Shown here piece by piece: positions 1 through 64,000 of a stretch of DNA of 64,000 nt (position 1 is the stretch's first letter; every line of letters begins with the position of its first letter). The stretch comes from Devosia lucknowensis (GTDB lineage: Bacteria; Pseudomonadota; Alphaproteobacteria; Rhizobiales; Devosiaceae): assembly GCF_900177655.1 (NCBI RefSeq), contig NZ_FXWK01000001.1, forward strand, positions 1,178,001 to 1,242,000, in the 5' to 3' direction. The notes beneath the pieces were generated by a model. The model was not told the DNA's origin. It did not search any database and worked only from the letters and a program-made list of their open reading frames with translations. A program made the translations under genes and the position numbers.

Positions 1-1
1 T

Positions 2-1138
2 GAGATCACCGGCGCGGACGCGGTGCATCCCGGCTACGGTTTCCTGTCCGAGAATGCGCGCTTCGCCAAGATCCTTGAGGAGCACAAGGTTACCTTCATC
101 GGGCCTTCGGCTCACCATATCGAGATCATGGGTGACAAGATCACCGCCAAGAAGACGGCGGTCGAGCTCGGCATTCCCGTGGTTCCGGGATCGGCGGGCG
201 CCGTCGAGACCGAGGAGGACGCCAAGCGTACCGCCAAGGAAATCGGCTACCCAGTGCTGATCAAGGCCACGGCCGGCGGCGGTGGCAAAGGCATGAAGGT
301 CGCCCGCAGCGAAGCGGATGTCGTTGTCGCCTGGTCGACGGCCCGTTCCGAGGCAAAGGCCAATTTCGGCAACGAAGCCGTCTACATGGAAAAATACCTC
401 GGCAAGCCGCGCCACATCGAAGTGCAGCTGCTTGGCGATGGCCAGGGCAATGCTGTCCACCTCGGCGTGCGTGACTGTTCGCTGCAGCGTCGCCATCAGA
501 AGGTTTGGGAAGAGGCCGGCGGCCCCACCATCACCGCCGAAGAACGCGACCACATCGGTGAAATTTGCGCTGCCGCCATGCGCAAGCTCAAATACTCTGG
601 CGCCGGCACCATCGAGTTCCTCTATGAGAACGGCGAATTCTACTTCATCGAGATGAACACCCGCGTGCAGGTGGAGCATCCGGTCACCGAGCGCATCACG
701 GGCATAGATATCGTCTACGAGCAGATCCGCGTGGCATCTGGCGAAAAACTCTCGATGACGCAGGATCAGGTGCAGTTCTTCGGCCATGCGATCGAAGTGC
801 GAATCAACGCCGAAGATCCGCAGACATTCGCGCCCTCGCCCGGCACGATCACCTTCTACCATCCGGCCGGTGGCGTCGGTATCCGCGTCGATTCGGCAGT
901 CTATCAGGGCTACAAGATCCCGCCCTACTACGACTCGTTGATTGGCAAACTGATCGTCTACGGGCGCACTCGCGAGGAATGCCTCAAGCGCCTGAGCCGC
1001 GCCGTGGACGAATTTGTCATCGATGGGGTCAAGACCACCCTGCCGCTCTTCCAGCGCCTTCTCAAGCAGCCGGACATCCTCACAGGCAATTACGACATCC
1101 ACTGGCTCGAAAATTTCCTGGCCAACAACAAGGCCTGA
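2..1138 (+). CDS. accC: Biotin carboxylase subunit of acetyl-CoA carboxylase (5' end missing)
   Basis: AccC carboxylates the biotin carried by AccB, using ATP and bicarbonate, as the first step of fatty acid synthesis in the cytoplasm. The reading frame is open from base 2, so the gene starts upstream of the window; about 70 N-terminal residues are missing compared with the usual ~450. Family motifs are clear: HPGYGFLSEN near the window start, the glycine-rich ATP-grasp loop KATAGGGGKGM, and the catalytic stretch EMNTRVQVEHPVTE. The C-terminus is complete and is followed at once by a hairpin terminator. The internal GTG at 23 is in frame but lies inside the conserved N-terminal domain, so it is not the start. 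Confidence 0.97.
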   Translation, partial: EITGADAVHPGYGFLSENARFAKILEEHKVTFIGPSAHHIEIMGDKITAKKTAVELGIPVVPGSAGAVETEEDAKRTAKEIGYPVLIKATAGGGGKGMKVARSEADVVVAWSTARSEAKANFGNEAVYMEKYLGKPRHIEVQLLGDGQGNAVHLGVRDCSLQRRHQKVWEEAGGPTITAEERDHIGEICAAAMRKLKYSGAGTIEFLYENGEFYFIEMNTRVQVEHPVTERITGIDIVYEQIRVASGEKLSMTQDQVQFFGHAIEVRINAEDPQTFAPSPGTITFYHPAGGVGIRVDSAVYQGYKIPPYYDSLIGKLIVYGRTREECLKRLSRAVDEFVIDGVKTTLPLFQRLLKQPDILTGNYDIHWLENFLANNKA

Positions 1139-1143
1139 GCTTG

Positions 1144-1170
1144 AGGGGCGCGACAGCGCCCCTTATCTTT
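1144..1170 (+). terminator. Intrinsic terminator after accC
   Basis: A perfect 8-bp stem (AGGGGCGC at 1144-1151, GCGCCCCT at 1156-1163) with a GACA loop is followed by a T-rich tail TATCTTT. It sits 6 bases after the accC stop and just before aat, so aat may depend on readthrough or on its own promoter. Confidence 0.75.
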
Positions 1171-1175
1171 CCCGC

Positions 1176-1808
1176 ATGGCCCGCCGCACCGACCCCTTCG
1201 CCATCGAACTCACACCCGAGCTGGTGCTGCGCGCCTATCGCGCCGGCATGTTTCCCATGGCTGAAGACGCAACGGATCCCGAAATCTTCTGGGTCAGCCC
1301 GGATCATCGCGGCATCATGCCCCTCGATGGCTTCCACGCCTCCAAAAGCCTGCGCAAGGCGATGCGCACGTCCGTTTGGGACATTCGCGTCGATACCGAT
1401 TGGGATGGCATTGTCGAAGGTTGCGCCACGGTCGGCGCCGATCGCGACACCACCTGGATCAACGGCACCATCCGCGCCGTCTATGGTGCTCTGTTCGATC
1501 GCGGCATCGCCCACACCGTGGAGGTCTGGGATGGCTCGGAGCTTGTTGGCGGGCTCTACGGGATCGCCATCGGCGGCGCGTTCTTTGGCGAGTCCATGTT
1601 CCACCGCCGCACCGACGCCTCCAAGATGGCGATGACCCATCTTGTAGAGCGTCTCAACGCCGGGGGCTTCGAACTGCTCGATACCCAGTTTCTGACAGAT
1701 CACCTCGCCTCGCTTGGCGGTGTCGAAATCGGGCGAGCCGAATACGAAGACCGCCTTGCTCGCGCCACATCGCGAGACGCCGATTGGCACGCATGGGACC
1801 GCCTATGA
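1176..1808 (+). CDS. aat: Leucyl/phenylalanyl-tRNA--protein transferase
   Basis: Aat moves Leu or Phe from charged tRNA onto proteins with N-terminal Arg or Lys, marking them for ClpS/ClpAP degradation (N-end rule). The 210-residue product has family signatures such as ELVLRAYRAGMFPMAE near the N-terminus, FWVSPDHRGIMPL, and the core VGGLYGIAIGGAFFGESMF followed by DTQFLTDHLASLGG. I chose the ATG at 1176 because it gives the normal family length; an upstream extension in frame would run back into accC. The gene overlaps the next one by ATGA (1805-1808), which suggests translational coupling to the kinase-like gene. Confidence 0.95.
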   Translation: MARRTDPFAIELTPELVLRAYRAGMFPMAEDATDPEIFWVSPDHRGIMPLDGFHASKSLRKAMRTSVWDIRVDTDWDGIVEGCATVGADRDTTWINGTIRAVYGALFDRGIAHTVEVWDGSELVGGLYGIAIGGAFFGESMFHRRTDASKMAMTHLVERLNAGGFELLDTQFLTDHLASLGGVEIGRAEYEDRLARATSRDADWHAWDRL

Positions 1809-2581
1809 TTAGACCCGAAACGCTCCCCGAAAGTCTTTCGCCGCTGCGCGACCTCGAATGGACCCCGATCACGGTGGGACAGTCCGCGAGCGACGTCTGG
1901 CGCATTGCCCTCAGCGACGGCAATTCTGTCTTTCTCAAATCCGAAGCCATTGGCCCGCTTGCCGAACTGCCCGGCGAAATCGAACGGCTCAACTGGCTTA
2001 CCCGCATGGGCTTCAAGGCGCCTCGCGTGATCGACGCCGAACAATCCGTCGACCGCGTCTGGCTGCTGATGAGCGCCGTGCCGGGCGAAGACCTCACGCA
2101 CTACACCAGCCAGCCCGAGAACTTTATCCGCGTCTTTTCCCAGGGGCTCAAGCGCATCCACGCGCTCGACACGACCACCTGCCTCTTCGACCACGCCATC
2201 GAGGCGCGTCTAGCCGAGGCCGAGACCCGCGTGGCGGCCGGGCTGGTCGACGAGAGCGACTTCGATGCGGACCGCGTTGGCTGGACCGCAGGTCAGGTTC
2301 TCGATTGGCTCAAGGGCAATCGGCCCACGCAAGGCCAACTCATCGTCACCCATGGCGATGCCTCGACACCCAATGTCCTGGCGCTCGACGGCCGCTTTTC
2401 CGGCATGGTCGACTGCGGCCGAATGGGCCTCGCCGATATGTGGCAGGACCTCGCTTTGGCCTGCCGCAGTATTGAATACAATATCGGCCGCGAGCACATT
2501 GCCCCCTTCCTCGCTGCCTATGGAACCGACTGGGACGAGGAAAAATACCGCTATTATTGCGCGCTCGATGAGATGTTTTGA
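1805..2581 (+). CDS. APH(3')-like aminoglycoside phosphotransferase family kinase
   Basis: The 258-residue protein has the size and layout of APH(3') kinases (about 264 residues), which inactivate kanamycin-type aminoglycosides by ATP-dependent phosphorylation. The catalytic loop HGDASTPN is at residues 183-190 (Asp185, Asn190), and the metal-binding segment MVDCGRMGLADMWQDLALA follows with Asp203. A Lys at about residue 44 (VFLKSE) fits the nucleotide-binding Lys. It starts by ATGA overlap with aat. Whether it phosphorylates an antibiotic or another small alcohol cannot be told from sequence; the family also has house-keeping members. Confidence 0.85.
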   Translation: MIRPETLPESLSPLRDLEWTPITVGQSASDVWRIALSDGNSVFLKSEAIGPLAELPGEIERLNWLTRMGFKAPRVIDAEQSVDRVWLLMSAVPGEDLTHYTSQPENFIRVFSQGLKRIHALDTTTCLFDHAIEARLAEAETRVAAGLVDESDFDADRVGWTAGQVLDWLKGNRPTQGQLIVTHGDASTPNVLALDGRFSGMVDCGRMGLADMWQDLALACRSIEYNIGREHIAPFLAAYGTDWDEEKYRYYCALDEMF

Positions 2582-2608
2582 GCCGCGATCAATCGATACG
2601 TCGCCATT

Positions 2609-2635
2609 CCGCCCCGGGGGTCGTCCCGAGGGCGG
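2609..2635. terminator. Imperfect GC-rich hairpin between convergent genes
   Basis: CCGCCC (2609-2614) pairs with GGGCGG (2630-2635), with further internal GGG/CCC pairing. It lies between the ends of the APH-like gene and the convergent GyrI-like gene. No clear T-run follows on either strand, so a terminator role is only plausible. Confidence 0.35.
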
Positions 2636-2663
2636 TCTCGTAAAATCCAGGAGAGGGCGCGCC

Positions 2664-3161
2664 TCAATCCTTCATCTTGAACGCCAGCGTCGTCACCCAC
2701 TTTTCCATATCCGGCTCCTCTTCCGGGTCGCTGTCATAAAGCTCCAGCCGGCAGGCAAAGTGATCGCCATCGGCCTTTTCCTCGACATCGAGCTTTTGCC
2801 CGCTCTCCTTGACCCAACCGATGAGCATGCCTGTAACGGTCATCAGCTTGTCCGGATGACCGGTCCAGCTCACGCCGATGAATTTGCCGGCGGGCAAGGT
2901 GCCGTTCTTCACCTTCCCCTCCTCCGGCCCTAGCTTCTCCACCGCGATCCCCGCCTCGACATCGAGCGTCTCAGCCATATTGATGCGGCGGTAATTGTAG
3001 AAAGCCGGGCCGACAGGCTTCAGCCCATGCTTTTCGAGATGCGCGAAGATCAGCGGAAAGCCATCTCTCGCGGGCTTCTGCATCTGCCGCATGGTTACGG
3101 TGAACGGCACAAAGATATACGGCTGCGCCTTGCGCTTTTCGATCTCGGGAAGTGTCAGCAT
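2664..3161 (-). CDS. GyrI-like / effector-binding-domain protein
   Basis: The 165-residue protein has no signal peptide or membrane segment. Its pattern (IFVPFTVTMRQMQKPARDGFPLIFAHLEKHGLKPVGPAFYNYRRI, read in pieces, then a second half with strand-rich repeats around LDVEAGIAVEK and PAGKFIGVSWTG) resembles the stand-alone GyrI-like small-molecule-binding fold found at the C-terminus of some AraC and MerR regulators. No DNA-binding domain is attached. It follows the SDR gene by 14 bp on the same strand, so the two are probably one transcript, and it may bind the SDR's ligand. Family assignment is by general pattern, not a diagnostic motif. Confidence 0.65.
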   Translation of the reverse strand: MLTLPEIEKRKAQPYIFVPFTVTMRQMQKPARDGFPLIFAHLEKHGLKPVGPAFYNYRRINMAETLDVEAGIAVEKLGPEEGKVKNGTLPAGKFIGVSWTGHPDKLMTVTGMLIGWVKESGQKLDVEEKADGDHFACRLELYDSDPEEEPDMEKWVTTLAFKMKD

Positions 3162-3175
3162 TTTGTTTCCTCCAG

Positions 3176-3961
3176 TTAGTCGACCTGCCCGCCGCCAGTC
3201 GTGTTGGCCAGCGTCGCTGTCATGCTCGATGCCAGATCGCTCGCCAGCAGCACCGCAGCGTCTGCGGTCTGGCTGAGCGACGCGATATGGCGAAGCGGCG
3301 TATCTTTGGCGAATTCGGCGTGCAGCTCGTCAAAGCTCATGCCGCGCTCTTTTGCGTGGATAGTCCAAACTTCGCGGATACCCGGCGTGTCCGGCGATCC
3401 AGGCGAACGCACCCAGCAGCAACGCACCCCCTTGGGTCCACTCTCGACGGCCAGGTGCCGCAGAAAATGCTCCACCGCAGCGCTGGCGACGCCGAAACCG
3501 CCCATCTGCCCGAATGCCTGCCGCGCAGCATTTGCGGTGAAGCCGAGAATGACGCCGCCACCATTCTCTCCCATATGCCGGGCATAGGCTGTCCCGACAT
3601 TGAACCACGACTTCAGCCCGTTCTGCACCGGGCGCATGAAGGTCTCGAAATCGTGGTCGATAAGATCGCGGCCTTGCGAGTCGCCCCAATCCACCGCGCT
3701 GAAGGCGATCTTGATTGGGCCGCTATGGCTCACAACCTGATCAAGATGCGCCGCGACGGAATCCGGGTTCAGCGCATCGACTCGCCCAGCGAAAGCGTGT
3801 CCACCACGTTCCCTGATGTCGCGGGCCACGCTTTCCAGCGGGTCAATCCGCCGCGCCGCCAGATGCACGATGGCGCCTTCGCGCGCGAATGCCCGGGCCA
3901 CGGCACTCCCTACTGCGCCGCTCCCCCCGTAAACGACGGCCACTTTGTCCTTGAGCAGCAT
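3176..3961 (-). CDS. SDR-fold protein lacking the usual catalytic residues
   Basis: The 261-residue protein is a short-chain dehydrogenase/reductase by fold: an N-terminal Rossmann segment KVAVVYGGSGAVGSAVARAF and the helix around AAVEHFLRHLAVESGPKGVR. However, the YxxxK catalytic pair is replaced: the positions hold Phe156 and Ser160 (FGVAS), the NNAG element reads FSAVD, and no Ser is seen in the usual place about 13 residues before the Tyr position. It may therefore be a non-reductase binding protein or use other chemistry. The ATG at 3961 was chosen because GGAGGAAAC precedes it directly; an in-frame upstream start at 3997 has no such site. Probably co-transcribed with the GyrI-like gene. 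Confidence 0.8.
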   Translation of the reverse strand: MLLKDKVAVVYGGSGAVGSAVARAFAREGAIVHLAARRIDPLESVARDIRERGGHAFAGRVDALNPDSVAAHLDQVVSHSGPIKIAFSAVDWGDSQGRDLIDHDFETFMRPVQNGLKSWFNVGTAYARHMGENGGGVILGFTANAARQAFGQMGGFGVASAAVEHFLRHLAVESGPKGVRCCWVRSPGSPDTPGIREVWTIHAKERGMSFDELHAEFAKDTPLRHIASLSQTADAAVLLASDLASSMTATLANTTGGGQVD

Positions 3962-4040
3962 GTTTCCTCCCCACACTGGTTCGCGCTCTATCACCACGAC
4001 GGTGGAGAACGAGAAACTTGAACACGGGGGCTGAAAATTT

Positions 4041-4463
4041 TTAGCGCTGGTCTGGGGGCGGGACGCTGGTGGCCGTTTTGCACTCGATCAGCCACACGTC
4101 ATAGACGGCGTGATCGACGGCATTGAGGGCTGGGCTATCGGCAAACATCCAGCCGGTGAAGATGCGCTCGTTCGTGCCGTCGAGGCTGAGTTGATCGACC
4201 TCGAGGAAGGCCGATGTGCGCTGCAACGTATCGTTGCTGGGCCGCTCGTAGCAGGCCCGCGGGGTTATCTCGAGGGCGCCGAACAGTACGGTCTCGTCGA
4301 TGTAGACGTCGAAACGTGTGATGCGGCCGGTGATCTTGTCGAGGCCAGCAAACGTCGCCACAGGATTGGCGATCGGTTGAGCCTGCACCGGCAACTGGAG
4401 CGTCGAGGTCAAAACGGCCGCTGTCAGGAGCGGCCGTGCCAGATTTGCAAATGGAATGCGCAA
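4041..4463 (-). CDS. DUF2155 domain periplasmic protein
   Basis: A 140-residue protein with an N-terminal signal peptide (hydrophobic segment LLTAAVLTSTLQL followed by PVQAQP), so probably periplasmic. The body matches the alphaproteobacterial DUF2155 pattern: ATFAGLDKITGRITRFDV, a CYERP segment, and FTGWMFADSPALNAVDHAVYDVWL with two Cys that could form a disulfide. Function is unknown. Its conserved neighbour is the NDUFA12-like gene 12 bp upstream on the same strand, as in many Rhizobiales, which hints at a link to respiratory complex I or to envelope maintenance, without proof. Confidence 0.88.
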   Translation of the reverse strand: MRIPFANLARPLLTAAVLTSTLQLPVQAQPIANPVATFAGLDKITGRITRFDVYIDETVLFGALEITPRACYERPSNDTLQRTSAFLEVDQLSLDGTNERIFTGWMFADSPALNAVDHAVYDVWLIECKTATSVPPPDQR

Positions 4464-4475
4464 GCTCCGCTGCCC

Positions 4476-4892
4476 TTATTCGGGCGACCAGGCCTGGTAG
4501 TCGCCGGTAACGCGCGGGCGTTCGCCCTTGTTGAGCAGGCTCCCATCCGGACGATAGGCAGCGGCCGTCCCGGTGAGGTTCGGCTGGTGCGGCTTCTCCC
4601 AGGCGTGCGGCTCGTACTTGGCATTGGCCGGCACTTCGTCCGAGCGATGGTGCATCCAGCCGTGCCAGCCCGGCGGAATGGACGACGCATCGGCATAGCC
4701 ACCTGCATAGGTCACGTAGCGGCGATTGGCGCGCTTGTCCTGGTAGTAGCGGTTACCGAACTCGTCCGAACCCACATAGGCGCCGAAGCGCTTGACCCAA
4801 AGGCGCGTGCCCCAGGTGTTGCCGCTCCACCAGGAGAAGATTTCGGTGAGAAACTGCTTGATACCGGATTTGGCCAATTTTCGATTCCGCAT
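4476..4892 (-). CDS. NADH:ubiquinone oxidoreductase NDUFA12-type accessory subunit
   Basis: The 138-residue protein matches NDUFA12 (B17.2), a supernumerary complex I subunit shared by mitochondria and alphaproteobacteria. Visible signatures are GNTWGTRLWVKRFGAYVGSD, the tract FGNRYYQDKR and the segment PPGWHGWMHHRSDEVP, ending with a proline-rich tail. It acts on the matrix/cytoplasmic arm of complex I. It is the first gene of a two-gene unit with the DUF2155 gene. This subunit is one of the better markers that the host is an alphaproteobacterium. Confidence 0.93.
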   Translation of the reverse strand: MRNRKLAKSGIKQFLTEIFSWWSGNTWGTRLWVKRFGAYVGSDEFGNRYYQDKRANRRYVTYAGGYADASSIPPGWHGWMHHRSDEVPANAKYEPHAWEKPHQPNLTGTAAAYRPDGSLLNKGERPRVTGDYQAWSPE

Positions 4893-5026
4893 AGATGGCG
4901 TCGATTTTGCGGTCGGTTTAGCATGGTGCAGCGGGTGAGCCTAGAGCCTCCGCGCGGAATTGAGCCACACCTCTGGTTCCTTGCGCCGCCCGGTCCACGC
5001 AGAGGCGCAAATGCGTTCCAGCAGCC

Positions 5027-5623
5027 TCAGACCGGAGGCTGGCTGGCCTCGCCTCGGCGCAGCAGGCTCATCATCGCGGTGATCACCCGATCCTTTTGCA
5101 CGTCGCTCGTGCCTGCGAGCCCCTGAATATGCAGCCCTTGGTCCACCGTTTGCAGCATCTTTCCCAGGCCTGCGAGATTGCTTGCGCCGTCGACCTGGTC
5201 TCGCGCGGCAGCACTCACCAGATTGGCGTGATAAAGTGCTTCGATCTCCGCTGCCGCCTCCACCGCGCGATGATAGGCACCATCGGGCACGGTATGGCGT
5301 TGCGTGAGCGTATTGAGCATGAAGCAGCCATAATACTCGCTGCCATACTGCAGGTTTCTCAGGTTGGTTTCGATGTTCTCAAGGCCCATGGGTTGCCGGG
5401 TCAATGCGGCTCGATACTGCTTGAGCAGGAAGCCCACGAACCGCTCGAGCGCCGCCTCGAATAGCCCTGCCTTGCCGCCAAATTCCTTGTAGAGGCTGAA
5501 CCGATTGAGACCTGTATGCTGCACGAGAGCGGCCAGATGCGCGCCCTCGTACCCAACGCGCCAGAACAGCTCCATCGCCTTGTCGATAACGTCATCGCGT
5601 TCATATCCTCTGGGTCGCGCCAT
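5027..5623 (-). CDS. TetR/AcrR family transcriptional regulator
   Basis: A 198-residue repressor-like protein. The N-terminal helix-turn-helix spans about residues 8-55 (DVIDKAMELFWRVGYEG, then HTGLNRFSLYKEFGGKAGLF), typical of TetR. The C-terminal ligand domain resembles the class with a YGCFMLNTL-type segment. It is transcribed away from the MFS transporter gene, from a shared 144-bp region, so the expected model is repression of that transporter until its ligand binds. The ligand is unknown. Confidence 0.9.
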   Translation of the reverse strand: MARPRGYERDDVIDKAMELFWRVGYEGAHLAALVQHTGLNRFSLYKEFGGKAGLFEAALERFVGFLLKQYRAALTRQPMGLENIETNLRNLQYGSEYYGCFMLNTLTQRHTVPDGAYHRAVEAAAEIEALYHANLVSAAARDQVDGASNLAGLGKMLQTVDQGLHIQGLAGTSDVQKDRVITAMMSLLRRGEASQPPV

Positions 5624-5632
5624 TTCAGATCG

Positions 5633-5689
5633 ATCATTCTGCTATCAATTGACCCTGGCTCGCAGCCGGGTTATTCACTTATCGTTCTG
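5633..5689. promoter_or_regulatory. Candidate operator region between TetR gene and MFS gene
   Basis: The divergent intergenic region holds two near-identical 9-mers in the same orientation, ATCATTCTG (5633-5641) and ATCGTTCTG (5681-5689), each near TTCAGA/CTGAAA-like bases. Repeats of this kind between a TetR gene and its target are often operators; this is a guess from position. Confidence 0.3.
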
Positions 5690-5767
5690 AAATTTTGGAA
5701 AAGCAATGCCGCCGCCTGTGCCCACGGAAAGCGATGCCAGAGCGATAGCGGCCGGACGGCTAGGTCC

Positions 5768-6952
5768 ATGACCCTGCGTGGCTTTCTGTGGCGCTACTAT
5801 GCCTATGTGTTCCTGTTCGACTTCATCCTCGCCTACGCGTTCTACACGGCCTTGTTCGAACTCGAAGGCCTGTCGATAACGGAGATTGGCGTTTTGCTGG
5901 CGCTTTGGTCCGCCGCAGCCATTATCCTCGAAATGCCTTCGGGCGCGCTGTCCGACCATTTTGACCGGCGCTGGTTGCTGATGGCAGCGCCGCTGTTCAA
6001 GGCGCTGACGTTTCTGCTCTGGATCCTCGCGGCCGGAAACTTCTGGCTCTATACCCTGGGCTTTATGTTCTGGAGCCTCGCCCAGGCCCTCCAGTCCGGA
6101 TCGCGCGAAGCCCTGCTCTATGAGCGGATGGCTCATGACGGGCGTGAGGCGGAATTCGACAAGGCGCTGGGTCGGGACAATGCAGCCGAGGAGCTGGGTA
6201 TTGGTTGTGGCACCCTGCTTGGGGGCTTTGTCGCATGGTTGAGTTTCGATTGGGGTCTGTGGTTGTCGGTCCCGCCTCTCCTCATGGCCTCCGCCCTCGC
6301 CTTAGGGCTTGAGGACGTCCGTCGGTCGACGCGCTCGGAACAACCCACGGAAACGGTTTCCGGGTATTTCTCCCATTTCGTGGATGCGGCCAATGAGTTC
6401 CGCCACCACGCGAATCTGCGCTTTGTCGCAACCTACATCGCAGTGGGCCTTGTGGTGTTTCAGCTCCTTGAGGAGTTTGACCAGCTCTACTATCTGGCCA
6501 TTTCCCTGCCCATATGGGCCTGGGGTGTTGCCGGCGCGGCGGTCGAATTCCTCTTTGCAGGCGCCAGCCTCTTCGCCCATCGCCTTGACGGTCGGCCTTG
6601 GCTCGCCTGGCTTCTGCCGCTGGTCGGCGGTGTCCTGCTGGTTCTGGCATCGGTCGGCGCCTCGCCCTGGTTCGTTCTCCTGCTCTGCGCCGCCTACGTC
6701 GTCATGGCGCCGATCAACGTCCTCGCCGAAGCGCGCTTCCAACGCGTCATGGAGGGCCGCAGCCGCGCCACGACGACCTCTGCCCTCGTCATGGCGGAGA
6801 ATGTCTCGGGCATCGTGCTGACCCTTGCCTTCAGCCTCCTGGCCGAGCGGGTCGGCATCCTGCCCGCCTATGGCTGGGCTGGCCTCGTCATGGCGCCTCT
6901 GGCTCTGTGGGTCATCTACGGGCAGCGTCGCGGCCTGAGGGCCACCGACTAG
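5768..6952 (+). CDS. MFS transporter, probably efflux
   Basis: A 394-residue integral membrane protein with about twelve hydrophobic segments in two halves. After the second helix there is an MFS-type loop, MPSGALSDHFDRRWLL, matching the G-x-L-x-D-R-x-G-R-R style motif A. The short N-terminus (MTLRGFLWRYYAYVFLFDF) and length fit small drug-type MFS members. The ATG at 5768 places the start just before the first membrane helix; longer in-frame starts would run through the TetR gene's promoter. The divergent TetR gene is the likely regulator. The substrate cannot be read from sequence. Confidence 0.88.
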   Translation: MTLRGFLWRYYAYVFLFDFILAYAFYTALFELEGLSITEIGVLLALWSAAAIILEMPSGALSDHFDRRWLLMAAPLFKALTFLLWILAAGNFWLYTLGFMFWSLAQALQSGSREALLYERMAHDGREAEFDKALGRDNAAEELGIGCGTLLGGFVAWLSFDWGLWLSVPPLLMASALALGLEDVRRSTRSEQPTETVSGYFSHFVDAANEFRHHANLRFVATYIAVGLVVFQLLEEFDQLYYLAISLPIWAWGVAGAAVEFLFAGASLFAHRLDGRPWLAWLLPLVGGVLLVLASVGASPWFVLLLCAAYVVMAPINVLAEARFQRVMEGRSRATTTSALVMAENVSGIVLTLAFSLLAERVGILPAYGWAGLVMAPLALWVIYGQRRGLRATD

Positions 6953-7216
6953 ATGTGGTGTCCTCCCCTAACACGATTTCGCTCAAAATTCTGGCCTTGA
7001 CACCCTGGGTCAGGAGTTGATTCTGCCTCTTAGCGGCATGGATAATGCCCGGTTAACACCCGGCAGATTGGACGGATCTGTGAGTAAATTCGCACCCTTA
7101 GAGCCCGAATTTCGCACCCCGTATCGACCGGCTTGGCCACTCCGGCACAGCGTTTAATTCGCGCCGCAATGGCTCTGGTTTCCTTGCCATTTGTCCCCGT
7201 AATCCACATATTACCC

Positions 7217-7232
7217 ATACTAGCTCTTGTTT
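7217..7232. promoter_or_regulatory. NrdR box 1 (candidate)
   Basis: ATACTAGCTCTTGTTT resembles the NrdR-box consensus (ACACTATATnTTGTGT type). Its start lies exactly 31 bp from the start of the second box, which is the three-turn spacing typical of paired NrdR sites. Confidence 0.7.
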
Positions 7233-7247
7233 GAGCGCATAGCCGCA

Positions 7248-7263
7248 ACACTAGGTCTTGTGA
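7248..7263. promoter_or_regulatory. NrdR box 2 (candidate)
   Basis: ACACTAGGTCTTGTGA is the stronger of two NrdR-box-like sites upstream of nrdJ. NrdR is the ATP/dATP-sensing repressor of ribonucleotide reductase genes. The nearby TTGACG (7273-7278) lies just downstream, so bound repressor would cover or flank the promoter. Confidence 0.78.
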
Positions 7264-7309
7264 TTTCTGGCGTTGACGCTGCCCCTGAATCGACTAACTC
7301 TGATCCACG

Positions 7310-7495
7310 GTCCGGCGCTCTCTAAAAAGGCTCCGGACAAGTCCCCGACCAAGCGCTGGCATCAGACCTGCGCAGGACCGGGGCACGGGGCAATTCTACA
7401 AAGGCCGCCCTCCTGCGGACTTTGCTTGGTGAAGCGTCAATACAGATCTGGATGAGAAGCCGGGGTTTCGGCTGGTGGGCACATTTGTGCCCGAC
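7310..7495 (+). promoter_or_regulatory. Structured leader of nrdJ (candidate)
   Basis: Several inverted repeats precede the start: GTCCGG/CCGGAC (7310-7315 with 7333-7338), a 7-bp long-range pair ACCAAGC/GCTTGGT (7348-7354 with 7424-7430) that closes a 69-nt domain containing smaller hairpins, AGCCG/CGGCT (7458-7462 with 7469-7473), and GGGCAC/GTGCCC just before the ribosome site. This may be an RNA control element. The conserved B12 box and core of the standard cobalamin riboswitch were not found. Confidence 0.35.
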
Positions 7496-7510
7496 ACTTG
7501 GGGAATACGA

Positions 7511-10500
7511 ATGCGCATTGAACGCCGGTTTACGACTGCCAACGCGGACCGCTACGGCTCTATCGAGTTCCGCTCGGCAACCAGCGAGATCAAGAACCCC
7601 GACGGCTCGGTGGTTTTCAAGCTCGACGACATTGCCGTGCCCGCAACCTGGTCTCAGGTCGCCACCGACATCATCGCGCAGAAATACTTCCGCAAGGCCG
7701 GCGTCGCCAAGGTCCTCAAGAAGGTCGAGGAAAACGACGTTCCCTCCTGGCTGTGGCGCTCCGTGCCAGACGAAAAAGCCCTCGCCAAGCTTCCCGAAAA
7801 TGAGCGCTACGGCTCGGAAATGGATTCGCGCCAGGTCTTTGATCGCCTTGCGGGCACCTGGACCTACTGGGGCTGGAAGGGCGGTTATTTCGACAGCGAG
7901 GAAGACGCGCGCACCTTCTTTGACGAACTCGCCTTCATGCTCGCCAGCCAGCGGGTCGCTCCCAATTCCCCGCAGTGGTTCAACACCGGTCTGCATTGGG
8001 CCTATGGCATCGATGGCCCCGGCCAGGGCCATTTCTATGTCGACCCCTTCACCCACAAGCTCGTCCAGTCCAAGTCGGCTTACGAGCATCCGCAGCCGCA
8101 TGCCTGCTTCATCCAGTCGGTGGACGATGACCTCGTAAACGAAAACGGCATCATGGATCTCTGGGTCCGCGAAGCGCGCCTCTTCAAGTATGGCTCCGGC
8201 ACCGGCACCAACTTCTCCAAGCTGCGCGGCGAAGGCGAAAAGCTCTCCGGCGGCGGCAAGTCCTCGGGCCTGATGAGCTTTTTGAAGATCGGCGACCGCG
8301 CTGCCGGCGCCATCAAGTCGGGCGGCACCACCCGCCGCGCCGCCAAGATGGTCGTGATCGACATCGATCACCCCGATATCGAGGCCTACATCAACTGGAA
8401 GGTCAAGGAAGAGCAGAAGGTCGCCGCCCTCGTCACCGGCTCCAAGGTGGTCTCGAAACACCTCAAGGCCATCATGAAGGCCGCCGTCAATTGTGAAGGC
8501 AATGGCGACGACTGCTTCGACGTGGCCCTGAACCCCGCCCTCAAGCGCGAAGTCCGCGCCGCCAAGAAGGCCCTGGTTCCGGAAAACTACATCTTCCGCG
8601 TCATCCAGTTCGCTCGCCAGGGCTACACCGATCTTGAATTCCCCATCTACGACACCGATTGGGACAGCGAAGCCTATCTGACCGTTTCGGGCCAGAACTC
8701 CAACAATTCCGTCCGCGTCACCGATGACTTCCTGCGCTCAGTCGAATCCGATGGCGACTGGAACCTGACGGCCCGCAGCAACGGCAAGACCATCAAGACA
8801 CTCAAGGCCAACGACCTTTGGGAACAGATCGGTTACGCGGCCTGGGCATCGGCCGATCCCGGCATCCAGTACCACACCACCATCAACGAGTGGCACACCA
8901 GCCCCGAAGCCGGTCCGATCGTCGCGTCCAATCCGTGCTCGGAATACATGTTCCTCGATGACACGGCTTGCAATCTCTGCTCGGTCAACCTCCTGCCCTA
9001 TCGCAACGCTGACTCGAGCTTCGACACCGCTGCCTACGAACACACCGTCCGCCTCTGGACCATCGTGCTCGAAATCTCGGTGATGATGGCCCAGTTCCCC
9101 AGCCGCGCCATTGCGGAACGCTCGTTCGAATACCGCACGCTGGGCATCGGCTACGCCAATATCGGTGGCTTGCTGATGACCTCGGGCATTCCCTATGACT
9201 CCGCCGAAGGCCGCGCCATCGCCGGTGCCATCACCGCCATCATGACCGGCGTCAGCTACGCCACCTCGGCCGAAATGGCCAAGGAGCTCGGCCCGTTCAA
9301 GGATTACAAGCGCAACTGCAAGCACATGCTGCGCGTCATCCGCAACCACCGCAATGCCGCCTATGGCAATGCTGATGGCTATGAAGGCCTCTCCATCAAC
9401 CCGGTTCCGCTCGACCATGCCAACGTCAAGGACGCGGCCCTTTCCGAGCGTGCCCGGATTGCCTGGGACAATGCTTTGGCGCTGGGCGAAGCTCATGGCT
9501 ACCGTAACGCCCAGGTTTCCGTTATCGCGCCCACCGGCACGATCGGCCTCGTTATGGATTGCGACACGACCGGCATCGAGCCCGACTTCGCCCTCGTGAA
9601 GTTCAAGAAGCTCGCCGGCGGCGGCTACTTCAAGATCATCAACCGCGCCGTGCCCCCCGCCCTGCGCACCCTCGGCTATGCCGAAGACCAGATCGCCGAG
9701 ATCGAGGCCTATGCCGTTGGCCACGGCAACATGAACCAGGCGCCTGGCATCAACCCCTCGACGCTCCGCACCAAGGGTTTTACCGATGAAAAGATCGAGG
9801 CGCTCAACGCCGCGATGAAGTCGGCCTTCGACATCAAGTTCGTCTTCAACCAGTGGACGCTTGGCGCCGATTTCCTCAAGACCCTCGGCGTCACCGACGA
9901 ACAGCTGGGCGATTTCTCCTTCGATCTGCTGAGCCATCTCGGCTTCTCCAGGAAGGACATCGAGGCCGCCAACATCCACGTTTGTGGTGCCATGACGCTT
10001 GAAGGCGCGCCCTTCCTTAAGGACGAGCACCTGCCCGTCTTCGATTGTGCCACCCCCTGCGGCAAGATCGGCAAGCGCTACCTCTCGGTCGAGTCGCACA
10101 TCCTCATGATGGCTGCTGCCCAGCCCTTCATCTCGGGCGCGATTTCCAAGACCATCAACATGCCCAACGACGCCACCGTCGAGGACGCCAAGAACGCCTA
10201 CATGCTCTCCTGGCGCCTGGCGCTGAAGGCCAACGCGCTCTATCGCGATGGCTCCAAGCTCTCCCAGCCGCTCAATTCCTCCGTGCTGGCCGCTGCCGAC
10301 GACGAGGACGAGGACGATGCGGTGGAGGCCATCGCCGCCCTGCCCGCCGCCGCGCGCACCGAAGTCATCGTCGAAAAGATCGTCGAGAAGGTGTTCCGCG
10401 AACGCGAGAAGATGCCGGATCGCCGCAAGGGCTACACCCAGAAGGCCGTCGTCGGTGGCCACAAGGTCTATGTCCGCACCGGCGAATACGACGATGGTCG

Positions 10501-11209
10501 CCTGGGCGAAATCTTCATCGACATGCACAAGGAAGGCGCCGCCTTCCGCGCGATGATGAACAACTTCGCCATCGCCATCTCGCTGGGCCTGCAATATGGC
10601 GTGCCGCTGGACGAATATGTGGAGGCGTTCACCTTCACCCGCTTCGAACCGGCCGGTATGGTCATGGGCAACGATCGCATCAAGAACGCCACGTCGATCC
10701 TCGACTACGTGTTCCGCGAACTGGCCGTTTCCTATCTCGATCGGAACGACCTCGCCCACGTCAATCCGGAAAGCCCGACTTCGCTCAGCAAGGGCGTTGC
10801 CGAGGAACAGGGCACGCGCACCGCGCCTGCGCCCGCCCCGGTGCCCGCTGAGCGCTTTGTCTCCCGCGGCATGACCCGCGGCAAGACGGCCAATGCATCC
10901 CTGATGCTGGTGCCGACTGCCGAGGCCGCCCGCTACGCCCCGGCCACCGCGACGGCCACATCGACCGTCACTGCCCTGCGCAGCGCCACCGCGCTCAAGA
11001 TCGACCCGAGCCCGACGGCCCTCAACACCGCCGAACTCGACCCGATCCCCGCCCCGCCGCCGTCAAGGGATGCTGGCCTCCTTCGCGCCGAAGCGCAGAT
11101 GAAGGGCTATACCGGCGACCAGTGCACGGAGTGCAACAACTTCACCATGGTCCGCAACGGCACCTGCCTGAAGTGCGACACCTGCGGAACGACCACCGGG
11201 TGTAGCTGA
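7511..11209 (+). CDS. nrdJ: Adenosylcobalamin-dependent class II ribonucleotide reductase
   Basis: NrdJ reduces ribonucleotides to deoxyribonucleotides with vitamin B12 instead of a metal-radical partner and works with or without oxygen. The 1232-residue product has the active-site set of the family: first redox Cys at 199 (PHACFIQSV) and Asn474/Cys476/Glu478 in NPCSEYMF, plus the loop [13 protein letters not shown]. The C-terminal tail carries Cys pairs ([14 protein letters not shown]) that would pass electrons or bind zinc. The ATG at 7511 follows GGGGA at good spacing; the in-frame GTG at 7475 lies inside a hairpin. No nrdAB or nrdEF gene lies in the window. Upstream boxes predict NrdR repression. 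Confidence 0.97.
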
Positions 11210-11242
11210 GCCCTTCTGGATCTCAATCTATCGATGAATTGC

Positions 11243-11270
11243 CGGGGCGCTCAGGCGCCCCGATCTTTTT
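11243..11270 (+). terminator. Intrinsic terminator after nrdJ
   Basis: An 8-bp stem CGGGGCGC (11243-11250) / GCGCCCCG (11255-11262) with loop TCAG is followed by ATCTTTTT. It is well placed 34 bases after the nrdJ stop. Confidence 0.85.
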
Positions 11271-11401
11271 GAACTTCGGGAAAGCTGGCTCACGCGTTAG
11301 AGCAGTCGCGTTACATGTGACTGCCCACGGGAGCACGGTAGTCCAACCAACGCTTACGCAAGCAGGCGTCTGATCCCTGAACTTATAGGGTCCACCCCGA
11401 C

Positions 11402-12238
11402 CTAAATCGGCGCCAGAACCCCAAGCCCAAGCAGCGCCAGAAGACCAAGCCCGACAACGACCCGGTACCAGACGAAGGGCATGTAGCTGCGGGTCGAGAT
11501 CAGCTTAAGGAAGAAGACGATCACCACGTAGCCGACGAAGAAGGCGACGACCGTGGCGAGGAAGGTCTCGCCCCATCCCACCGGGTTGACTTCGCCCATG
11601 CTCTTGAAAAGCTGGTAAAAGCCGGATCCGAAGACGGCGGGGATGGCGAGGAGGAACGAGTAGCGGGCCGCCGCTTCGCGCGTGTAGCCCATCAGCAGGC
11701 CTGCGGTGATGGTGCCGCCCGAGCGGGACACGCCGGGGATCAGCGCCATGGCTTGGGCGAGGCCGAACAGCAGCCCGTGGGTCCAGGTCAGTTTTTCCAG
11801 TGGGCGCACCTTGGCCCCTACCCGGTCGGCAATCCCGAGGATGATGCCGAAGACGATCAGCGCGGTCGCGGTGATGTAGAGGTTTCTGAGGCCCGTCTCG
11901 ATCGCGTCCTTGAACAGGAGGCCCAGGATGATAATCGGCAGCGACCCGAGGATGATCAGCCAGCCCATGCGAGCATCCGCCGCCTCGCCATTGGTATTGC
12001 GCAGCAGGGTGCGGTTGATCCAGGCCGATGCGATACGCAGGATGTCGTGGCGGAAATAGACGACAACGGCCAGTTCGGTGCCGATCTGGGTGATGGCGGT
12101 GAACGCGGCGCCAGGATCGGCCCCGGAGGGCAGGAATTCGCCAAGCACCCGGAGATGGGCACTCGATGAGATGGGCAGGAATTCCGTCAGGCCTTGCACC
12201 AGCCCCAGAATTGCGGCGTCGAGCCAGCTTGTCGACAT
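11402..12238 (-). CDS. uppP: Undecaprenyl-diphosphatase (UppP/BacA)
   Basis: UppP dephosphorylates undecaprenyl pyrophosphate to recycle the lipid carrier for peptidoglycan and surface sugars, and its overproduction gives bacitracin resistance. The 278-residue membrane protein has both family signatures: [17 protein letters not shown] near the N-terminus (Glu and Ser residues of the catalytic site) and [17 protein letters not shown] in the middle. About eight hydrophobic segments are visible. It is transcribed alone, with 164 bp to the start of nothing related; about 190 bp to nrdJ hold no recognisable gene. Confidence 0.96.
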
Positions 12239-12440
12239 GGAAGCTCCTTCGATCCAGGTGGCGCGACCCTGCCGCCGAGAAGTGCAGGATTCCTTAAGCG
12301 CCGCGCTCTTTTCGCGCTAGCGCCCAACCGCGTCGGAAACGGGGCACAATCGAGAAAAGCCGTTTGGAGCGGAGTTGCAGCGAAGCCGCCAGCTTTTGGG
12401 TCTGGCCGCTTCGGGTCATCCTTGGGAAATTGCGCTGGCG

Positions 12441-13235
12441 TCAGGCGAGCCCTGTTCTCTGACGCTTCATCCAGACGAAAACCTCGGACGCGACGAAGAG
12501 GATGATACAGCCGATCGTGACGGCAATGACGAGCGGATACTGGTTCGCGAATCCATCAGCAGAGGTGTGCTTGACGACAATGCCGATGAAGGCCCAGATC
12601 AGCACGAAGCCATAGGCCATGTCGCGGTTTCGGACCATGGCCAGCGTCCCGATCGCCGCAGCGACCGCGATAATGATGGCCGCCCAGATGTCCGCCGAAA
12701 TTCCAAAACCGTCCCAGCCAGCGCTGACCAGCAGCACGGTGATATTGGCGACCGTGGCGACGGTCAGCCAGCCGAAATAGACGCAGAATGGCACCGCCAC
12801 CAGCCACCAGTCCCGGCCGCTCAGCGCGTGCCGGCGGATCGTCAGCACGATCACCGCCAGGAGGATCAGGATCGTGGTGATCAGCAGGGTCGAGAGCAGG
12901 ATCTGATCGTAGTGCCAGGCGAAAACCCAGGCCGTATTGGCCAGCGAGGAAAGGGCGAAAAGCGTGCCGATCTTGTTGAGGAGCCCGCTGTCGTCACGGC
13001 TGCGGCCACGGAACAGTCCCCATTGATAAAGCACATGCAGCGCCAGAAGCAGGTAGATCAGCCCCCAGATCGAAAACGTCAGGCCGGCGGGAGCGAAAAG
13101 GTTCTCGTAGGCATCGGAAATCTCGCCGGTCTGGCGCCCGTTGAGCGGCAGCGCGTTGGCCAGGTAATTCACGAAGACCATCAGCAGGTAGGTAACTGTG
13201 AGCCCAAGTTTGACGGGCAGATCCGCGGCGCGCAT
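12441..13235 (-). CDS. TspO/MBR-related membrane protein
   Basis: A 264-residue protein with seven to eight hydrophobic segments. The N-terminal part carries NYLANALPLNGRQTGEISD followed by a FAPAGLTFSIWGLIYLLL segment, a pattern found in the longer relatives of TspO (tryptophan-rich sensory protein), which bind porphyrins or sterol-like ligands. Canonical TspO has about 160 residues and five helices, so this is an extended member of the superfamily. Function is unknown. It is flanked by short spacers and does not overlap its neighbours; the carotenoid genes lie 4 kb away and any link to them, as TspO has in Rhodobacter, is speculation. Confidence 0.75.
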   Translation of the reverse strand: MRAADLPVKLGLTVTYLLMVFVNYLANALPLNGRQTGEISDAYENLFAPAGLTFSIWGLIYLLLALHVLYQWGLFRGRSRDDSGLLNKIGTLFALSSLANTAWVFAWHYDQILLSTLLITTILILLAVIVLTIRRHALSGRDWWLVAVPFCVYFGWLTVATVANITVLLVSAGWDGFGISADIWAAIIIAVAAAIGTLAMVRNRDMAYGFVLIWAFIGIVVKHTSADGFANQYPLVIAVTIGCIILFVASEVFVWMKRQRTGLA

Positions 13236-13331
13236 GTGACGTGTTCCTCAGGTAGCGGGCTGATCGGACTGTCAGCCACGATGTCATAACACTACGTCGC
13301 CTGTTCGGTTTCGGACCACTTGAGCCGAGCA

Positions 13332-15875
13332 CTAGACGCCGTCGGCTCGGAGCTGCCGCGCTGGCCGCACCGACATGGCCGACCAGGTCGTCAGAACTCC
13401 GGTCGCGATCGTCGTCGCGACGGCCCCGATGATGACGACCGCGACCGTCATCATGTTTGGCACGAAGGGGATTTCCATCACGAAGGTCAGGATCGCCCAT
13501 GTCGCAGTCACACCCAGGCCGGCGCCCATGGCTGCCGCAAGCAGACCGAGCACCCCGTATTCGACCACGAAGGCCACGATCACATTGCGCCGAGTTGCCC
13601 CCAGCACTTTCATGACCACGGCATCCGCCTCGCGCTGTCGGCGCCCAACGGCCATGGCGCCCGCCAGCACCAGCACGCCGGACACCACCGCAAGGCTCCC
13701 CACCAGAGCCACGGCGTTGGCAAGGCTTGAAAGTATCTCCTCAACCCGCGCGATCGCATACCCGACTGGCAGAAAGCTCAGTGTCGGAAAGGCCTGGGAC
13801 AGCCGGCCCTCCACGCCCGGAGCGGCACCATCGACCACGTCGATGGCGCCCATCACGGTCTGCGGCGCGCTCTCGACCATGCCGGGCGAAAACAGCAGCC
13901 GGAAATTCACGCCGCCCTCGCGCCAGTCGATATCCCGAAAATTGGCAACCGTCACATCGATCGCCCGGCCTGCAACGGCAATGCGCATGCTATCGCCCAC
14001 GGAGAGCCCTAGCGGCGCGCGCAGCTCGGTGCTCAGAGATACCAGTGGAGGGCCGGAATAGTCGTCGGCCCACCACTCCCCGTCGACAACGCTCGAGCCC
14101 TCTGGCAAGGATCGCGCCCAGCTCAGCGCCGTATCGCCTTCGAACATGTCGGCGATGTCGTCGGGCACCGGTCCGAGCTCGGCGACGGCCACGCCCTTAA
14201 CGCTCTCGATCGTGCCACGCAGCATGGGGATGGTCTCGAGCGCCGCGATACCGGGATCGGCCGCTGCAAACGCCTCTACCAGTGGCACCTGCTCCTTGGG
14301 CATATCCAGCAGCACGAAGGCCGGCGCATCCTCGGCCACTGCGCCGTCGATCTGGCTGCGCAGGTTCTGGTCGAGCAATGTGATCATCAGGAGCAGCGCA
14401 AGACCGAGCCCGAGCGACAGCACCACCACGGGAGCGACCGATCCCGGCCGGTAGATGGACTTGAAGGCCTGTCGAAGCACCGTATTGGGCATCGGTGGAA
14501 CCAGCCGCAGCAGCGCCTGCAGCAGCCAGGCGGCGACCCGCAGCAGGCCGAACGCGACCCCCGCGCCTATCGTGTACCACAGGACCAGCCAGGGCGAGCC
14601 TGTGGTGTAGACGGCCAGACCGGCTATGCCGAGCAGCGCAGTAGCAAGTGGCAAGGACGTCCGCCAAGCCACGAGATCGCGCCAGTTGAGGGTATTCACA
14701 CCGCCGTCTGACGCGCGGAACAGGTTGGCGGGCTTGAGCTTCTGTGCAGCGCGAAGCGGTAACAGGGCGAAGGCGAAACCGATCAGCAGGCCAAACCCCG
14801 CCGCCGTGACGAGCGAACGCAGATCGAGGCTCGGCGCGAGTTCAATGCCCAGCATGCCCGACAGGACCGGCAAGGCGACAAGGCTTGTCCCTGCGCCAAG
14901 GACCAGCCCGAGAAGCACACCCGCAGCGGCCAGCACCATGACCTGCGTCAGAAAGTGCACGAGGACTCGAGCCCCCGTGGCGCCCAGGCTGCGCAGCGTG
15001 GCGATAGAGGTGCGCCTTTCGGTGATATAGGCGGAAATCGCGTTGGAGACGCCCACCCCGCCGACCAGCAGCGACGACAAGCCCACCAGCGTCAGGAACC
15101 GCGCGAAAAGATCGAAGAACCGCGCGAGATTCGCCGCCGCGTCCTCGGGCTGCCGCAGGTCCCATCCGGCGTCGGGATGAGCCGCGTTCAGTCCCTCGAT
15201 CGCCCGCGCCGCATTACCCTCCGCGAGCACGACCTTGTATCCGTATCGGCTGAGAACGCCCTGCTGCTGCAGCCCTGCCTCTGCAAGTGTGGTATCGATT
15301 ACGACGGCCGGAAGGCCGAGCTGAAACCCGAGTGCCGCCTGGTCTGGCAGCGCCTCGAGCACGCCGCGCACGGCAAAGTCGGCATCGCCGATCCGGATCG
15401 TATCACCCAGCGTCACCCCGAGCCTGTCGAGCACCCCCTGGTCCACCACCGTTCCGGGCAACCCGCTCTCGTCGGAGAGGAGGACACCCAGCGGTTCTCC
15501 CGATGCAGGCGAAACCGCGACGCTTCCGAGCAGCGGGTAATTGCTGCTCACCGCGCGCAGGCTCAGCAGCGTACTGGCGCCATTGGCGCTGGCCCGGGCG
15601 GTAATATCGACCACCCTTGCCGTCTCGCCAAGCGCCTCGACCGCCGCGCGTTGCTCGGGCGAGATGTCTGCTCCGCGCGAACGCACTTCCATGTCACCGC
15701 CGAGGATGACGCGCGCATCGCGCTGCACCGCCGACTGCAGTGCAGCCCCGACCGACGACACTGCCGCAATGGCACCGACGCCCAGGGCCAGACAAGCGAG
15801 AAGAATGACGAAGCGCCTGAAATCGCCCCGCAGGTCGATAATCCCGATCCGCATCCAGCCCAGAAGTCGGCTCAT
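13332..15875 (-). CDS. ABC transporter permease of the YbbP/FtsX type
   Basis: An 847-residue protein with the duplicated FtsX layout: an N-terminal helix (FVILLACLALGVGAIAAVSS), a large periplasmic domain, a block of three helices near residues 250-400 (GLSSLLVGGVGVSNAISAYI and following), further central helices, a second periplasmic domain and a final block with LVLAGAMAVGRRQREADA. Such permeases work with a LolD-like ATPase, here encoded immediately upstream with an ATGA overlap (15872-15875). They move or extract envelope lipids or release proteins; the substrate of the YbbAP group is not established. The TesA-like esterase is divergent, as in the E. coli tesA-ybbAP locus. Confidence 0.92.
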   Translation of the reverse strand: MSRLLGWMRIGIIDLRGDFRRFVILLACLALGVGAIAAVSSVGAALQSAVQRDARVILGGDMEVRSRGADISPEQRAAVEALGETARVVDITARASANGASTLLSLRAVSSNYPLLGSVAVSPASGEPLGVLLSDESGLPGTVVDQGVLDRLGVTLGDTIRIGDADFAVRGVLEALPDQAALGFQLGLPAVVIDTTLAEAGLQQQGVLSRYGYKVVLAEGNAARAIEGLNAAHPDAGWDLRQPEDAAANLARFFDLFARFLTLVGLSSLLVGGVGVSNAISAYITERRTSIATLRSLGATGARVLVHFLTQVMVLAAAGVLLGLVLGAGTSLVALPVLSGMLGIELAPSLDLRSLVTAAGFGLLIGFAFALLPLRAAQKLKPANLFRASDGGVNTLNWRDLVAWRTSLPLATALLGIAGLAVYTTGSPWLVLWYTIGAGVAFGLLRVAAWLLQALLRLVPPMPNTVLRQAFKSIYRPGSVAPVVVLSLGLGLALLLMITLLDQNLRSQIDGAVAEDAPAFVLLDMPKEQVPLVEAFAAADPGIAALETIPMLRGTIESVKGVAVAELGPVPDDIADMFEGDTALSWARSLPEGSSVVDGEWWADDYSGPPLVSLSTELRAPLGLSVGDSMRIAVAGRAIDVTVANFRDIDWREGGVNFRLLFSPGMVESAPQTVMGAIDVVDGAAPGVEGRLSQAFPTLSFLPVGYAIARVEEILSSLANAVALVGSLAVVSGVLVLAGAMAVGRRQREADAVVMKVLGATRRNVIVAFVVEYGVLGLLAAAMGAGLGVTATWAILTFVMEIPFVPNMMTVAVVIIGAVATTIATGVLTTWSAMSVRPARQLRADGV

Positions 15876-16576
15876 GCAAGCACCTGCTCCGTGACGCTGG
15901 TCAATCGCCCGTGGTTCATGGCGAGGACCCGGTCGGCACGACGGGCGAGAGCCGGATCATGGGTAATGAGGAAAACCGCCGTACCGTTGTCGCGGGCCAG
16001 TGCGAACATCATCTCGATCACCCGGGCGCCGGTATGTTGGTCGAGATTGCCCGTCGGCTCGTCGGCCAGCAGCAGTTTGGGCTTGTTGACGATGGCACGC
16101 GCCAACCCCACGCGCTGTTGCTCCCCGCCAGATAGAGCGCTCGGACGATGATCGAGCCGATCGCCGAGCCCCACGGCGACCAGCGCCTCGGTCGCGGCGG
16201 CCATGATCTCGGCATAGGATTGCCCTGTCTCTCCGATCTCGAGCGAGAGCGCCACGTTTTCGAGCGCCGTCATCGACGGGATCAGATGAAAATTCTGAAA
16301 CAGGATGCCCAGATGCTGACGCCGGAAGATTGCCAGCTCGTCTTCGCCAAGGCCTGTGATCGGCTTGCCGGCAACAATCACGCTGCCGTTTGTTGCCTGT
16401 TCGAGCCCACCGAGTACCATGAGCAGCGATGTCTTGCCGCTGCCCGACGGCCCCACCACCGCCACCACCTCGCCCGGCGCGACCGAGAAGTCGATGTCCT
16501 TGAGAATGTGGAGCGGCGTCTTGCCCGATTGCAGGTTCAGGTTGAGGGCGGCAGTCTCTACCACTGGGCTGCTCAT
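15872..16576 (-). CDS. ABC transporter ATPase of the YbbA/LolD type
   Basis: A 234-residue cytoplasmic ATPase with Walker A VGPSGSGKTSLL, Q-loop FQNFHL, signature LSGGEQQRVGLARA, Walker B KLLLADEPTGNLD and the H-loop ITHD. Both the LADEPTGNLD segment and the size are typical of the MacB/LolD/YbbA group that serve FtsX-type permeases. The ATG at 16576 has GGAAG upstream; a TTG at 16609 in the same frame is less likely. It overlaps the permease by four bases, and 64 bp separate it from the divergent esterase. Confidence 0.94.
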   Translation of the reverse strand: MSSPVVETAALNLNLQSGKTPLHILKDIDFSVAPGEVVAVVGPSGSGKTSLLMVLGGLEQATNGSVIVAGKPITGLGEDELAIFRRQHLGILFQNFHLIPSMTALENVALSLEIGETGQSYAEIMAAATEALVAVGLGDRLDHRPSALSGGEQQRVGLARAIVNKPKLLLADEPTGNLDQHTGARVIEMMFALARDNGTAVFLITHDPALARRADRVLAMNHGRLTSVTEQVLA

Positions 16577-16640
16577 GGGCGCACTTCCGTCAGAATGATC
16601 ACTCAGCAAGACCTAGGCGGTCGCGGAGGAAAGAACAGCC

Positions 16641-17270
16641 GTGCAGATAAAAAAACTTCGTGACGGACTTCTCGGCGCAGCGCTTTCGTTGACAGTCGCC
16701 ATCCTCCTGCCGGTTGCGACGACTGCCGACGAGCGTACCTTGATGCTCTATGGCGATAGCCTGATGGCTGGTCTTGGCCTTTCGGCCCAGGACAGTTTCG
16801 CAGGTCAGCTGCAGCAGGCCCTTGGCGACGACGTTACCATCGTCAACGCCAGCGTCTCGGGAGATACTGCATCCGATGGCTTGGCGCGTCTTGACTGGTC
16901 GCTTGCCGAGCGGCCGGACGCGGTCATTCTCGAACTGGGCGCCAACGACATGCTTCAGGGGCGATCCGTTGACACCATGCGACAAAGCCTGACGGCCATC
17001 CTCCAGCGCTTTGGGGACGAGAACATTCCCGTGCTGCTGGCCGGCATGCGCGCCAGCCCCGGCCTCGGCACCGACTATGTCAACGCCTACGAAGCTGTGT
17101 TCCCCGAACTGGCCGCCGAATTCGGCACGCGCTTCTACCCGTTCTTTCTGGACGGCGTCGCCACGGATCCATCGCTCAACCAGGCCGATGGCCTGCATCC
17201 TAACGCACAAGGAGTGGCCGTGATCGTCGAAGGCATCCTGCCGGAGGTCGAGGCGCTGCTAAACCGCTGA
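16641..17270 (+). CDS. tesA: TesA-like SGNH/GDSL esterase (periplasmic)
   Basis: A 209-residue lipase/arylesterase of the SGNH family. The N-terminus is a signal peptide (LLGAALSLTVAILLPVATTA), so it should be periplasmic. The four blocks are visible: Ser nucleophile in LMLYGDSLMAG, Gly in VSGDTASDG, Asn in ELGANDML, and the Asp/His pair in DGLHPNAQGV. This matches thioesterase I/lysophospholipase L1. The GTG start at 16641 follows GGAGGA by nine bases. The divergent pairing with the YbbA/YbbP-like genes matches E. coli and supports the name. Confidence 0.93.
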   Translation: MQIKKLRDGLLGAALSLTVAILLPVATTADERTLMLYGDSLMAGLGLSAQDSFAGQLQQALGDDVTIVNASVSGDTASDGLARLDWSLAERPDAVILELGANDMLQGRSVDTMRQSLTAILQRFGDENIPVLLAGMRASPGLGTDYVNAYEAVFPELAAEFGTRFYPFFLDGVATDPSLNQADGLHPNAQGVAVIVEGILPEVEALLNR

Positions 17271-17349
17271 CCTGACCCACCTCCCGCTCGTGGGCACGTT
17301 TCACCACGTACCGATGCGTGATAGAAGACAACCGTTTAGGGAGATCGGC

Positions 17350-18528
17350 TTGCCAGCATCAGCAGAGCGTCCGCTCGTTCTCGTCGGGGCGGGCCTGTCC
17401 AGCGCCCTGATTGCCATGAGGCTGTCCCATGGCGGCGCCGGTCCATCGATCGTGATCCTCGAGGGATCGACCGAGCCGTTTGGCGAACACACCTGGTCCT
17501 TCCACGATGCCGACGTCGAACCGGCCGACCGTGCCTGGCTCGACACCATGGTCGCACATCGCTGGCAGGGACAGTCCGTACGGTTTCAGAACCTGAACAG
17601 GCACCTCGACAGCGGTTACGCGTCGCTGACCTCTGCCTCGGTCGCTGCGGCCATCGCCAAACTGCCCAATGTTGATTTGCGTACCGGCGCCCGTGTCACC
17701 TCGGTTGCTCCAACCAGCGTCACCCTGGCCGATGGAACGGTTGTCGAGGCATCCTGCGTCATCGATTGCCGTGGCTACCAGCCGAGCCCCGCGCTGGTCT
17801 TGGGTTATCAAAAGTTCGTCGGCCTCGAAGTTGAACTCGAAGCCCCCCACGGTCTCGTCGATCCCGTCATCATGGATGCCTCGGTGGATCAGCGAGACGG
17901 CTATCGCTTCGTCTACCTGCTTCCCTTCAGTCCCACCCGGCTTCTCATCGAGGATACCCGCTACTCCGATGGCGAAGCTCTGGACCTGCAGGCATTGGCC
18001 GCCGACATTAATCGCTATGCCGAGGATCAGGGCTGGTCGATCCTTCGCATCGTGCGCGAGGAAAACGGCGTGCTGCCGATCGCCCTTGCGCATGACTTCG
18101 AGCGCTTCTGGGCGGAAAGGCCGGATGATATCCCTCAGGCGGGCATGCGCGCCGGACTTTTCCACCCGACGACTGGCTACAGCCTCCCCGAGGCGGTTCG
18201 CGTCGCCAGTCTGGTCGGCAGCAGTTGGCCTGTCGGCAGCGCGGCTTTGGCACCCAGGATCTGGGCCCATGCACGCACCCGCCATCGGCAACAGGCATTT
18301 TACCGCCTGCTCAACCGCATGCTGTTTCGCGCCGCGAAGCCGGAAAAACGGCATCTCGTTTTGCGGCGCTTCTATAAATTGCCAAAGGGACTGATCGAGA
18401 GGTTCTATTCCGGACGTACTGGTGTTGCGGACATCGTTCGTATCCTTGTCGGGAAACCACCCGTGCCCATTCATCGCGCCCTCGCCTGCCTGCGGGAAGC
18501 GCCAATGCTGAAAGCGAAAAAGCTTTGA
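17350..18528 (+). CDS. crtY: Lycopene beta-cyclase
   Basis: CrtY cyclises both ends of lycopene to give beta-carotene. The product has an N-terminal FAD/NAD-binding segment (LVLVGAGLSSALIAMRL), the family motif FGEHTWSFHDAD, and the internal VIDCRGYQPSPAL stretch. I favour the TTG at 17350 because AGGGAGA precedes it and the length (392 residues) then fits CrtY; in-frame alternatives at 17314 (ATG) and 17290 (GTG) lack ribosome sites. It is the first of three coupled genes crtY-crtI-crtB: its stop overlaps the TTG start of crtI. The N-terminal segment shows minor departures from the usual GGGLANGLIA pattern. Confidence 0.95.
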   Translation: MPASAERPLVLVGAGLSSALIAMRLSHGGAGPSIVILEGSTEPFGEHTWSFHDADVEPADRAWLDTMVAHRWQGQSVRFQNLNRHLDSGYASLTSASVAAAIAKLPNVDLRTGARVTSVAPTSVTLADGTVVEASCVIDCRGYQPSPALVLGYQKFVGLEVELEAPHGLVDPVIMDASVDQRDGYRFVYLLPFSPTRLLIEDTRYSDGEALDLQALAADINRYAEDQGWSILRIVREENGVLPIALAHDFERFWAERPDDIPQAGMRAGLFHPTTGYSLPEAVRVASLVGSSWPVGSAALAPRIWAHARTRHRQQAFYRLLNRMLFRAAKPEKRHLVLRRFYKLPKGLIERFYSGRTGVADIVRILVGKPPVPIHRALACLREAPMLKAKKL

Positions 18529-20018
18529 CCACCACCCAGAAGACTGCGGCTGTCATTGGCGCCGGTTTTGGCGGCCTGGCTCTGGCTATCAGGCTGCAGA
18601 GCGCCGGCATACAAACCACCCTGTTCGAAAAGCGCGACAAGCCGGGCGGACGCGCCTACGTCTACACCGATGATGGCTTTACCTTCGATGCTGGCCCCAC
18701 GGTCATCACCGACCCCGACTGTCTGGAACAGCTTTGGGCCCTGTCCGGCCGCAAGCTCTCCGATTACGTGACGCTCCTGCCGGTCACACCCTTCTACCAA
18801 CTCTGCTGGGAAGACGGCTACCGCTTCGATTACGCCAACGACCAAGCGGAAATCGACCGGCAAATTCGCGCCAAGTCGCCTGATGATGTCGACGGCTACC
18901 ACCGGTTCCTGCGCTATTCGGAAGACCTTTATCGCGAGGGCTACGAGAAGCTCGGGACCGTGCCGTTCCTCAATTTCTGGTCGATGATCAAGGCCGCACC
19001 GCAACTGGTTCGGCTCGAAAGTCACCGCAGCGTCTATTCGAAGGTCAGCCAGTTCATCAAGGACGACCAGTTGCGCCAGGCCTTCAGCTTCCACTCCCTG
19101 CTGGTGGGCGGCAATCCGTTCGAGACCTCATCGATCTATGGGCTGATCCACGCGCTGGAACGCAAGGGTGGCGTATGGTTTGCCAAGGGTGGCACCGGGG
19201 CCTTGATCGCAGGCATGGTCAAGCTGTTCGAAGATCTCGGCGGCACCGTGCACCTCAATGCCGAGATCGATCGCATCGAAGTCGAGCACGATCGCGCCGC
19301 CGGTCTTGTACTCAGGCAGGGAACGCGGCACGCCTTTGATCAGATCGCCTCCAATGCCGATGTTGTGCATACCTACAAGCACATGCTCCGCGGGACAGAT
19401 CGCGGGGCCAGCAATGCCAGGGCGCTCGAGAAGAAGCGCTTCTCCATGTCGCTCTTCGTCATCTACTTCGGCCTCAGGACCACACATCCAGAGCTCAAGC
19501 ACCACATGGTCCTGTTCGGGCCACGCTATCGCGAGTTGATTTCCGAGATCTTCCACACCGATGGGCTCGCGGACGATTTTTCGCTCTACCTCCACGCGCC
19601 CTCCGTCACCGACGACAGCCTCGCCCCGTCTGGATCGAGCGCCTACTATGTGCTCTCACCGGTCCCGCATCTGGGAACCGCCGACATCGATTGGGCCGCC
19701 GAAGGTCCGAAATATCGGGACCGCATCCTCAAATATCTCGATGATCACTACATCCCAGGCCTTCTGGACGACCTGGTGACCGTGCGCCATTTCACGCCCT
19801 TCGACTTCCGCGACCAGCTCAATGCCCATCTCGGATCGGCATTCTCGGTTGAACCGATCCTCACCCAGAGTGCCTGGTTCCGGCCGCACAATCGCGACGA
19901 CGATATCAGCAACCTCTACATCGTCGGCGCGGGGACACATCCCGGGGCAGGCATTCCTGGGGTTGTGGGATCGGCAAAGGCGACGGCAGGCCTGATGATC
20001 GAGGATTCAAAGCCATGA
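18525..20018 (+). CDS. crtI: Phytoene desaturase
   Basis: CrtI adds four double bonds to phytoene to form lycopene, using FAD at the membrane. The 497-residue product has the N-terminal dinucleotide fold AAVIGAGFGGLALAIRL with the downstream FEKRDKPGGRAY, the second motif GGTGALIAGMVKLFEDLGG, and the C-terminal signature IVGAGTHPGAGIPGVVGSAK. The start is a TTG whose bases overlap the crtY stop (18525-18528), and the stop overlaps the crtB start by ATGA, so the three enzymes are translationally coupled. Confidence 0.97.
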   Translation: MTTTQKTAAVIGAGFGGLALAIRLQSAGIQTTLFEKRDKPGGRAYVYTDDGFTFDAGPTVITDPDCLEQLWALSGRKLSDYVTLLPVTPFYQLCWEDGYRFDYANDQAEIDRQIRAKSPDDVDGYHRFLRYSEDLYREGYEKLGTVPFLNFWSMIKAAPQLVRLESHRSVYSKVSQFIKDDQLRQAFSFHSLLVGGNPFETSSIYGLIHALERKGGVWFAKGGTGALIAGMVKLFEDLGGTVHLNAEIDRIEVEHDRAAGLVLRQGTRHAFDQIASNADVVHTYKHMLRGTDRGASNARALEKKRFSMSLFVIYFGLRTTHPELKHHMVLFGPRYRELISEIFHTDGLADDFSLYLHAPSVTDDSLAPSGSSAYYVLSPVPHLGTADIDWAAEGPKYRDRILKYLDDHYIPGLLDDLVTVRHFTPFDFRDQLNAHLGSAFSVEPILTQSAWFRPHNRDDDISNLYIVGAGTHPGAGIPGVVGSAKATAGLMIEDSKP

Positions 20019-20938
20019 GCGACGCCGTGGTTGCGACCAGCGAAATTGCCATCGCTCAGGGCTCGCAGAGCTTTGCCGCCGCGGCGCGCCTCTTCGACCG
20101 GCAGACGCGCGACGATGCAGTGATGCTTTATGCCTGGTGCCGGCATTGTGACGACGTCATCGATGGGCAGACCCTGGGGCACGCCCAGCAGGCTGACTTT
20201 CGCACCGGACAGCAGGCACGCCTCGATGCACTACGCGAGAAGACCACCGCCGCCCTTGCCGGCGAGAGCACCGACGACCCGACCTTCGAAGCCCTGCGAC
20301 GGGTCGTCGAGCGTCACCAGATCCCTGCCCGCCACCCCCTTGAACTCCTGGCGGGCTTTGAAATGGACGTCGCCGACAGGCACTATGCCACCATCGATGA
20401 CACGCTGGACTATTGCTATCACGTGGCCGGCGTCGTCGGCGTCATGATGGCCATGATCATGGGCGCACGTGATCCGAGAGTGCTCGATCGCGCCAGCGAT
20501 CTCGGTCTCGCCTTTCAACTGACCAATATCGCCCGCGACGTTATCGATGACGCACGCGCCGGCCGCGTCTACCTGCCTGATGACATCCTCGCCCGTCACG
20601 GCATCGACCGGATCGATCCCGAGGATCGGACGCAGCGCCCTGCCCTTCACGCCGCCGCACTCGATCTGCTCGATCTCGCGGAACGCTATTATTCCAGCGC
20701 CTATGTCGGCATGGCCGCCTTGCCGCCCCGCTCCGCCTGGGCCATTGCAGCGGCGCGCCGCGTCTACCGCGCCATCGGCAGCAAGCTTCGCGCCGGGGGC
20801 CCGCAAGCATGGGATGAGCGTGTCTCCACCACAAAGGCTGAAAAGATCGCCCTGCTGGCCCTCGGACTGGGCGATGTGGGCGTCACGCGTTTCGGCCCCA
20901 CGGATCAACCGCGCGAAGGCCTCTGGAACCGACCCTGA
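20015..20938 (+). CDS. crtB: Phytoene synthase
   Basis: CrtB condenses two GGPP molecules to phytoene. The 307-residue protein carries both Asp-rich metal sites: CRHCDDVIDG in the N-terminal third and the LAFQLTNIARDVIDDA segment in the middle, followed by GRVYLPDD, typical of bacterial CrtB. It ends the crtYIB unit. Its TGA stop is directly next to the stop of the convergent crtZ, forming the palindrome TGATCA with no spacer between the two operons. Confidence 0.97.
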   Translation: MSDAVVATSEIAIAQGSQSFAAAARLFDRQTRDDAVMLYAWCRHCDDVIDGQTLGHAQQADFRTGQQARLDALREKTTAALAGESTDDPTFEALRRVVERHQIPARHPLELLAGFEMDVADRHYATIDDTLDYCYHVAGVVGVMMAMIMGARDPRVLDRASDLGLAFQLTNIARDVIDDARAGRVYLPDDILARHGIDRIDPEDRTQRPALHAAALDLLDLAERYYSSAYVGMAALPPRSAWAIAAARRVYRAIGSKLRAGGPQAWDERVSTTKAEKIALLALGLGDVGVTRFGPTDQPREGLWNRP

Positions 20939-21475
20939 TCAGCGGGCGGTCGGGCGTCCCTGATCTTGGTCATCGAGGGCGTTCCGGTCATAGCCGTTCT
21001 TGTTCTGCTGCAGCTTCTTGACCAGTTTATCGACCGGTTCGGCATAGACGAAGCCGAAACTCACGCACCCATCCCGGCCTTCAACGGCATGATGCAGTCG
21101 ATGTGCCTGATACACTCGCTTCAGGTAACCCCGGCGCGGAATGTATTTGAACGGCCAGCGCTGGTGCACCAGCCCATCGTGGAAGAAGAAATAGAGGATG
21201 CCGTAGATGGAAATCCCTACGGCGATCCACCACACCGGCCAAAACCAGACCGATCCGATCCAGAAAAGGAACACGGAGAAAGCGGCGAAGACCACCGCGT
21301 AGAGGTCGTTCTGTTCCAGCGCGTCATCATGGGGCTCATGGTGCGATTTGTGCCAGCCCCAACCCCAGCCATGCATGATGTGCTCGTGCGACCAGGCCGC
21401 GAACCACTCCATGAAGACCACGGTTCCGACGACCAGCAGGATCGGCACCAGATAATGCAGCACGTCTTGGATCAT
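20939..21475 (-). CDS. crtZ: Beta-carotene hydroxylase
   Basis: CrtZ is a membrane di-iron enzyme that hydroxylates the beta rings at C3 and C3'. The 178-residue product shows the His clusters of the family: WSHEHIMHG, WHKSHHEPHDD, FHDGLVHQRWPF and YQAHRLHHAV. Four hydrophobic segments are present. The ATG at 21475 overlaps the crtW stop by ATGA; a longer in-frame start at 21544 lies inside crtW and has no family support. It is the last gene of the crtE-ABC-ABC-crtW-crtZ transcript. Confidence 0.96.
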   Translation of the reverse strand: MIQDVLHYLVPILLVVGTVVFMEWFAAWSHEHIMHGWGWGWHKSHHEPHDDALEQNDLYAVVFAAFSVFLFWIGSVWFWPVWWIAVGISIYGILYFFFHDGLVHQRWPFKYIPRRGYLKRVYQAHRLHHAVEGRDGCVSFGFVYAEPVDKLVKKLQQNKNGYDRNALDDQDQGRPTAR

Positions 21476-22242
21476 AGCGCCTCGCTTGCTTGCGCATCCA
21501 GCACCGACCGGCGGTGCGCCGGCAGCTTCCACCACGGCACCCACGGAGCGTCATGGTGCTCATGATGATAGCCGAAGTGGAAGCAGGTCAGCAAACTCAC
21601 CAGTGGCGAGAAATCGTTGCTGCGGGCACGGTGCTCGTCGCGAAAGGGTTCGTCATCGATGCGGTGCGGGCGGTAGGTCCCGAAATAGAAGAGCTGCAGC
21701 GACGACAGGATCGCCGGCAGCGCCCAGAACACCAGCATGGTTGGAAAGCGCTCGCGCAGGATTACCAGGTAGATCAGCACCGCAATGGTCAACATTCCGA
21801 ACTCGCGCCAGCCGAAATAGTGCCTGAAAAATTTGATGTACCAGGGCCAGAAACGCGACGCGTGTTCTGGATCGAAATCGGGATCATCAGGCGTACCCGC
21901 ATTGCGGTGGTGCGCGTGGTGGTTCTGGTAGAGTTTCTCGTACGAGAAGCCGGCGTAGACGAATACACAGAAACGGCCGATGGCCCGGTTCAACCACGGA
22001 TACTGCGGGGCGAGCGAGCCATGCATGGTGTCATGAGCGACGATGAAGAGCCCGACGCTGAGCCAGCATTGCACGGCGATGACCAGAGGGGCCGCTACCC
22101 AGGTCCAGCCTTGCGTCCAGTCGATCAGGAAAATCGACGAGACGTGGACCGTCAGCCATGCCGCGATGATGGCGCACGAAAGACCCAGCCCGATCAGTGT
22201 GTCGTTTCGGCTGACAGACGCCACGCGGGTCGATCCTGCCAT
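21472..22242 (-). CDS. crtW: Beta-carotene ketolase
   Basis: CrtW adds keto groups at C4 and C4' of beta rings; with CrtZ it leads to astaxanthin. The 256-residue membrane protein has the three His motifs: FIVAHDTMHGSLAP, QNHHAHHRNAGTPDDPDF and HFGYHHEHHDAPWVPWWKLP. I chose the ATG at 22242, with AAGGG nine bases upstream; an ATG at 22251 is too close to that site. It lies 13 bp after the ABC-2 permease gene and overlaps crtZ by ATGA. Confidence 0.96.
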   Translation of the reverse strand: MAGSTRVASVSRNDTLIGLGLSCAIIAAWLTVHVSSIFLIDWTQGWTWVAAPLVIAVQCWLSVGLFIVAHDTMHGSLAPQYPWLNRAIGRFCVFVYAGFSYEKLYQNHHAHHRNAGTPDDPDFDPEHASRFWPWYIKFFRHYFGWREFGMLTIAVLIYLVILRERFPTMLVFWALPAILSSLQLFYFGTYRPHRIDDEPFRDEHRARSNDFSPLVSLLTCFHFGYHHEHHDAPWVPWWKLPAHRRSVLDAQASEAL

Positions 22243-22255
22243 GTCACACATCCCT

Positions 22256-23461
22256 TCAGAGGCGCAGTCGCAGCCTCGAAACCGCCAATGCTGCCAGGGT
22301 GCCGACCATGCCCAGAGCCAGCAGCCAGCTCAGTTCGGGCAACAATTCGGCAAGCCCTTCGCCGCGCCATAATACGCCATGATAGGCCTCGATCGTCCAG
22401 GCATTGGGGGTAAACCACCCGATTTCCTGCAGCCATGGCGGCATCATGAAGCGCGGCACCATTGACCCGCCCACTGCAGAACATAAGAGCACCACGAATG
22501 TGGAGATAGTTTGCGCCTGCTGCTTGGTCGTACACAATGCCGCGACCGCCAGCCCCAGTCCCGCCGCAGCCGCCGCCGCGACCAAGGTGGTCAAGAGCCA
22601 GATGCCGAGATGGCTGATGACTTCGACATCGTAGACCAGCGCGGCCACAAGGAAGATCAGTGACACCTGCACGATGCCCTGGACGCTGAGGAACAGGAAT
22701 TTGCCGATCACGACCACATCGGTTCCTGCCGGCCCGACCGCGATGCGGTCGATGATCCCCGAATGCCGCTCCTCGATCAGCGTCGCGGCGCTTTGCATGG
22801 CTGAAAACAGCAGAAAAAGGATCGCGACGGCGCCGGCGTAGTAGGTGACTGTTGCTCCCGACCCGTCCTGCGGCCCTACCGTCCGGGACTCGACGAGCCC
22901 GGCCTGGTTTTCCGCATCGCTGCTGCCGTTCTCCGCCAATTGCGCAATGGCGGCGTCGAGCCTGGCTGACTGTTCCGGCGTAAACCCTCCGACCAATGTC
23001 TCAATGGTCGGCGCACTGCGCGCGAGGGCCAGGTCTGGCAGGTCGATGCCGATGACGCGCTGAACCTGGCCGGCAAGAATGGCGCCGGCCATCACCTTGC
23101 CCGGGTCGACATAGACGACGGCCGGCGTGCTGGTGGTTTGTTCGAGAGCACCCTGTAGCATCAGCCCCACATCGGCGCGCCCGCTCTCGACTTCATCCAC
23201 CACCTGGTCCGCGGTCGCATAGGTCTCCGGCAACACGCGCAGCGAATCGTCGGCACGCAGCGCCGCCACCAGCCGTTCGCTCAGGCTTGACGGCTCGCCG
23301 ACACCCAGCGCCACCTGCAGCCGCAACTCATCGCCGCTCGTCCCCGCAAAAATCGCGGCGAAGATCACGAAGATTGTCGGCGGCAACAGGAACGCCATCA
23401 CCAGCGCACCGCGGTCACGAATAAGGCTCAGCGCCATCACGCGCAGCATGGCGACGATCAT
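22256..23461 (-). CDS. ABC-2 type permease within the carotenoid operon
   Basis: A 401-residue permease of the ABC-2 exporter class: one N-terminal helix (GALVMAFLLPPTIFVIFAA), an extracytoplasmic domain of about 170 residues, then five or six helices (VTYYAGAVAILFLLFSAMQS onward) with the LIEERHSGIIDRI cytoplasmic turn typical of ABC2_membrane_3 proteins. Its ATG overlaps the ATPase stop (23458-23461) and crtW follows 13 bp later, so it is part of the crtE-crtW-crtZ transcript. Substrate unknown; position suggests a carotenoid, a terpenoid intermediate or a membrane-protection role. I know of no standard carotenoid cluster with this pair, but I could not search. Confidence 0.92.
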   Translation of the reverse strand: MIVAMLRVMALSLIRDRGALVMAFLLPPTIFVIFAAIFAGTSGDELRLQVALGVGEPSSLSERLVAALRADDSLRVLPETYATADQVVDEVESGRADVGLMLQGALEQTTSTPAVVYVDPGKVMAGAILAGQVQRVIGIDLPDLALARSAPTIETLVGGFTPEQSARLDAAIAQLAENGSSDAENQAGLVESRTVGPQDGSGATVTYYAGAVAILFLLFSAMQSAATLIEERHSGIIDRIAVGPAGTDVVVIGKFLFLSVQGIVQVSLIFLVAALVYDVEVISHLGIWLLTTLVAAAAAAGLGLAVAALCTTKQQAQTISTFVVLLCSAVGGSMVPRFMMPPWLQEIGWFTPNAWTIEAYHGVLWRGEGLAELLPELSWLLALGMVGTLAALAVSRLRLRL

Positions 23462-24405
23462 CGCGCCCCCTCCATGCGTGTCGCGCGCGACAGGTGCACG
23501 AACAGCCGGTCGAGACCAGGCCCGCGCAGCCGGACCTCGCGGGCCTCGATGCCGGCCTGCTCCAGCGATGCCGACAGTTCCGCAACTGTGCGCTCGTTGG
23601 CCTGCCCCAGCATCACCCAGCCCAGCCCGCCGTTGAAGGCCGAGAACCCCGCCCTTTCGAGCACGACCACCCGATCGGGGGAAGGCAATTGCCGCAATTC
23701 GAGAATGACTTCCTTTTGCGATCCGAAAGCCTCTGCGATCAGCTCTCGCGGCCTCCCCTGCGGCGCGACCACACCAGCGCGCAGGAAGCCGACGCTGTTG
23801 CAGATGGTCTCGGCCTGGTCGAGATCGTGCGTCGCCAACAGCACCGCCATCCCGGTTTGGCTCAGCTGCTGGATAACCTCATGCAGCCCGTTCCGCGCAT
23901 CGACATCCACCCCCACGGTCGGCTCGTCGAGGATCAGCAGGGCCGGACGATGCAGGATCGCGGCAGCGATGTTGACCCTCCGTTTCCACCCCCCGGAAAG
24001 AATGTCGATCCTGTCGTTGAGCCGGCTCGTGAGATTGGCCGCCGCGCACGCCCATTCGATGGCCGCCTGGGTCGACGCCGCCCCCATGCCCGACAACCGG
24101 CCGAAAACCTCGAGGTTTTCCCGCACCGTCAAATGCGTGTAGAGCGCGATTTCCTGCGGCACGAGCCCGATCTGCCGCAGGGCGGTCCGCCCCGGAGCGT
24201 GGCCGGCCACGATGACCCTGCCCGACACCGGCCGAACCCGTCCGCAGATGGTGCGAATCAAGGTCGTCTTACCCGCCCCATTGGGACCGAGCAGGCCATA
24301 GATCTCGCCCCGGGCGACGCTGAGCCCAAGCCCGCGCAACACGTCGCGGTCCCCGTAGCGGACGACCAGTCCTTCGATGTTCAGCGCGGCGGTCGTCTCG
24401 CTCAC
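23458..24405 (-). CDS. ABC-2 type exporter ATPase within the carotenoid operon
   Basis: A 315-residue ATPase with Walker A GLLGPNGAGKTTLIRT, Q-loop LVPQEIALY, signature ILSGGWKRRVNIAAAIL, Walker B ALLILDEPTVGVD and switch His ATHD. The C-terminal extension of about 85 residues resembles DrrA/CcmA-type drug-exporter ATPases. The start is the GTG at 24405, which overlaps the crtE stop as GTGA; the longer open frame upstream lies inside crtE. Coupled on both sides (crtE before it, permease after it), so it should be made together with the pigment enzymes. Confidence 0.93.
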   Translation of the reverse strand: MSETTAALNIEGLVVRYGDRDVLRGLGLSVARGEIYGLLGPNGAGKTTLIRTICGRVRPVSGRVIVAGHAPGRTALRQIGLVPQEIALYTHLTVRENLEVFGRLSGMGAASTQAAIEWACAAANLTSRLNDRIDILSGGWKRRVNIAAAILHRPALLILDEPTVGVDVDARNGLHEVIQQLSQTGMAVLLATHDLDQAETICNSVGFLRAGVVAPQGRPRELIAEAFGSQKEVILELRQLPSPDRVVVLERAGFSAFNGGLGWVMLGQANERTVAELSASLEQAGIEAREVRLRGPGLDRLFVHLSRATRMEGAR

Positions 24406-25334
24406 AAAGGCATGACCTTCTGCCCCTTGTCGAGCAGGCGCATCATCAGCGCCCTGATCGGAGCGCCGTTGATGCCGCTCGCAAGCAGCGCCTGCTCGGC
24501 ATGGGCGATGTGCTGCTGGCATGTCATCCGGGCGTGATCGGCGCCGAACAGCGAAACCAGTGTCGCCTTGTCGCCGTCCTTGCCCACGTCCTTGCCGGCT
24601 TCGGCAACGGTTTCGGTCCTGTCGATCAGGTCGTCGGCTGTCTGGAACGCCAGCCCGAAATGTCGGGCGAAATGCCCGACGGCTTCAAGCCGCTCCCCCT
24701 CGAGCCCCCGAAGGATCGCGCCTATCTTCGCCGCAGCCACGAACAGGACGCCGGTCTTGAGCCAGTTGAGCTGCTCGACCTGCTCGGCATTGCCGAGCTC
24801 CGCGCGGTTGTTGATGTCGATCTCCTGCCCGGCCACGAGCCCGTTCCACCCGACGGCCTGCGAAAGAACGGTAGCCATTCGGTTTCGCGTCGCCGTCGGA
24901 ACGCCGTCGAGCTCGGCGATGATGCCGAACGCCCGTGTCAGAAGCGCTATGGCTCCAAGAATCGCCGTGGGTTGTCCAAAAGCCACATGCGTGGTCGGCC
25001 GTTGCCGGCGTATGGCTGCATCGTCCATGCACGGCAGATCGTCGATAATCAGCGAGGCGGTATGCACCATCTCCAGTGCGCAGCCGGCGTCGAGCACCGC
25101 GCCGATCGCGGCGCCATCCGGCTCGGCGATCAGGTACATCAGCGTGGGCCGAACCCTTTTGCTTTGCCCCATCAGCGCGTGGCGTAGCGCCGCCTGCAGG
25201 TTGGCCGGCACAATGGGATCGAAGTCGATCTGCCGCTCCAGACGGTCTTCTATCGCTGCACGGATCTCGGCGATGTCGATCGATCCGCCACTCGAGAGCG
25301 CGCCGGCTTCGGCAAAAGAGCCAATTGAGGTCAT
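24402..25334 (-). CDS. crtE: Geranylgeranyl diphosphate synthase
   Basis: CrtE makes GGPP from IPP and DMAPP/FPP, the entry point to carotenoids. The 310-residue product has the first Asp-rich motif LIIDDLPCMDDA, the second as FQTADDLIDRTET, and the KRVRPTLMYL segment typical of polyprenyl synthases. The ATG at 25334 is preceded by GGGAGA at good spacing. It is the first gene of the minus-strand operon and is divergent from fni across 148 bp, which must contain both promoters. An FPP-type synthase (IspA) has a similar pattern; the operon context makes CrtE the likelier call. Confidence 0.9.
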   Translation of the reverse strand: MTSIGSFAEAGALSSGGSIDIAEIRAAIEDRLERQIDFDPIVPANLQAALRHALMGQSKRVRPTLMYLIAEPDGAAIGAVLDAGCALEMVHTASLIIDDLPCMDDAAIRRQRPTTHVAFGQPTAILGAIALLTRAFGIIAELDGVPTATRNRMATVLSQAVGWNGLVAGQEIDINNRAELGNAEQVEQLNWLKTGVLFVAAAKIGAILRGLEGERLEAVGHFARHFGLAFQTADDLIDRTETVAEAGKDVGKDGDKATLVSLFGADHARMTCQQHIAHAEQALLASGINGAPIRALMMRLLDKGQKVMPL

Positions 25335-25482
25335 CGATGTGTCTCCCGTGGCAGACCGCTCGATCGGCAGTGAACCAGAATCCGAGCGCAAGCGTAAGCA
25401 CTGAAGTGACCGTTTGATTTTTTCGGTCCGATGGTAAGGTACCAAGTCGAGATCGGGGCCAGTCCCCGCCGGGGGGAAGTGT

Positions 25483-26493
25483 TTGCTGACCGATCGCAAG
25501 AATGAACATCTGGATATCGTTCTGGACGGCCGGGGCGTATCACGGACGACAACCGGCTTTGACGACATCGTTTTTGAACACTACGCCCTCCCCGAGCTCG
25601 ATCTCGACGCGATCGACCTTAATACGCAATTCCTGGGCAAGCGGATCAACGCGCCGCTCCTGGTGAGCTCGATGACCGGCGGTCCAGCGCGCGCCAGCGC
25701 CATCAACGCCCATCTGGCGGAGGCCTGCCAGCATCTGGGTATCGCGCTGGCTGTCGGCTCGCAGCGTGTTGCCATTGAGAGCGGCGACGTCGGCGGGCTG
25801 GGGGCTGAGCTGCGCCGCCACGCGCCCGACATCCCCATCCTCGCCAACTTCGGCGCCGCCCAGCTCAATCTCGGCTTCGGCGTTGACGAGGCCCGCAGGG
25901 CAATCGAGATGATCGGGGCCGACGCGCTGATCATTCATCTCAATCCGCTGCAGGAAGCAGTCCAGCCGGAAGGCGACCGCAACTGGCGGGGCCTTTTCGC
26001 CCATATCGAAACGCTGGCGGCACGGCTGGACGAACCCCTTGTCATCAAGGAAGTCGGTGCCGGCATATCCGGTCGACTGGCCCGGCGCCTCGCGGATGCA
26101 GGCGTTTCCGTAATTGATGTTGCCGGAGCCGGCGGCACCAGCTGGGCCGCGGTTGAGTCCGAGCGTTGCAAAGACCCTCGTCAGGCAGCGATCGGCCGGG
26201 CCTTCGCCGATTGGGGCATTCCCACCGCCACAGCCATCGCGGACGTAAGGGCCGCTTGCCCCGATACGACCATCGTCGGCTCGGGCGGCATTCGCAATGG
26301 CCTCGATGCAGCCAAGGCCATTCGCCTCGGCGCCGACGTCGTTGGCCAGGCTGCAGGTGTCTTGCAGGCCGCTACAATATCGGCTCAAGCCGTCATCGAC
26401 CATGTGTCGGTCACCACGGCGCAACTGCGCATTGCCTGCTTCTGCACGGGCTCGGCAAACCTCAAAGCCCTCCGGACCGCGGCGCTTCTCTAG
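25483..26493 (+). CDS. fni: Isopentenyl-diphosphate delta-isomerase, type II
   Basis: Type II IDI interconverts IPP and DMAPP with FMN and NADPH. The 336-residue TIM-barrel protein has [10 protein letters not shown] at the N-terminus (usually RKxxH), the phosphate/flavin loop [26 protein letters not shown], and the flavin-binding segments KEVGAGIS and [15 protein letters not shown]. The start is the TTG at 25483 after a strong GGGGGGAAG site. It faces away from crtE and would supply C5 units to the pathway. It is the only idi-type gene in the window. Confidence 0.95.
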
Positions 26494-26630
26494 GCACAGC
26501 CGCAGCATTCCAGTCTGGATTTGGCGCGCTTAAGCCTTGATTGCGCGCGGCAATCCGGTGCAAGGCTGGTGCTGTGGGGAACCTGTCCCCGCTCGGATGG
26601 CCAGGTGGCCCGACTTCAGGAGCCGATCCC

Positions 26631-27485
26631 ATGTTCATGGGCATACCCTACGCGGAACTCGCCATATTGGCCGCTGGCCTGCTCCTGGCGGGTGCCGCCA
26701 CCGGACTGCTTGCTGGCCTCTTCGGGGTCGGCGGCGGCGCCGTCATCGTTCCGGTGCTGTACGAACTGTTCACGGCGCTCGATGTCCCCGACGACATCCG
26801 CATGCCACTCTGCGTCGGCACATCCCTCGCCATCATCATCCCGACGTCGATCCAGTCGTTCAATGCGCATCGGAAGCGGGGCGCGGTGGACATGTCCATC
26901 ATTCGCGTCTGGGCAATCCCTGCGATCCTCGGCGTCATCGTCGGCAGCGTTATCGCACGCTACGCGTCGGCTGAACTATTCAAGTGGGTGTTTGTAGCCG
27001 TTGCCAGCATTTCCGCATTCCGCCTGTTGTTCGGCAAGGACAGCTGGCGCTTCGCTGACGAGATCCCGGGTAAGTGGATCATGCGCACCTATGGCGTGGT
27101 CATCGGCGTGCTCTCGGCCTTGATGGGCATCGGCGGCGGTCAGCTCTCGAGCCTGTTCATGACCTTTTATGGCCGGCCCATCCATCAGGCGGTCGCCACC
27201 TCGTCGGGTCTGGGCATGCTGATCTCCATCCCCGGCGCCCTGGGTTACATCTATGCCGGCTGGCCGCGTGCCGCCGAGTTCCCGCAGGTCGCAGCGATCC
27301 AGTTCCCGCTTGCGCTGGGCTATGTATCGCTGGTCGGCCTCATCCTCTTCATCCCGACCAGCATGCTCTTTGCCCCACTTGGCGTGCGCGTCGCCCATGC
27401 CCTCCCCAAGCGTCGGCTGGAAATGGCCTTCGGCCTTTTCCTGCTGCTTGTCGCCGGCCGCTTCCTGTTCGACCTGCTGACTTAG
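26631..27485 (+). CDS. TauE/SafE-family membrane transporter
   Basis: A 284-residue membrane protein with about eight hydrophobic segments and the two family repeats: GLLAGLFGVGGGAVIVPVL in the first half and SALMGIGGGQLSSLFMTFYG in the second. The family exports sulfite, sulfoacetate or related organic anions. The ATG at 26631 follows CAGGAG at eight to ten bases. It lies alone between fni and a convergent J-domain gene (28 bp apart), so neighbours do not name the substrate. Confidence 0.9.
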   Translation: MFMGIPYAELAILAAGLLLAGAATGLLAGLFGVGGGAVIVPVLYELFTALDVPDDIRMPLCVGTSLAIIIPTSIQSFNAHRKRGAVDMSIIRVWAIPAILGVIVGSVIARYASAELFKWVFVAVASISAFRLLFGKDSWRFADEIPGKWIMRTYGVVIGVLSALMGIGGGQLSSLFMTFYGRPIHQAVATSSGLGMLISIPGALGYIYAGWPRAAEFPQVAAIQFPLALGYVSLVGLILFIPTSMLFAPLGVRVAHALPKRRLEMAFGLFLLLVAGRFLFDLLT

Positions 27486-27513
27486 CGCATCGCGGATCGG
27501 GCATCGCGCGGGA

Positions 27514-28218
27514 TCAACGGCCGAGCAGCAGGTCGCGCGCCTCGTTGATCTTGGCGGCCAGGAATTCCGAGCCGCCCCGATCAGGGTGCACGCCCTTCAT
27601 GAGCTCACGATGCGCGGCCTTGATATCATCTTGACTGGCGCCGGGCTGCAATCCTAGCACCGCATAGGCTTCTGCCACCGGATCGCGCCCCGGCATGCCC
27701 TCTTGGGAACCGCCCTCACCGGACCTGGTTTCGGCGAAATATTCGCGCCAGCCGCTGCGGTTGGTGTCCAGCCAGCTCTCGAGCAGGCTGACGCTCTCTG
27801 CGTCATGGCCGATCTCGTCGATCAGGCGTCGTGTCTCCTGCTCCCCAAGGTCCATCAGGTCCCAACCGGCAAAAGTGCCGTCGACGACGCGTCCGCTGAG
27901 CTCTCCGGTGTCATGGTCGAGTTCCATGTCGAGAAACCGGCTTTTGACGCGCGAGACATTGCCCTTGCTGCGCCCGACACTGTCGAATGAAAACTGTCCC
28001 AGCCGCCCGCGCAGGATGACGGAAGCCGCCACAGCGCCCATGATCATGGCTAGGTCGATGCGCCGGAACAGCAAGGCGCCGGCGGCGATCGCGCCGGCCC
28101 CTACGCCGATAACCCAACGCAGGCCCTGCATAAGCAACCGCCGATCCATGTTGCGAAGGCCATAGCCGAGCCACAGCAGGCCCATAATGCCGAGCAAACC
28201 CAGAAAGACCCAGCTCAT
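27514..28218 (-). CDS. Membrane-anchored J-domain protein
   Basis: A 234-residue protein with two N-terminal hydrophobic segments (FLGLLGIMGLLWLGYGL and IGVGAGAIAAGALLF, then a third short one), a central polar region, and a C-terminal J domain from about residue 182: AYAVLGLQPGASQDDIKAA, then the HPD tripeptide in GVHPDRGG. The HPD is the DnaK-stimulating site, so it would recruit DnaK to the inner membrane. The start overlaps the VWA gene stop by ATGA (28215-28218). The reverse domain order (membrane first, J last) resembles DjlA or TIM14-like J proteins. Client unknown. Confidence 0.85.
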   Translation of the reverse strand: MSWVFLGLLGIMGLLWLGYGLRNMDRRLLMQGLRWVIGVGAGAIAAGALLFRRIDLAMIMGAVAASVILRGRLGQFSFDSVGRSKGNVSRVKSRFLDMELDHDTGELSGRVVDGTFAGWDLMDLGEQETRRLIDEIGHDAESVSLLESWLDTNRSGWREYFAETRSGEGGSQEGMPGRDPVAEAYAVLGLQPGASQDDIKAAHRELMKGVHPDRGGSEFLAAKINEARDLLLGR

Positions 28219-28934
28219 CGACCCTCGATCTGCGTCAGCAGCCCTCGCGCGGCAGGGCTGGTTTCCAGCTTGAGCTGCGATCGTCCACCGCTGGCATAGG
28301 CCGCGACGGCCCTGAGGAGATCGGCAAGCTGCTGGGGCGCACCGCTATCGAAGCGGGCATAGGCGCCTTTGCTCAGGCGCGCGAATTCCTTGAAGGCCGC
28401 TTCCACCCGTGCGTCTCTCCCTTCCTGGAAAACGAAGAGCGGCAGCCCCATCAGGCCCAGTTCACCAGCCTTGGCGCAGAGCGCGTCGACATTCTCTTCC
28501 ACTGCATCCCCGACATAGACCACAGCATGAATGCGGCGTTTGCCGTGTTCGTCCCGCGCATGACCAAGAACCTTGCCGATCTGGGTATTGCCGCCCTGGC
28601 AGGCGATGGTGCTCATCATCTTCGCCAGTGCACCTGCATCGCGAACCCATTTCGAGGCGCGACACTCACCGAGCCCCCGGAAATAGATAAGCTGCACCTG
28701 CAATGCCGCTTCCTTGGGGATAGCCTCGAACATGCCGGCTTGCAGCGATACCGCCATATCCCAGGTCGGCTGCCTGCTCATTGTTGCATCCATTGCAAAC
28801 AGCAGCCGTCCATCTTCCCCGGCATTGGGTCGCGCGAGCTGCCCGACCTTTTTCACAAAATCGGCAATTTCGTTGCGCACGGGCCCGGAAGCTGCGGGAG
28901 CGTCTGTGCGGTGCGTCGGATGTTTCTCGCTCAT
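28215..28934 (-). CDS. VWA-domain protein coupled to the J-domain gene
   Basis: A 239-residue soluble protein. The segment LLFAMDATMSRQPTWDMA resembles the first strand of a von Willebrand A domain with a DxTxS-like metal site (DATMS), followed by IACQGGNTQIGKVL carrying the later Gly/Thr position and a VVYVGDAVEE strand with an Asp. No signal peptide. It precedes the J-domain gene with a four-base overlap, so the two should be made together and may interact. Function is unknown; such VWA proteins can act as metal-dependent binding or assembly factors. Confidence 0.78.
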   Translation of the reverse strand: MSEKHPTHRTDAPAASGPVRNEIADFVKKVGQLARPNAGEDGRLLFAMDATMSRQPTWDMAVSLQAGMFEAIPKEAALQVQLIYFRGLGECRASKWVRDAGALAKMMSTIACQGGNTQIGKVLGHARDEHGKRRIHAVVYVGDAVEENVDALCAKAGELGLMGLPLFVFQEGRDARVEAAFKEFARLSKGAYARFDSGAPQQLADLLRAVAAYASGGRSQLKLETSPAARGLLTQIEGR

Positions 28935-29070
28935 GAACCGAATATGTGGCCCGACCTCCGCTGCGGCAAGCTGGAGGACGCCGGGCGTCGATAAATTTCA
29001 CTTGCAGCTGTCGATTCTCGGGCGCTCCATCCGTCGTGCAGGTGAATTCCTGCAAGGAGGGACATTCCAA

Positions 29071-30294
29071 ATGGAACGACACTATGGCTGGGTGATCGTC
29101 GCGGCGGGGGCCGTGATCACCTGTCTGGCAATGGGCGCCATGTTTGCCCTGCCCGTCTATCTCCAACCCATAGCTGATGAAACCGGCTGGACCCGCGCCG
29201 GCATTTCCGGCGCCATGACCGTTGGCTTCATCGTCATGGGCATCGCCGGTTTCCTCTGGGGCACGCTCACCGACCGCATCGGCGCGCGTCCCGTCATATT
29301 GGTCGCTGCCGTCATGCTCGGCCTTGGCCTTTTCGTGGCCAGCCAGGCCAGGGACCTTCTGGTCTTCCAGTTTGCCTATGGAGGCCTTGTGGGTGCCTCG
29401 GGCGGCGCCTTCTTCGCGCCGTTGATCGCCACGACGCTGGGCTGGTTTGACAAACACCGGAGCCTTGCGGTCTCGCTCGTCTCGCTCGGCGGCGGTGTGG
29501 CGCCCATGACCATAACCCCGCTCGCCACCGTCCTCATTGGCACCTATGGCTGGCGCAACGCCATGATGATGACGGCCATTGCCGCGGCGGCGCTCATCAT
29601 TCCCGCGGCCTTCCTCATCCGCCGCGCTCCCCAGGCCGTCGCTGAAAGCCCGACGCCGGCCAGCGACGTCGTCCCGGCCGAAAAGCCGCCGACCAGTATC
29701 GGCGCCATTTTCCGCACGCCGCAGTTCATCGTGCTGGCCGCTGTTTTCTTTCTCTGCTGTGGCGCCCATTCCGGGCCGATCTTCCACACGGTCAGTTATG
29801 CCATGCTCTGCGGCGCCTCTGCGCTTGCAGCCGCCAGCATCTACAGCGTCGAAGGCTTTGCCGGATTGTTCGGCCGCGTGATTTTCGGGGTCATGGCCGA
29901 CCGCATCGGCGTCAAGCGCGTCATCGTGATGGGCCTCGTTGTTCAGGCCGTGGGCATCTACAGCTACATCTATGTCAGCGAACTGAGCCACTTCTACATG
30001 CTGTCAGCGGTTCTTGGGCTGGTCTATGGCGGGGTCATGCCCCTCTATTCGGTCCTCGCGCGTGACTATTTCGGTCCCGGTGTGCTCGGCACCGTCCTTG
30101 GCGGCATCACCATGACCTCATCCATCGGCATGGCTTTCGGTCCCGTTGGCGGCGGCTACCTCTACGACACGTTCGGCGATTACCACTGGCTCTATGTCGC
30201 CTCGGCCGGCGTGGGCCTGGCAGCGGCCATGCTCGCACTGGCCTTCCCGCCAAGGCGGCAGGAGACAACGCCGACAGACGCACTGCCGGCGTAG
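29071..30294 (+). CDS. MFS transporter, monocarboxylate/oxalate-formate type
   Basis: A 407-residue protein with twelve hydrophobic segments. The N-terminus (HYGWVIVAAGAVITCLAMGAM) and the loop GFLWGTLTDRIGARPVI carry the MFS motif and look like the MCT/OFA group that moves small carboxylates. The ATG at 29071 follows AAGGAGGGA. A long open frame upstream in the same phase is not credible because it would cross the divergent VWA promoter region. Substrate unassigned. Confidence 0.88.
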   Translation: MERHYGWVIVAAGAVITCLAMGAMFALPVYLQPIADETGWTRAGISGAMTVGFIVMGIAGFLWGTLTDRIGARPVILVAAVMLGLGLFVASQARDLLVFQFAYGGLVGASGGAFFAPLIATTLGWFDKHRSLAVSLVSLGGGVAPMTITPLATVLIGTYGWRNAMMMTAIAAAALIIPAAFLIRRAPQAVAESPTPASDVVPAEKPPTSIGAIFRTPQFIVLAAVFFLCCGAHSGPIFHTVSYAMLCGASALAAASIYSVEGFAGLFGRVIFGVMADRIGVKRVIVMGLVVQAVGIYSYIYVSELSHFYMLSAVLGLVYGGVMPLYSVLARDYFGPGVLGTVLGGITMTSSIGMAFGPVGGGYLYDTFGDYHWLYVASAGVGLAAAMLALAFPPRRQETTPTDALPA

Positions 30295-30309
30295 TCGCGC
30301 AGTGACCTC

Positions 30310-31659
30310 TCAGGCCGGGGCGGCAACGGCTGCCCCGCCATCCTGGTCATCGTCATCCTTGCCTGCGACATAGGCGGCCGAAAGTTGCCGGTAGTAGCGG
30401 GAATTGAAGGCGATGATAGTGACGATCAGTCCCACCAGACCGGCAATGGTGAAGACCAGGGCGATACCCCGATCCGGTCCGGTCCCGAACCATCCTCCGA
30501 TCGTGGCGGCGCCGGCCCCGTCAGTCATGAACGGGATCACCACGAACTGCGTCAGCGGCCCGATCATGAACGCTGTCAGCGGCGATGCCGACTGCTCGAT
30601 GGACTGGGCAAACCCGAACACGCGGCCCTGGCGCTCGAGCGGCACGACCTTTTGAAGCGTCGTGTGCTCCGCCGCCTCGGCGAATGGCCCCAGGAACATC
30701 CATACGAAACATCCACCGACCAGCAGCCAGAACGATGGCTGTATCGTGAACACGCAGCAAACGGACCAGGTGATGACATTGACCATGAGCAGGGTCTTGA
30801 GCGGGTTCTTTCCTAGCCCAGTCTTGGAAATGATGATGCCGCTGAGAATGAAGCCGAGCGACAGCACCCCGAAGGTCAGACCCCACACTTCCACTGGCAC
30901 CAGCGAGAGGCCGTAGGCGTCAAGCAGCGCCATGAAGACACCACCCAGAAAATTGTTGAAGCACGCAAAAAAGATCAGCGCGAAGAGCCCGGGCACGGCC
31001 GCGATGACCCGGATCGTGCCCGCGATGTCCACCCGCTTTGGCTCTTCCTCTTTGCCGGCCTCCGCGGCCACGCGGCCTTCATCGACCCTGACCGTCAGCA
31101 TGTGCAGCAGCGCCGCGACCGTGGCGACCAGCGACAGAACCATCACGCCCAGCATGCCGGTATAGGCGACGAGAAAGCCCGAGATAACTGACGTCGTCAG
31201 GAAACCGATGCCGCTGACCATTCCGACAAGCCCGTTTGCCTTGTCCCGCGTGTCCTCGGGTATAAGGATCGTGACCAGGGTAGGCAGCGCGATCGACCGG
31301 ATATTGCCCGCGATCACGCCCAGCATCACGATCAGTATAAAGGCCCAGAGATAGGGGCCGTATGGATTGGAGAACGCCCCCTCGGGCTCCATCACCACCA
31401 GCACCAGCCCGACGACATAGAGCACGGCGGACACCGCGCTCGACGCCGCCATCACCCTGGTCTTGGAATTGTGGTCGACGAGGGAGCCGAACCAGATGCC
31501 GAAGGCGGCCGTGAACACCAGATAGATGCCGGCGATCATGCCGGTCGCAAAGACCGATTGCGTTTCGAGGAAGACCCAGAAGGTCACCGCGAACCACACG
31601 GTGAAATTGGTGACATTGGCAACGAGATTGTTTGCCAGGATCCAGTGGAACGGCGTCAT
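30310..31659 (-). CDS. MFS transporter, EntS-like exporter type
   Basis: A 449-residue protein with about twelve hydrophobic segments. After helix 2 it has GIWFGSLVDHNSKTRVMA, a variant of the MFS motif A, and in the second half FAEAAEHTTLQKVVPLERQG, a pattern common to MFS_3/EntS-like exporters. The loop VDEGRVAAEAGKEEEPKRVD joins the two halves, and the C-terminus is a charged DDDDQDGG tail. It is convergent with the other MFS gene (15 bp apart). Substrate unknown; macrolide or siderophore-like export is a family guess. Confidence 0.85.
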   Translation of the reverse strand: MTPFHWILANNLVANVTNFTVWFAVTFWVFLETQSVFATGMIAGIYLVFTAAFGIWFGSLVDHNSKTRVMAASSAVSAVLYVVGLVLVVMEPEGAFSNPYGPYLWAFILIVMLGVIAGNIRSIALPTLVTILIPEDTRDKANGLVGMVSGIGFLTTSVISGFLVAYTGMLGVMVLSLVATVAALLHMLTVRVDEGRVAAEAGKEEEPKRVDIAGTIRVIAAVPGLFALIFFACFNNFLGGVFMALLDAYGLSLVPVEVWGLTFGVLSLGFILSGIIISKTGLGKNPLKTLLMVNVITWSVCCVFTIQPSFWLLVGGCFVWMFLGPFAEAAEHTTLQKVVPLERQGRVFGFAQSIEQSASPLTAFMIGPLTQFVVIPFMTDGAGAATIGGWFGTGPDRGIALVFTIAGLVGLIVTIIAFNSRYYRQLSAAYVAGKDDDDQDGGAAVAAPA

Positions 31660-31801
31660 GTCATGATCCAGTTCTGATGGCCGGGCGAGACCTTAGTCCC
31701 GCGCCGGAGACGGCTCAACATCTAACCGGCGACGATGACACATCCTGTCAGCGGCACCGCTTCATCGTCATGACGCATGAACGGCTGTCGTTTCGACATG
31801 C

Positions 31802-32092
31802 CTACCAGACGCGCGGCCAGTAGAGGTCGTCGGCATAGTCCGCTGGTATCGGCGACAGCCGCGCCAGCGCTGCGGCGGCGAGGTCGATCTGCACGCAAAG
31901 CTGCACGATATGCTCGGGCACGGGACGGTCGGTCACGAACTCGCGCAACTCCCATTCGTCCAGCCGCAACAGGCTCTTGCGCCGGCGGGCTTCGTTTTCC
32001 ACCTGAACCGCGTCCACGGTCTGGCCCCTTCTGGCCAGGCCTACCTGCAGTTCACTCCACTCTCGACTATCCCGGATCTCTGCGAAGCGCAT
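31802..32092 (-). CDS. Small hypothetical protein
   Basis: A 96-residue soluble, charged protein starting MRFAEIRDSREWSELQ and ending in YWPRVW. No known motif, signal peptide or membrane segment was recognised. Codon use looks normal for the region and the gap between the MFS gene and mtnN would otherwise be empty, which supports a real gene. It is divergent from mtnN by 118 bp. Confidence 0.6.
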   Translation of the reverse strand: MRFAEIRDSREWSELQVGLARRGQTVDAVQVENEARRRKSLLRLDEWELREFVTDRPVPEHIVQLCVQIDLAAAALARLSPIPADYADDLYWPRVW

Positions 32093-32210
32093 GTCGTGCC
32101 GTTCCGAAGGGCGTCGGCCTTCTGCCGCGCCATCCCGGGAGATTAACTCCGCTTGGTTACGGAACTGAAAATGACGGCTGAGTCGGCTCGTCCCATGCTA
32201 AAGGTCAGCC

Positions 32211-32801
32211 ATGACCATCCTTTACCTCATGGCCGCAGAAGCCGAATACGGCCAGCAACTGCGCGCTCGCATCTCGCCTGTGATGATCGGCGTCGGCCCT
32301 GTCGAGGCAGCCGTGAATACGACCCGCGCGCTGTACGAGCGACGCAATGCACTGCCGCGGCTTGTCGTTTCGCTTGGCTCTGCCGGCTCGCGCAGTCTCG
32401 ATCACTGCGGCGTCTATCAGGCCGTGACCGTGAGTTATCGCGACATGGACGCCTCGCCCTTGGGCTTCGCCAGGGGCGTCACGCCCTTTCTTGACCTCCC
32501 GGCAACCCTGCCGCTCGAGCCGCTGGTGCCCGGCCTCGATCCGGCGTCCCTCTCCACCGGCGCGGGTGTCATTTCCGGCCCGGCATATGACGCCATCCCC
32601 GAAGACATGGTGGATATGGAGACCTATGCGGTCCTGCGTTCGTGCCAGAGCTTCGGCATACCGCTGCTCGCCCTGCGCGGCATATCCGACGGCAAGGCAC
32701 CCCTCGGCGGCATGGCCGACTGGACGCGCTATCTCCACATCATCGATGAAAAGCTGGCAGCGGCGGTCGATCGCGTCGCCGCCCACTATCAGGTCTGCTA
32801 G
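32211..32801 (+). CDS. mtnN: 5'-methylthioadenosine/S-adenosylhomocysteine nucleosidase
   Basis: MtnN cleaves MTA and SAH to adenine plus the thioribose product, clearing inhibitors of methyl transfer. The 196-residue protein is slightly short for the family (about 230) but keeps key elements: LMAAEAEYG with an early catalytic Glu, LVVSLGSAGS, then DMVDMETYAVLRSC and LLALRGISDG, which contain the ribose-binding Met-Glu and the catalytic Asp. It overlaps the convergent membrane-protein gene by four bases at the stop codons. Confidence 0.88.
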   Translation: MTILYLMAAEAEYGQQLRARISPVMIGVGPVEAAVNTTRALYERRNALPRLVVSLGSAGSRSLDHCGVYQAVTVSYRDMDASPLGFARGVTPFLDLPATLPLEPLVPGLDPASLSTGAGVISGPAYDAIPEDMVDMETYAVLRSCQSFGIPLLALRGISDGKAPLGGMADWTRYLHIIDEKLAAAVDRVAAHYQVC

Positions 32802-33133
32802 GGCAGCTTGTTCTCGCGAGCCCGCTTCTTGTCGCGACGTGACCGCTGCCAGCGCGTCCACATCCGTCCGCCGCGCAGGATCGCCAGGTTCACCGGGCTC
32901 TGCAGGAAGATCAGATCCAGCGCCAGCAGCAGCAATCCGAGCGGCAGCATCCAGATGCCGAGCACCGGAAGGAAGCTGAAAATGCCGCCCAGCACCAGCA
33001 GCACGCCGAGCGGAATGCGCACCCAGCGCGCCTCAGGACGGCGCACGCGCGCCAGCCATCCGGCAGCCATTGCGGGGACGCGACGTTCCAGACGATCAAA
33101 CAGCCGGTTGAGCCGATCTGCACTTTTGCTCAT
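32798..33133 (-). CDS. Small PGPGW-like membrane protein
   Basis: A 111-residue protein with two closely spaced hydrophobic segments (IPLGVLLVLGGIFSFLPVLG and IWMLPLGLLLLALDLIFL) and a strongly basic C-terminus (RSRRDKKRARENK). The pattern fits the PGPGW family of small transmembrane proteins, often mislabelled as tryptophan synthase-like in Rhizobiales. Function unknown. The stop overlaps the stop of mtnN on the other strand. Confidence 0.75.
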   Translation of the reverse strand: MSKSADRLNRLFDRLERRVPAMAAGWLARVRRPEARWVRIPLGVLLVLGGIFSFLPVLGIWMLPLGLLLLALDLIFLQSPVNLAILRGGRMWTRWQRSRRDKKRARENKLP

Positions 33134-33236
33134 GCGCGCCTCCAGTGCGAACTAAATGGCCTGTGTCGCCACGGAGTTCAAGAGCGCGGAACTGGCGGCC
33201 CTGCTGCTTCGTTGATCCCTAAACACGGAGCGTCTC

Positions 33237-33557
33237 ATGTCCCTTGATAGCCTACTCACACAGCTCGGCCTTCAGCGCCACGACCCGCACAGTCTCGAAG
33301 CCCAGCTCCATGCCATGCGCCGCGAGGTTCGCCGCATCGGCAAGACCCTTTCACACCACGCCAGTCACCGCGCCGACGACTGGGCAGATCAGTTCAGCGA
33401 CTTCGGCCGCGACGCCGCTCGCCAGACCTCGCATTTCGCTCACCTGGCCAGCGAACAGGCCCTGCGTGGCGCGGACACGATCCGGCGCGATCCCCTGCCC
33501 CTGATTGCCGTGATCGGCACGGGTCTGTTGCTCGCCCGCCTCCTCAAGCGCCAGTAA
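33237..33557 (+). CDS. Small ElaB/DUF883-like membrane-anchored protein
   Basis: A 106-residue protein with a long amphipathic, His/Asp/Ala-rich helical region and one C-terminal hydrophobic segment (PLIAVIGTGLLLARLL) ending in KRQ. This tail-anchor layout resembles ElaB/YgaM/YqjD-like proteins that bind ribosomes at the membrane in E. coli; sequence similarity is only general. The ATG at 33237 follows GGAGCGTCTC. Confidence 0.6.
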   Translation: MSLDSLLTQLGLQRHDPHSLEAQLHAMRREVRRIGKTLSHHASHRADDWADQFSDFGRDAARQTSHFAHLASEQALRGADTIRRDPLPLIAVIGTGLLLARLLKRQ

Positions 33558-33648
33558 ACGCTTCATTTACCTAGCCGCTCAGGCTTTCCTTAAGGCTGAG
33601 CGCGCATTTTCGGACCAAGCGGCCTTTCCGCCACAGTCCGGAGTTTTC

Positions 33649-34122
33649 ATGCGCGCCCTTACGCCGAACATTCTGCGCATCGCAGCTTTAGCCGTCGTGG
33701 CCACCAGCCTCGGCGGCTGCAGCTTTCTGGGCATCAATTTCGCCATGAACCAGATGAGCGAGAAGGAATGCATGATGCGCGCCATGTATTTCGAGTCCAA
33801 TCGCTCCAGCGCCGAAGGCATGCTGGCCGTCGGGACCGTGGTCATGAACCGCTACAACGACCCGCGCTATCCCAAGACCGTCTGCGGCGTCGTGGGCCAG
33901 AAGAACCAGTTCGCCCAGGGCGTCCTGTCCAAGCCGATGACCGACAGCGGCGCCGTGCTCGCCGCGCAGATGGCGGATCAGGTTCTCTCTGGCGCGCGCC
34001 ACCCGGGCGTCCAGAACGCACAGCATTTCCACACGGCCGGCCTGCGCTTCCCATACAACAACATGTTTTATGTGCTCGAAGCCGGTGGCAACGAGTTCTA
34101 CGAAAAGCGAACCGTTCGCTAG
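33649..34122 (+). CDS. SleB-type cell-wall hydrolase, probable lipoprotein
   Basis: A 157-residue protein with a lipoprotein signal (hydrophobic ALAVVATSLGGC; Cys at residue 24 is the likely lipidated site). The rest is a Hydrolase_2/SleB domain: KECMMRAMYFESNRSSAEG with the catalytic Glu, VGTVVMNRYNDPRYPKTVCG, QFAQG and a C-terminal QHFHTAG. The family cuts peptidoglycan, here likely from the outer-membrane side of the periplasm. The spacer before it holds a 7-bp inverted repeat CGCTCAG/CTGAGCG. Confidence 0.88.
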   Translation: MRALTPNILRIAALAVVATSLGGCSFLGINFAMNQMSEKECMMRAMYFESNRSSAEGMLAVGTVVMNRYNDPRYPKTVCGVVGQKNQFAQGVLSKPMTDSGAVLAAQMADQVLSGARHPGVQNAQHFHTAGLRFPYNNMFYVLEAGGNEFYEKRTVR

Positions 34123-34128
34123 CCGACG

Positions 34129-34668
34129 CTAGAAATCGCCACCGATATCGAAGCCGCCGCCCCAGTCGTCGCCGCCACCATCCATGCCGCCGTCGTCCGC
34201 AGCCGGTTCATCGGCTGGGGGAGTGTCCTCGGCGGCCATAGCCGGCGTGCTTCCGAATATTCCTGCAATGGCCGAGCCGAGCAACAGGCCGCCGGTGACC
34301 CCGAGTGCCGTCTGCGCGGCGCCTGCCAGAAAGCCACCGCCCTGCGGCTGACCCCAGGGGCCGCCCCGCCGTTGCGCCTGAGGCTCCCGGCTCTCGGGAC
34401 GGTCGTCGCCAAATATGCCGCCGAGGAAGCCGGACCGGCCACGATCGCCTGAACGTTCCAGTTCCGCGATACGCGCCTGCTGCTCCCGCAATGCCGCTTC
34501 CTGCACCACCACGGTCTGCGCAAGGTAATAGGCGGCGGCCGGATTTTCCGACAGCCGCTGGTGGATCAGCGCTTCGGCGTCGGCGTCCCGCGGACCGCTC
34601 TGGCCTTCCACGCGCCGGAGGCGCTCGAACAGATCATTGATGGCGTCTTCGTCTTCTCGTCTCAGCAT
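34129..34668 (-). CDS. DUF2076 family protein
   Basis: A 179-residue protein with the DUF2076 layout: N-terminal helices (EDEDAINDLFERLRRVE, then ALIHQRLSENPAAAYYLAQT), a Gln/Gly-rich linker, a short hydrophobic Gly/Ala segment (GFLAGAAQTALGVTGGLLLG) and an acidic, Gly/Asp-rich C-terminal tail. It is thought to be periplasmic or membrane-associated in other bacteria, but no function is known. It ends six bases after the SleB-like gene on the opposite strand. Confidence 0.82.
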   Translation of the reverse strand: MLRREDEDAINDLFERLRRVEGQSGPRDADAEALIHQRLSENPAAAYYLAQTVVVQEAALREQQARIAELERSGDRGRSGFLGGIFGDDRPESREPQAQRRGGPWGQPQGGGFLAGAAQTALGVTGGLLLGSAIAGIFGSTPAMAAEDTPPADEPAADDGGMDGGGDDWGGGFDIGGDF

Positions 34669-34726
34669 GTCGCTCTCCTCACCTCGTCCCCAGTGACATG
34701 GGAAACCCGTGAGCCGGGCACAAGGT

Positions 34727-34999
34727 TCAGCGACGCGTTTGCCTCAGCACGTATCCGATCACCACGGCAATGGCGTCATAAAGTTCGAGCGGAATGGTAT
34801 CGTCGAGTTCGACCCCGCTCAGCGCCTCGGCGAGGATCGGATTGGCCTCGATCACCACGCCGTTCTCCTCGGCCAGGGCCACGATGCGCTCGGCCACGAG
34901 CCCCCTGCCCTTGGCGACGACCCGCGGCGCTTCCTTGGACCCCTTTTCGTAGTGCAGCGCCACCGCCAGCGCCCTCTGGCGCACGTCGTCCTCGCTCAT
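34727..34999 (-). CDS. FlhB C-terminal-domain-like protein
   Basis: A 90-residue protein equal to the cytoplasmic C-terminal subdomain of FlhB/YscU (the export-switch domain): VALHYEKGSKEAPRVVAKG, then AERIVALAEENGV, IEANPILAEAL and IPLELYDAIAVVIGYVLR. The membrane part and the NPTH autocleavage site are absent, so it resembles only the fragment normally released by cleavage. It follows FliK by a four-base ATGA overlap (34996-34999). It may bind FliK or substitute for the FlhB switch piece. Confidence 0.85.
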   Translation of the reverse strand: MSEDDVRQRALAVALHYEKGSKEAPRVVAKGRGLVAERIVALAEENGVVIEANPILAEALSGVELDDTIPLELYDAIAVVIGYVLRQTRR

Positions 35000-36939
35000 C
35001 GTTCCGCATCCACAACATGGCCGGCGCCATTTGCAGGCTGCTGTGGTTCTTCGTGGGGGGTACCCGCTCGCACCACGATGGCTCCGGGCACAAGCCCCAC
35101 CTCAGCCAACTCTTCGCGAAGCGCCTCCGCCTCGATGGCCAGGCTCCGCGCCGTGTCCTCATGATCCGACCACAGCAGGACGCTGGTATTTTTCGCCCGC
35201 AACGAAACCTGTGCGCCCACCTCGCCACGCTCGGCAAGATTGATGGCGAACCGCACCTGCCAGCCGCGATCCTCCGGGCGCTCGGCATCCTGCTCCGCAT
35301 CGCGCTGGATTTGCAGATGGAGGACCTGCTGCTGGCCACCGACGATCACCGGAAGGTCCATGCTCCATTGCGTATCCTGCCGCGTCTGGTTTGGATCGGG
35401 CAAGGACGCGTTCTGGTGCAGGCGCACACGGTGCAGTGCCGCGTCGGTTCTTTCGAGCAGCATCTTGCCGATTTCCAGGGGATCCTCAGGGATGTCAGGC
35501 GGCTGGCCCTCTCCAGCACGCGCCCGCGGCACGTGGCCCCGCAGCGGCGGCGGCACACTGCCGACCTGTGCCACCGGCGCTTGGTTGCCGAGCCAAGCGC
35601 CCAGGCCCTGGCGGAGCGCCAGGAGCGCACTTTTCACGTCTCCGGCGGCCGCTTGGCCCTGTCCAGACGCCAGCATGGCCTCCTGGAAAATGCCCGCTTG
35701 TTGCACAGCGCTCTTGATCACGGCGCCGGTGAGCTTTCCGCCATCCAGCGGCGTTCGCGCGGCCAGCAATTGTTGGGCAGCCTTGGCGACCGGCTCCGGC
35801 AGTGCCACTTTTCCGGCAATGGCCGTCAGCGCACCGGTGAGGCTCAAGACGCTGTCTTGACGCGGCAGCGCCTGCTGCACCATTTGCGCCAGCGCCGCCT
35901 GCGGATTGGCTGGTCCTTGCGGTGCAGCCGGCATGGGCGTCGCCGACATGGGCGACCCCGAAAAATTCGATGAAGTGGTTTGCTGGCCAAGCGCGCCCGC
36001 TGCTGTGGCCTGTACAATTGGGGCCACCACTGGCGCCGCAGGGCGGGCGACGCTGCTGGCGATGGTAGGACCTACAGCGGGCGCCGCGACGGCGTATGGA
36101 ATGTCGACCCGCACGGGAACACCGCCCGCACTCGGTGCCACCGATGCCGGCGCTGCTCCGGCGGCTGGCAGAGCCGACACCCCGGTCGGCAAGGTGGCTT
36201 GCACCGGTTGCTGGGTGCCAACGGGTTGTGCGGACGAGCCGGGGGGCGCCGCACCCTGCGCCAGCGCTGATTGGACCGACGGAGGCGAACTTGCGACGGT
36301 GGCCTGCGTCTGCGCCGTCGACACGATGGACGATCCAGCCTGCCCCAACGGTAACGGTTGTGCGCTCGCCGAACCGGTCGGCGGCGTGGCGGGCGCGTTC
36401 GAAGGAGCCCCCGCTGCTGACGTTCCCGGCGTGGCCGCTCCAGCCTGCGATGTGGCATTCGCGGTGTAAGCCGTCCGCGCCGGACTTTCCGTCGAGACGC
36501 TTCTATTGGAAGTCGCCTGCGGCGCCTGAGCTGTAGCTGCAGGTCGGGAAGCAACGGCTTCCGCTGCCGGAGCGGCGCTGGCTCCGCTTGGGGCAGGCGA
36601 CGCTGACAGCGCGGTCGGCGACAGCTGCACCGACGTCGCCGGCGTTGCCAGCGAACCCTGCTGAACGGATATCTGTGGAGCCTCTGGCGGGCGCACGCTG
36701 ACCAGCGACAATTGCAATTGCCCGTCGCTCTGCGCAACCGACAGGGTCAATGTCGCGCCGACTGGCTGCTGCTGTGGCAGCGTCAGGCTCAGCACCTGTC
36801 GCCCGACCTGCACCTGCGTCGTACCGTTGGCAGATGGACCGAGCACCCTGGCCTCGATGGTCTGGCCATTGGCCAGCGCCCGAATGCCGGCACCGGCCTG
36901 TGCGAGGGAAATGGGCGGCAACTGTGACGTAATGCTCAT
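34996..36939 (-). CDS. fliK: FliK-like flagellar hook-length control protein
   Basis: A 647-residue protein with the FliK build: a short ordered N-terminus, a very long Ala/Pro/Ser/Gln-rich linker (about residues 100-350), and a C-terminal domain with QWSMDLPVIVGGQQQVLHL and the segment WQVRFAINLAERGEVGAQVSL, typical of Flg_hook. FliK measures hook length and switches FlhB export specificity. The next gene is a FlhB C-terminal-like protein, overlapping by four bases. No other flagellar gene is in the window, so this pair is separate from the main cluster. Confidence 0.82.
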   Translation of the reverse strand: MSITSQLPPISLAQAGAGIRALANGQTIEARVLGPSANGTTQVQVGRQVLSLTLPQQQPVGATLTLSVAQSDGQLQLSLVSVRPPEAPQISVQQGSLATPATSVQLSPTALSASPAPSGASAAPAAEAVASRPAATAQAPQATSNRSVSTESPARTAYTANATSQAGAATPGTSAAGAPSNAPATPPTGSASAQPLPLGQAGSSIVSTAQTQATVASSPPSVQSALAQGAAPPGSSAQPVGTQQPVQATLPTGVSALPAAGAAPASVAPSAGGVPVRVDIPYAVAAPAVGPTIASSVARPAAPVVAPIVQATAAGALGQQTTSSNFSGSPMSATPMPAAPQGPANPQAALAQMVQQALPRQDSVLSLTGALTAIAGKVALPEPVAKAAQQLLAARTPLDGGKLTGAVIKSAVQQAGIFQEAMLASGQGQAAAGDVKSALLALRQGLGAWLGNQAPVAQVGSVPPPLRGHVPRARAGEGQPPDIPEDPLEIGKMLLERTDAALHRVRLHQNASLPDPNQTRQDTQWSMDLPVIVGGQQQVLHLQIQRDAEQDAERPEDRGWQVRFAINLAERGEVGAQVSLRAKNTSVLLWSDHEDTARSLAIEAEALREELAEVGLVPGAIVVRAGTPHEEPQQPANGAGHVVDAER

Positions 36940-37033
36940 AGCCGGGCGACTCCGGCCACGTCATGTGGCTGGCGGCGACCTTAGCGCATGGGGCCGGCGG
37001 CGCCAGCCCAGGCCGCGGGTCAACCTTTCCAGT

Positions 37034-37777
37034 CTATTGCGGACGGATATCCGTATAGTCCTTGGTGATCGGCTTGCCCTTGAACGTCACCCAGAGGAAA
37101 TTGAGGGTATAGGTGCCTGCGGTCCGGAACACGCCTTCCTTCTCCAGCCGGCGGCCCGACGTCTTCATCTTGAGCCCGAAGGTCCATTTGACGCCACCCA
37201 CCTTGGAAAGGCGCACCGCCACATCCGTATCTTCGCCGAAGAAATCGATGCTGCGGTCGTAGCCACCCACAGCGGCCCAAGCCTCGCGCTTGAACACGAA
37301 ATTTCCGCCCTGCACCACCGATCCCACGCGCAGCACGAAGCGGTTGATGAGATAGATGAGGTAGGTCAGCCCATAGAACATGCTGATCAGCACGCGATTG
37401 TGCGAAGCCATGTCGTAGTAGATGTAGGGACCGCTGAGGCACACCAGCTTGCTGTCCTTGGCGAACTCGGACATGACGGTCGTGAGCCAGCCCTCGGGTA
37501 CCATCGTGTCGCTGTCGATATTGGCCACCAGGTCGTAGCCTTCGCTCGCCGCAAAGCCGGCATCGCGTGCATTGACCAGCCCCTTCTTGGGCTCGTCCAC
37601 AACGCGCACGCCCTCGAAGCTTCTGGCAATTTCGCCGGTGCGATCCTTGGAAGCGTTGTTGACGACGATAACGTCCGCAGGAACGCCCGAGCGCTTGATT
37701 TCTGCCAGCACCGATTCAAGGCATTTGCCGATCAGTGCCTCTTCATTATAGGCAGGAATGACGAAGGCCAGCTTCAT
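37034..37777 (-). CDS. Family 2 glycosyltransferase
   Basis: A 247-residue protein with a GT-A fold: VIPAYNEEALIGKCLESVL at the start, the DVIVVNNASKDRT strand, the metal-binding DSD as NIDSDTMVPEGW, and the acceptor-side FFGEDTDVAVRL (ED). One or two hydrophobic segments near residues 140-165 (FYGLTYLIYLINRF) suggest membrane contact. The ATG at 37777 follows AAAGGGGAC; the upstream part of the open frame has no family support. The gene stands alone, so the sugar and acceptor are unknown. Confidence 0.88.
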   Translation of the reverse strand: MKLAFVIPAYNEEALIGKCLESVLAEIKRSGVPADVIVVNNASKDRTGEIARSFEGVRVVDEPKKGLVNARDAGFAASEGYDLVANIDSDTMVPEGWLTTVMSEFAKDSKLVCLSGPYIYYDMASHNRVLISMFYGLTYLIYLINRFVLRVGSVVQGGNFVFKREAWAAVGGYDRSIDFFGEDTDVAVRLSKVGGVKWTFGLKMKTSGRRLEKEGVFRTAGTYTLNFLWVTFKGKPITKDYTDIRPQ

Positions 37778-37984
37778 GAAGTCCCCTTTGCCCCACGTCG
37801 GGCCGGTGGTTGTTTGTGCTGCACATAGCCTGACATCCGCCCTGCGGCAACCGTCCGTCCGGCCCGCAACCATCGACGTCAGATGAAAGCGCATGGCTAT
37901 TCGTCCGATCTGACTGTCTGCTAATATGGGCGCGACAACAACCAGTTCATCGCCGGTTCAGCGGGCATGTCGGAGAGTATGGTC

Positions 37985-38755
37985 ATGTTGAAACGCTCTG
38001 CCTCCGCCATCTTTGCTTCGATTATTCTGCTCGCGTCGGCAAATGCGGCCGATGAGGGTACGGCCGTCGGCGTCAAGCCCGATGCCCTGTCTCGCACCGG
38101 TCAGGCCGAGCAGATACTGGTGGTCGGCAGCGACGTCTCCATCGGTGATCTGATCGTTACCGGACCGACCGGCAACGTCCAGCTGCTGTTCGATGACCAG
38201 ACCAAGCTCGTCGTGGGTCCGCGCAGTACGCTGGAAATCGAAACCTACCTGCTCAATGGCAATGGCAGCGCCGAAAAGTTCGCCGTCAACGCGCTGGCGG
38301 GTACCTTCCGATTTATCTCCGGCACCAGCCCGAAACCTGCCTATTCGATTGACACGCCGACGGCGTCCATTGCGATCAGGGGCACCAAGTTCGACCTGAC
38401 GGTTGCCGACGGTCTCAGCCTCACCATGCTGTACGAAGGCGCCCTCACCCAGTGCGAAGGCACCACATGCGTCGAGCTGAACTCCCGCTGCGACATCGCC
38501 GTCACCGGCCGTACCGTTTCCGGTCTCTACGACTGGCCGCATCGCGAGCGCCCCGAATATGTGGGCTACTTCCCCCTGCCCAACATCCAGTCGGCCTTTC
38601 GTCCGGAATTCCGGGTCATGGGTGCACAAGCTTGCCTTGCCCCACGTGACACCGGGTCCAATGCGTCGATATCGCCCTCGGGTGGAAGCAGCACGCCACA
38701 GACGGTTACGACGACACCGGCTCCGCCCTGCAATCCACGCCTGTTTAACTGTTAG
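37985..38755 (+). CDS. Secreted FecR-domain protein
   Basis: A 256-residue protein with a signal peptide (LKRSASAIFASIILLASANAA) and a FecR domain: DLIVTGPTGNVQLLFDDQT, LVVGPRSTLEIETYLL and IDTPTASIAIRGTKFDLTV. There is no transmembrane helix or N-terminal cytoplasmic anti-sigma region, and no ECF sigma factor nearby, so it is not a classical FecR. The Ser/Thr/Pro-rich tail ends in CNPRLFNC. The ATG at 37985 has GGAGAG seven bases upstream; the ATG at 37967 does not. Role unknown. Confidence 0.85.
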   Translation: MLKRSASAIFASIILLASANAADEGTAVGVKPDALSRTGQAEQILVVGSDVSIGDLIVTGPTGNVQLLFDDQTKLVVGPRSTLEIETYLLNGNGSAEKFAVNALAGTFRFISGTSPKPAYSIDTPTASIAIRGTKFDLTVADGLSLTMLYEGALTQCEGTTCVELNSRCDIAVTGRTVSGLYDWPHRERPEYVGYFPLPNIQSAFRPEFRVMGAQACLAPRDTGSNASISPSGGSSTPQTVTTTPAPPCNPRLFNC

Positions 38756-38841
38756 CGCACGACGGCAGCTCTAAGCGCTTGAATGTGCAACCCACTTGGC
38801 GCCTCGTGAATTGTCCGTTCAGCCAGCGCAAGTGAGATGAC

Positions 38842-39648
38842 GTGGCCACGACCGATCCTGCACAAGAGACGCCGCCACAGGGACTGGAACGACTGCGCTC
38901 CACCCTGAGGCTCCTTTATCACGGCCAGTCTCCAAAGGCGCTGCGCTTCCAGTCCATCATACTCGTCGTCGATCTCGCGATCATTGCCTTCTTCATCGCG
39001 ACGCCGCTCTTGCGCGACAGCGAGAGCTTCCTCTGGATCGACTATTCGATCGCCGCTGTCCTGGCTGTCGATCTGGGCGCGCGCGCTCTTGCAGCGTCGC
39101 ACCCGACCCGTTGGATCAGGCAGCTTCCGGTCATCATCGACATCTTCATCCTCATCACCCTGTTGGCGCCGACATGGCTCTTCAACCTGGGCTTCCTGCG
39201 CATCCTGAGGCTCTGGACGCTGAGCAGGTCGAGCCTCGTCTGGCGCCCGCTGGAAAAACGGGGTCTGGCGGATTACCGCGACACCATCCAGGCTGTGATC
39301 AACCTGCTCGTCTTCATCTTCGTGGTGACCGGTTTCGTCTACACGGCATTTGCCAACCGCGAATCCGGCATCGCCGGCTATGTCGACGCGCTCTACTTCA
39401 CCGTCACCACGATGACGACGACAGGCTTCGGCGACATCGTGCTGCCCGGAACCTTCGGCAAGCTTGTGTCGATCGTCGTCATGATTATCGGCATTTCGCT
39501 CTTCGTGCGGCTGGCGCAGCTGATCTTCCGTCCGGTCAAGATCAAGTTTCCCTGCCCGCAATGCGGCTTGCAGCGGCACGAGCCCGACGCCGTGCACTGC
39601 AAGGCCTGCGGTCACCTGCTCAACATTCCCGACGAGGGTGAGGGCTAG
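38842..39648 (+). CDS. Voltage-gated-type ion channel with C-terminal zinc ribbon
   Basis: A 268-residue membrane protein with six hydrophobic segments. The S4-like stretch LGFLRILRLWTLSR has spaced Arg residues, and the pore loop is TVTTMTTTGFGDIVLPG, so the selectivity filter reads TGFGD rather than TVGYGD. After the last helix the C-terminus folds into a likely zinc ribbon: CPQCGLQRHEP, then CKACGHLL. The GTG at 38842 is the start. It ends four bases inside the 3' end of the convergent histidine kinase gene (39645-39648). Probably a K+ channel; Zn or redox gating would be inference. Confidence 0.87.
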   Translation: MATTDPAQETPPQGLERLRSTLRLLYHGQSPKALRFQSIILVVDLAIIAFFIATPLLRDSESFLWIDYSIAAVLAVDLGARALAASHPTRWIRQLPVIIDIFILITLLAPTWLFNLGFLRILRLWTLSRSSLVWRPLEKRGLADYRDTIQAVINLLVFIFVVTGFVYTAFANRESGIAGYVDALYFTVTTMTTTGFGDIVLPGTFGKLVSIVVMIIGISLFVRLAQLIFRPVKIKFPCPQCGLQRHEPDAVHCKACGHLLNIPDEGEG

Positions 39649-42362
39649 GCCAGAGCCGCCTGCTTGATGACAGGCAGCCGCACCCTGAAACAGGCGCCGG
39701 GCAAGGGTCCCTGCACGAGATCCAGCGACCCGTTCATCCGCGCCACGATCTGGCGGCTGATCGCCAGTCCCAGCCCCGCACCGCCCTGGTCGCCGGCACC
39801 CTCGACGCCGCGCCAGAATTTCTCGAAGATCAGTTTCCGGTTCGGCTTGGAAATACCGGGGCCGTTGTCGGCGACATCGACCACGAACTGCCCCGCCTTC
39901 ACGCCCGAGGTGATCCGCACCACCGGGTTATCGGTATGATTGTACTTCACCGCATTCGAGATCAGGTTGATGAACACCTGACAAAGCCGGTCGCCATCGC
40001 CCTCGACCATCGTCGTTCGCGCCCGCTCGCCGAACTCCACCCGCATGCCTTTCTGCCGCAGCAGCGCATCGCAGACCGCGACCGCCCGGTCCAGTGCCGC
40101 CTCGGCGTCGACCGGCGTATTGCGCCAGCTCCGCTCACCCCGTTCCAGCGCGCTGAGGTCGAGAATCTCGTCCAGCAACTTGGTCAGTCGCAGGCTTTCC
40201 TGGTGGATCGTGCTGACGAAGCGCTGGCGCTGGCTGTCGTTGAGATCGCCCGGCTCCATGAGGATTTCCGAGAACGAGCGGATTGAGGTCATCGGCGTGC
40301 GCACTTCGTGGCTGACCTGGCTCAGGAACTCGTCCTTCTGGCTGTCGAGTTCGCGCAACTGTGCATTGGCGTCCTCAAGCTTCCGCGCCGTCACCCGCAA
40401 CTCTGCCGAGGTCCGCTCCAGCTCCTGGGAATATTCGATGGCCTGTTGCGTCTCATCCGCCATCTGCATCATTTCTTCAAGCGATACGTCACCGCCGGCC
40501 ACCACCTTCGATAGCATCACGTGGGCCGACGCCGCGCCGATCGAACCGGCCAGCTCGCGCTCCAGCCGGGCGATGAATTCGGGCGTCGGCTCCAGCCCCG
40601 CCGGATCGACGCCCCGCTCGCGCGCGGCAGTTTCGAACAATGCCGCGGCACGCTTTTCCCCGAGCACGCGCTCGGCCACGAAAAACAGGTCGTTGGCCGT
40701 CGCCGAACCGCGCACGAAATTGCCCTGCGGCAGCCCACGGCGGCTGAACACGTCGACAAAGGCGGTAGCCTGGATGCGTTCGAGTGCTGAAGGCGTCGTC
40801 ACCAGCGAGCCCACCGTCAGCACCAGGATATTGATCGAAAGGCTCCAGAACGCGGCATGCGTCAGCGGATCCCAGCCTTCGAGCCCGAACATGGCCTCGG
40901 GGCGCAGCCAGCCGATCCCCCACGGCCCCACCTGCAGCAGCAGGGCAACGCCCTCCGAAACCGACTCGAACGAGGGCAGGAAACAGCACCACGCCCACAC
41001 CACGAACCCGGCCAGGATCGCAGCCGTCACCGCCTTGAGAGACGCGTCCTTCCAGAAGATCGCCGCCAGCAGCGCCGGAAAGAACTGCGCGATGGCCGTG
41101 AACGAAATCAGCCCGATCGGCGCCAGCGCGTCGGAATCGCGTGTGAAGAAGAAGTAGAAGAACCCCAGCGACAGGATCAGCACGATCGAAAATCGCCGCG
41201 CCACCAGCAGCAGCCGGCTCACGCCCTGCCCGTCCGCCGACAGCTCGCTCGTGCTGAAGCGGAGCACCAGCGGCATGATGATGTGGTTCGAAACCATGAT
41301 CGAGAGCGCGATGGATTCGAGGATGATCATCGATGTCGCCGACGAGAACCCGCCGATAAAGGCGAACAGCGCCAGCCCGTTCTGCCCGGCTGCCAGCGGC
41401 AGCGTCAGCGCGAACATGTCGGGGTTCGAACCTGCGGGCATCACCGTCAGTCCGTAGACTGCGATGGGCAGGATGAAGACGCTCATCAGCATCATGTAGG
41501 CCGGAAAGGCCCAGCCGGCGACGCGCAGGTGGTTTTCATCCGAATTTTCGACCACCGTCACCTGGAACTGGCGTGGCAGGCACACGATCGCCGCGATCGA
41601 CAGCACCAGCGTGGTGATCCAGCGGCTGTCGAACGATGCCGACGTATCCACGACGATGCCCATCTCGCCTGCCCGGCTGAAGATGGCGTCAAGCCCGCCC
41701 CCGATATAGACGACGAACACCCCTACCGCCACGAGTGCCGCCAGCTTCACCACCGCCTCGAAGGCGATGGCGGCCACGACGCCATGATGCTGCTCCTTGG
41801 CATCGACGTGCCGCGTGCCGAAGAGAATGGTGAACAGCGCCATGGCCGCCGCCACCCCCAGCGCCAGCCCCACATCGTCGATGCCCTTGAGGCTCCCGCG
41901 GCCGAATTCCGACGATCCGGCGACCGCCTGGATCGACGATGTCACTGCTTTGAGCTGCAGGGCGATATAGGGCGCGATGCCCACCACAGCGATGCAGGTG
42001 ACGATGACGCCCAGCCGGCTCGACTTGCCGAAGCGGGACGACAGCAGGTCGGCCACGGAGGTGATGCGATGCAGGTGGCCGATGCGCACCAGCCGCCGCA
42101 ACAGGAAATACCACCCCACGAACACCAGCGTCGGGCCAAGATAGATCGTGAGGAATTCCAGCCCACTGCGCGCGGCATTTCCCACGGCGCCGTAGAATGT
42201 CCAGCTTGTGCAATAGACCGATATGGACAGCGTATAGACGGCCGGCGAATGCAGCCAGGAATTGTTGTTGCGCCGCGCCCGCCGGTCGCCGACATAGGCC
42301 AGAACGAACAGCAACCCCACATAGGCGATCGATGTGGCAATGACGAAATCGGCCGACAACAT
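39645..42362 (-). CDS. SLC5/SSS-domain sensor histidine kinase
   Basis: A 905-residue CbrA-like protein. Residues 1-490 form a sodium/solute symporter domain (about 13 helices; SVYCTSWTFYGAVG, VADLLSSRFGKSSR), then further helices and a STAC-like linker, a coiled coil near 630-675, and a kinase core. The DHp box is SHEVRTPMTSIRS with His685; the ATPase has NLISNAVKYN, DVADNGPGIS and GGAGLGLAIS. It senses or moves a nutrient and phosphorylates a response regulator. The ATG at 42362 shares one base with the stop of the small membrane gene, which overlaps the receiver gene, so all three are coupled. Ligand unknown. Confidence 0.93.
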   Translation of the reverse strand: MLSADFVIATSIAYVGLLFVLAYVGDRRARRNNNSWLHSPAVYTLSISVYCTSWTFYGAVGNAARSGLEFLTIYLGPTLVFVGWYFLLRRLVRIGHLHRITSVADLLSSRFGKSSRLGVIVTCIAVVGIAPYIALQLKAVTSSIQAVAGSSEFGRGSLKGIDDVGLALGVAAAMALFTILFGTRHVDAKEQHHGVVAAIAFEAVVKLAALVAVGVFVVYIGGGLDAIFSRAGEMGIVVDTSASFDSRWITTLVLSIAAIVCLPRQFQVTVVENSDENHLRVAGWAFPAYMMLMSVFILPIAVYGLTVMPAGSNPDMFALTLPLAAGQNGLALFAFIGGFSSATSMIILESIALSIMVSNHIIMPLVLRFSTSELSADGQGVSRLLLVARRFSIVLILSLGFFYFFFTRDSDALAPIGLISFTAIAQFFPALLAAIFWKDASLKAVTAAILAGFVVWAWCCFLPSFESVSEGVALLLQVGPWGIGWLRPEAMFGLEGWDPLTHAAFWSLSINILVLTVGSLVTTPSALERIQATAFVDVFSRRGLPQGNFVRGSATANDLFFVAERVLGEKRAAALFETAARERGVDPAGLEPTPEFIARLERELAGSIGAASAHVMLSKVVAGGDVSLEEMMQMADETQQAIEYSQELERTSAELRVTARKLEDANAQLRELDSQKDEFLSQVSHEVRTPMTSIRSFSEILMEPGDLNDSQRQRFVSTIHQESLRLTKLLDEILDLSALERGERSWRNTPVDAEAALDRAVAVCDALLRQKGMRVEFGERARTTMVEGDGDRLCQVFINLISNAVKYNHTDNPVVRITSGVKAGQFVVDVADNGPGISKPNRKLIFEKFWRGVEGAGDQGGAGLGLAISRQIVARMNGSLDLVQGPLPGACFRVRLPVIKQAALA

Positions 42363-42592
42363 CAGCTGTCGCCTTCGTCGGACAGGTCGTTCCGGTCGGG
42401 CTCGAGGTGTCGCGTCAACGCCACCGTTCCCCCGATCAGCGCCAGCCACAGTCCGAAGAGATAAACGACGATCTGCGGCACGCCCGCAAAGCGCACGTCG
42501 TGATTGAAGAGTTGCACCAGTGGCGGCACCAGCAGCAGAAACCCCGCCACTGTCAGCACCAGCATGCCGCCGACGACCCTACGGCGTTCCAT
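42362..42592 (-). CDS. Small two-helix membrane protein coupled to the SLC5 kinase
   Basis: A 76-residue protein with two hydrophobic segments (VGGMLVLTVAGFLLLVPPLV and IVVYLFGLWLALIGGTVAL) and a charged tail. It resembles the small partner subunits (DUF3311/DUF997-like) that accompany some SSS symporters. It begins inside the response regulator gene (14-bp overlap) and its stop shares a base with the kinase start, so stoichiometric production with both is likely. The ATG at 42592 is the best start; upstream in-frame sequence would lie deeper in the receiver gene. Confidence 0.75.
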   Translation of the reverse strand: MERRRVVGGMLVLTVAGFLLLVPPLVQLFNHDVRFAGVPQIVVYLFGLWLALIGGTVALTRHLEPDRNDLSDEGDS

Positions 42593-42962
42593 CCGCGTCG
42601 CCCAGCAACTGCCGTACGGCTCCGACCACTTCGGCATTGGAATAGGGCTTGGTGACGAACCCGTCCGCCCCCAGCTCCTCTGCGATCCGTCGGTCCTGCT
42701 GCTGCCCCTTTGCCGTCAGGATCAGCACGGGCAGGTCCTTGGTATCGATGCTGGCGCGCAATTGCTTGAGCACGTCGAAACCACTGCGGCGCGGCAGCAT
42801 CACGTCGAGCACCAGCACTCGTGGCCGGTTTCGCCGGACGCTTTCAAGCGCCGCTTCCCCGTCCGTCACGGAATCGATGCTCCAGCCTGCGCGTCGCAGA
42901 ATGAAGTCGAGTGATTCCAATATACTTGGCTCATCCTCGGCGATCAGAACATCGACAGCCAA
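42579..42962 (-). CDS. Stand-alone response regulator receiver
   Basis: A 127-residue CheY-like receiver: acidic pocket AEDEP near residue 9, phospho-acceptor Asp53 (VLVLDVMLPR), Thr83 (LTAKGQ) and Lys105 (FVTKPY). No output domain. The start is the TTG at 42962 behind GGGGGGAAG. It lies 56 bp after the XRE regulator gene on the same strand and overlaps the small membrane gene, so it is the likely phospho-partner of the SLC5 kinase. Output must go by protein contact, possibly with the XRE regulator or another kinase. Confidence 0.92.
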   Translation of the reverse strand: MAVDVLIAEDEPSILESLDFILRRAGWSIDSVTDGEAALESVRRNRPRVLVLDVMLPRRSGFDVLKQLRASIDTKDLPVLILTAKGQQQDRRIAEELGADGFVTKPYSNAEVVGAVRQLLGDADGTP

Positions 42963-43018
42963 ACTTCCCCCCAGTCATCCGCGGTCTCCCCTCCGCGAAC
43001 AGCGACAATAAAGCGCAA

Positions 43019-44641
43019 TCACCCGTGTTCGCCAAGGCCGAATTCTTTCGGGATCAGCGGCAGGCGTGTCACCGAACGCTGTCCACCGGGCCCCAGCATC
43101 TCTTCCTGCCTTGCCGAACAGTCCCGCCGCGGGCACAGCCGGCAGCTCGGTCCCACCGGCACGTCGGCCGTCTGGTCCGAAAGGTTCAGTCCGGTGCCGT
43201 ATATGGTGCGGTCGGCGTGCAGCGCGTCACAGGCCAGCATCACCGAGATCACGGTCGGCTGGTCGCGGAACGAATGCGGCCGGTGCTGCAGCGTCCGCGC
43301 AAGGAAGAGGTAGCGCGAGCCATCCGAGAAACGCACCACCTGCCGCAGCAGGGCATCGGGCTGCCGAAAGGCACCGTAGATGGCCCAGAGCGGACAGGCG
43401 TGGCCGGCATTGGGCAGGAGCAGGCCAGGCAATGGAAAGTGCTTGGTCAGCCGCCCGGCCGGATCGGAGCGGAGAAAACCGAACGGAATACCCTCCTCGC
43501 CCGGTCGCCGCAGCGACACCAGCCGGTGCGCGACCTGTTCGAAACTGCCATTGAACGCCTGCCTCAATTGGTCGATGTCATAGGCGGCCCGCTCGGCCTC
43601 CGCCAGGAAGCGCGAATACGGGAACACCATCGCACCAGCCAGATATGACCCCATGGCCCGCGCCGCCAGCCGCCGCGCCGTCGGCGAGGTCAGCACGGCT
43701 CCATCGAGCGTCTGGCGCAGCACATCGGGCGCCGACAGCTCCCCCAGCAATCGCGCGAGCTGGAAGTACCGGGTCGCCTGGGTCGTCGTCCCCTGGAACC
43801 ACATTGTTAGGCTCTCGGCGTCGAACCTGTACTGTCCGGGGAAATCCGGCACCTGCGCCTCCCCGCCGATGCGAATGGTCACCCCGAAGCGGCTTTCAAG
43901 CCAGTGGCCAAGCCCGCCCAGATCGAACTGTCCCTGCTGCTCGACATCCGCCCGCAATTGCGTCGCTGTTTCCTCGAGATGTGGGAAATAATTGCGGTTT
44001 TCGATGATCAGGTCGTCGATTTCGCGCAGCGCCGAAATCCTGCTTGCCGTCTGGCTGGTGCTTTCGAACTGCCCGATCAGGCTGCGCGCCACATCGCTGA
44101 GCACCCGCGCTTCGCGGCCGATGGCATCGACGAAACGGCGACGCTCTGTGTCGTCGAGATCAGGCACTTCCTCGAGGATTTCCGCGCTCGATCGCACCGC
44201 GGTAATTCCCGAAAGGATCTGGTGCAGCATCTGCCCGAGCATCGGGTCCGAGCGCAGCCGGTCGGCATAGGCATCGGCGTTCGCCACCGCGTCGGCATAC
44301 GCGCGATGCATCCGCGCCATCGCCGCAGCACTGGCCGGATATTGGGCCACCATCTGCCGCCGCTCGTCCGGCTGGAAAGGCAGCGACTCAACCATGGGAT
44401 CGGCATAGGCCTCTTCGAGGTCCTGGAGCAGTTTCTGCTCCGCCTGCCCGGTCAGGTCCTCGATTCCGATGTCCAGATGGAGTGCGACACGCTGCAGCAG
44501 CGCCCCGCCCACATCGCGTTTGTTGTTCTCGATCAGGTTCAGATAGCTCGGCGATATGCCGACCAGCCGCGCCAGTGCCGCCTGCGAAATTCTGAGCGAT
44601 TTCCGCCTGTTGCTGATCCGGAATCCGATCGGCGCCCGCAT
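43019..44641 (-). CDS. XRE/ScfR-like regulator with a DHp-like segment
   Basis: A 540-residue transcription factor of the XRE short-chain-fatty-acyl regulator type. The HTH spans about residues 7-60 (RKSLRISQAALARLVGISPS, then YLNLIENNKRDVGG). Residues ~136-190 look like a histidine-kinase DHp helix pair, with His140 at the phospho-acceptor position. The C-terminal half has a degenerate IrrE-like core without HExxH and a DUF2083 Cys cluster (CRLCPRRDC), as in RamB/PccR-type regulators that bind acyl-CoA. The ATG at 44641 follows GGGGAGGG. It heads the operon with the receiver and kinase and is divergent from the ABC importer. Confidence 0.87.
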   Translation of the reverse strand: MRAPIGFRISNRRKSLRISQAALARLVGISPSYLNLIENNKRDVGGALLQRVALHLDIGIEDLTGQAEQKLLQDLEEAYADPMVESLPFQPDERRQMVAQYPASAAAMARMHRAYADAVANADAYADRLRSDPMLGQMLHQILSGITAVRSSAEILEEVPDLDDTERRRFVDAIGREARVLSDVARSLIGQFESTSQTASRISALREIDDLIIENRNYFPHLEETATQLRADVEQQGQFDLGGLGHWLESRFGVTIRIGGEAQVPDFPGQYRFDAESLTMWFQGTTTQATRYFQLARLLGELSAPDVLRQTLDGAVLTSPTARRLAARAMGSYLAGAMVFPYSRFLAEAERAAYDIDQLRQAFNGSFEQVAHRLVSLRRPGEEGIPFGFLRSDPAGRLTKHFPLPGLLLPNAGHACPLWAIYGAFRQPDALLRQVVRFSDGSRYLFLARTLQHRPHSFRDQPTVISVMLACDALHADRTIYGTGLNLSDQTADVPVGPSCRLCPRRDCSARQEEMLGPGGQRSVTRLPLIPKEFGLGEHG

Positions 44642-44734
44642 GATGTCTGCCCTCCCCACAGCCTGATCTGTCAACGAATTTACGCTGATCAGTCACAAGC
44701 AGAACAAGTATTTACAATTTTTGCTCGATATTAC

Positions 44735-44754
44735 AACGACGTATTGCCGTCGTT
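44735..44754. promoter_or_regulatory. Inverted repeat between XRE regulator and importer operon
   Basis: AACGACG (44735-44741) and CGTCGTT (44748-44754) form a perfect 7-bp inverted repeat around TATTGC, in the divergent promoter region. The upstream AT-rich bases carry two TTACAA repeats (near 44712 and 44731). This is a likely binding site for the XRE regulator or a hairpin in the importer leader. Confidence 0.4.
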
Positions 44755-44831
44755 TTCAAATGTGTCGAATACTTGGCAAGCGGTGAGCCTCTGGCAAAGC
44801 ATCAGTCGCCCCGCGCCAAAGGAGGAGATCA

Positions 44832-46190
44832 ATGACACTTTTGAAGCGCGGGCTCTCCCGCCGCAGGGTACTGCAGACCGGCATGGCCGGCATTATCGGT
44901 ACGGGCGTTGCGCCCATGATGTTCACCAAGGGTGCATGGGCGCAGGAAGACTTCTGCAACAACCCCACTGGCGACACTGTAACCATCGGCCTCAACCTGC
45001 CCCTGACCGGTGCATACGCCGAAGAAGGTGCCGATGAGCAGAAGGCCTATGAACTGGCCATCGCCCACCTCAACGGCGAAGGCGACGGCGGCCTGATCAA
45101 CGTCCTGACCCCGACCGCCCTCACGGGCAACGGCATCCTGGGCAAGAAGGTCGGCTATGTGTCCTCGGACAGCCAGACCAAGTCCGACGTGGCCCGCGCC
45201 GGCGCGACACGCATGATCGAGCGCGATGGCGCCATCATGATCACCGGCGGCTCGTCCTCGGGCGAAGCCATTGCCGTGCAGGGCCTGTGCCAGGAAAAGG
45301 GCATCATTTTCATGGCCGGCCTGACGCACTCCAACGACACGACCGGCAAGGACAAGCGGCGCTACGGTTTCCGTCACTTCTTCAATGCCTATCAGTCCGG
45401 TATCGCTCTTGGTCCGGTGCTCGGCCAGGAATACGGCGCCGACCGCCGCGCCTACCACCTCACCGCAGACTACACCTGGGGTTGGACGCAGGAAGAATCG
45501 ATCAAGGCTGCGACTGAAGCCCTCGGCTGGGAAACCGTGGCGACGGTCCGCACCCCGCTCGGCTCCACCGACTACTCGCAGTACCTCACGCCGATCCTCA
45601 ATTCCGGCGCCGACGTGCTGATCCTCAACCACTACGGCCTCGACATGGTCAACTCGCTGCCTCAGGCCGTGCAGTTTGGCCTGCGCGACCGCGAAGCAAA
45701 CGGCAAGCAGTTCCAGATCGTCACGCCGCTCGTGTCCGAGCTGATGGCCAAGGGCGCAGGCGAAGCCATGCAGGGTGTCTACGGCACCTCGAACTGGCAC
45801 TGGAACCTCCAGGATCCGGGCTCGATCGCCTTCACCAAGTCCTTCGGCGCCGCCTATGGTTCCCCGCCGTCCCAGGCCGCTCACACCGCCTATGTGCAGA
45901 TGTTGCTCTACGCGGATGCGGTGGAACGCGCCGGCACCTTCTATCCGCCGGAAGTCATCAAGGCGCTGGAAGGCCACGAATTCGACGGCATGGGCAATGG
46001 TCGCACGCTTTACCGTGCGGAAGACCATCAGTGCATGAAGTCGGTCCTGGTGGTGCAGGGCAACGAGGCCCCGACCAGCGAGTTCGACGTCCTCAACGTC
46101 GTTCAGGAAGTCGACCGCGAAGCTGCCACCTACGACCCGTCGATCTTCGGCGGCGAGCTGGGACCGGCAGAACCCGTGCCGCAGTGCTGA
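44832..46190 (+). CDS. Branched-chain amino-acid-type ABC substrate-binding protein
   Basis: A 452-residue periplasmic binding protein. The N-terminus is a Tat-like signal (LSRRRVLQTGMAGIIGTGVA with the twin Arg). The mature part is a Peripla_BP_6 fold: VTIGLNLPLTGAYAEEG, ERDGAIMITGGSSSGEAIAV, and GADVLILNHYGLDMVNSLPQ. The type serves amino acids, urea or amides; the exact ligand is not readable. It is the first gene of the importer operon (46.3-50.1 kb) after a 148-bp spacer with palindromic repeats, and is divergent from the XRE regulator. AGGAGGAG precedes the ATG. Confidence 0.92.
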   Translation: MTLLKRGLSRRRVLQTGMAGIIGTGVAPMMFTKGAWAQEDFCNNPTGDTVTIGLNLPLTGAYAEEGADEQKAYELAIAHLNGEGDGGLINVLTPTALTGNGILGKKVGYVSSDSQTKSDVARAGATRMIERDGAIMITGGSSSGEAIAVQGLCQEKGIIFMAGLTHSNDTTGKDKRRYGFRHFFNAYQSGIALGPVLGQEYGADRRAYHLTADYTWGWTQEESIKAATEALGWETVATVRTPLGSTDYSQYLTPILNSGADVLILNHYGLDMVNSLPQAVQFGLRDREANGKQFQIVTPLVSELMAKGAGEAMQGVYGTSNWHWNLQDPGSIAFTKSFGAAYGSPPSQAAHTAYVQMLLYADAVERAGTFYPPEVIKALEGHEFDGMGNGRTLYRAEDHQCMKSVLVVQGNEAPTSEFDVLNVVQEVDREAATYDPSIFGGELGPAEPVPQC

Positions 46191-46215
46191 TCGGCTGACA
46201 ACCGCTCTCAACCTT

Positions 46216-46295
46216 CGTCATTGCCCGGCTTGACCGGGCAATCCAGCCATTGCGCCAGCGCAAACTGGACCGCCGGGTCACGCCCGGCGGTGACG
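46216..46295. repeat. Two-unit palindromic repeat (REP/BIME-like)
   Basis: Two hairpins stand in mirror order. Unit 1 has CGTCA, a 9-bp stem ATTGCCCGG/CCGGGCAAT (46220-46228, 46234-46242) and TCCA; unit 2 starts with TGGA, has a 9-bp stem ACCGCCGGG/CCCGGCGGT (46269-46277, 46283-46291) and ends TGACG. The flanks match as reverse complements. It lies between the binding protein and the first permease, where hairpins often raise the level of the binding protein. Confidence 0.65.
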
Positions 46296-46338
46296 GCCGA
46301 GACGATAGAAGCGTGCCTCAGGCGCGACGGAGCCATCC

Positions 46339-47370
46339 ATGTTCGAAGTCATCTTTCTGCAATTCCTCAACGGGCTCGATAAAGGCGCTGCCTACGCGCT
46401 GATCGCCCTTGGCCTCACCCTCGTGTTCGGCACGCTGGGCGTGGTCAATTTCGCGCATGGCGCGCTCTTCATGCTTGGCGCGTTCTGCGCCGTGACCGTG
46501 CGAATGTTCCTCACCATGGAAACGGTCACCATCGACCCCGAACGCCTCTCGCCCTGGGGACAGCCGCTGGAAATCCGCGAACCGCTGGTACAGGCGTGGT
46601 TTGGCGATTTTGGCGCGGTTCTGGTCAACTATTCCGTGCCCCTGTCCATCCTCATCACCATCCCGGTCATGCTGCTCATCGGCATCGGCATGGAACGCGG
46701 CATCATCAAGCACTTCTACAAGCGCCCCCATGCCGAACAGATCCTTGTCACCTTCGGCCTCGCCATCGTTGCGCAGGAAGTGATCAAGTCGATCTTCGGG
46801 CCAAACCCGATGCCCCAGCCCATGCCGACCGATTTCCGCGGCGCGGCCGATATCGGCGCGTGGCTGGGCATGCAGGCCAATGTCATCACCTACCCCATCT
46901 GGCGCCTGGTCTATTTCCTCTTCGCGGCCGTGGTCATCGGCGGTGTCTTCGCCTTCCTGCAGTTCACCACCTTCGGCATGGTGGTGCGCGCCGGCATGGC
47001 CGATCGGGAGACCGTGGGGCTGCTCGGCATCAATATCGACCGCCGCTTCACCATCATGTTCGGCCTTGCCGCCGTGGTCGCAGGCATGGCGGGGGTCATG
47101 TACACGCCCATCCTGCCGCCCAACTACCACATCGGCATGGATTTCCTGGTGCTGTCCTTCGTTGTCGTCGTGGTGGGCGGCATGGGCTCGCTGCCCGGCG
47201 CCGTCCTGGCAGGTTTCCTCCTGGGCATCCTGCAGTCCTTCGCGTCCATGAACCAGGTGAAAGCCGTCTTCCCCGGCATCGACCAGATCATCATCTATCT
47301 CGTCGCCGTCGTCATTCTACTCGTTCGTCCGCGGGGCCTCATGGGTCGGCGCGGTGTGATGGAGGCCTGA
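46339..47370 (+). CDS. ABC permease, LivH type
   Basis: A 343-residue inner-membrane permease of the branched-chain amino acid family. The N-terminus [20 protein letters not shown] with [19 protein letters not shown] is the LivH signature, and the C-terminal part has [20 protein letters not shown]. Eight or so helices are visible. It is longer than E. coli LivH (308) by a loop near residue 55-90. It pairs with the LivM-type permease that starts two bases after its stop. Confidence 0.94.
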
Positions 47371-47371
47371 C

Positions 47372-48514
47372 ATGAACCCCAATCTCATGTCCCGCAACGA
47401 CCTCTTCCTGCTGCTCGGCTTCACGGTCGTGGTTTTGGCCATGCCAATCTGGCTGGCGCCCTTCGGCGCCGGCTACCCGGACCTGCTGCAGCGTTTCATG
47501 ATCTACGGCATCTTCGCCGTCGGCTTTAACATCCTCTTCGGGCTCACCGGCTACCTCAGCTTCGGCCACGCCGCCTTCTTCGGTGTCGGTTCCTACACGG
47601 CCGTCTGGTCGCTCAAGCTGCTGACGCTTGATGCCATCCCGGCCATGTTTTTCGCCGTCATCGTCTCGGGTCTCTTTGCCCTCGTCATCGGCTTCCTCTG
47701 CCTGCGCCGCTCCGGCATCTACTTCTCTATCCTCACCCTCGCCTTCGCGCAGATGAGCTACAACCTCGCCTATTCGGTGCTCACCCCGATCACCAATGGC
47801 GAAACCGGTCTGCAGCTCACCCTGAGCGATCCGCGCGTCCTCGACGCGGCCGTCGGCCACGGCTTCGTCGGCCAGCCGATCCCGACCCTTCTGGGCACGC
47901 CCATCGGCGGTTACGCCGGCTTCTACTTCTGCGCCGGCTTCCTGATCATCACCTTCTTCCTCGCCCAGCGCATCGCCGGCTCACCTTTCGGCATGATGCT
48001 CAAGGCCATCAAGTCCAACCAGACGCGCATGCAGTTCACCGGGTTCAATACCCGTCCCTATGCGCTCTCCGCCTTCGTGATCTCGGGCATGTATGCCGGG
48101 CTTGCCGGTGCGCTTCTCGCCGTCACCGATCCGCTTGCCGGTGCCGAACGCATGCAGTGGACCGCCTCGGGCGAAGTCGTGCTGATGACCATTCTGGGCG
48201 GCGTCGGCACCCTTGTGGGTCCGGTCATCGGCGCTTGGATCATCAAGTACTTCGAGAACATCCTCTCGGCGCTCAACGACAATATCCTCGCCCGTTTCTT
48301 CGACTTCCTGCCCGATGGCATGGATAGCGTCGTGGTCAAGGTCGTGGGCAAGTTCGTCGGCGACGGCTGGCACCTGACGCTGGGCCTGCTCTTCGTGATC
48401 ATCGTCATCTTCCTGCCCGGTGGCATCATGGAAGGCGTGCGCCGCATCGCCGCCGCCTTCCGCAACCGCGGATCGACGCCGCGCTCCACCACCCAGACCC
48501 AAGCCGCAGAGTAG
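47372..48514 (+). CDS. ABC permease, LivM type
   Basis: A 380-residue permease with about ten helices. Typical segments are [23 protein letters not shown] (shown here in pieces: [17 protein letters not shown]), the cytoplasmic turn [20 protein letters not shown] and [19 protein letters not shown]. The C-terminal tail [17 protein letters not shown] is polar. It starts two bases after the LivH-type gene and is followed nine bases later by the LivG-type ATPase. Confidence 0.94.
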
Positions 48515-48523
48515 GATCGTCAC

Positions 48524-49291
48524 ATGTCCAATGGAAACGTTGTCCTGCACGTCGCAGACGTCCACAAGCGGTTCGGGGGTCTGCATGCCCTGGCCGACAT
48601 CGATCTCCAGATCGAGGAAGGCAAGACCCACGCGATCATCGGCCCCAATGGGGCCGGTAAATCCACCCTCCTGAATGTCATCATCGGCAAGCTCGCGCCC
48701 TCCAGTGGCCAGGTCGTGTTCGACGGTGCCATCCTCACCGGCAAGAAGCCGCACCAGATCAACCAGCTCGGCATTGCCCGCGTGTTCCAGACCCCCGAGA
48801 TCTTCGCCGATCTCTCGGTGCTGCATAACGTGATGATCCCGGCCCTGTCCAAGCGCGACGGCAGGTTCAAGCTCAACATGCTGCGCACGCTCGACAGCGA
48901 GACCGGCATCCGGGCCGAGGCCGAGCACATGCTCGAGGATGTCGGCCTCATCAACCGCAAGGACAGCCCGGCCGGTTCGCTGTCGCGCGGCGACAAGCGG
49001 CGCATGGAACTGGCCATGTGCCTCATCCAGCATCCGCGCCTGCTGCTGCTCGACGAGCCCACCGCCGGCATGAGCCGCCACGATACCAACACCACCATCG
49101 AGCTGCTCAAGAAGATCAAGAGCCGCGGCATGACCAAGGTCATCATCGAGCACGACATGCATGTCGTGTTCTCGCTGGCCGACAAGATTTCCGTTCTCGC
49201 CCAGGGCCGCATCATCGCCGACGGCACCCCCGATCAGGTGCGCGGCAATCCCAAGGTCCAGGAAGCCTATCTCGGAGGAGCACACGAATGA
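48524..49291 (+). CDS. ABC ATPase, LivG type
   Basis: A 255-residue ATPase: Walker A IGPNGAGKSTLLNV, Q-loop VFQTPEIF, signature LSRGDKRRMELAMCL, Walker B RLLLLDEPTAGMS, H-loop VIIEHDMHVVF. The signature reads LSRGDKRR in place of LSGGxQQR, as is normal for LivG. It is coupled to the LivF-type gene by an ATGA overlap (49288-49291). Supplies energy to the importer with LivF. Confidence 0.94.
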   Translation: MSNGNVVLHVADVHKRFGGLHALADIDLQIEEGKTHAIIGPNGAGKSTLLNVIIGKLAPSSGQVVFDGAILTGKKPHQINQLGIARVFQTPEIFADLSVLHNVMIPALSKRDGRFKLNMLRTLDSETGIRAEAEHMLEDVGLINRKDSPAGSLSRGDKRRMELAMCLIQHPRLLLLDEPTAGMSRHDTNTTIELLKKIKSRGMTKVIIEHDMHVVFSLADKISVLAQGRIIADGTPDQVRGNPKVQEAYLGGAHE

Positions 49292-50061
49292 GTTCCGTCG
49301 CCATGACCTCTGAAACCACCCTGGCCGGCACTCACGCCGCCGATATCGAGACCACCCGCCCCTTTTTCTCGGTGCGCGACGTCCACGCCTATTATGGTGA
49401 AAGCTACATCGTGCAGGGTGTCTCGCTCGATGTGCGCAAGGGCGAAATCCTCGCGCTTCTCGGCCGCAACGGCGCGGGCAAGAGTTCCACGCTCCGAACC
49501 ATCGCACGCGCCGACAATCCGGAAATGCGCGGCGGGGAAATCTGGCTCGACGGACAACCCGTGCACCAGATGAAGAGCTTCCAGGCCGCCCGATCAGGCA
49601 TTCAGCTGGTCCCGGAAGATCGCCGCATCATCCAGGGCCTCACGGTCGAGGAAAATCTCAATCTCGCCCGCGTCGCGCCCGGCCATGGGTGGAGCCTCGA
49701 CCAGATCTACGAGAGCTTTCCGCGTCTTGCCGAGCGCCGTACCCAGGAAGGCGTGACCCTCTCCGGCGGCGAACAGCAGATGCTGGCCATTGCGCGCGCC
49801 CTGGCCCGCGATCTCAAGCTCCTGCTTCTCGATGAGCCCTATGAAGGCCTGGCACCCGTCATCGTGCAGGAAATCGAGCGCATCCTGCATTCGATCAAGC
49901 CGCTGGGCATCACCACGGTGATTGTCGAGCAGAACGCCGTCGCGGCCCTCAAGCTCGCCGACCGCGCCGTCATCCTCGATACCGGCGAAGTCGTTTTCTC
50001 GGGCACCGCCAAGGAAGTGCTCGACAACGCCGAGTTGCGCCACGAATACCTGGCCATCTAG
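49288..50061 (+). CDS. ABC ATPase, LivF type
   Basis: A 257-residue ATPase with Walker A LLGRNGAGKSSTLRTI, Q-loop LVPEDRRII, signature TLSGGEQQMLAIARAL, Walker B KLLLLDEPYEGLAP and the following VIVEQNAVAALKLADR, characteristic of LivF. It has an N-terminal extension of about 25 residues over E. coli LivF. The ATG at 49288 follows GGAGGAG. It is the last gene of the importer operon and is followed by a GC-rich hairpin. Confidence 0.94.
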   Translation: MSSVAMTSETTLAGTHAADIETTRPFFSVRDVHAYYGESYIVQGVSLDVRKGEILALLGRNGAGKSSTLRTIARADNPEMRGGEIWLDGQPVHQMKSFQAARSGIQLVPEDRRIIQGLTVEENLNLARVAPGHGWSLDQIYESFPRLAERRTQEGVTLSGGEQQMLAIARALARDLKLLLLDEPYEGLAPVIVQEIERILHSIKPLGITTVIVEQNAVAALKLADRAVILDTGEVVFSGTAKEVLDNAELRHEYLAI

Positions 50062-50067
50062 ACCATT

Positions 50068-50087
50068 GAGGGGGCCCCCGCCCCCTC
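50068..50087 (+). terminator. GC-rich hairpin after the importer operon
   Basis: GAGGGGGC (50068-50075) pairs with GCCCCCTC (50080-50087) around a CCCC loop, seven bases after the livF-type stop. There is no T-run, so it may be a weak or Rho-assisted terminator. Confidence 0.5.
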
Positions 50088-50094
50088 CACCAGC

Positions 50095-50164
50095 TACCCT
50101 GGGTCCTTTGAACCCAAAGGCATGTCGCCGATTTCACCTCTCCCTCCTCAGAGGTCCCAGGGTA
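50095..50164. repeat. 70-bp element able to form a three-way junction
   Basis: A 9-bp outer stem TACCCTGGG (50095-50103) / CCCAGGGTA (50156-50164) encloses two small hairpins: CCTTTG/CAAAGG (50105-50110, 50115-50120) and ACCTCT/AGAGGT (about 50136-50141 and 50150-50155). It lies between the convergent importer and pxp operons. It may be a mobile palindromic repeat or a double terminator. Confidence 0.5.
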
Positions 50165-50181
50165 CGTCTCCCCCGCGCCAG

Positions 50182-50943
50182 CTACGTCGCCGCCTCGGGA
50201 TCCACCGGCGCTATGGTGATCCCCTCGCTCTCCAGCGCGTCGCGCACCTCTCGCGCCAGGTCCACGGCCCCCGGCGTATCGCCATGCAGGCAGATCGATC
50301 GCGCCGCCGATTTCAGCACCGTTCCATCCACGGCCACGATCTCGCCGGTCTGCGCCAGGCGCAGGCATCGCGCAATGACCGCCTCGGCATCGTGGATCAC
50401 CGCGCCCTCTACTGTGCGCGGCACCAGCAGTCCATCCGCGCCATAGGCGCGGTCGGCATAGGCCTCGCGGATCAGCGGCAAGCCTACAGCCCGTGCCGCC
50501 CGCACCTGCTCGCTATTGTCGAGCGCCAGCACCGCCATTTTTGGATCCATCGCATGGATCGCGGCGAATATCCCCACCGCAAAGGCCAGTTCCTCGGCCG
50601 TCTGGTTGGCCAGCGCCCCGTGCAGCTTCACATAGCGCAGCGGCACGTCCACCTCGTCGGCGATATGGCGCACTAGGAACATCTGGCTGCGAATCTGCCC
50701 CAGTAGGTCTTCGAGCGGCATGACCAGGCGGAAGCGGCCAAAGCGTTTCGGGTCGTTATAGCCCGGATGGGCGCCCGCCCGCACGCCGCGGGCCTTGCAG
50801 ACCTTCAGGATATGCCGGATGGTGGCCGCATCCCCGGCATGCCCCCCGCAGGCGATGGAAGCGCTTGAGACCACGGCCAGCAGGTCGTCATCGGTCCCCA
50901 TGCCTTCGCCGAGGTCGGCATTCAGGTCGATCGTTTTCGTCAT
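50182..50943 (-). CDS. pxpA: 5-oxoprolinase subunit A (LamB/YcsF family)
   Basis: PxpA, with PxpB and PxpC, hydrolyses 5-oxoproline (pyroglutamate) to glutamate using ATP. The 253-residue product has the family pattern: TIDLNADLGEGMGTDDDLL, SSASIACGGHAGDA, RAGAHPGYNDPKRFGR and VRYVKLHGAL-like RYVKLHGALANQ, then ICLHGDTPGAV. The ATG at 50943 overlaps the pxpC stop by ATGA. It is the third gene of pxpB-pxpC-pxpA. Confidence 0.95.
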   Translation of the reverse strand: MTKTIDLNADLGEGMGTDDDLLAVVSSASIACGGHAGDAATIRHILKVCKARGVRAGAHPGYNDPKRFGRFRLVMPLEDLLGQIRSQMFLVRHIADEVDVPLRYVKLHGALANQTAEELAFAVGIFAAIHAMDPKMAVLALDNSEQVRAARAVGLPLIREAYADRAYGADGLLVPRTVEGAVIHDAEAVIARCLRLAQTGEIVAVDGTVLKSAARSICLHGDTPGAVDLAREVRDALESEGITIAPVDPEAAT

Positions 50944-51833
50944 GGGCGGCTCCGCAACAGGCGCTGCGCATGCTCGACCGTCACCGGGGAAAATGCAATC
51001 TCGCGGCCCGCTCGCATTTGCGCAAACCGGTCGAGATCGGCCGCGATGACCGTGCCGATCCGCGGATAGCCACCGGTCGGCTGATGGTCGCGCATCAGCA
51101 CGATTGGCGTGCCGTCGCCCAGGATCTGGATATCGCCCGGCAGGATCGGGTCGGATATCAGCGACAGGATACTGGCACCTGAAAACAGGCCGCTCCGGTC
51201 CTCCAGCCGCACCCCCATGCGGTCCATCACCGGGCTGATACGAAACATCTCGGTTACGAACCATTGCCGAACCTCGGCGACGAATGCCTCCGCATGGATG
51301 CCCCAGACAAAGCGGATCGAGCCATCGCTGGCTTCTGGCATGGCCACGTTCCGAGGCTCCACCCCGCTTCCCTGGAGAGCAAGCACGTCGCCCGCCATGA
51401 GTGCGCGGCCATCAAGCCCGCCCAGCCGCGCTCGCGTGCTGGTCGCCCGGCTCCCCATCACCTCCGGCAGATCCAGCCTCGGGCCAAATCGCAGATAGCC
51501 GTAATTGCCAGCAGCCCCCGGCGTGATCGAAATCACGTCGCCGCTGCGAACCAGGGCGCCCCCGGGCCAGGTCTCCAGCGATCCATTGATGGCCACCGTG
51601 AATGCGCCGCCCGCCCAGCCGATCCGGAACGATCCATCCTCGACCTTAAGCTCGATCCCGGCGCGTGTGAATTCGATGCCGGCGTCCCCGCTCGCCCCTG
51701 CCAGCCGGCCCGCGGCGTCGAAGGCGCCACGGTCCATCGGTCCCGACGCGCTGATACCCTGCGCAAGCAATCCCGGCCGCCCCAGGTCCTGGATCGTGCT
51801 GAGCGGACTGGCTCGCAGGATGCAAACGGTCAT
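50940..51833 (-). CDS. pxpC: 5-oxoprolinase subunit C (biotin-dependent carboxyltransferase-like)
   Basis: A 297-residue protein of the AHS2 family: STIQDLGRPGLLAQGISASG at the N-terminus, then GPMDRGAFDAAGRLAG, GYLRFGPRLDLPEVMGSRAT and PVMDRMGVRLEDRSG, and a C-terminal MRDHQPTGGYPRIGTVI. It forms the oxoprolinase complex with PxpB. Coupled by ATGA overlaps at both ends (50940-50943, 51830-51833). Confidence 0.94.
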   Translation of the reverse strand: MTVCILRASPLSTIQDLGRPGLLAQGISASGPMDRGAFDAAGRLAGASGDAGIEFTRAGIELKVEDGSFRIGWAGGAFTVAINGSLETWPGGALVRSGDVISITPGAAGNYGYLRFGPRLDLPEVMGSRATSTRARLGGLDGRALMAGDVLALQGSGVEPRNVAMPEASDGSIRFVWGIHAEAFVAEVRQWFVTEMFRISPVMDRMGVRLEDRSGLFSGASILSLISDPILPGDIQILGDGTPIVLMRDHQPTGGYPRIGTVIAADLDRFAQMRAGREIAFSPVTVEHAQRLLRSRP

Positions 51834-52492
51834 GGCGCTACCGTGAATTGCACCAGCTCGCCAGCCCGCAGGATCGTCGGCGGGTCCCGCTCTGGTCTGA
51901 AGTTGCGGAAATCGGTGCTGCCGATCACGTGCCACCCTGTCGGGATATCCGTTGCGGCAATTGCCGTCTGGCCGGCGGCGAAAAGCACGCTCCCCGCGGG
52001 CACCATTGGCCGCAGCGACTGGCGTCGTGGCAAGGTCAGGTCCCGGCCATGCATGCCGCAATAAACGAAACCGGGCGCAAATCCGGTCGTCAGAATGCGG
52101 AGGGGCGCTGAATTATGTCGGGAAATGAACTCGGAAGGCTCCAATCCCAGCGTGGCGGCAACCTCAGCCAGGTCCGGGCCGTCAAATCGCACCGCAAGAG
52201 TATGGACGGCCTTCTGCCCATGGCCGTCTGGAGCCTGTAGCCGAAGCGCGGTTTCCCCGGCGAGTCGCGTCAATGAGATTGTATCGGGGTCGTATCGGAT
52301 CAGCACCGACACGAGGCTCGGCGCTACTTCCAGCACGCCGGCGATTGGGTCGCTCTGCAGCACCTCTGCCAGTGCCAGCACCGACCTGTTGGTGCTCTCG
52401 TCGAGACGTGTGCCAAACCGGACGAGCAGCGCAGCGTCACCCAGGGGCAAGATTTCGGCGCGGCGCAGGCTTGCGCTGTCGATGTGAGTCAT
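51830..52492 (-). CDS. pxpB: 5-oxoprolinase subunit B (AHS1 family)
   Basis: A 220-residue protein of the AHS1 family with ILPLGDAALLVRFG, TTGFAPGFVYCGMHGRDL, LPRRQSLRPMVPAGSVLFA and TDIPTGWHVIGSTDF, matching PxpB. It is the first gene of the operon. The convergent importer operon next door may supply the substrate or a related amide, which is only a guess. Confidence 0.94.
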   Translation of the reverse strand: MTHIDSASLRRAEILPLGDAALLVRFGTRLDESTNRSVLALAEVLQSDPIAGVLEVAPSLVSVLIRYDPDTISLTRLAGETALRLQAPDGHGQKAVHTLAVRFDGPDLAEVAATLGLEPSEFISRHNSAPLRILTTGFAPGFVYCGMHGRDLTLPRRQSLRPMVPAGSVLFAAGQTAIAATDIPTGWHVIGSTDFRNFRPERDPPTILRAGELVQFTVAP

Positions 52493-52626
52493 GGCGGTCC
52501 GCTGTCATGGGCTCACGGAACGCAGAGGGTTCACCCCGTTCTGCGGTCCGTCAGGTCTGAAGCCCAGGAATAATCAGGGCACGATGCCATGCAATCTGGC
52601 GATGTCTGGAAAGGCGTGATCTGCGC

Positions 52627-52803
52627 TCAGTTTGGGTCGCGACCCTCCTGCTCGACGACCGCCTCGAACAGCGTGCGGGCCTGTCCGGCGCCGATGGCCT
52701 CGATGGCCACGGCGGCAATGGCCGCAAACAGTTCTGCGATTTCTTGAGGGTCGGTGATTTCGGCGTCGTCTTCTTCGGCGTCGGCGTTGATCAGGGTAAA
52801 CAT
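52627..52803 (-). CDS. Small acidic hypothetical protein
   Basis: A 58-residue acidic protein, MFTLINADAEEDDAEITD, then an alanine-rich helix (FAAIAAVAIEAIGAG) and a polar end. No family recognised. The ATG at 52803 has GGAGG ten bases upstream; a longer start at 52872 adds residues of doubtful value. A 23-bp palindrome lies 75-97 bp upstream. Confidence 0.5.
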   Translation of the reverse strand: MFTLINADAEEDDAEITDPQEIAELFAAIAAVAIEAIGAGQARTLFEAVVEQEGRDPN

Positions 52804-52877
52804 GAGGAACGCGCCTCCACTACGGAGCGGGATGCGGACGTAGGTAAGGATTCCGCAGAAGCCCGCGATCACGATAG

Positions 52878-52900
52878 TCTGGAACCAGACTGGCTCCAGA
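52878..52900. promoter_or_regulatory. Near-perfect 23-bp palindrome
   Basis: Half-sites TCTGGAACCAG and TGGCTCCAGA are almost perfect reverse complements; only the centre and one pair differ. It is upstream of the small acidic gene and could be an operator or a hairpin in its leader. The rest of the spacer up to 53092 shows no gene. Confidence 0.4.
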
Positions 52901-53092
52901 CGAGCCTACAGGTAACAGTGTGCGTCGATTCCATTACCGCTTGAATAACGGATTGCACCGGGCGCTGGCAGAAGAAGGGTTGTTCATCTGGTCAGTCTCG
53001 CTTACGCTTCGCCCGCTTTCATGAAATTGTCACACGCACGGGAAACGGTCGGCCGCCCAACAGGTTGCCGCTGGTCGCAATGACTTTGACGC

Positions 53093-53329
53093 TCAGTCCG
53101 ATTCTGCATCGAGCTGCTCGAGCCAGGTTTCAATGTCGTCGAGCGACGCCGAAAACGGCTTGGGAATGTCGCCGTAGACGATCTTGAACGTCTCGTCGTC
53201 CCGTACCTGGTGTCCGCCGGCCTGCCCCAGCACCTTTATCTTTTCGGCTGTCAGGATCGTCAGCCCATGCCGCCCGGCCACGCGTTTCATCCGCCGCATG
53301 CGCGAAGCGTCGAATTCCTTGCGGCTCAT
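53093..53329 (-). CDS. Small hypothetical protein
   Basis: A 78-residue soluble protein with a very basic N-terminus (ASRMRRMKRVAGRHG) and an acidic C-terminus (SLDDIETWLEQLDAESD). No motif recognised. GAGG lies upstream of the ATG at 53329. Normal codon use supports a real gene. Confidence 0.55.
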   Translation of the reverse strand: MSRKEFDASRMRRMKRVAGRHGLTILTAEKIKVLGQAGGHQVRDDETFKIVYGDIPKPFSASLDDIETWLEQLDAESD

Positions 53330-53413
53330 GGCATCATCCTCGAAGTCAGATCAGGCATCGGCGCCTCTTAGCGCGACCGCAGCGTGGCGCTCAAGCACGT
53401 TTCGCCCACGGCC

Positions 53414-53932
53414 CTAAGTTTGCAGCCCCCGGGCCCAGTCGTGCCAGTATTCCGCGGTCGCGCCGGTCTGCCGGATAACCATGTCGGGTTGCGGCGACGC
53501 TGGCCACAGCTGCAGCCTATACTGGTCTATGGGCTCGGCTCCCTCATGTGTGTCGGCTTCGCTGGCCGCGTCCATGTTGCAGGCCGCGTATCGCACGCGA
53601 TAGCTGCCCGCCATGACCGCAAGCCCATGTGGAACGTCGCTTGACCATTCGAGAAGGCCAACCTCCGAACCCGACACCTGCAGGGACACTTCGACAATCT
53701 CGTCCCAACTCTCGTCTAGGATCGGCTCGCCGTCCTCGAGGCTGATGGTGAGGCCCACAATACCGGTGTGCAGTCCGGTGACGGCAAACAGCAGGCCGGG
53801 CACGCGTGCGCCGAGCAGTCCGTTGCTTTGCCCCGCAAAGCAACGCGCCATGTCACCCTCGAAGCGGTTGCCGGCTTCCAGGTAGAACTGGCCGTATGCG
53901 ACGGGAAAAGCGCCGGAATAGAGTATGGTCAT
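53414..53932 (-). CDS. Hypothetical protein
   Basis: A 172-residue soluble protein with strand-rich sequence, including YSGAFPVAYGQFYLEAGNRF, LLFAVTGLHTGIVGLTISL and a C-terminal LQLWPASPQPDMVIRQTG. The pattern resembles competence-protein-ComJ-like or immunity-type proteins only very loosely, and I do not assign it. The ATG at 53932 is preferred; longer starts run into the tRNA. It lies 55 bp downstream of tRNA-Ser on the same strand. Confidence 0.55.
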   Translation of the reverse strand: MTILYSGAFPVAYGQFYLEAGNRFEGDMARCFAGQSNGLLGARVPGLLFAVTGLHTGIVGLTISLEDGEPILDESWDEIVEVSLQVSGSEVGLLEWSSDVPHGLAVMAGSYRVRYAACNMDAASEADTHEGAEPIDQYRLQLWPASPQPDMVIRQTGATAEYWHDWARGLQT

Positions 53933-53987
53933 GGCGCCGGCCTCGCTGTGTTCGCGCCGGTCGGCGCGGAGGTCAATATGCGCGGCG

Positions 53988-54077
53988 TGGCGGGTAGGGA
54001 GGGATTCGAACCCCCGGAAGGCTTTCACCTTCGCCGGTTTTCAAGACCGGAGCAATCAACCACTCTGCCACCTACCC
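53988..54077 (-). tRNA. tRNA-Ser (anticodon UGA)
   Basis: A class II tRNA of 90 nt including an encoded CCA. The 7-bp acceptor GGGTAGG/CCTACCC closes the cloverleaf; the D-arm holds GCAGAGTGGTTGATTGC, the anticodon loop is CTTGAAA (anticodon TGA) on a CCGGT/ACCGG stem, a long variable arm follows, and the T-loop is TTCGAAT. It reads UCA and other UCN codons. Confidence 0.96.
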
Positions 54078-54225
54078 CTGGCCCGTGCCTTTAAAGGCAG
54101 AGCGACGGGCTGTCCAGAGTGTAGACGGGCACCGTTCCCGCATCGGCCTTGCGCAGCGCGCGATCCAACCTTCTTCCAAAATGAAATAAGGGCGCCATCA
54201 CCAAGTGCATGCCACGGCTCCATCG

Positions 54226-54292
54226 CCTTCTGCCCTCGTGGGAGAAGGTGTCCGAAGAGCGGATAAGGGGACCAGGGCCGCGACGGCCCTGG
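54226..54292. repeat. Rhizobiales-type palindromic repeat (RIME-like), copy 1
   Basis: A first hairpin CCTTCT-G-CCC/GGG-AGAAGG (54226-54248) is followed by TGTCCGAAGAGCGGATAAGG and then a second 9-bp stem CCAGGGCCG/CGGCCCTGG (54272-54280, 54284-54292). The order hairpin, TCCG...GGATAAGGGG, hairpin is typical of widespread Rhizobiales intergenic repeats. It also lies just downstream of the quinone oxidoreductase gene, where it could end its transcript. Confidence 0.55.
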
Positions 54293-54323
54293 GCTAGAAT
54301 GGCGCCCTACAGTGCCCATGCCC

Positions 54324-55295
54324 CTAAGGCAGAAGCACCACCGAGCCAGTCGTTTCCCGTCCCTCGAGCGCCCGGTGCGCGTCGGCGGCATCGGCGAGAG
54401 CGAATGTCCGCCCCACCTCCACCTTGATCGCCCCGGCAAGGATCGCGTCGAACAGCGCCTTGGCGCCCTCCAGCAGATCCTCGCGCCTAGCGAAATAATG
54501 CGTGCCGGTCGGTCGTGTCACGAACAGCGAGCCTTTACGGGCCAGAATGCCGAGGTCCGGTACGCTTACCACGCCCGAGGCATTGCCGAAGCTGGCCAGC
54601 AGCCCGCGCGGCCTCAGGCAGTCGAGCGATCCTTCGAACGTCGCCTTGCCGACGCCGTCATACACCACGTCGACGCCCCTGCCCCCGGTGAATTCCTTCA
54701 CGAGGGCCGGAAAGTCCTCGGCCTTGTAGTCGATGGCGTGGTGACACCCGTGGTCGAGCGCGATCTGCACCTTCTCCTGGCCACCGGCCGTACCGATGAC
54801 CGTGGCGCCCAAGGCGCGCGCCCACTGCGTTGCGATCTGTCCGGTGCCGCCCGCGGCTGCGTGCCAGAGGATGGTCTCACCTTTCTGCACCGGCCAGGTC
54901 TTGAACAAGAGATAGTAGGCGGTGAGCCCCTTGAGTAGCACTGCCGCCGCTGTCTTGTCGTCCACGCCCTCGGGGATCGGCACCAGCTTGGCGGCCGGCA
55001 CCAGGCGTTCGTCGGCATAGGCGCCCGGCGTTCCCTGGTAGCACACCCGGTCCCCGACCGAGACCTCGGTAACGCCCTCACCGATGGCGGTCACCACACC
55101 CGCAGCCTCATTCCCCGCCACGAATGGCAGCGGCAGCGGGTAGAGGCCCGAGCGCTGGTACGTGTCGATAAAATTGAGGCCAATGGCCGTTTGCCTGACC
55201 CTTGCCTGCCCCGGTCCTGGCGCATCGACGGTCCAGTCCTCGACCGAGAGGACATCCGGCCCGCCATGCGCGTTGACGACGACGACCCGGGTCAC
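54324..55295 (-). CDS. qor: NADPH:quinone oxidoreductase (zinc-independent MDR family)
   Basis: A 323-residue protein with the Qor pattern: TAIGLNFIDTYQRSGLYPLP, FVAGNEAAGVVTAIGEGV, KGLTAYYLL, the nucleotide fold HAAAGGTGQIATQWARALGA, and C-terminal RTFALADAADAHRALEGRET. It reduces quinones with NADPH and lacks zinc ligands. Its start overlaps the stop of the TerC-like gene (ATGA, 55292-55295), so both are one transcript. Confidence 0.92.
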   Translation of the reverse strand: MTRVVVVNAHGGPDVLSVEDWTVDAPGPGQARVRQTAIGLNFIDTYQRSGLYPLPLPFVAGNEAAGVVTAIGEGVTEVSVGDRVCYQGTPGAYADERLVPAAKLVPIPEGVDDKTAAAVLLKGLTAYYLLFKTWPVQKGETILWHAAAGGTGQIATQWARALGATVIGTAGGQEKVQIALDHGCHHAIDYKAEDFPALVKEFTGGRGVDVVYDGVGKATFEGSLDCLRPRGLLASFGNASGVVSVPDLGILARKGSLFVTRPTGTHYFARREDLLEGAKALFDAILAGAIKVEVGRTFALADAADAHRALEGRETTGSVVLLP

Positions 55296-56263
55296 TTCGG
55301 CGCCTTTGGTTTGCGGGGCGCCGATTTGGGCCGCGATTGCGCCCGTGCTGACGGGTTGGACTTGGGACGCAGCTTGGCCGCGGTGACCGGGTCGACGCTC
55401 GGAGCCGTGGCCGCGGTTCGCGCTGCGCCGACGGCGGCGCTACCCATGGCCGCCAGGGCGGTCTCGGTAGAGACCGATCCTGTATCCCCGGTAAAGGGCG
55501 TGAACTGCGGCTTGCCCGCCGCGCCGCTACGCCGCTGCTTGCGACCCTTGGCGATGATGTTGACCGCTTCGACCAGAACCGAGAAGGCCATGGCCGAATA
55601 GATATAGCCCTTGGGAATGTGGAAGCCGAGCCCGTCGGCCACCAGCGTCACGCCGATCAGCAGCAGGAAGGCCAGCGCCAGCATCTTGGTTGTCGGATGA
55701 TCCGCCACGAATTTCGCGATCGGGCCTGAGGCCACGAACATCACGGCCACGGCGACCAGCACGGCGGCCACCATCACCGCCACCTGGTCCGCCGGCACCA
55801 TGCCCACGGCAGTGATGATCGAGTCGATCGAGAAGACCATGTCGATGACCACGATCTGCAGCAGGATCGCCTGCAGCGTCGCCTTGGCAGCATCGCCCGG
55901 CTTGACCTCGTGATCGTCCTCGATGGCCGCGTGCATCTCGTGCGTGGCCTTGTAGATCAGGAACCCGCCGCCCGCGATCAGGATGATGTCCTTCCACGAG
56001 AAGTCGTGCCCGAAGGCCGAGAATACCGGATCCTGCAACTGCACTATCCAGCTGATCAGGAACAGCAGCACGATGCGGAACACCAGCGCCAGACCGATGC
56101 CCAGCTTGCGGGCGAATTCGGCCTGCTCACGCGGCAGCCGCGACACCAGGACCGAAATGAACACGATATTATCGATGCCTAGCACGATCTCCATGATCGT
56201 GAGCGTGGCAAAGGCAATCCACACATTGGGATCGGCGAGCAGTTCAAGCATCGAGCGCTCCAT
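55292..56263 (-). CDS. TerC/Alx-family membrane protein
   Basis: A 323-residue protein with seven or so helices and the TerC signatures: LTIMEIVLGIDNIVFISVL (acidic metal-site residues) and VIDMVFSIDSIITAVGMV. The family exports manganese or shields against metal and tellurite stress. The C-terminal ~70 residues are a low-complexity Ala/Ser/Pro/Lys tail (KLRPKSNPSARAQSRPKSAP) not found in the core family. First gene of a two-gene unit with qor. Confidence 0.92.
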   Translation of the reverse strand: MERSMLELLADPNVWIAFATLTIMEIVLGIDNIVFISVLVSRLPREQAEFARKLGIGLALVFRIVLLFLISWIVQLQDPVFSAFGHDFSWKDIILIAGGGFLIYKATHEMHAAIEDDHEVKPGDAAKATLQAILLQIVVIDMVFSIDSIITAVGMVPADQVAVMVAAVLVAVAVMFVASGPIAKFVADHPTTKMLALAFLLLIGVTLVADGLGFHIPKGYIYSAMAFSVLVEAVNIIAKGRKQRRSGAAGKPQFTPFTGDTGSVSTETALAAMGSAAVGAARTAATAPSVDPVTAAKLRPKSNPSARAQSRPKSAPRKPKAPK

Positions 56264-56438
56264 GCGGCGAGTCGAAATGACAGTTCAATCTAGGGACAGC
56301 TTTGCAGGTGGTGAAGGCGGCAAATCGAGTTTTTGCGCGCCTGCGGCATCAAACGGAATAGCCCTCCACCCCGGCCGCTGGTATCGCCCGAATGTCCGGT
56401 GCTAGGCTCCGGTTCCAAAGTTCAGTCGGGAATGCCGC

Positions 56439-56891
56439 ATGGAAACCTTTTCTCCCCTCACCGCCGCGCTCGGCGGCAGCCTGATCGGTCTGGCCTGCGC
56501 CGTCCTCTGGCTGGGCAACGGCCGCATCGCCGGCATATCCGGCATCTTCGGCAACCTGCTTCCCCCGGCACGGACCGTGGCCTGGCGCTTCGTGTTCCTC
56601 GCGGCCCTCGTCGCCGCCACCTTCCTGTCGGCAAAAGCCTTTCCGGGCCTTGGCGCGGGGGGTGCCGAACCCTCGGCACTGGTGCCCCCGCCAGCAGGCT
56701 GGGCCATACCCATGCCCGTCTGGCTGATCGTCGCCGGTCTCCTCACCGGCTTTGGCACCCGGATCGGCAACGGCTGCACCTCCGGCCACGGCGTCTGCGG
56801 GCTCGCCCGCCTGTCCCCACGCTCGCTGGTGGCTGTCGCCGTCTTTTTCGGCGTCGCCATTCTCACCGTCACCATAACGGGGATCGTCTGA
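56439..56891 (+). CDS. YeeE/YedE-family half transporter, first part
   Basis: A 150-residue membrane protein with four helices, carrying the family signature GNGCTSGHGVCGLARLSPRS with conserved Cys. Such proteins (PmpA-like, related to the thiosulfate channel TsuA) carry reduced sulfur compounds. Its TGA stop shares one base with the next start (TGATG at 56889-56893), so the two halves are coupled and probably form one transporter. Confidence 0.9.
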   Translation: METFSPLTAALGGSLIGLACAVLWLGNGRIAGISGIFGNLLPPARTVAWRFVFLAALVAATFLSAKAFPGLGAGGAEPSALVPPPAGWAIPMPVWLIVAGLLTGFGTRIGNGCTSGHGVCGLARLSPRSLVAVAVFFGVAILTVTITGIV

Positions 56892-57364
56892 TGGCCGCGC
56901 TCCGCCTGCCCTACCTCGTCACCGCGGCCCTCAGCGGCGCCCTGTTCGGCACCGGCCTTTATGTGTCGCAGATGGTCGATCCGCTCAAGGTCCTGCGCTT
57001 TCTCGATTTCACCGCCATCCCAACCGGCGGCTGGGATCCGAGCCTCGCTTTTGTCATCGTCCCGGCCATCGCAGTCATGTTCGTCGCCGTTCGCATCGGA
57101 CGCCGGCGCGCCGCTCCGCTGTTCGACACGCACTTCCATGAGCCCAAGGCGAGCAGCATCGATGCCCCCCTCGTCGGCGGCGCGGCGCTGTTTGGCCTCG
57201 GCTGGGGCATGTCGGGCATATGCCCCGGCCCGGCCATCTCGCTGATCGCCTTTCAGCCCGATGGCCTCTGGCTGTTCCTTGGCGCCATGCTGGCGGGTTC
57301 GCTGGCCGGCGGTCTTCTGTTTCCGACCCGCAAGCCCCACCGCCTTGCGGAGGCCGCCCGATGA
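56891..57364 (+). CDS. YeeE/YedE-family half transporter, second part (DUF6691)
   Basis: A 157-residue membrane protein with three or four helices. It has VTAALSGALFGTGLYVSQMV and the second Cys-bearing repeat FGLGWGMSGICPGPA, the PmpB-like half of a YeeE pair. It starts on the stop of the first half and its stop overlaps the start of the FAD monooxygenase gene by ATGA (57361-57364). Confidence 0.9.
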   Translation: MAALRLPYLVTAALSGALFGTGLYVSQMVDPLKVLRFLDFTAIPTGGWDPSLAFVIVPAIAVMFVAVRIGRRRAAPLFDTHFHEPKASSIDAPLVGGAALFGLGWGMSGICPGPAISLIAFQPDGLWLFLGAMLAGSLAGGLLFPTRKPHRLAEAAR

Positions 57365-58518
57365 AAGCCGACACCGACATCATCGTCGTCGGCGGTGGCC
57401 TTGCAGGCCTCGCCTCGGCCGTCAGCCTCGCGCGGTCCGGGCATCGGGTGATCCACCTCGCGCCCCCCGCCCCGCCCGACCGGCGCACCTCGGCCCTGAT
57501 GATGCCCAGCGTCGATTTCCTGCGCCAGTCCGGCCTCATCGGCGAACCGGCCGATCTCGGCCATGCCCTCACCGCCATCCGCATCATCGACGCGACCCCG
57601 CGCCTCATCCGCGCGCCGGAAACGCTCTTCGATGCCGCCGAGATCGGCCTCTCGGCCTTCGGCTGGAACTTTGCCAACGCCGCCCTTCTCGCCCGTTTCC
57701 AGGAGGCCGCTCCGTCCGCCGGCTTCGAGACCCGCAGTCAGGCGGTCACCGCCTGGCGCCGCGACGGCGATCTGGGCGTTGTCACCCTGTCCGATGGCAC
57801 GGAGCTGCAGGCGCCACTCGTCGTCGGCGCCGATGGCAAGAAATCCCTGCTCCGCTCTGTGGCGTGCATCGCCACGCGCGAGCACCATTTCGCCGAAGCC
57901 GCGCTTGTCTGCGACCTTGATCTCGCCCGCCCGATCGGCGGTGCGTCGATCGAATTCCACTATCCGCGCGGCCCCTTCACCCTCGTGCCGGCCGGTGGCA
58001 CCAGGGCCAATCTGGTCTGGATCGACGAGGAAGCCAAACTGCGCCAGCTCCAGTCCGAAGGCCCGGACAGGCTCCTTGCCGCACTGCATGAGCGTGCCCA
58101 GCGCCTCTTCGGCACCATGACCCTGGCCTCGCCCAGCTTCGTCTTTCCGCTCTCGACCCTCACCGTCGAAACGGCCGGACGCGATGGCGTCGCCCTGGTC
58201 GGAGAATCGGCTCACGCCTTCCCGCCCATCGGCGCGCAGGGGCTCAACCTCGGTCTGCGGGACGCTGCCGATCTCGTGGCGGCCGTCGATGCGGCCGACC
58301 GCACCGACCCGGCCTGGGGCATCGCGGCCAGCCAGGATTACGCCGCGCGTCGGGCCGGCGACCTTGCCCGCACTGGCGGCATGGTCGACGCCCTGTTCCG
58401 CTCCCTGCTCGCAGAAATGCTGCCCAGCCAGGCGCTGCGCGCCGGCGGCCTCTGGGCGTTGAAGCTCCTGCCGCCGCTGCGACGCCAGGCCTTCGCCCTC
58501 GGCATGGGCGAACGCTGA
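57361..58518 (+). CDS. UbiH/UbiF-family FAD monooxygenase
   Basis: A 385-residue flavoprotein: Rossmann motif IIVVGGGLAGLASAVSLARS, the DG motif VVGADGKKSLLRS, and the C-terminal ribityl-binding GESAHAFPPIGAQGLNLG, all typical of ubiquinone-ring hydroxylases (UbiH, UbiF, UbiL) in alphaproteobacteria. It would hydroxylate the quinone precursor. Which ring position is not clear. It is the third gene of a unit with the YeeE pair, which is an unexpected partner, and ends before a strong hairpin. Confidence 0.88.
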   Translation: MKADTDIIVVGGGLAGLASAVSLARSGHRVIHLAPPAPPDRRTSALMMPSVDFLRQSGLIGEPADLGHALTAIRIIDATPRLIRAPETLFDAAEIGLSAFGWNFANAALLARFQEAAPSAGFETRSQAVTAWRRDGDLGVVTLSDGTELQAPLVVGADGKKSLLRSVACIATREHHFAEAALVCDLDLARPIGGASIEFHYPRGPFTLVPAGGTRANLVWIDEEAKLRQLQSEGPDRLLAALHERAQRLFGTMTLASPSFVFPLSTLTVETAGRDGVALVGESAHAFPPIGAQGLNLGLRDAADLVAAVDAADRTDPAWGIAASQDYAARRAGDLARTGGMVDALFRSLLAEMLPSQALRAGGLWALKLLPPLRRQAFALGMGER

Positions 58519-58547
58519 CCGAGCGACGCGCTCTCCATCGCCATGCC

Positions 58548-58585
58548 AAAAAAGCGAAACGGGCGCAGTTTCCTGCGCCCGTTTC
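58548..58585 (-). terminator. Strong bidirectional terminator
   Basis: A perfect 13-bp stem (58556-58568 with 58573-58585; arm GAAACGGGCGCAG) with a TTTC loop. Read on the minus strand it is followed by GCTTTTTT, giving a classic terminator for the IalB-like gene; the plus strand has a shorter tail. Confidence 0.88.
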
Positions 58586-58604
58586 AGAAGTCTACGCGGT
58601 CCGC

Positions 58605-59405
58605 TTACTGCTGGGCCGGAGCGTCCGTGCCGTTGGCTGGTGCGCCATTCGCAGGAGCGGCGCCATCGGCTGGTACGGCACCATTGGCCGGCGGCGTCGA
58701 ACCGTCGGTGGTCAGTTCCTTGCGCAGCTGCTCGGCACGGTCCTGCAGGACCTGCTCGAGAGCGTTCTGGCCCGATTCCTGCTGCTGCAGCTGTTCGAAA
58801 GTCAGCGCGGAATCGGTGTCATAGGTCGCGGTGAACCCGGCAAGGTCGATCTCGATGGCGAGATCCTGGTTCTGGCGGTTCTTGGCGGTCAGCGTCAGCT
58901 TGTTGCCGCGCTTGAGCGAATTCACATACTGCTCGTTGATCACCAGCTGGGTCGAGCACGACTGCGTGTCGCAAAGCATGTAGGGCACGCGCACCGGCTT
59001 GGCATTGTCGATCTGCCAGGTCAGGCCGAACGGCAGCAGCACCCCGAGCGGCACGGCGGCAACGGCCAGCAGGCGCGATTCCTGGCCCGGGTCGTCACGC
59101 AGCAGGAACGAGCCGAGGAACTGGCCGTTCGCCAGGATAACCTGGCGCATCAGGCAGGCTTTCTGGCCATCGGGCAGCGGATCGCAGACCTTGAGCCAGT
59201 TCTGCGAAGCCAGGTTGTCGACAGCGGCTGCGACCTCAGCCGTCGCGGAGCCTTCGGCCGGCGCAGCATCGGCAGGTGCAGCTTCGGTGGTTTCCGCGGC
59301 GGGCGCCTCGGCGGGTGTCGTCGTGTCCTGCGCAAACGCCGAGAGGGGGGACAGCATCATTGCGGCCACCGCGACTCCGGCGACGAGGGGTTTCCTGAAA
59401 GTCAT
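58605..59405 (-). CDS. Invasion-associated locus B (IalB) family protein
   Basis: A 266-residue secreted protein with signal peptide (KPLVAGVAVAAMMLSPLSAFA), an Ala/Glu/Thr/Pro-rich linker, and an IalB domain from about residue 65: NWLKVCDPLPDGQKACLMRQ, with paired Cys again in YMLCDTQSCSTQLV, and a Gln/Glu coiled region. The C-terminus is Pro/Ala/Asn-rich (VPADGAAPANGAPANGTDA). In Bartonella IalB affects red-cell entry; in environmental species the role is unknown. Terminated by the strong hairpin downstream. Confidence 0.85.
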   Translation of the reverse strand: MTFRKPLVAGVAVAAMMLSPLSAFAQDTTTPAEAPAAETTEAAPADAAPAEGSATAEVAAAVDNLASQNWLKVCDPLPDGQKACLMRQVILANGQFLGSFLLRDDPGQESRLLAVAAVPLGVLLPFGLTWQIDNAKPVRVPYMLCDTQSCSTQLVINEQYVNSLKRGNKLTLTAKNRQNQDLAIEIDLAGFTATYDTDSALTFEQLQQQESGQNALEQVLQDRAEQLRKELTTDGSTPPANGAVPADGAAPANGAPANGTDAPAQQ

Positions 59406-59514
59406 AGAATATCCTTGCCTTCCTTGGCGGTCCCGGCGGCTTCGCGCCGCCATCAATTTCGAACTGCCCTTCAAGGGCTCAAATCGGGCAATAACATGAC
59501 CGATGCACCTTGCC

Positions 59515-59546
59515 AAAACATTATGCTCGCGCGTTGCCGCGCGAGC
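59515..59546 (-). terminator. Terminator after mfd
   Basis: A 9-bp stem GCTCGCGCG (59525-59533) / CGCGCGAGC (59538-59546) with a TTGC loop. Read on the minus strand it lies just after the mfd stop and is followed by ATAATGTTTTGG, a fair T-rich tail. Confidence 0.7.
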
Positions 59547-59550
59547 ACGG

Positions 59551-62500
59551 TCAGGCCCCGGTTTCGGCCAGTTTTGCGAGCTTGGAGAGGATTGCCGCCG
59601 TCCCCTTGAGCCGCTGTTCCGGCGTCGGCCAGTTGCGGGCGAACACGAGCTTCTGATCGGGCTTGATGCGAACCTGGTTGGAAAGATCGCTGACCATGCG
59701 CACAAGCCCGGCCGGATTCGGGAATTCGTTGTTCCTCAGGGTAATGACGGCGCCCTTGGGCCCGGCATCCACCTTTTCGACATTGGCCTGCCGGCACAGC
59801 GACTTGACGAGGATGACCTTGAGCAGCGCCTCCACCTCCTCGGGCAGCGGCCCGAAGCGGTCGATCAGTTCTGCGCCCGCCGCGTCGATGTCGCGGAAGT
59901 CGGTCAGGTCGCCGAGCTTGCGATAGAGCTGCATGCGCAGCTGCAGGTCGGGCACGTAGTGCTCGGGGATCATGACCGGCATGCCCAGCGATATCTGGGG
60001 GCTCCACTCGTTTCGGTCTTCGTAGTCCTCCTCGCCGCTCTTCAGCGAAGCTACCGCCTCCTCCAGCATGGCCTGGTAGAGTTCGTAGCCGACTTCGCGG
60101 ATATGCCCCGACTGCTCGTCGCCGAGCAGGTTACCCGCACCGCGGATGTCGAGATCGTGGCTGGACAGCTGGAAGCCGGCGCCCAGCGATTCCAGCGATT
60201 GCAGCACGCCCAGGCGCCGCTCGGCAGTATCGGTCAGCTTCTTGTCCGGAGGCACGGTGAACAGCGCATAGGCGCGTTGCTTGGCCCGCCCGATGCGGCC
60301 GCGGATCTGATAAAGTTGCGCCAGCCCGAAATTGTCGGCCCGGTGCACGATCAGCGTATTGGCGTTGGGAATGTCGAGCCCCGATTCCACGATGGTCGTG
60401 GCCAGCAGCACATCGAACTTGTTGTCGTAAAAGGCATTCATGATGTCGTCGAGCTCACCCGGCGCCATCTGCCCATTGGCGGCGACAAACGACACTTCCG
60501 GCACCTGGGTGCGCAGGAATTCGGCGATGTCGGGCTGGTCCTTGATCCGCGGCACCACATAGAAGCTCTGGCCGCCACGATACTTCTCGCGCAGCAGCGC
60601 TTCGCGAATCGACAGCGGATCGAAGGGCGAGATGAAGGTACGGATCGCGAGGCGATCGACCGGCGGCGTTGCCAGGAGGCTGAGGTCGCGAACGCCCGTC
60701 AGGGCCAGCTGCAGCGTGCGTGGTATCGGTGTCGCCGTCAGCGTCAGCACATGCACATTGGCCTTGAGCTCCTTGAGGCGCTCCTTGTGGCCAACGCCGA
60801 AGTGCTGTTCCTCGTCGATGATCAGCAGCCCCAGGTCCTTGAATTTTATCGATTTGCTGAGCAGCGCATGCGTACCGACGACGATATCCACCTGTCCATC
60901 GGCAAGGCCGTCCTTGGTCGCCTTGAGTTCGGCAGCCGGCACCATGCGCGAGGCATGGCGCACGCGCACCGGCAGTCCCTGGAAACGCTCGGAGAAGGTC
61001 TTGAAATGCTGGCGGGCCAGCAGCGTTGTCGGTACCACGACGGCAACCTGCTTGCCGCTCAGCGCCACCGCGAAAGCCGCGCGCAGCGCCACTTCGGTCT
61101 TTCCGAAGCCCACGTCGCCGCAAACCAGCCGGTCCATGACCTTGCCCGAAGTGATGTCGTCGAACACCGCTTCGATGGCATTGAGCTGGTCTTCGGTTTC
61201 CTCATAGGGGAAGCGCGCCGCGAACTCGTCATAGGCCCCGGCATTGATTTCGACGACATCGGCCTTGGTCAGCAGGCGCTGCGCGGCCAGCTTGATAAGC
61301 TGTTCCGCCATCTCGCGGATGCGCTTCTTGAGCTTGCCCTTCTTGGCCTGCCAGGCGACGCCGCCCAGCTTGTCGAGGGTGACATTGCCGTCGTCCGAAC
61401 CGTAACGGGTCAGCAGCTCGATATTTTCCACCGGCAGGTAGAGCTTGGTGTCGCCGCCATACTCGAGCTCGACGCATTCATGCGGAGCCCCTCCGGCCTC
61501 GATGACCTTGAGGCCGATGAAGCGGCCGATGCCATGATCGACATGCACGACGAGGTCGCCGGCATTGAGGCTCGCCGCCTCGGTCAGCGCGTCCGATGCC
61601 TTCTTCTTGCGCTGCGGCCTGAGGATCCGTTCCCCCAGGATATCCTGCTCGGAAAGGACGAGCAGGTCCTTGGTCTCGAACCCGGTCTCGAGCGGCAGCA
61701 CCACCAGCGACGTCGTCGCCGCGCTCGTGGTCTCCGCGTCGCGCCAGTTTTCCGCCATGCGCGGATTGGTAAGGCCATGGTCCTTCAAAACCTGCGCCAT
61801 GCGGTCGCGCGTGCCAGAGCTCCAGCAGGCGATGATCGCCCGCCTTCCGTCCCGACGCTCCTTCAGCAGTCGATCGACGACCGCCTGAAAGAGATTGATG
61901 TCCGATGCCACCCGCTCGGCGGCGAAGCTCGGAGCGATATGGCCGCCGGCATCGTCGCCCCGCGCCGTTTGCGGAGACAGGAATGGCGAGAATTGCACCA
62001 CGGACGCCCCGGCTAGGGCTGTCGGCGCAACATCCAGATCATAGAGCAGTTCGGGATTTATCGGCTTGTAGGGAGCGCCGGCCCCGGCAACCTTGGGCGC
62101 CTGTCGTGCCGCCTCGCGCGCCTCGTAATAGTCGCGGATCTGCGTCGCGCGCTCGGAATAAGCCTCGCCCACCTGGTCATCGAATACGAAGGGAGCATCG
62201 CCGACGTAGTCGGCCAGGCGGTCCATGTGGTCGTAGAAGAACGGCAACCAATGTTCGGTGCCCGAATATCGCGAGCCGCCGCTGACTGAGGCATAGAGCG
62301 TGTCGTCGACGGTATTGCCGCCAAATGTTGCCGTATAATTCTGCCGGAAACGCCTGATGGTTTCCTCGTTCAGCACCACCTCGCTCATCGGGGTCAGGTC
62401 TACCCGCTTGAGCGTGCCGGTCGTGCGCTGGCTGTCCGGGTCGAATGTGCGGATCGATTCGAGCTGGCTGCCGAAAAAGTCGAAGCGCAACGGCGACTCC

Positions 62501-63039
62501 GATCCGGCGGGAAACAGGTCGACGAGGCCGCCACGCACCGCGAACTCGCCGCTCTCGCGCACTGTCGGCACGCGCAGGTAGCCGTTGTTGGCGGCCCAGG
62601 CGACCAGCTTGTCGCTGTCCACCACCCGGCCGACCGCGGCCGAAAAGCTCATCGTCTCGACGAGGTCGCGCGGCGGCAGTTTCTGAATCAGCGCATTGAC
62701 GGCCGTGAGCACGATCGTGCCCTTGGCACCCGAAGTCAGCGCCGCCAGAGTGTTCATGCGGGCCGCGATCGTCACCGTGTTAGGGGAAACGCGGTCATAC
62801 GGCAGGCAGTCCCAGGCGGGCAGCGTCAGGATCGCATGGCCGGGCAGCATGGCGCCGAGGATTTCGGCCATGCGCTGCATGCGGCGGCCGTCTCGCGCGA
62901 CGAACACCAGGCTTGCGACAGCATCAGGCGCAGCCTTCAGCCGGTCTTCAACGAGCCTGGCCAGCACCATCGGCTGCATGCCGTCGGGGACGTTGGAAAT
63001 CGTCCGCGTCGGCGGGGTGATCCCGGAAAGTTCGTTCAT
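59551..63039 (-). CDS. mfd: Transcription-repair coupling factor
   Basis: Mfd removes stalled RNA polymerase from DNA lesions and recruits UvrA. The 1162-residue protein has the full build: UvrB-like N-terminal part, the RNA-polymerase-binding domain (LVVHVDHGIGRFIGLKVIEA), helicase Walker A CGDVGFGKTEVALRAAF with Lys647, the DEEQ box in LLIIDEEQHFGV, motif TATPIPRTLQLAL and ESGLDIPNANTLIV/RIGRAKQRAYA near the C-terminal helicase part, and a TRCF end domain. The ATG at 63039 overlaps the sdhE stop by ATGA. Confidence 0.97.
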   Translation of the reverse strand: MNELSGITPPTRTISNVPDGMQPMVLARLVEDRLKAAPDAVASLVFVARDGRRMQRMAEILGAMLPGHAILTLPAWDCLPYDRVSPNTVTIAARMNTLAALTSGAKGTIVLTAVNALIQKLPPRDLVETMSFSAAVGRVVDSDKLVAWAANNGYLRVPTVRESGEFAVRGGLVDLFPAGSESPLRFDFFGSQLESIRTFDPDSQRTTGTLKRVDLTPMSEVVLNEETIRRFRQNYTATFGGNTVDDTLYASVSGGSRYSGTEHWLPFFYDHMDRLADYVGDAPFVFDDQVGEAYSERATQIRDYYEAREAARQAPKVAGAGAPYKPINPELLYDLDVAPTALAGASVVQFSPFLSPQTARGDDAGGHIAPSFAAERVASDINLFQAVVDRLLKERRDGRRAIIACWSSGTRDRMAQVLKDHGLTNPRMAENWRDAETTSAATTSLVVLPLETGFETKDLLVLSEQDILGERILRPQRKKKASDALTEAASLNAGDLVVHVDHGIGRFIGLKVIEAGGAPHECVELEYGGDTKLYLPVENIELLTRYGSDDGNVTLDKLGGVAWQAKKGKLKKRIREMAEQLIKLAAQRLLTKADVVEINAGAYDEFAARFPYEETEDQLNAIEAVFDDITSGKVMDRLVCGDVGFGKTEVALRAAFAVALSGKQVAVVVPTTLLARQHFKTFSERFQGLPVRVRHASRMVPAAELKATKDGLADGQVDIVVGTHALLSKSIKFKDLGLLIIDEEQHFGVGHKERLKELKANVHVLTLTATPIPRTLQLALTGVRDLSLLATPPVDRLAIRTFISPFDPLSIREALLREKYRGGQSFYVVPRIKDQPDIAEFLRTQVPEVSFVAANGQMAPGELDDIMNAFYDNKFDVLLATTIVESGLDIPNANTLIVHRADNFGLAQLYQIRGRIGRAKQRAYALFTVPPDKKLTDTAERRLGVLQSLESLGAGFQLSSHDLDIRGAGNLLGDEQSGHIREVGYELYQAMLEEAVASLKSGEEDYEDRNEWSPQISLGMPVMIPEHYVPDLQLRMQLYRKLGDLTDFRDIDAAGAELIDRFGPLPEEVEALLKVILVKSLCRQANVEKVDAGPKGAVITLRNNEFPNPAGLVRMVSDLSNQVRIKPDQKLVFARNWPTPEQRLKGTAAILSKLAKLAETGA

Positions 63040-63326
63040 TTTGCGATACGGGCCTGATGATCGGCGACAACGAGTGCAAGAAAATCCCGGTCCACGTTGG
63101 CGGGAGGCTCTTCCTGACCCATCACCCATTTCAGCAGCGGCGGGTCTTCCTCGTTCATAAGGGCTTCGAGCCGATCGAGTTCCCCTTCGTCGTAACCGTC
63201 CACATTGGCGTCGGCGAAGGGCCCCAGGATCAGGTCCATCTCTTTGGTGCCCCGATGCCAGGCCCGGTATTTCAGGCGCTTGCGACGAATGGAAATATCT
63301 TCACCGGCCGCCATTTCGACACCCAT
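63036..63326 (-). CDS. sdhE: Succinate dehydrogenase flavinylation factor SdhE
   Basis: A 96-residue protein of the SdhE/Sdh5 family, which helps insert covalent FAD into SdhA. It has the family core RRKRLKYRAWHRGTKEMDLI, with the RGxxE motif (RGTKE), followed by LGPFAD and ALMNEEDPPLLKWVMGQEEPP. It overlaps mfd by four bases. The sdhE-mfd pair opposite recG is a familiar alphaproteobacterial order. Confidence 0.94.
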   Translation of the reverse strand: MGVEMAAGEDISIRRKRLKYRAWHRGTKEMDLILGPFADANVDGYDEGELDRLEALMNEEDPPLLKWVMGQEEPPANVDRDFLALVVADHQARIAK

Positions 63327-63415
63327 GATTGCAATTTGTTCTCGATTTGGACATGTCTATTACGCGCGTTGAATGCGATTGTCAGCCCTGACTCTGGCCG
63401 ATCGCCATTCACCGG

Positions 63416-63480
63416 CCTCCCCTCGCCCCTCGGGGAAGAGGGACCGGGGTTTGCGGTCAGCAAAATCCGGGGTAAGGGGT
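63416..63480. repeat. Rhizobiales-type palindromic repeat (RIME-like), copy 2
   Basis: A hairpin of CCCCTC-CCC type pairing with GGGG-GAGGG bases (about 63417-63442) is followed by ACCGGGG, an AATCCGGGGTAAGGGG segment ending near 63479. The overall order and the trailing TAAGGGG match copy 1 at 54.2 kb, though the core bases differ. It lies between the divergent sdhE and recG genes. Confidence 0.45.
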
Positions 63481-63539
63481 TCTCTCCCTGCGCGCCGATG
63501 CCTATTGGATTGTTCCATCTCCCGCAGGAGAATCGTGCC

Positions 63540-64000
63540 TTGTCCCGCCCTGCAGAACTCCAGCCCCTGTTTGCTTCGCTCCACGCCATCAAGGGCGTGG
63601 GCGACAAGCTGGCTGCGTTGTTGACCCGCTTTTTCGGCGCGCCTGAAGGCCAGGAGGCGATCGTTCTTGATGTGCTCATGCACATGCCATCAGGCGTCGT
63701 CGACCGCCGTCGACAGGTGGGCATTGCCGAAGCCTATCTCAACCAGGTGGTCACGCTGCGCCTCCACATCGATCGCCACCAGCCTCCGCCGCGCGGCAAG
63801 CCTCATATTCCCCATCGTGTTTTTGCCCACGACGAAACCGGCGACATCAACCTGGTCTTCTTCCGCGCCCAGGGCGGCTGGGTCGAAAAGGCCCTGCCCG
63901 TCGGCGAGGAGCGCTTCGTTTCGGGCCAAATCGGCTTTTTCAACGGCGAAAAGCAGATCACCCACCCCGACTACATCGTCGAGCCGGACAGGTTCGCCAC
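63540..64000 (+). CDS. recG: ATP-dependent DNA helicase RecG (3' part outside window)
   Basis: RecG remodels stalled replication forks and branched DNA. The frame is open to the window end, so only the first ~153 residues are seen. They read RPAELQPLFASLHAIKGVGD at the start and then LDVLMHMPSGVVDRR and VFFRAQGGWVEKALPVGEER, matching the wedge/OB-fold N-terminus of RecG. The best start is the TTG at 63540, with GGAG about ten bases upstream; no in-frame ATG lies nearby. Divergent from sdhE-mfd. Confidence 0.9.
   Translation, partial: MSRPAELQPLFASLHAIKGVGDKLAALLTRFFGAPEGQEAIVLDVLMHMPSGVVDRRRQVGIAEAYLNQVVTLRLHIDRHQPPPRGKPHIPHRVFAHDETGDINLVFFRAQGGWVEKALPVGEERFVSGQIGFFNGEKQITHPDYIVEPDRFA

Follow-up and report, generated by a model that had tools for sequence, protein, structure and literature searches.

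In Devosia lucknowensis, adjoining genes for the ATPase and the permease of an ABC-2 exporter lie inside a carotenoid operon, and relatives of this pair accompany carotenoid genes of two different chemistries, C40 and C30. The pair is probably a dedicated, accessory carotenoid translocase that would move the finished carotenoid outward, as judged from gene order, co-occurrence and phylogeny. The window, i.e. the whole stretch of 64,000 nucleotides analysed here, contains two convergent carotenoid arms, crtY-crtI-crtB running rightward (17290-20938) and crtE-ATPase-permease-crtW-crtZ running leftward (25334 to 20939). Sequence and Pfam matches bear out the original prediction that a complete ATPase/permease pair is built into the leftward arm, and the overlaps it gave are exact when read from the sequence: GTGA between crtE and the ATPase gene, ATGA between the ATPase and permease genes, 13 nt between the permease gene and crtW, and ATGA between crtW and crtZ.

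Carotenoid and exporter features of the window, with strand and supporting matches
Feature	Position	Strand	Support
crtE, polyprenyl (GGPP) synthase, first in leftward operon	24402..25334	-	PF00348 142 bits
ABC-2 exporter ATPase, 315 aa, GTG start	23458..24405	-	PF00005 (ABC_tran) 109 bits
ABC-2 permease, 401 aa	22256..23461	-	PF12698 (ABC2_membrane_3) 119 bits, residues 20-392
Permease extracytoplasmic domain, TM1-TM2, ~residues 43-200	22862..23335	-	Secondary structure of the predicted model; putative topology
crtW, beta-carotene ketolase	21472..22242	-	NF045690 CrtW 231 bits (below cut-off of 350); PF00487
crtZ, beta-carotene hydroxylase (fatty-acid hydroxylase family)	20939..21475	-	PF04116 40.7 bits
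crtB, phytoene synthase, convergent arm	20015..20938	+	PF00494 242 bits; NF042419 382 bits (below cut-off)
crtI, phytoene desaturase	18525..20018	+	TIGR02734 707 bits, above cut-off
crtY, lycopene beta-cyclase	17290..18528	+	TIGR01789 437 bits, above cut-off
Type 2 isopentenyl-diphosphate isomerase, divergent from crtE	25483..26493	+	TIGR02151 382 bits, above cut-off

Some assignments in the leftward arm are less firm than others. The crtE product matches both the NF045685 CrtE and the NF045485 FPP synthase models, each below cut-off, and the crtZ product, with no match in the NCBIfam search, is named from its family and position. For crtW, a second in-frame ATG occurs at 22251, and a start there lies 4 nt past the permease stop. 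No sigma-70-like promoter was found within 20700-25700. Terminator-like sites number 4 there, compared with an average of 3.4 in shuffled sequence, and two lie on the operon strand, within crtW and the permease gene. A single transcript from crtE to crtZ is plausible on this layout. The stop codons of crtB and crtZ abut tail to tail at 20938/20939 with zero spacer, which forces the transcripts of the two arms to overlap, and crtB/crtZ ends that all but touch are also seen in several Devosia loci. Beside crtY, a second ABC export-type group (13332-17270) comprises an FtsX-like permease (847 aa), an ATPase (245 aa) and a divergent SGNH-type esterase, putative names that follow the YbbAP/TesA group. 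The idea of a rhodopsin antenna found no PF01036 match in the window's own genome, and the control genomes gave no match either, so the negative carries no weight.

The link between the pair and carotenoid genes extends well beyond the window. The permease was scanned against named genomes by a method that detects relatives through short peptide patterns in common with the query, so distant relatives may be missed. This locus scan gave 54 loci: 28 with C40 crt genes, 18 from Methylobacterium and 8 from Microvirga. By tblastn, with the window's crt genes as queries and Methylobacterium queries added later, a carotenoid gene lies at most 1.5 kb from the permease gene in 46/54 loci, the remaining 8 being those of Microvirga; one of these, L065, spans 3.5 kb of DNA with 52 residues of the permease and was assigned manually to the Microvirga loci that lack crt genes. 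The carotenoid role set out in the original prediction is strongly supported, as most close homologues in this survey lie with carotenoid genes, the opposite of the outcome that would speak against it. In addition, the 4-nt overlap between the ATPase and permease genes is found in 57 of 62 complete pairs, the window included (start codons were picked by script, a few loci may represent the same genome twice, and the incomplete locus L061 was omitted). Judged from sequence, the gene arrangement is more than chance, because this overlap recurs so widely and the linkage to crt genes holds across genera.

Whole-genome counts lead to the same association. Among 136 genomes of the window's family, 19 have the permease and 22 have crtY, with all 19 inside the 22; 114 have neither and 3 have crtY only (Fisher p 2e-20, uncorrected for shared ancestry). 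The permease and crtY genes lie within 5 kb on one contig in 18 of the 19, according to a hand tally from coordinates, and in the remaining genome (G1101) the pair is on a contig with the order idi-crtE-ATPase-permease-crtW (L130). Two of the three crtY-bearing genomes without the permease end at contig edges and the third has a divergent crtY. In one genome (L129) a divergent CrtY (224 bits) is encoded next to an ABC ATPase gene; there, at 8076-10324, the lycopene-cyclase-like gene faces the ATPase gene, a HlyD-type gene adjoins, and no ABC-2 permease was found among the five neighbouring genes scanned. In a sample of 297 genomes of the order, crtY exceeds the cut-off in 23, the pair being present in 6 and absent from 17 of them (permease at E<=1e-25), and in some crtY-bearing genomes (L081, L091) the genes are ordered as in pair-bearing clusters except that the pair is missing. 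Since 17 of these 23 genomes are without the pair, it is dispensable for pigment synthesis. The other 5 of the 11 permease-bearing genomes in this sample are 4 of the C30 type and 1 incomplete bin with crtE, crtZ and crtI. At wider range, the permease profile at E<=1e-30 matches 4/385 genomes of a class sample and 5/349 of a phylum sample, i.e. 7 distinct genomes (4-5 candidates per genome scored), and in 7/7 carotenoid genes adjoin the permease gene. Carotenoid genes are present in all permease-bearing genomes of the window's family (19/19), of a Methylobacterium-type genus (57/57) and of Microvirga (8/8). The presence of the pair is therefore a predictor of carotenoid genes, but the converse does not hold. 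The view that known carotenoid clusters hold enzymes only is right for many of them, though not as a general rule.

On the C30 side, the pair occurs together with a gene of the DUF2141 family (PF09912). In all 18 Methylobacterium loci the genes for a CrtN-type desaturase, DUF2141, the ATPase and the permease stand in a row, and in 16 of them the DNA retrieved goes on to genes for a CrtP-type protein, an acyltransferase and a glycosyltransferase. In the Methylobacterium-type genus around G117 (genus and family labels of some genomes were taken from the nearest named loci), CrtP is present in 59/59 genomes and the permease in 57/59. The permease and CrtP genes lie at most 3 kb apart on one contig in 45/57 by hand tally from coordinates; of the other 12, 11 have crtN-DUF2141-ATPase-permease and 1 is cut at a contig end. 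In the two genomes without the permease (L125, L126), crtN directly adjoins crtP, and DUF2141, ATPase and permease gave no match at the locus, the permease having been searched genome-wide and the other two at the locus only. In Microvirga, DUF2141 lies beside the pair and the DNA retrieved around it shows no crt gene (8/8 loci), while CrtP and a CrtN-like gene are found elsewhere in the genome (8/8). On a Microvirga ossetica plasmid, DUF2141-ATPase-permease shares one stretch with C30 genes, namely those for a squalene/phytoene synthase, a glycosyltransferase, an acyltransferase and two crtI-type proteins.

In Methylobacterium and Microvirga, DUF2141 genes adjoining the pair include L052:8303-9019, L043:8403-9110 and L134:7599-8012. 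Among seven aligned sequences, FQDxNGNGxLD-like and GLPLEPYG motifs are conserved and two cysteines are invariant; the predicted model (pLDDT 68.8) has no PDB match at E<=0.001 and weak CBM20/Ig-like matches. By tblastn the gene was not detected in the 28 C40 loci, and a search that did match a Caulobacter control found none in the window's genome. DUF2141 is ruled out as a generally required partner, because it is missing from a genome that has the pair.

What the two kinds of cluster have in common bears on the cargo. What C40 and C30 clusters share is the making of a long, polar-ended conjugated chain, which is why the cargo would be the pigment or a compound connected with it; GGPP, glycosylation and a ketolase are none of them common to both kinds of pair-bearing cluster. 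The pigment would be made in the cytoplasmic leaflet by CrtI/CrtY/CrtZ/CrtW or by CrtN/CrtP. Two copies each of permease and ATPase would assemble, as the ABC-2 fold suggests, and ATP would drive the finished, polar-ended carotenoid from the cytoplasmic leaflet to the periplasmic side, where the periplasmic domain of ~158 residues, together with DUF2141 where present, would receive it. The cargo here is probably of the astaxanthin or zeaxanthin type, and in Methylobacterium-type bacteria it would be an acyl-glucosyl C30 diacid. Substrate, direction, destination, two-copy assembly and the role of DUF2141 are thus all putative. The pigment could possibly be carried on to the outer membrane. A full trans-envelope system, in which this ABC-2 family and, in Methylobacteriaceae, DUF2141 flip C40 xanthophylls and C30 glycosyl carotenoids and deliver them to the outer membrane, is a tentative extension that we would sooner doubt than accept. 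The original prediction also considered a glycosylated product or an apocarotenoid as cargo, and this is not indicated here, with no glycosyltransferase and no carotenoid cleavage enzyme among the ten window proteins scanned (17290-27485). A glycosyltransferase is present in the C40 cluster of Paracoccus albicereus (a few gaps of other C40 clusters were scanned).

Structural prediction places the permease among lipid-type exporters. Its AlphaFold2 model (pLDDT 82.5, pTM 0.76) has ~6 TM segments on a reading of the helices, and its TM domain matches the type V exporter fold (ABCH/ABCG/ABCA), with ABCG, ABCH, NosY and ABCA structures among the matches, including ABCA4 with N-retinylidene-PE. The sole Foldseek match at E<=0.001 is the insect (Tribolium) ABCH-9C, solved with ceramide. 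The predicted extracytoplasmic insert after TM1 is present in the model but is slightly smaller than the ~170 residues first proposed, at ~158; the only match spanning it, 8yzp (residues 50-398), superposes poorly (rmsd 14.8). The fold by itself names no substrate, and its class includes transporters of many lipids. The pair might then move a non-carotenoid lipid (phospholipid, hopanoid or similar) that has to be readjusted once carotenoids accumulate in the inner membrane. General membrane balancing of this kind would explain the presence of the pair with both C40 and C30 pigments, and in M. ossetica a squalene/phytoene synthase gene lies near the pair. A general exporter would, however, be expected in non-pigmented relatives as well, yet none of the 19 permease-bearing genomes of the window's family lacks crtY and 114/136 have neither gene, so we regard this explanation as unlikely.

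Motifs and family models confirm the exporter class and set the pair apart from its named members. The ATPase exceeds the PF00005 cut-off and has the full set of catalytic motifs: Walker A, the LSGG signature, the Walker B DEP and the H-loop are invariant in an alignment of 20 sequences (G43/G45/K46, S137-G139, D160-P162 and H193). The permease exceeds the cut-offs of PF12698 and PF01061 with about six TM helices, and its residues D97, G131 and P142, located in the extracytoplasmic domain, are invariant in the alignment. All 9 NCBIfam models matching the permease score under cut-off, as do the 25 listed of the 191 matching the ATPase. Identity with the NodIJ nodulation-factor exporter was rejected (TIGR01288, 169 of 424 bits; TIGR01291, 19 of 207 bits), as was identity with the DrrAB daunorubicin exporter, the DrrA-like TIGR01188 giving 205 bits for a cut-off of 312 and TIGR01247 giving 53 for 223. 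DrrA, a daunorubicin resistance model, is nonetheless the top named ATPase model among the matches listed, as would suit an efflux pump against an exogenous drug or biocide that merely rides in the operon. Such a passenger is improbable given the linkage in differently arranged clusters and two chemistries, and given a tree conflict, described below, that fits a separate entry into Paracoccus.

Gene order on the C40 side is varied. Hosts include Devosia, Nitratireductor, Aureimonas, Aquamicrobium, Rhizobium wenxiniae, P. albicereus, Halomonas korlensis, Aquisalimonas and one Ectothiorhodospiraceae bin. The position between crtE and crtW, on which the original prediction focused, holds for the window and for Devosia (crtE-ATPase-permease-crtW/Z) but is one arrangement among several. 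R. wenxiniae has ATPase-permease-crtW-crtZ and carries crtE at the opposite end of the cluster, a Neorhizobium plasmid has ATPase-permease-crtW-crtZ, and P. albicereus has ATPase-permease-idi-crtW-crtZ-glycosyltransferase-crtY-crtI-crtB. A correlation with crtW was rejected, since the pair occurs in crtZ-bearing clusters with no crtW detected in the cluster DNA searched (e.g. L018, L022, L036) and is absent from the 8 f17 clusters, which have crtW. Extra genes lie between crtZ and other crt genes in several loci (L030:12552-13451, L031:13229-14164, L024:11754-12548, L032:13661-14878), their types being a short-chain dehydrogenase, an Antibiotic_NAT-family protein and a UDP-glycosyltransferase.

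These arrangements bear on whether the pair acts with crtE, exporting GGPP or a similar isoprenoid intermediate on build-up. The overlap with crtE in the window and the position downstream of crtE in most C40 loci would suit such relief, which had been offered as one of several roles at the outset. It becomes less likely, and in our estimate very improbable, since in four loci (L027, L029, L032, L035) the pair does not adjoin crtE and lies beside or near crtW/crtZ, and since C30 clusters, which start from squalene according to the available text of PMC10448405, have the pair adjoining crtN.

The trees point to a history of the pair that, in Paracoccus, apparently differs from that of the enzymes. 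In a permease tree of 50 sequences (34 C40, 12 C30-type and 4 Microvirga rows), the C40-linked rows fall on one side of the starred branch and the C30 and Microvirga rows on the other. The Devosia-type clade takes in the P. albicereus permease (its exclusion has an AU p of 0.006), and the CrtI of that species lies outside the clade (AU p 6e-5, or 0.018 when the Rhizobium pair is taken alone). All these p values err on the favourable side, because the groups were named after the tree had been seen and L032 has a long CrtI branch. The pair was apparently added to the Paracoccus cluster from outside, separately from the enzymes. Pair-bearing C40 clusters hold two distant CrtI groups too. Permeases and CrtI of Nitratireductor, Aureimonas and Aquamicrobium (L021, L022, L028) nest inside those of Devosia, which suggests transfer of whole crt clusters. 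The dN/dS ratios of the permease (~0.09 and 0.11) fall among those of the crt enzymes (~0.04-0.17), and that of the ATPase (~0.21, one comparison) lies above their maximum of 0.17, all with dS near saturation. Least probable of all is that a mobile crt island simply carried the linkage along, with no functional meaning: whole clusters do appear to travel, as the nesting in Devosia indicates, and against this stand the apparent separate recruitment in Paracoccus, the two pathway types, the joint absence of the three-gene module and the low dN/dS.

To our knowledge, the placement of carotenoids in the two Gram-negative membranes is poorly known. A carotenoid translocase of the kind favoured here would give this process named candidate genes, from a pump family whose association with pigment genes spans both chemistries. 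Natural comparisons with and without the pair are offered by the f10 and f30 clusters and by the two Methylobacterium-type genomes without the permease. The association provides a lead on DUF2141, which a Sphingomonadales survey ties to crtG without function in its available text (PMC5989583). Transporter-mediated carotenoid secretion is also of interest in biotechnology, as noted in the accessible part of PMC10742120.

Transporter genes near carotenoid genes have been mentioned before, in few words. A literature search with most subscription journals outside its reach found no survey of this ATPase/permease family and no function for it. The genus Fulvimarina presumably belongs to the same order as the window. 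In Fulvimarina pelagi, one sentence in the available text of PMC4962014 mentions two transporters, of the ABC and the MFS type, as neighbours of crtZ and crtY; the ABC transporter resembles the window pair in its carotenoid gene neighbours, a likeness by description, as family and function are not given in that text. The same text mentions, also in one sentence, a putative carotenoid transporter in Sphingomonas astaxanthinifaciens. In Mycobacterium kansasii, MmpL1 is proposed as a possible carotenoid transporter, with no pigment phenotype in a transposon screen, in the part of PMC9861118 available; like the window pair it is encoded within a carotenoid locus, but it belongs to the MmpL family and not to the ABC transporters. 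DUF2141 beside crtG is in print for Sphingomonadales, without a function in the accessible text (PMC5989583; PMC9241875).

For Methylobacterium extorquens AM1, the available text of PMC10448405 reports that cells are colourless once the gene for either CrtP (META1p3665) or CrtN (META1p3670) is deleted, and that a glycosyltransferase and an acyltransferase complete the pigment. Four locus numbers lie between these two genes; DUF2141-ATPase-permease fills the crtN-crtP gap in the surveyed Methylobacterium loci, and AM1 is likened to them by locus numbers alone. The words 'ABC' and 'transporter' have zero occurrences in the main text of that paper on the AM1 C30 genes. Among ABC exporters at large, Tribolium ABCH-9C and the human ABCA and ABCG proteins (type V) consist of one fused chain, whereas the window pair is encoded by two genes, and identity is ~20%. 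Exporters of the DrrAB and NodIJ type (PF00005 + PF01061/PF12698) have separate, adjoining ATPase and permease genes as in the window, and the window pair differs from them by its extracytoplasmic domain of ~158 residues and its carotenoid gene context. An ABC transporter beside crtZ was already in print, in the one sentence on Fulvimarina, which gives neither a family nor a survey of homologues.
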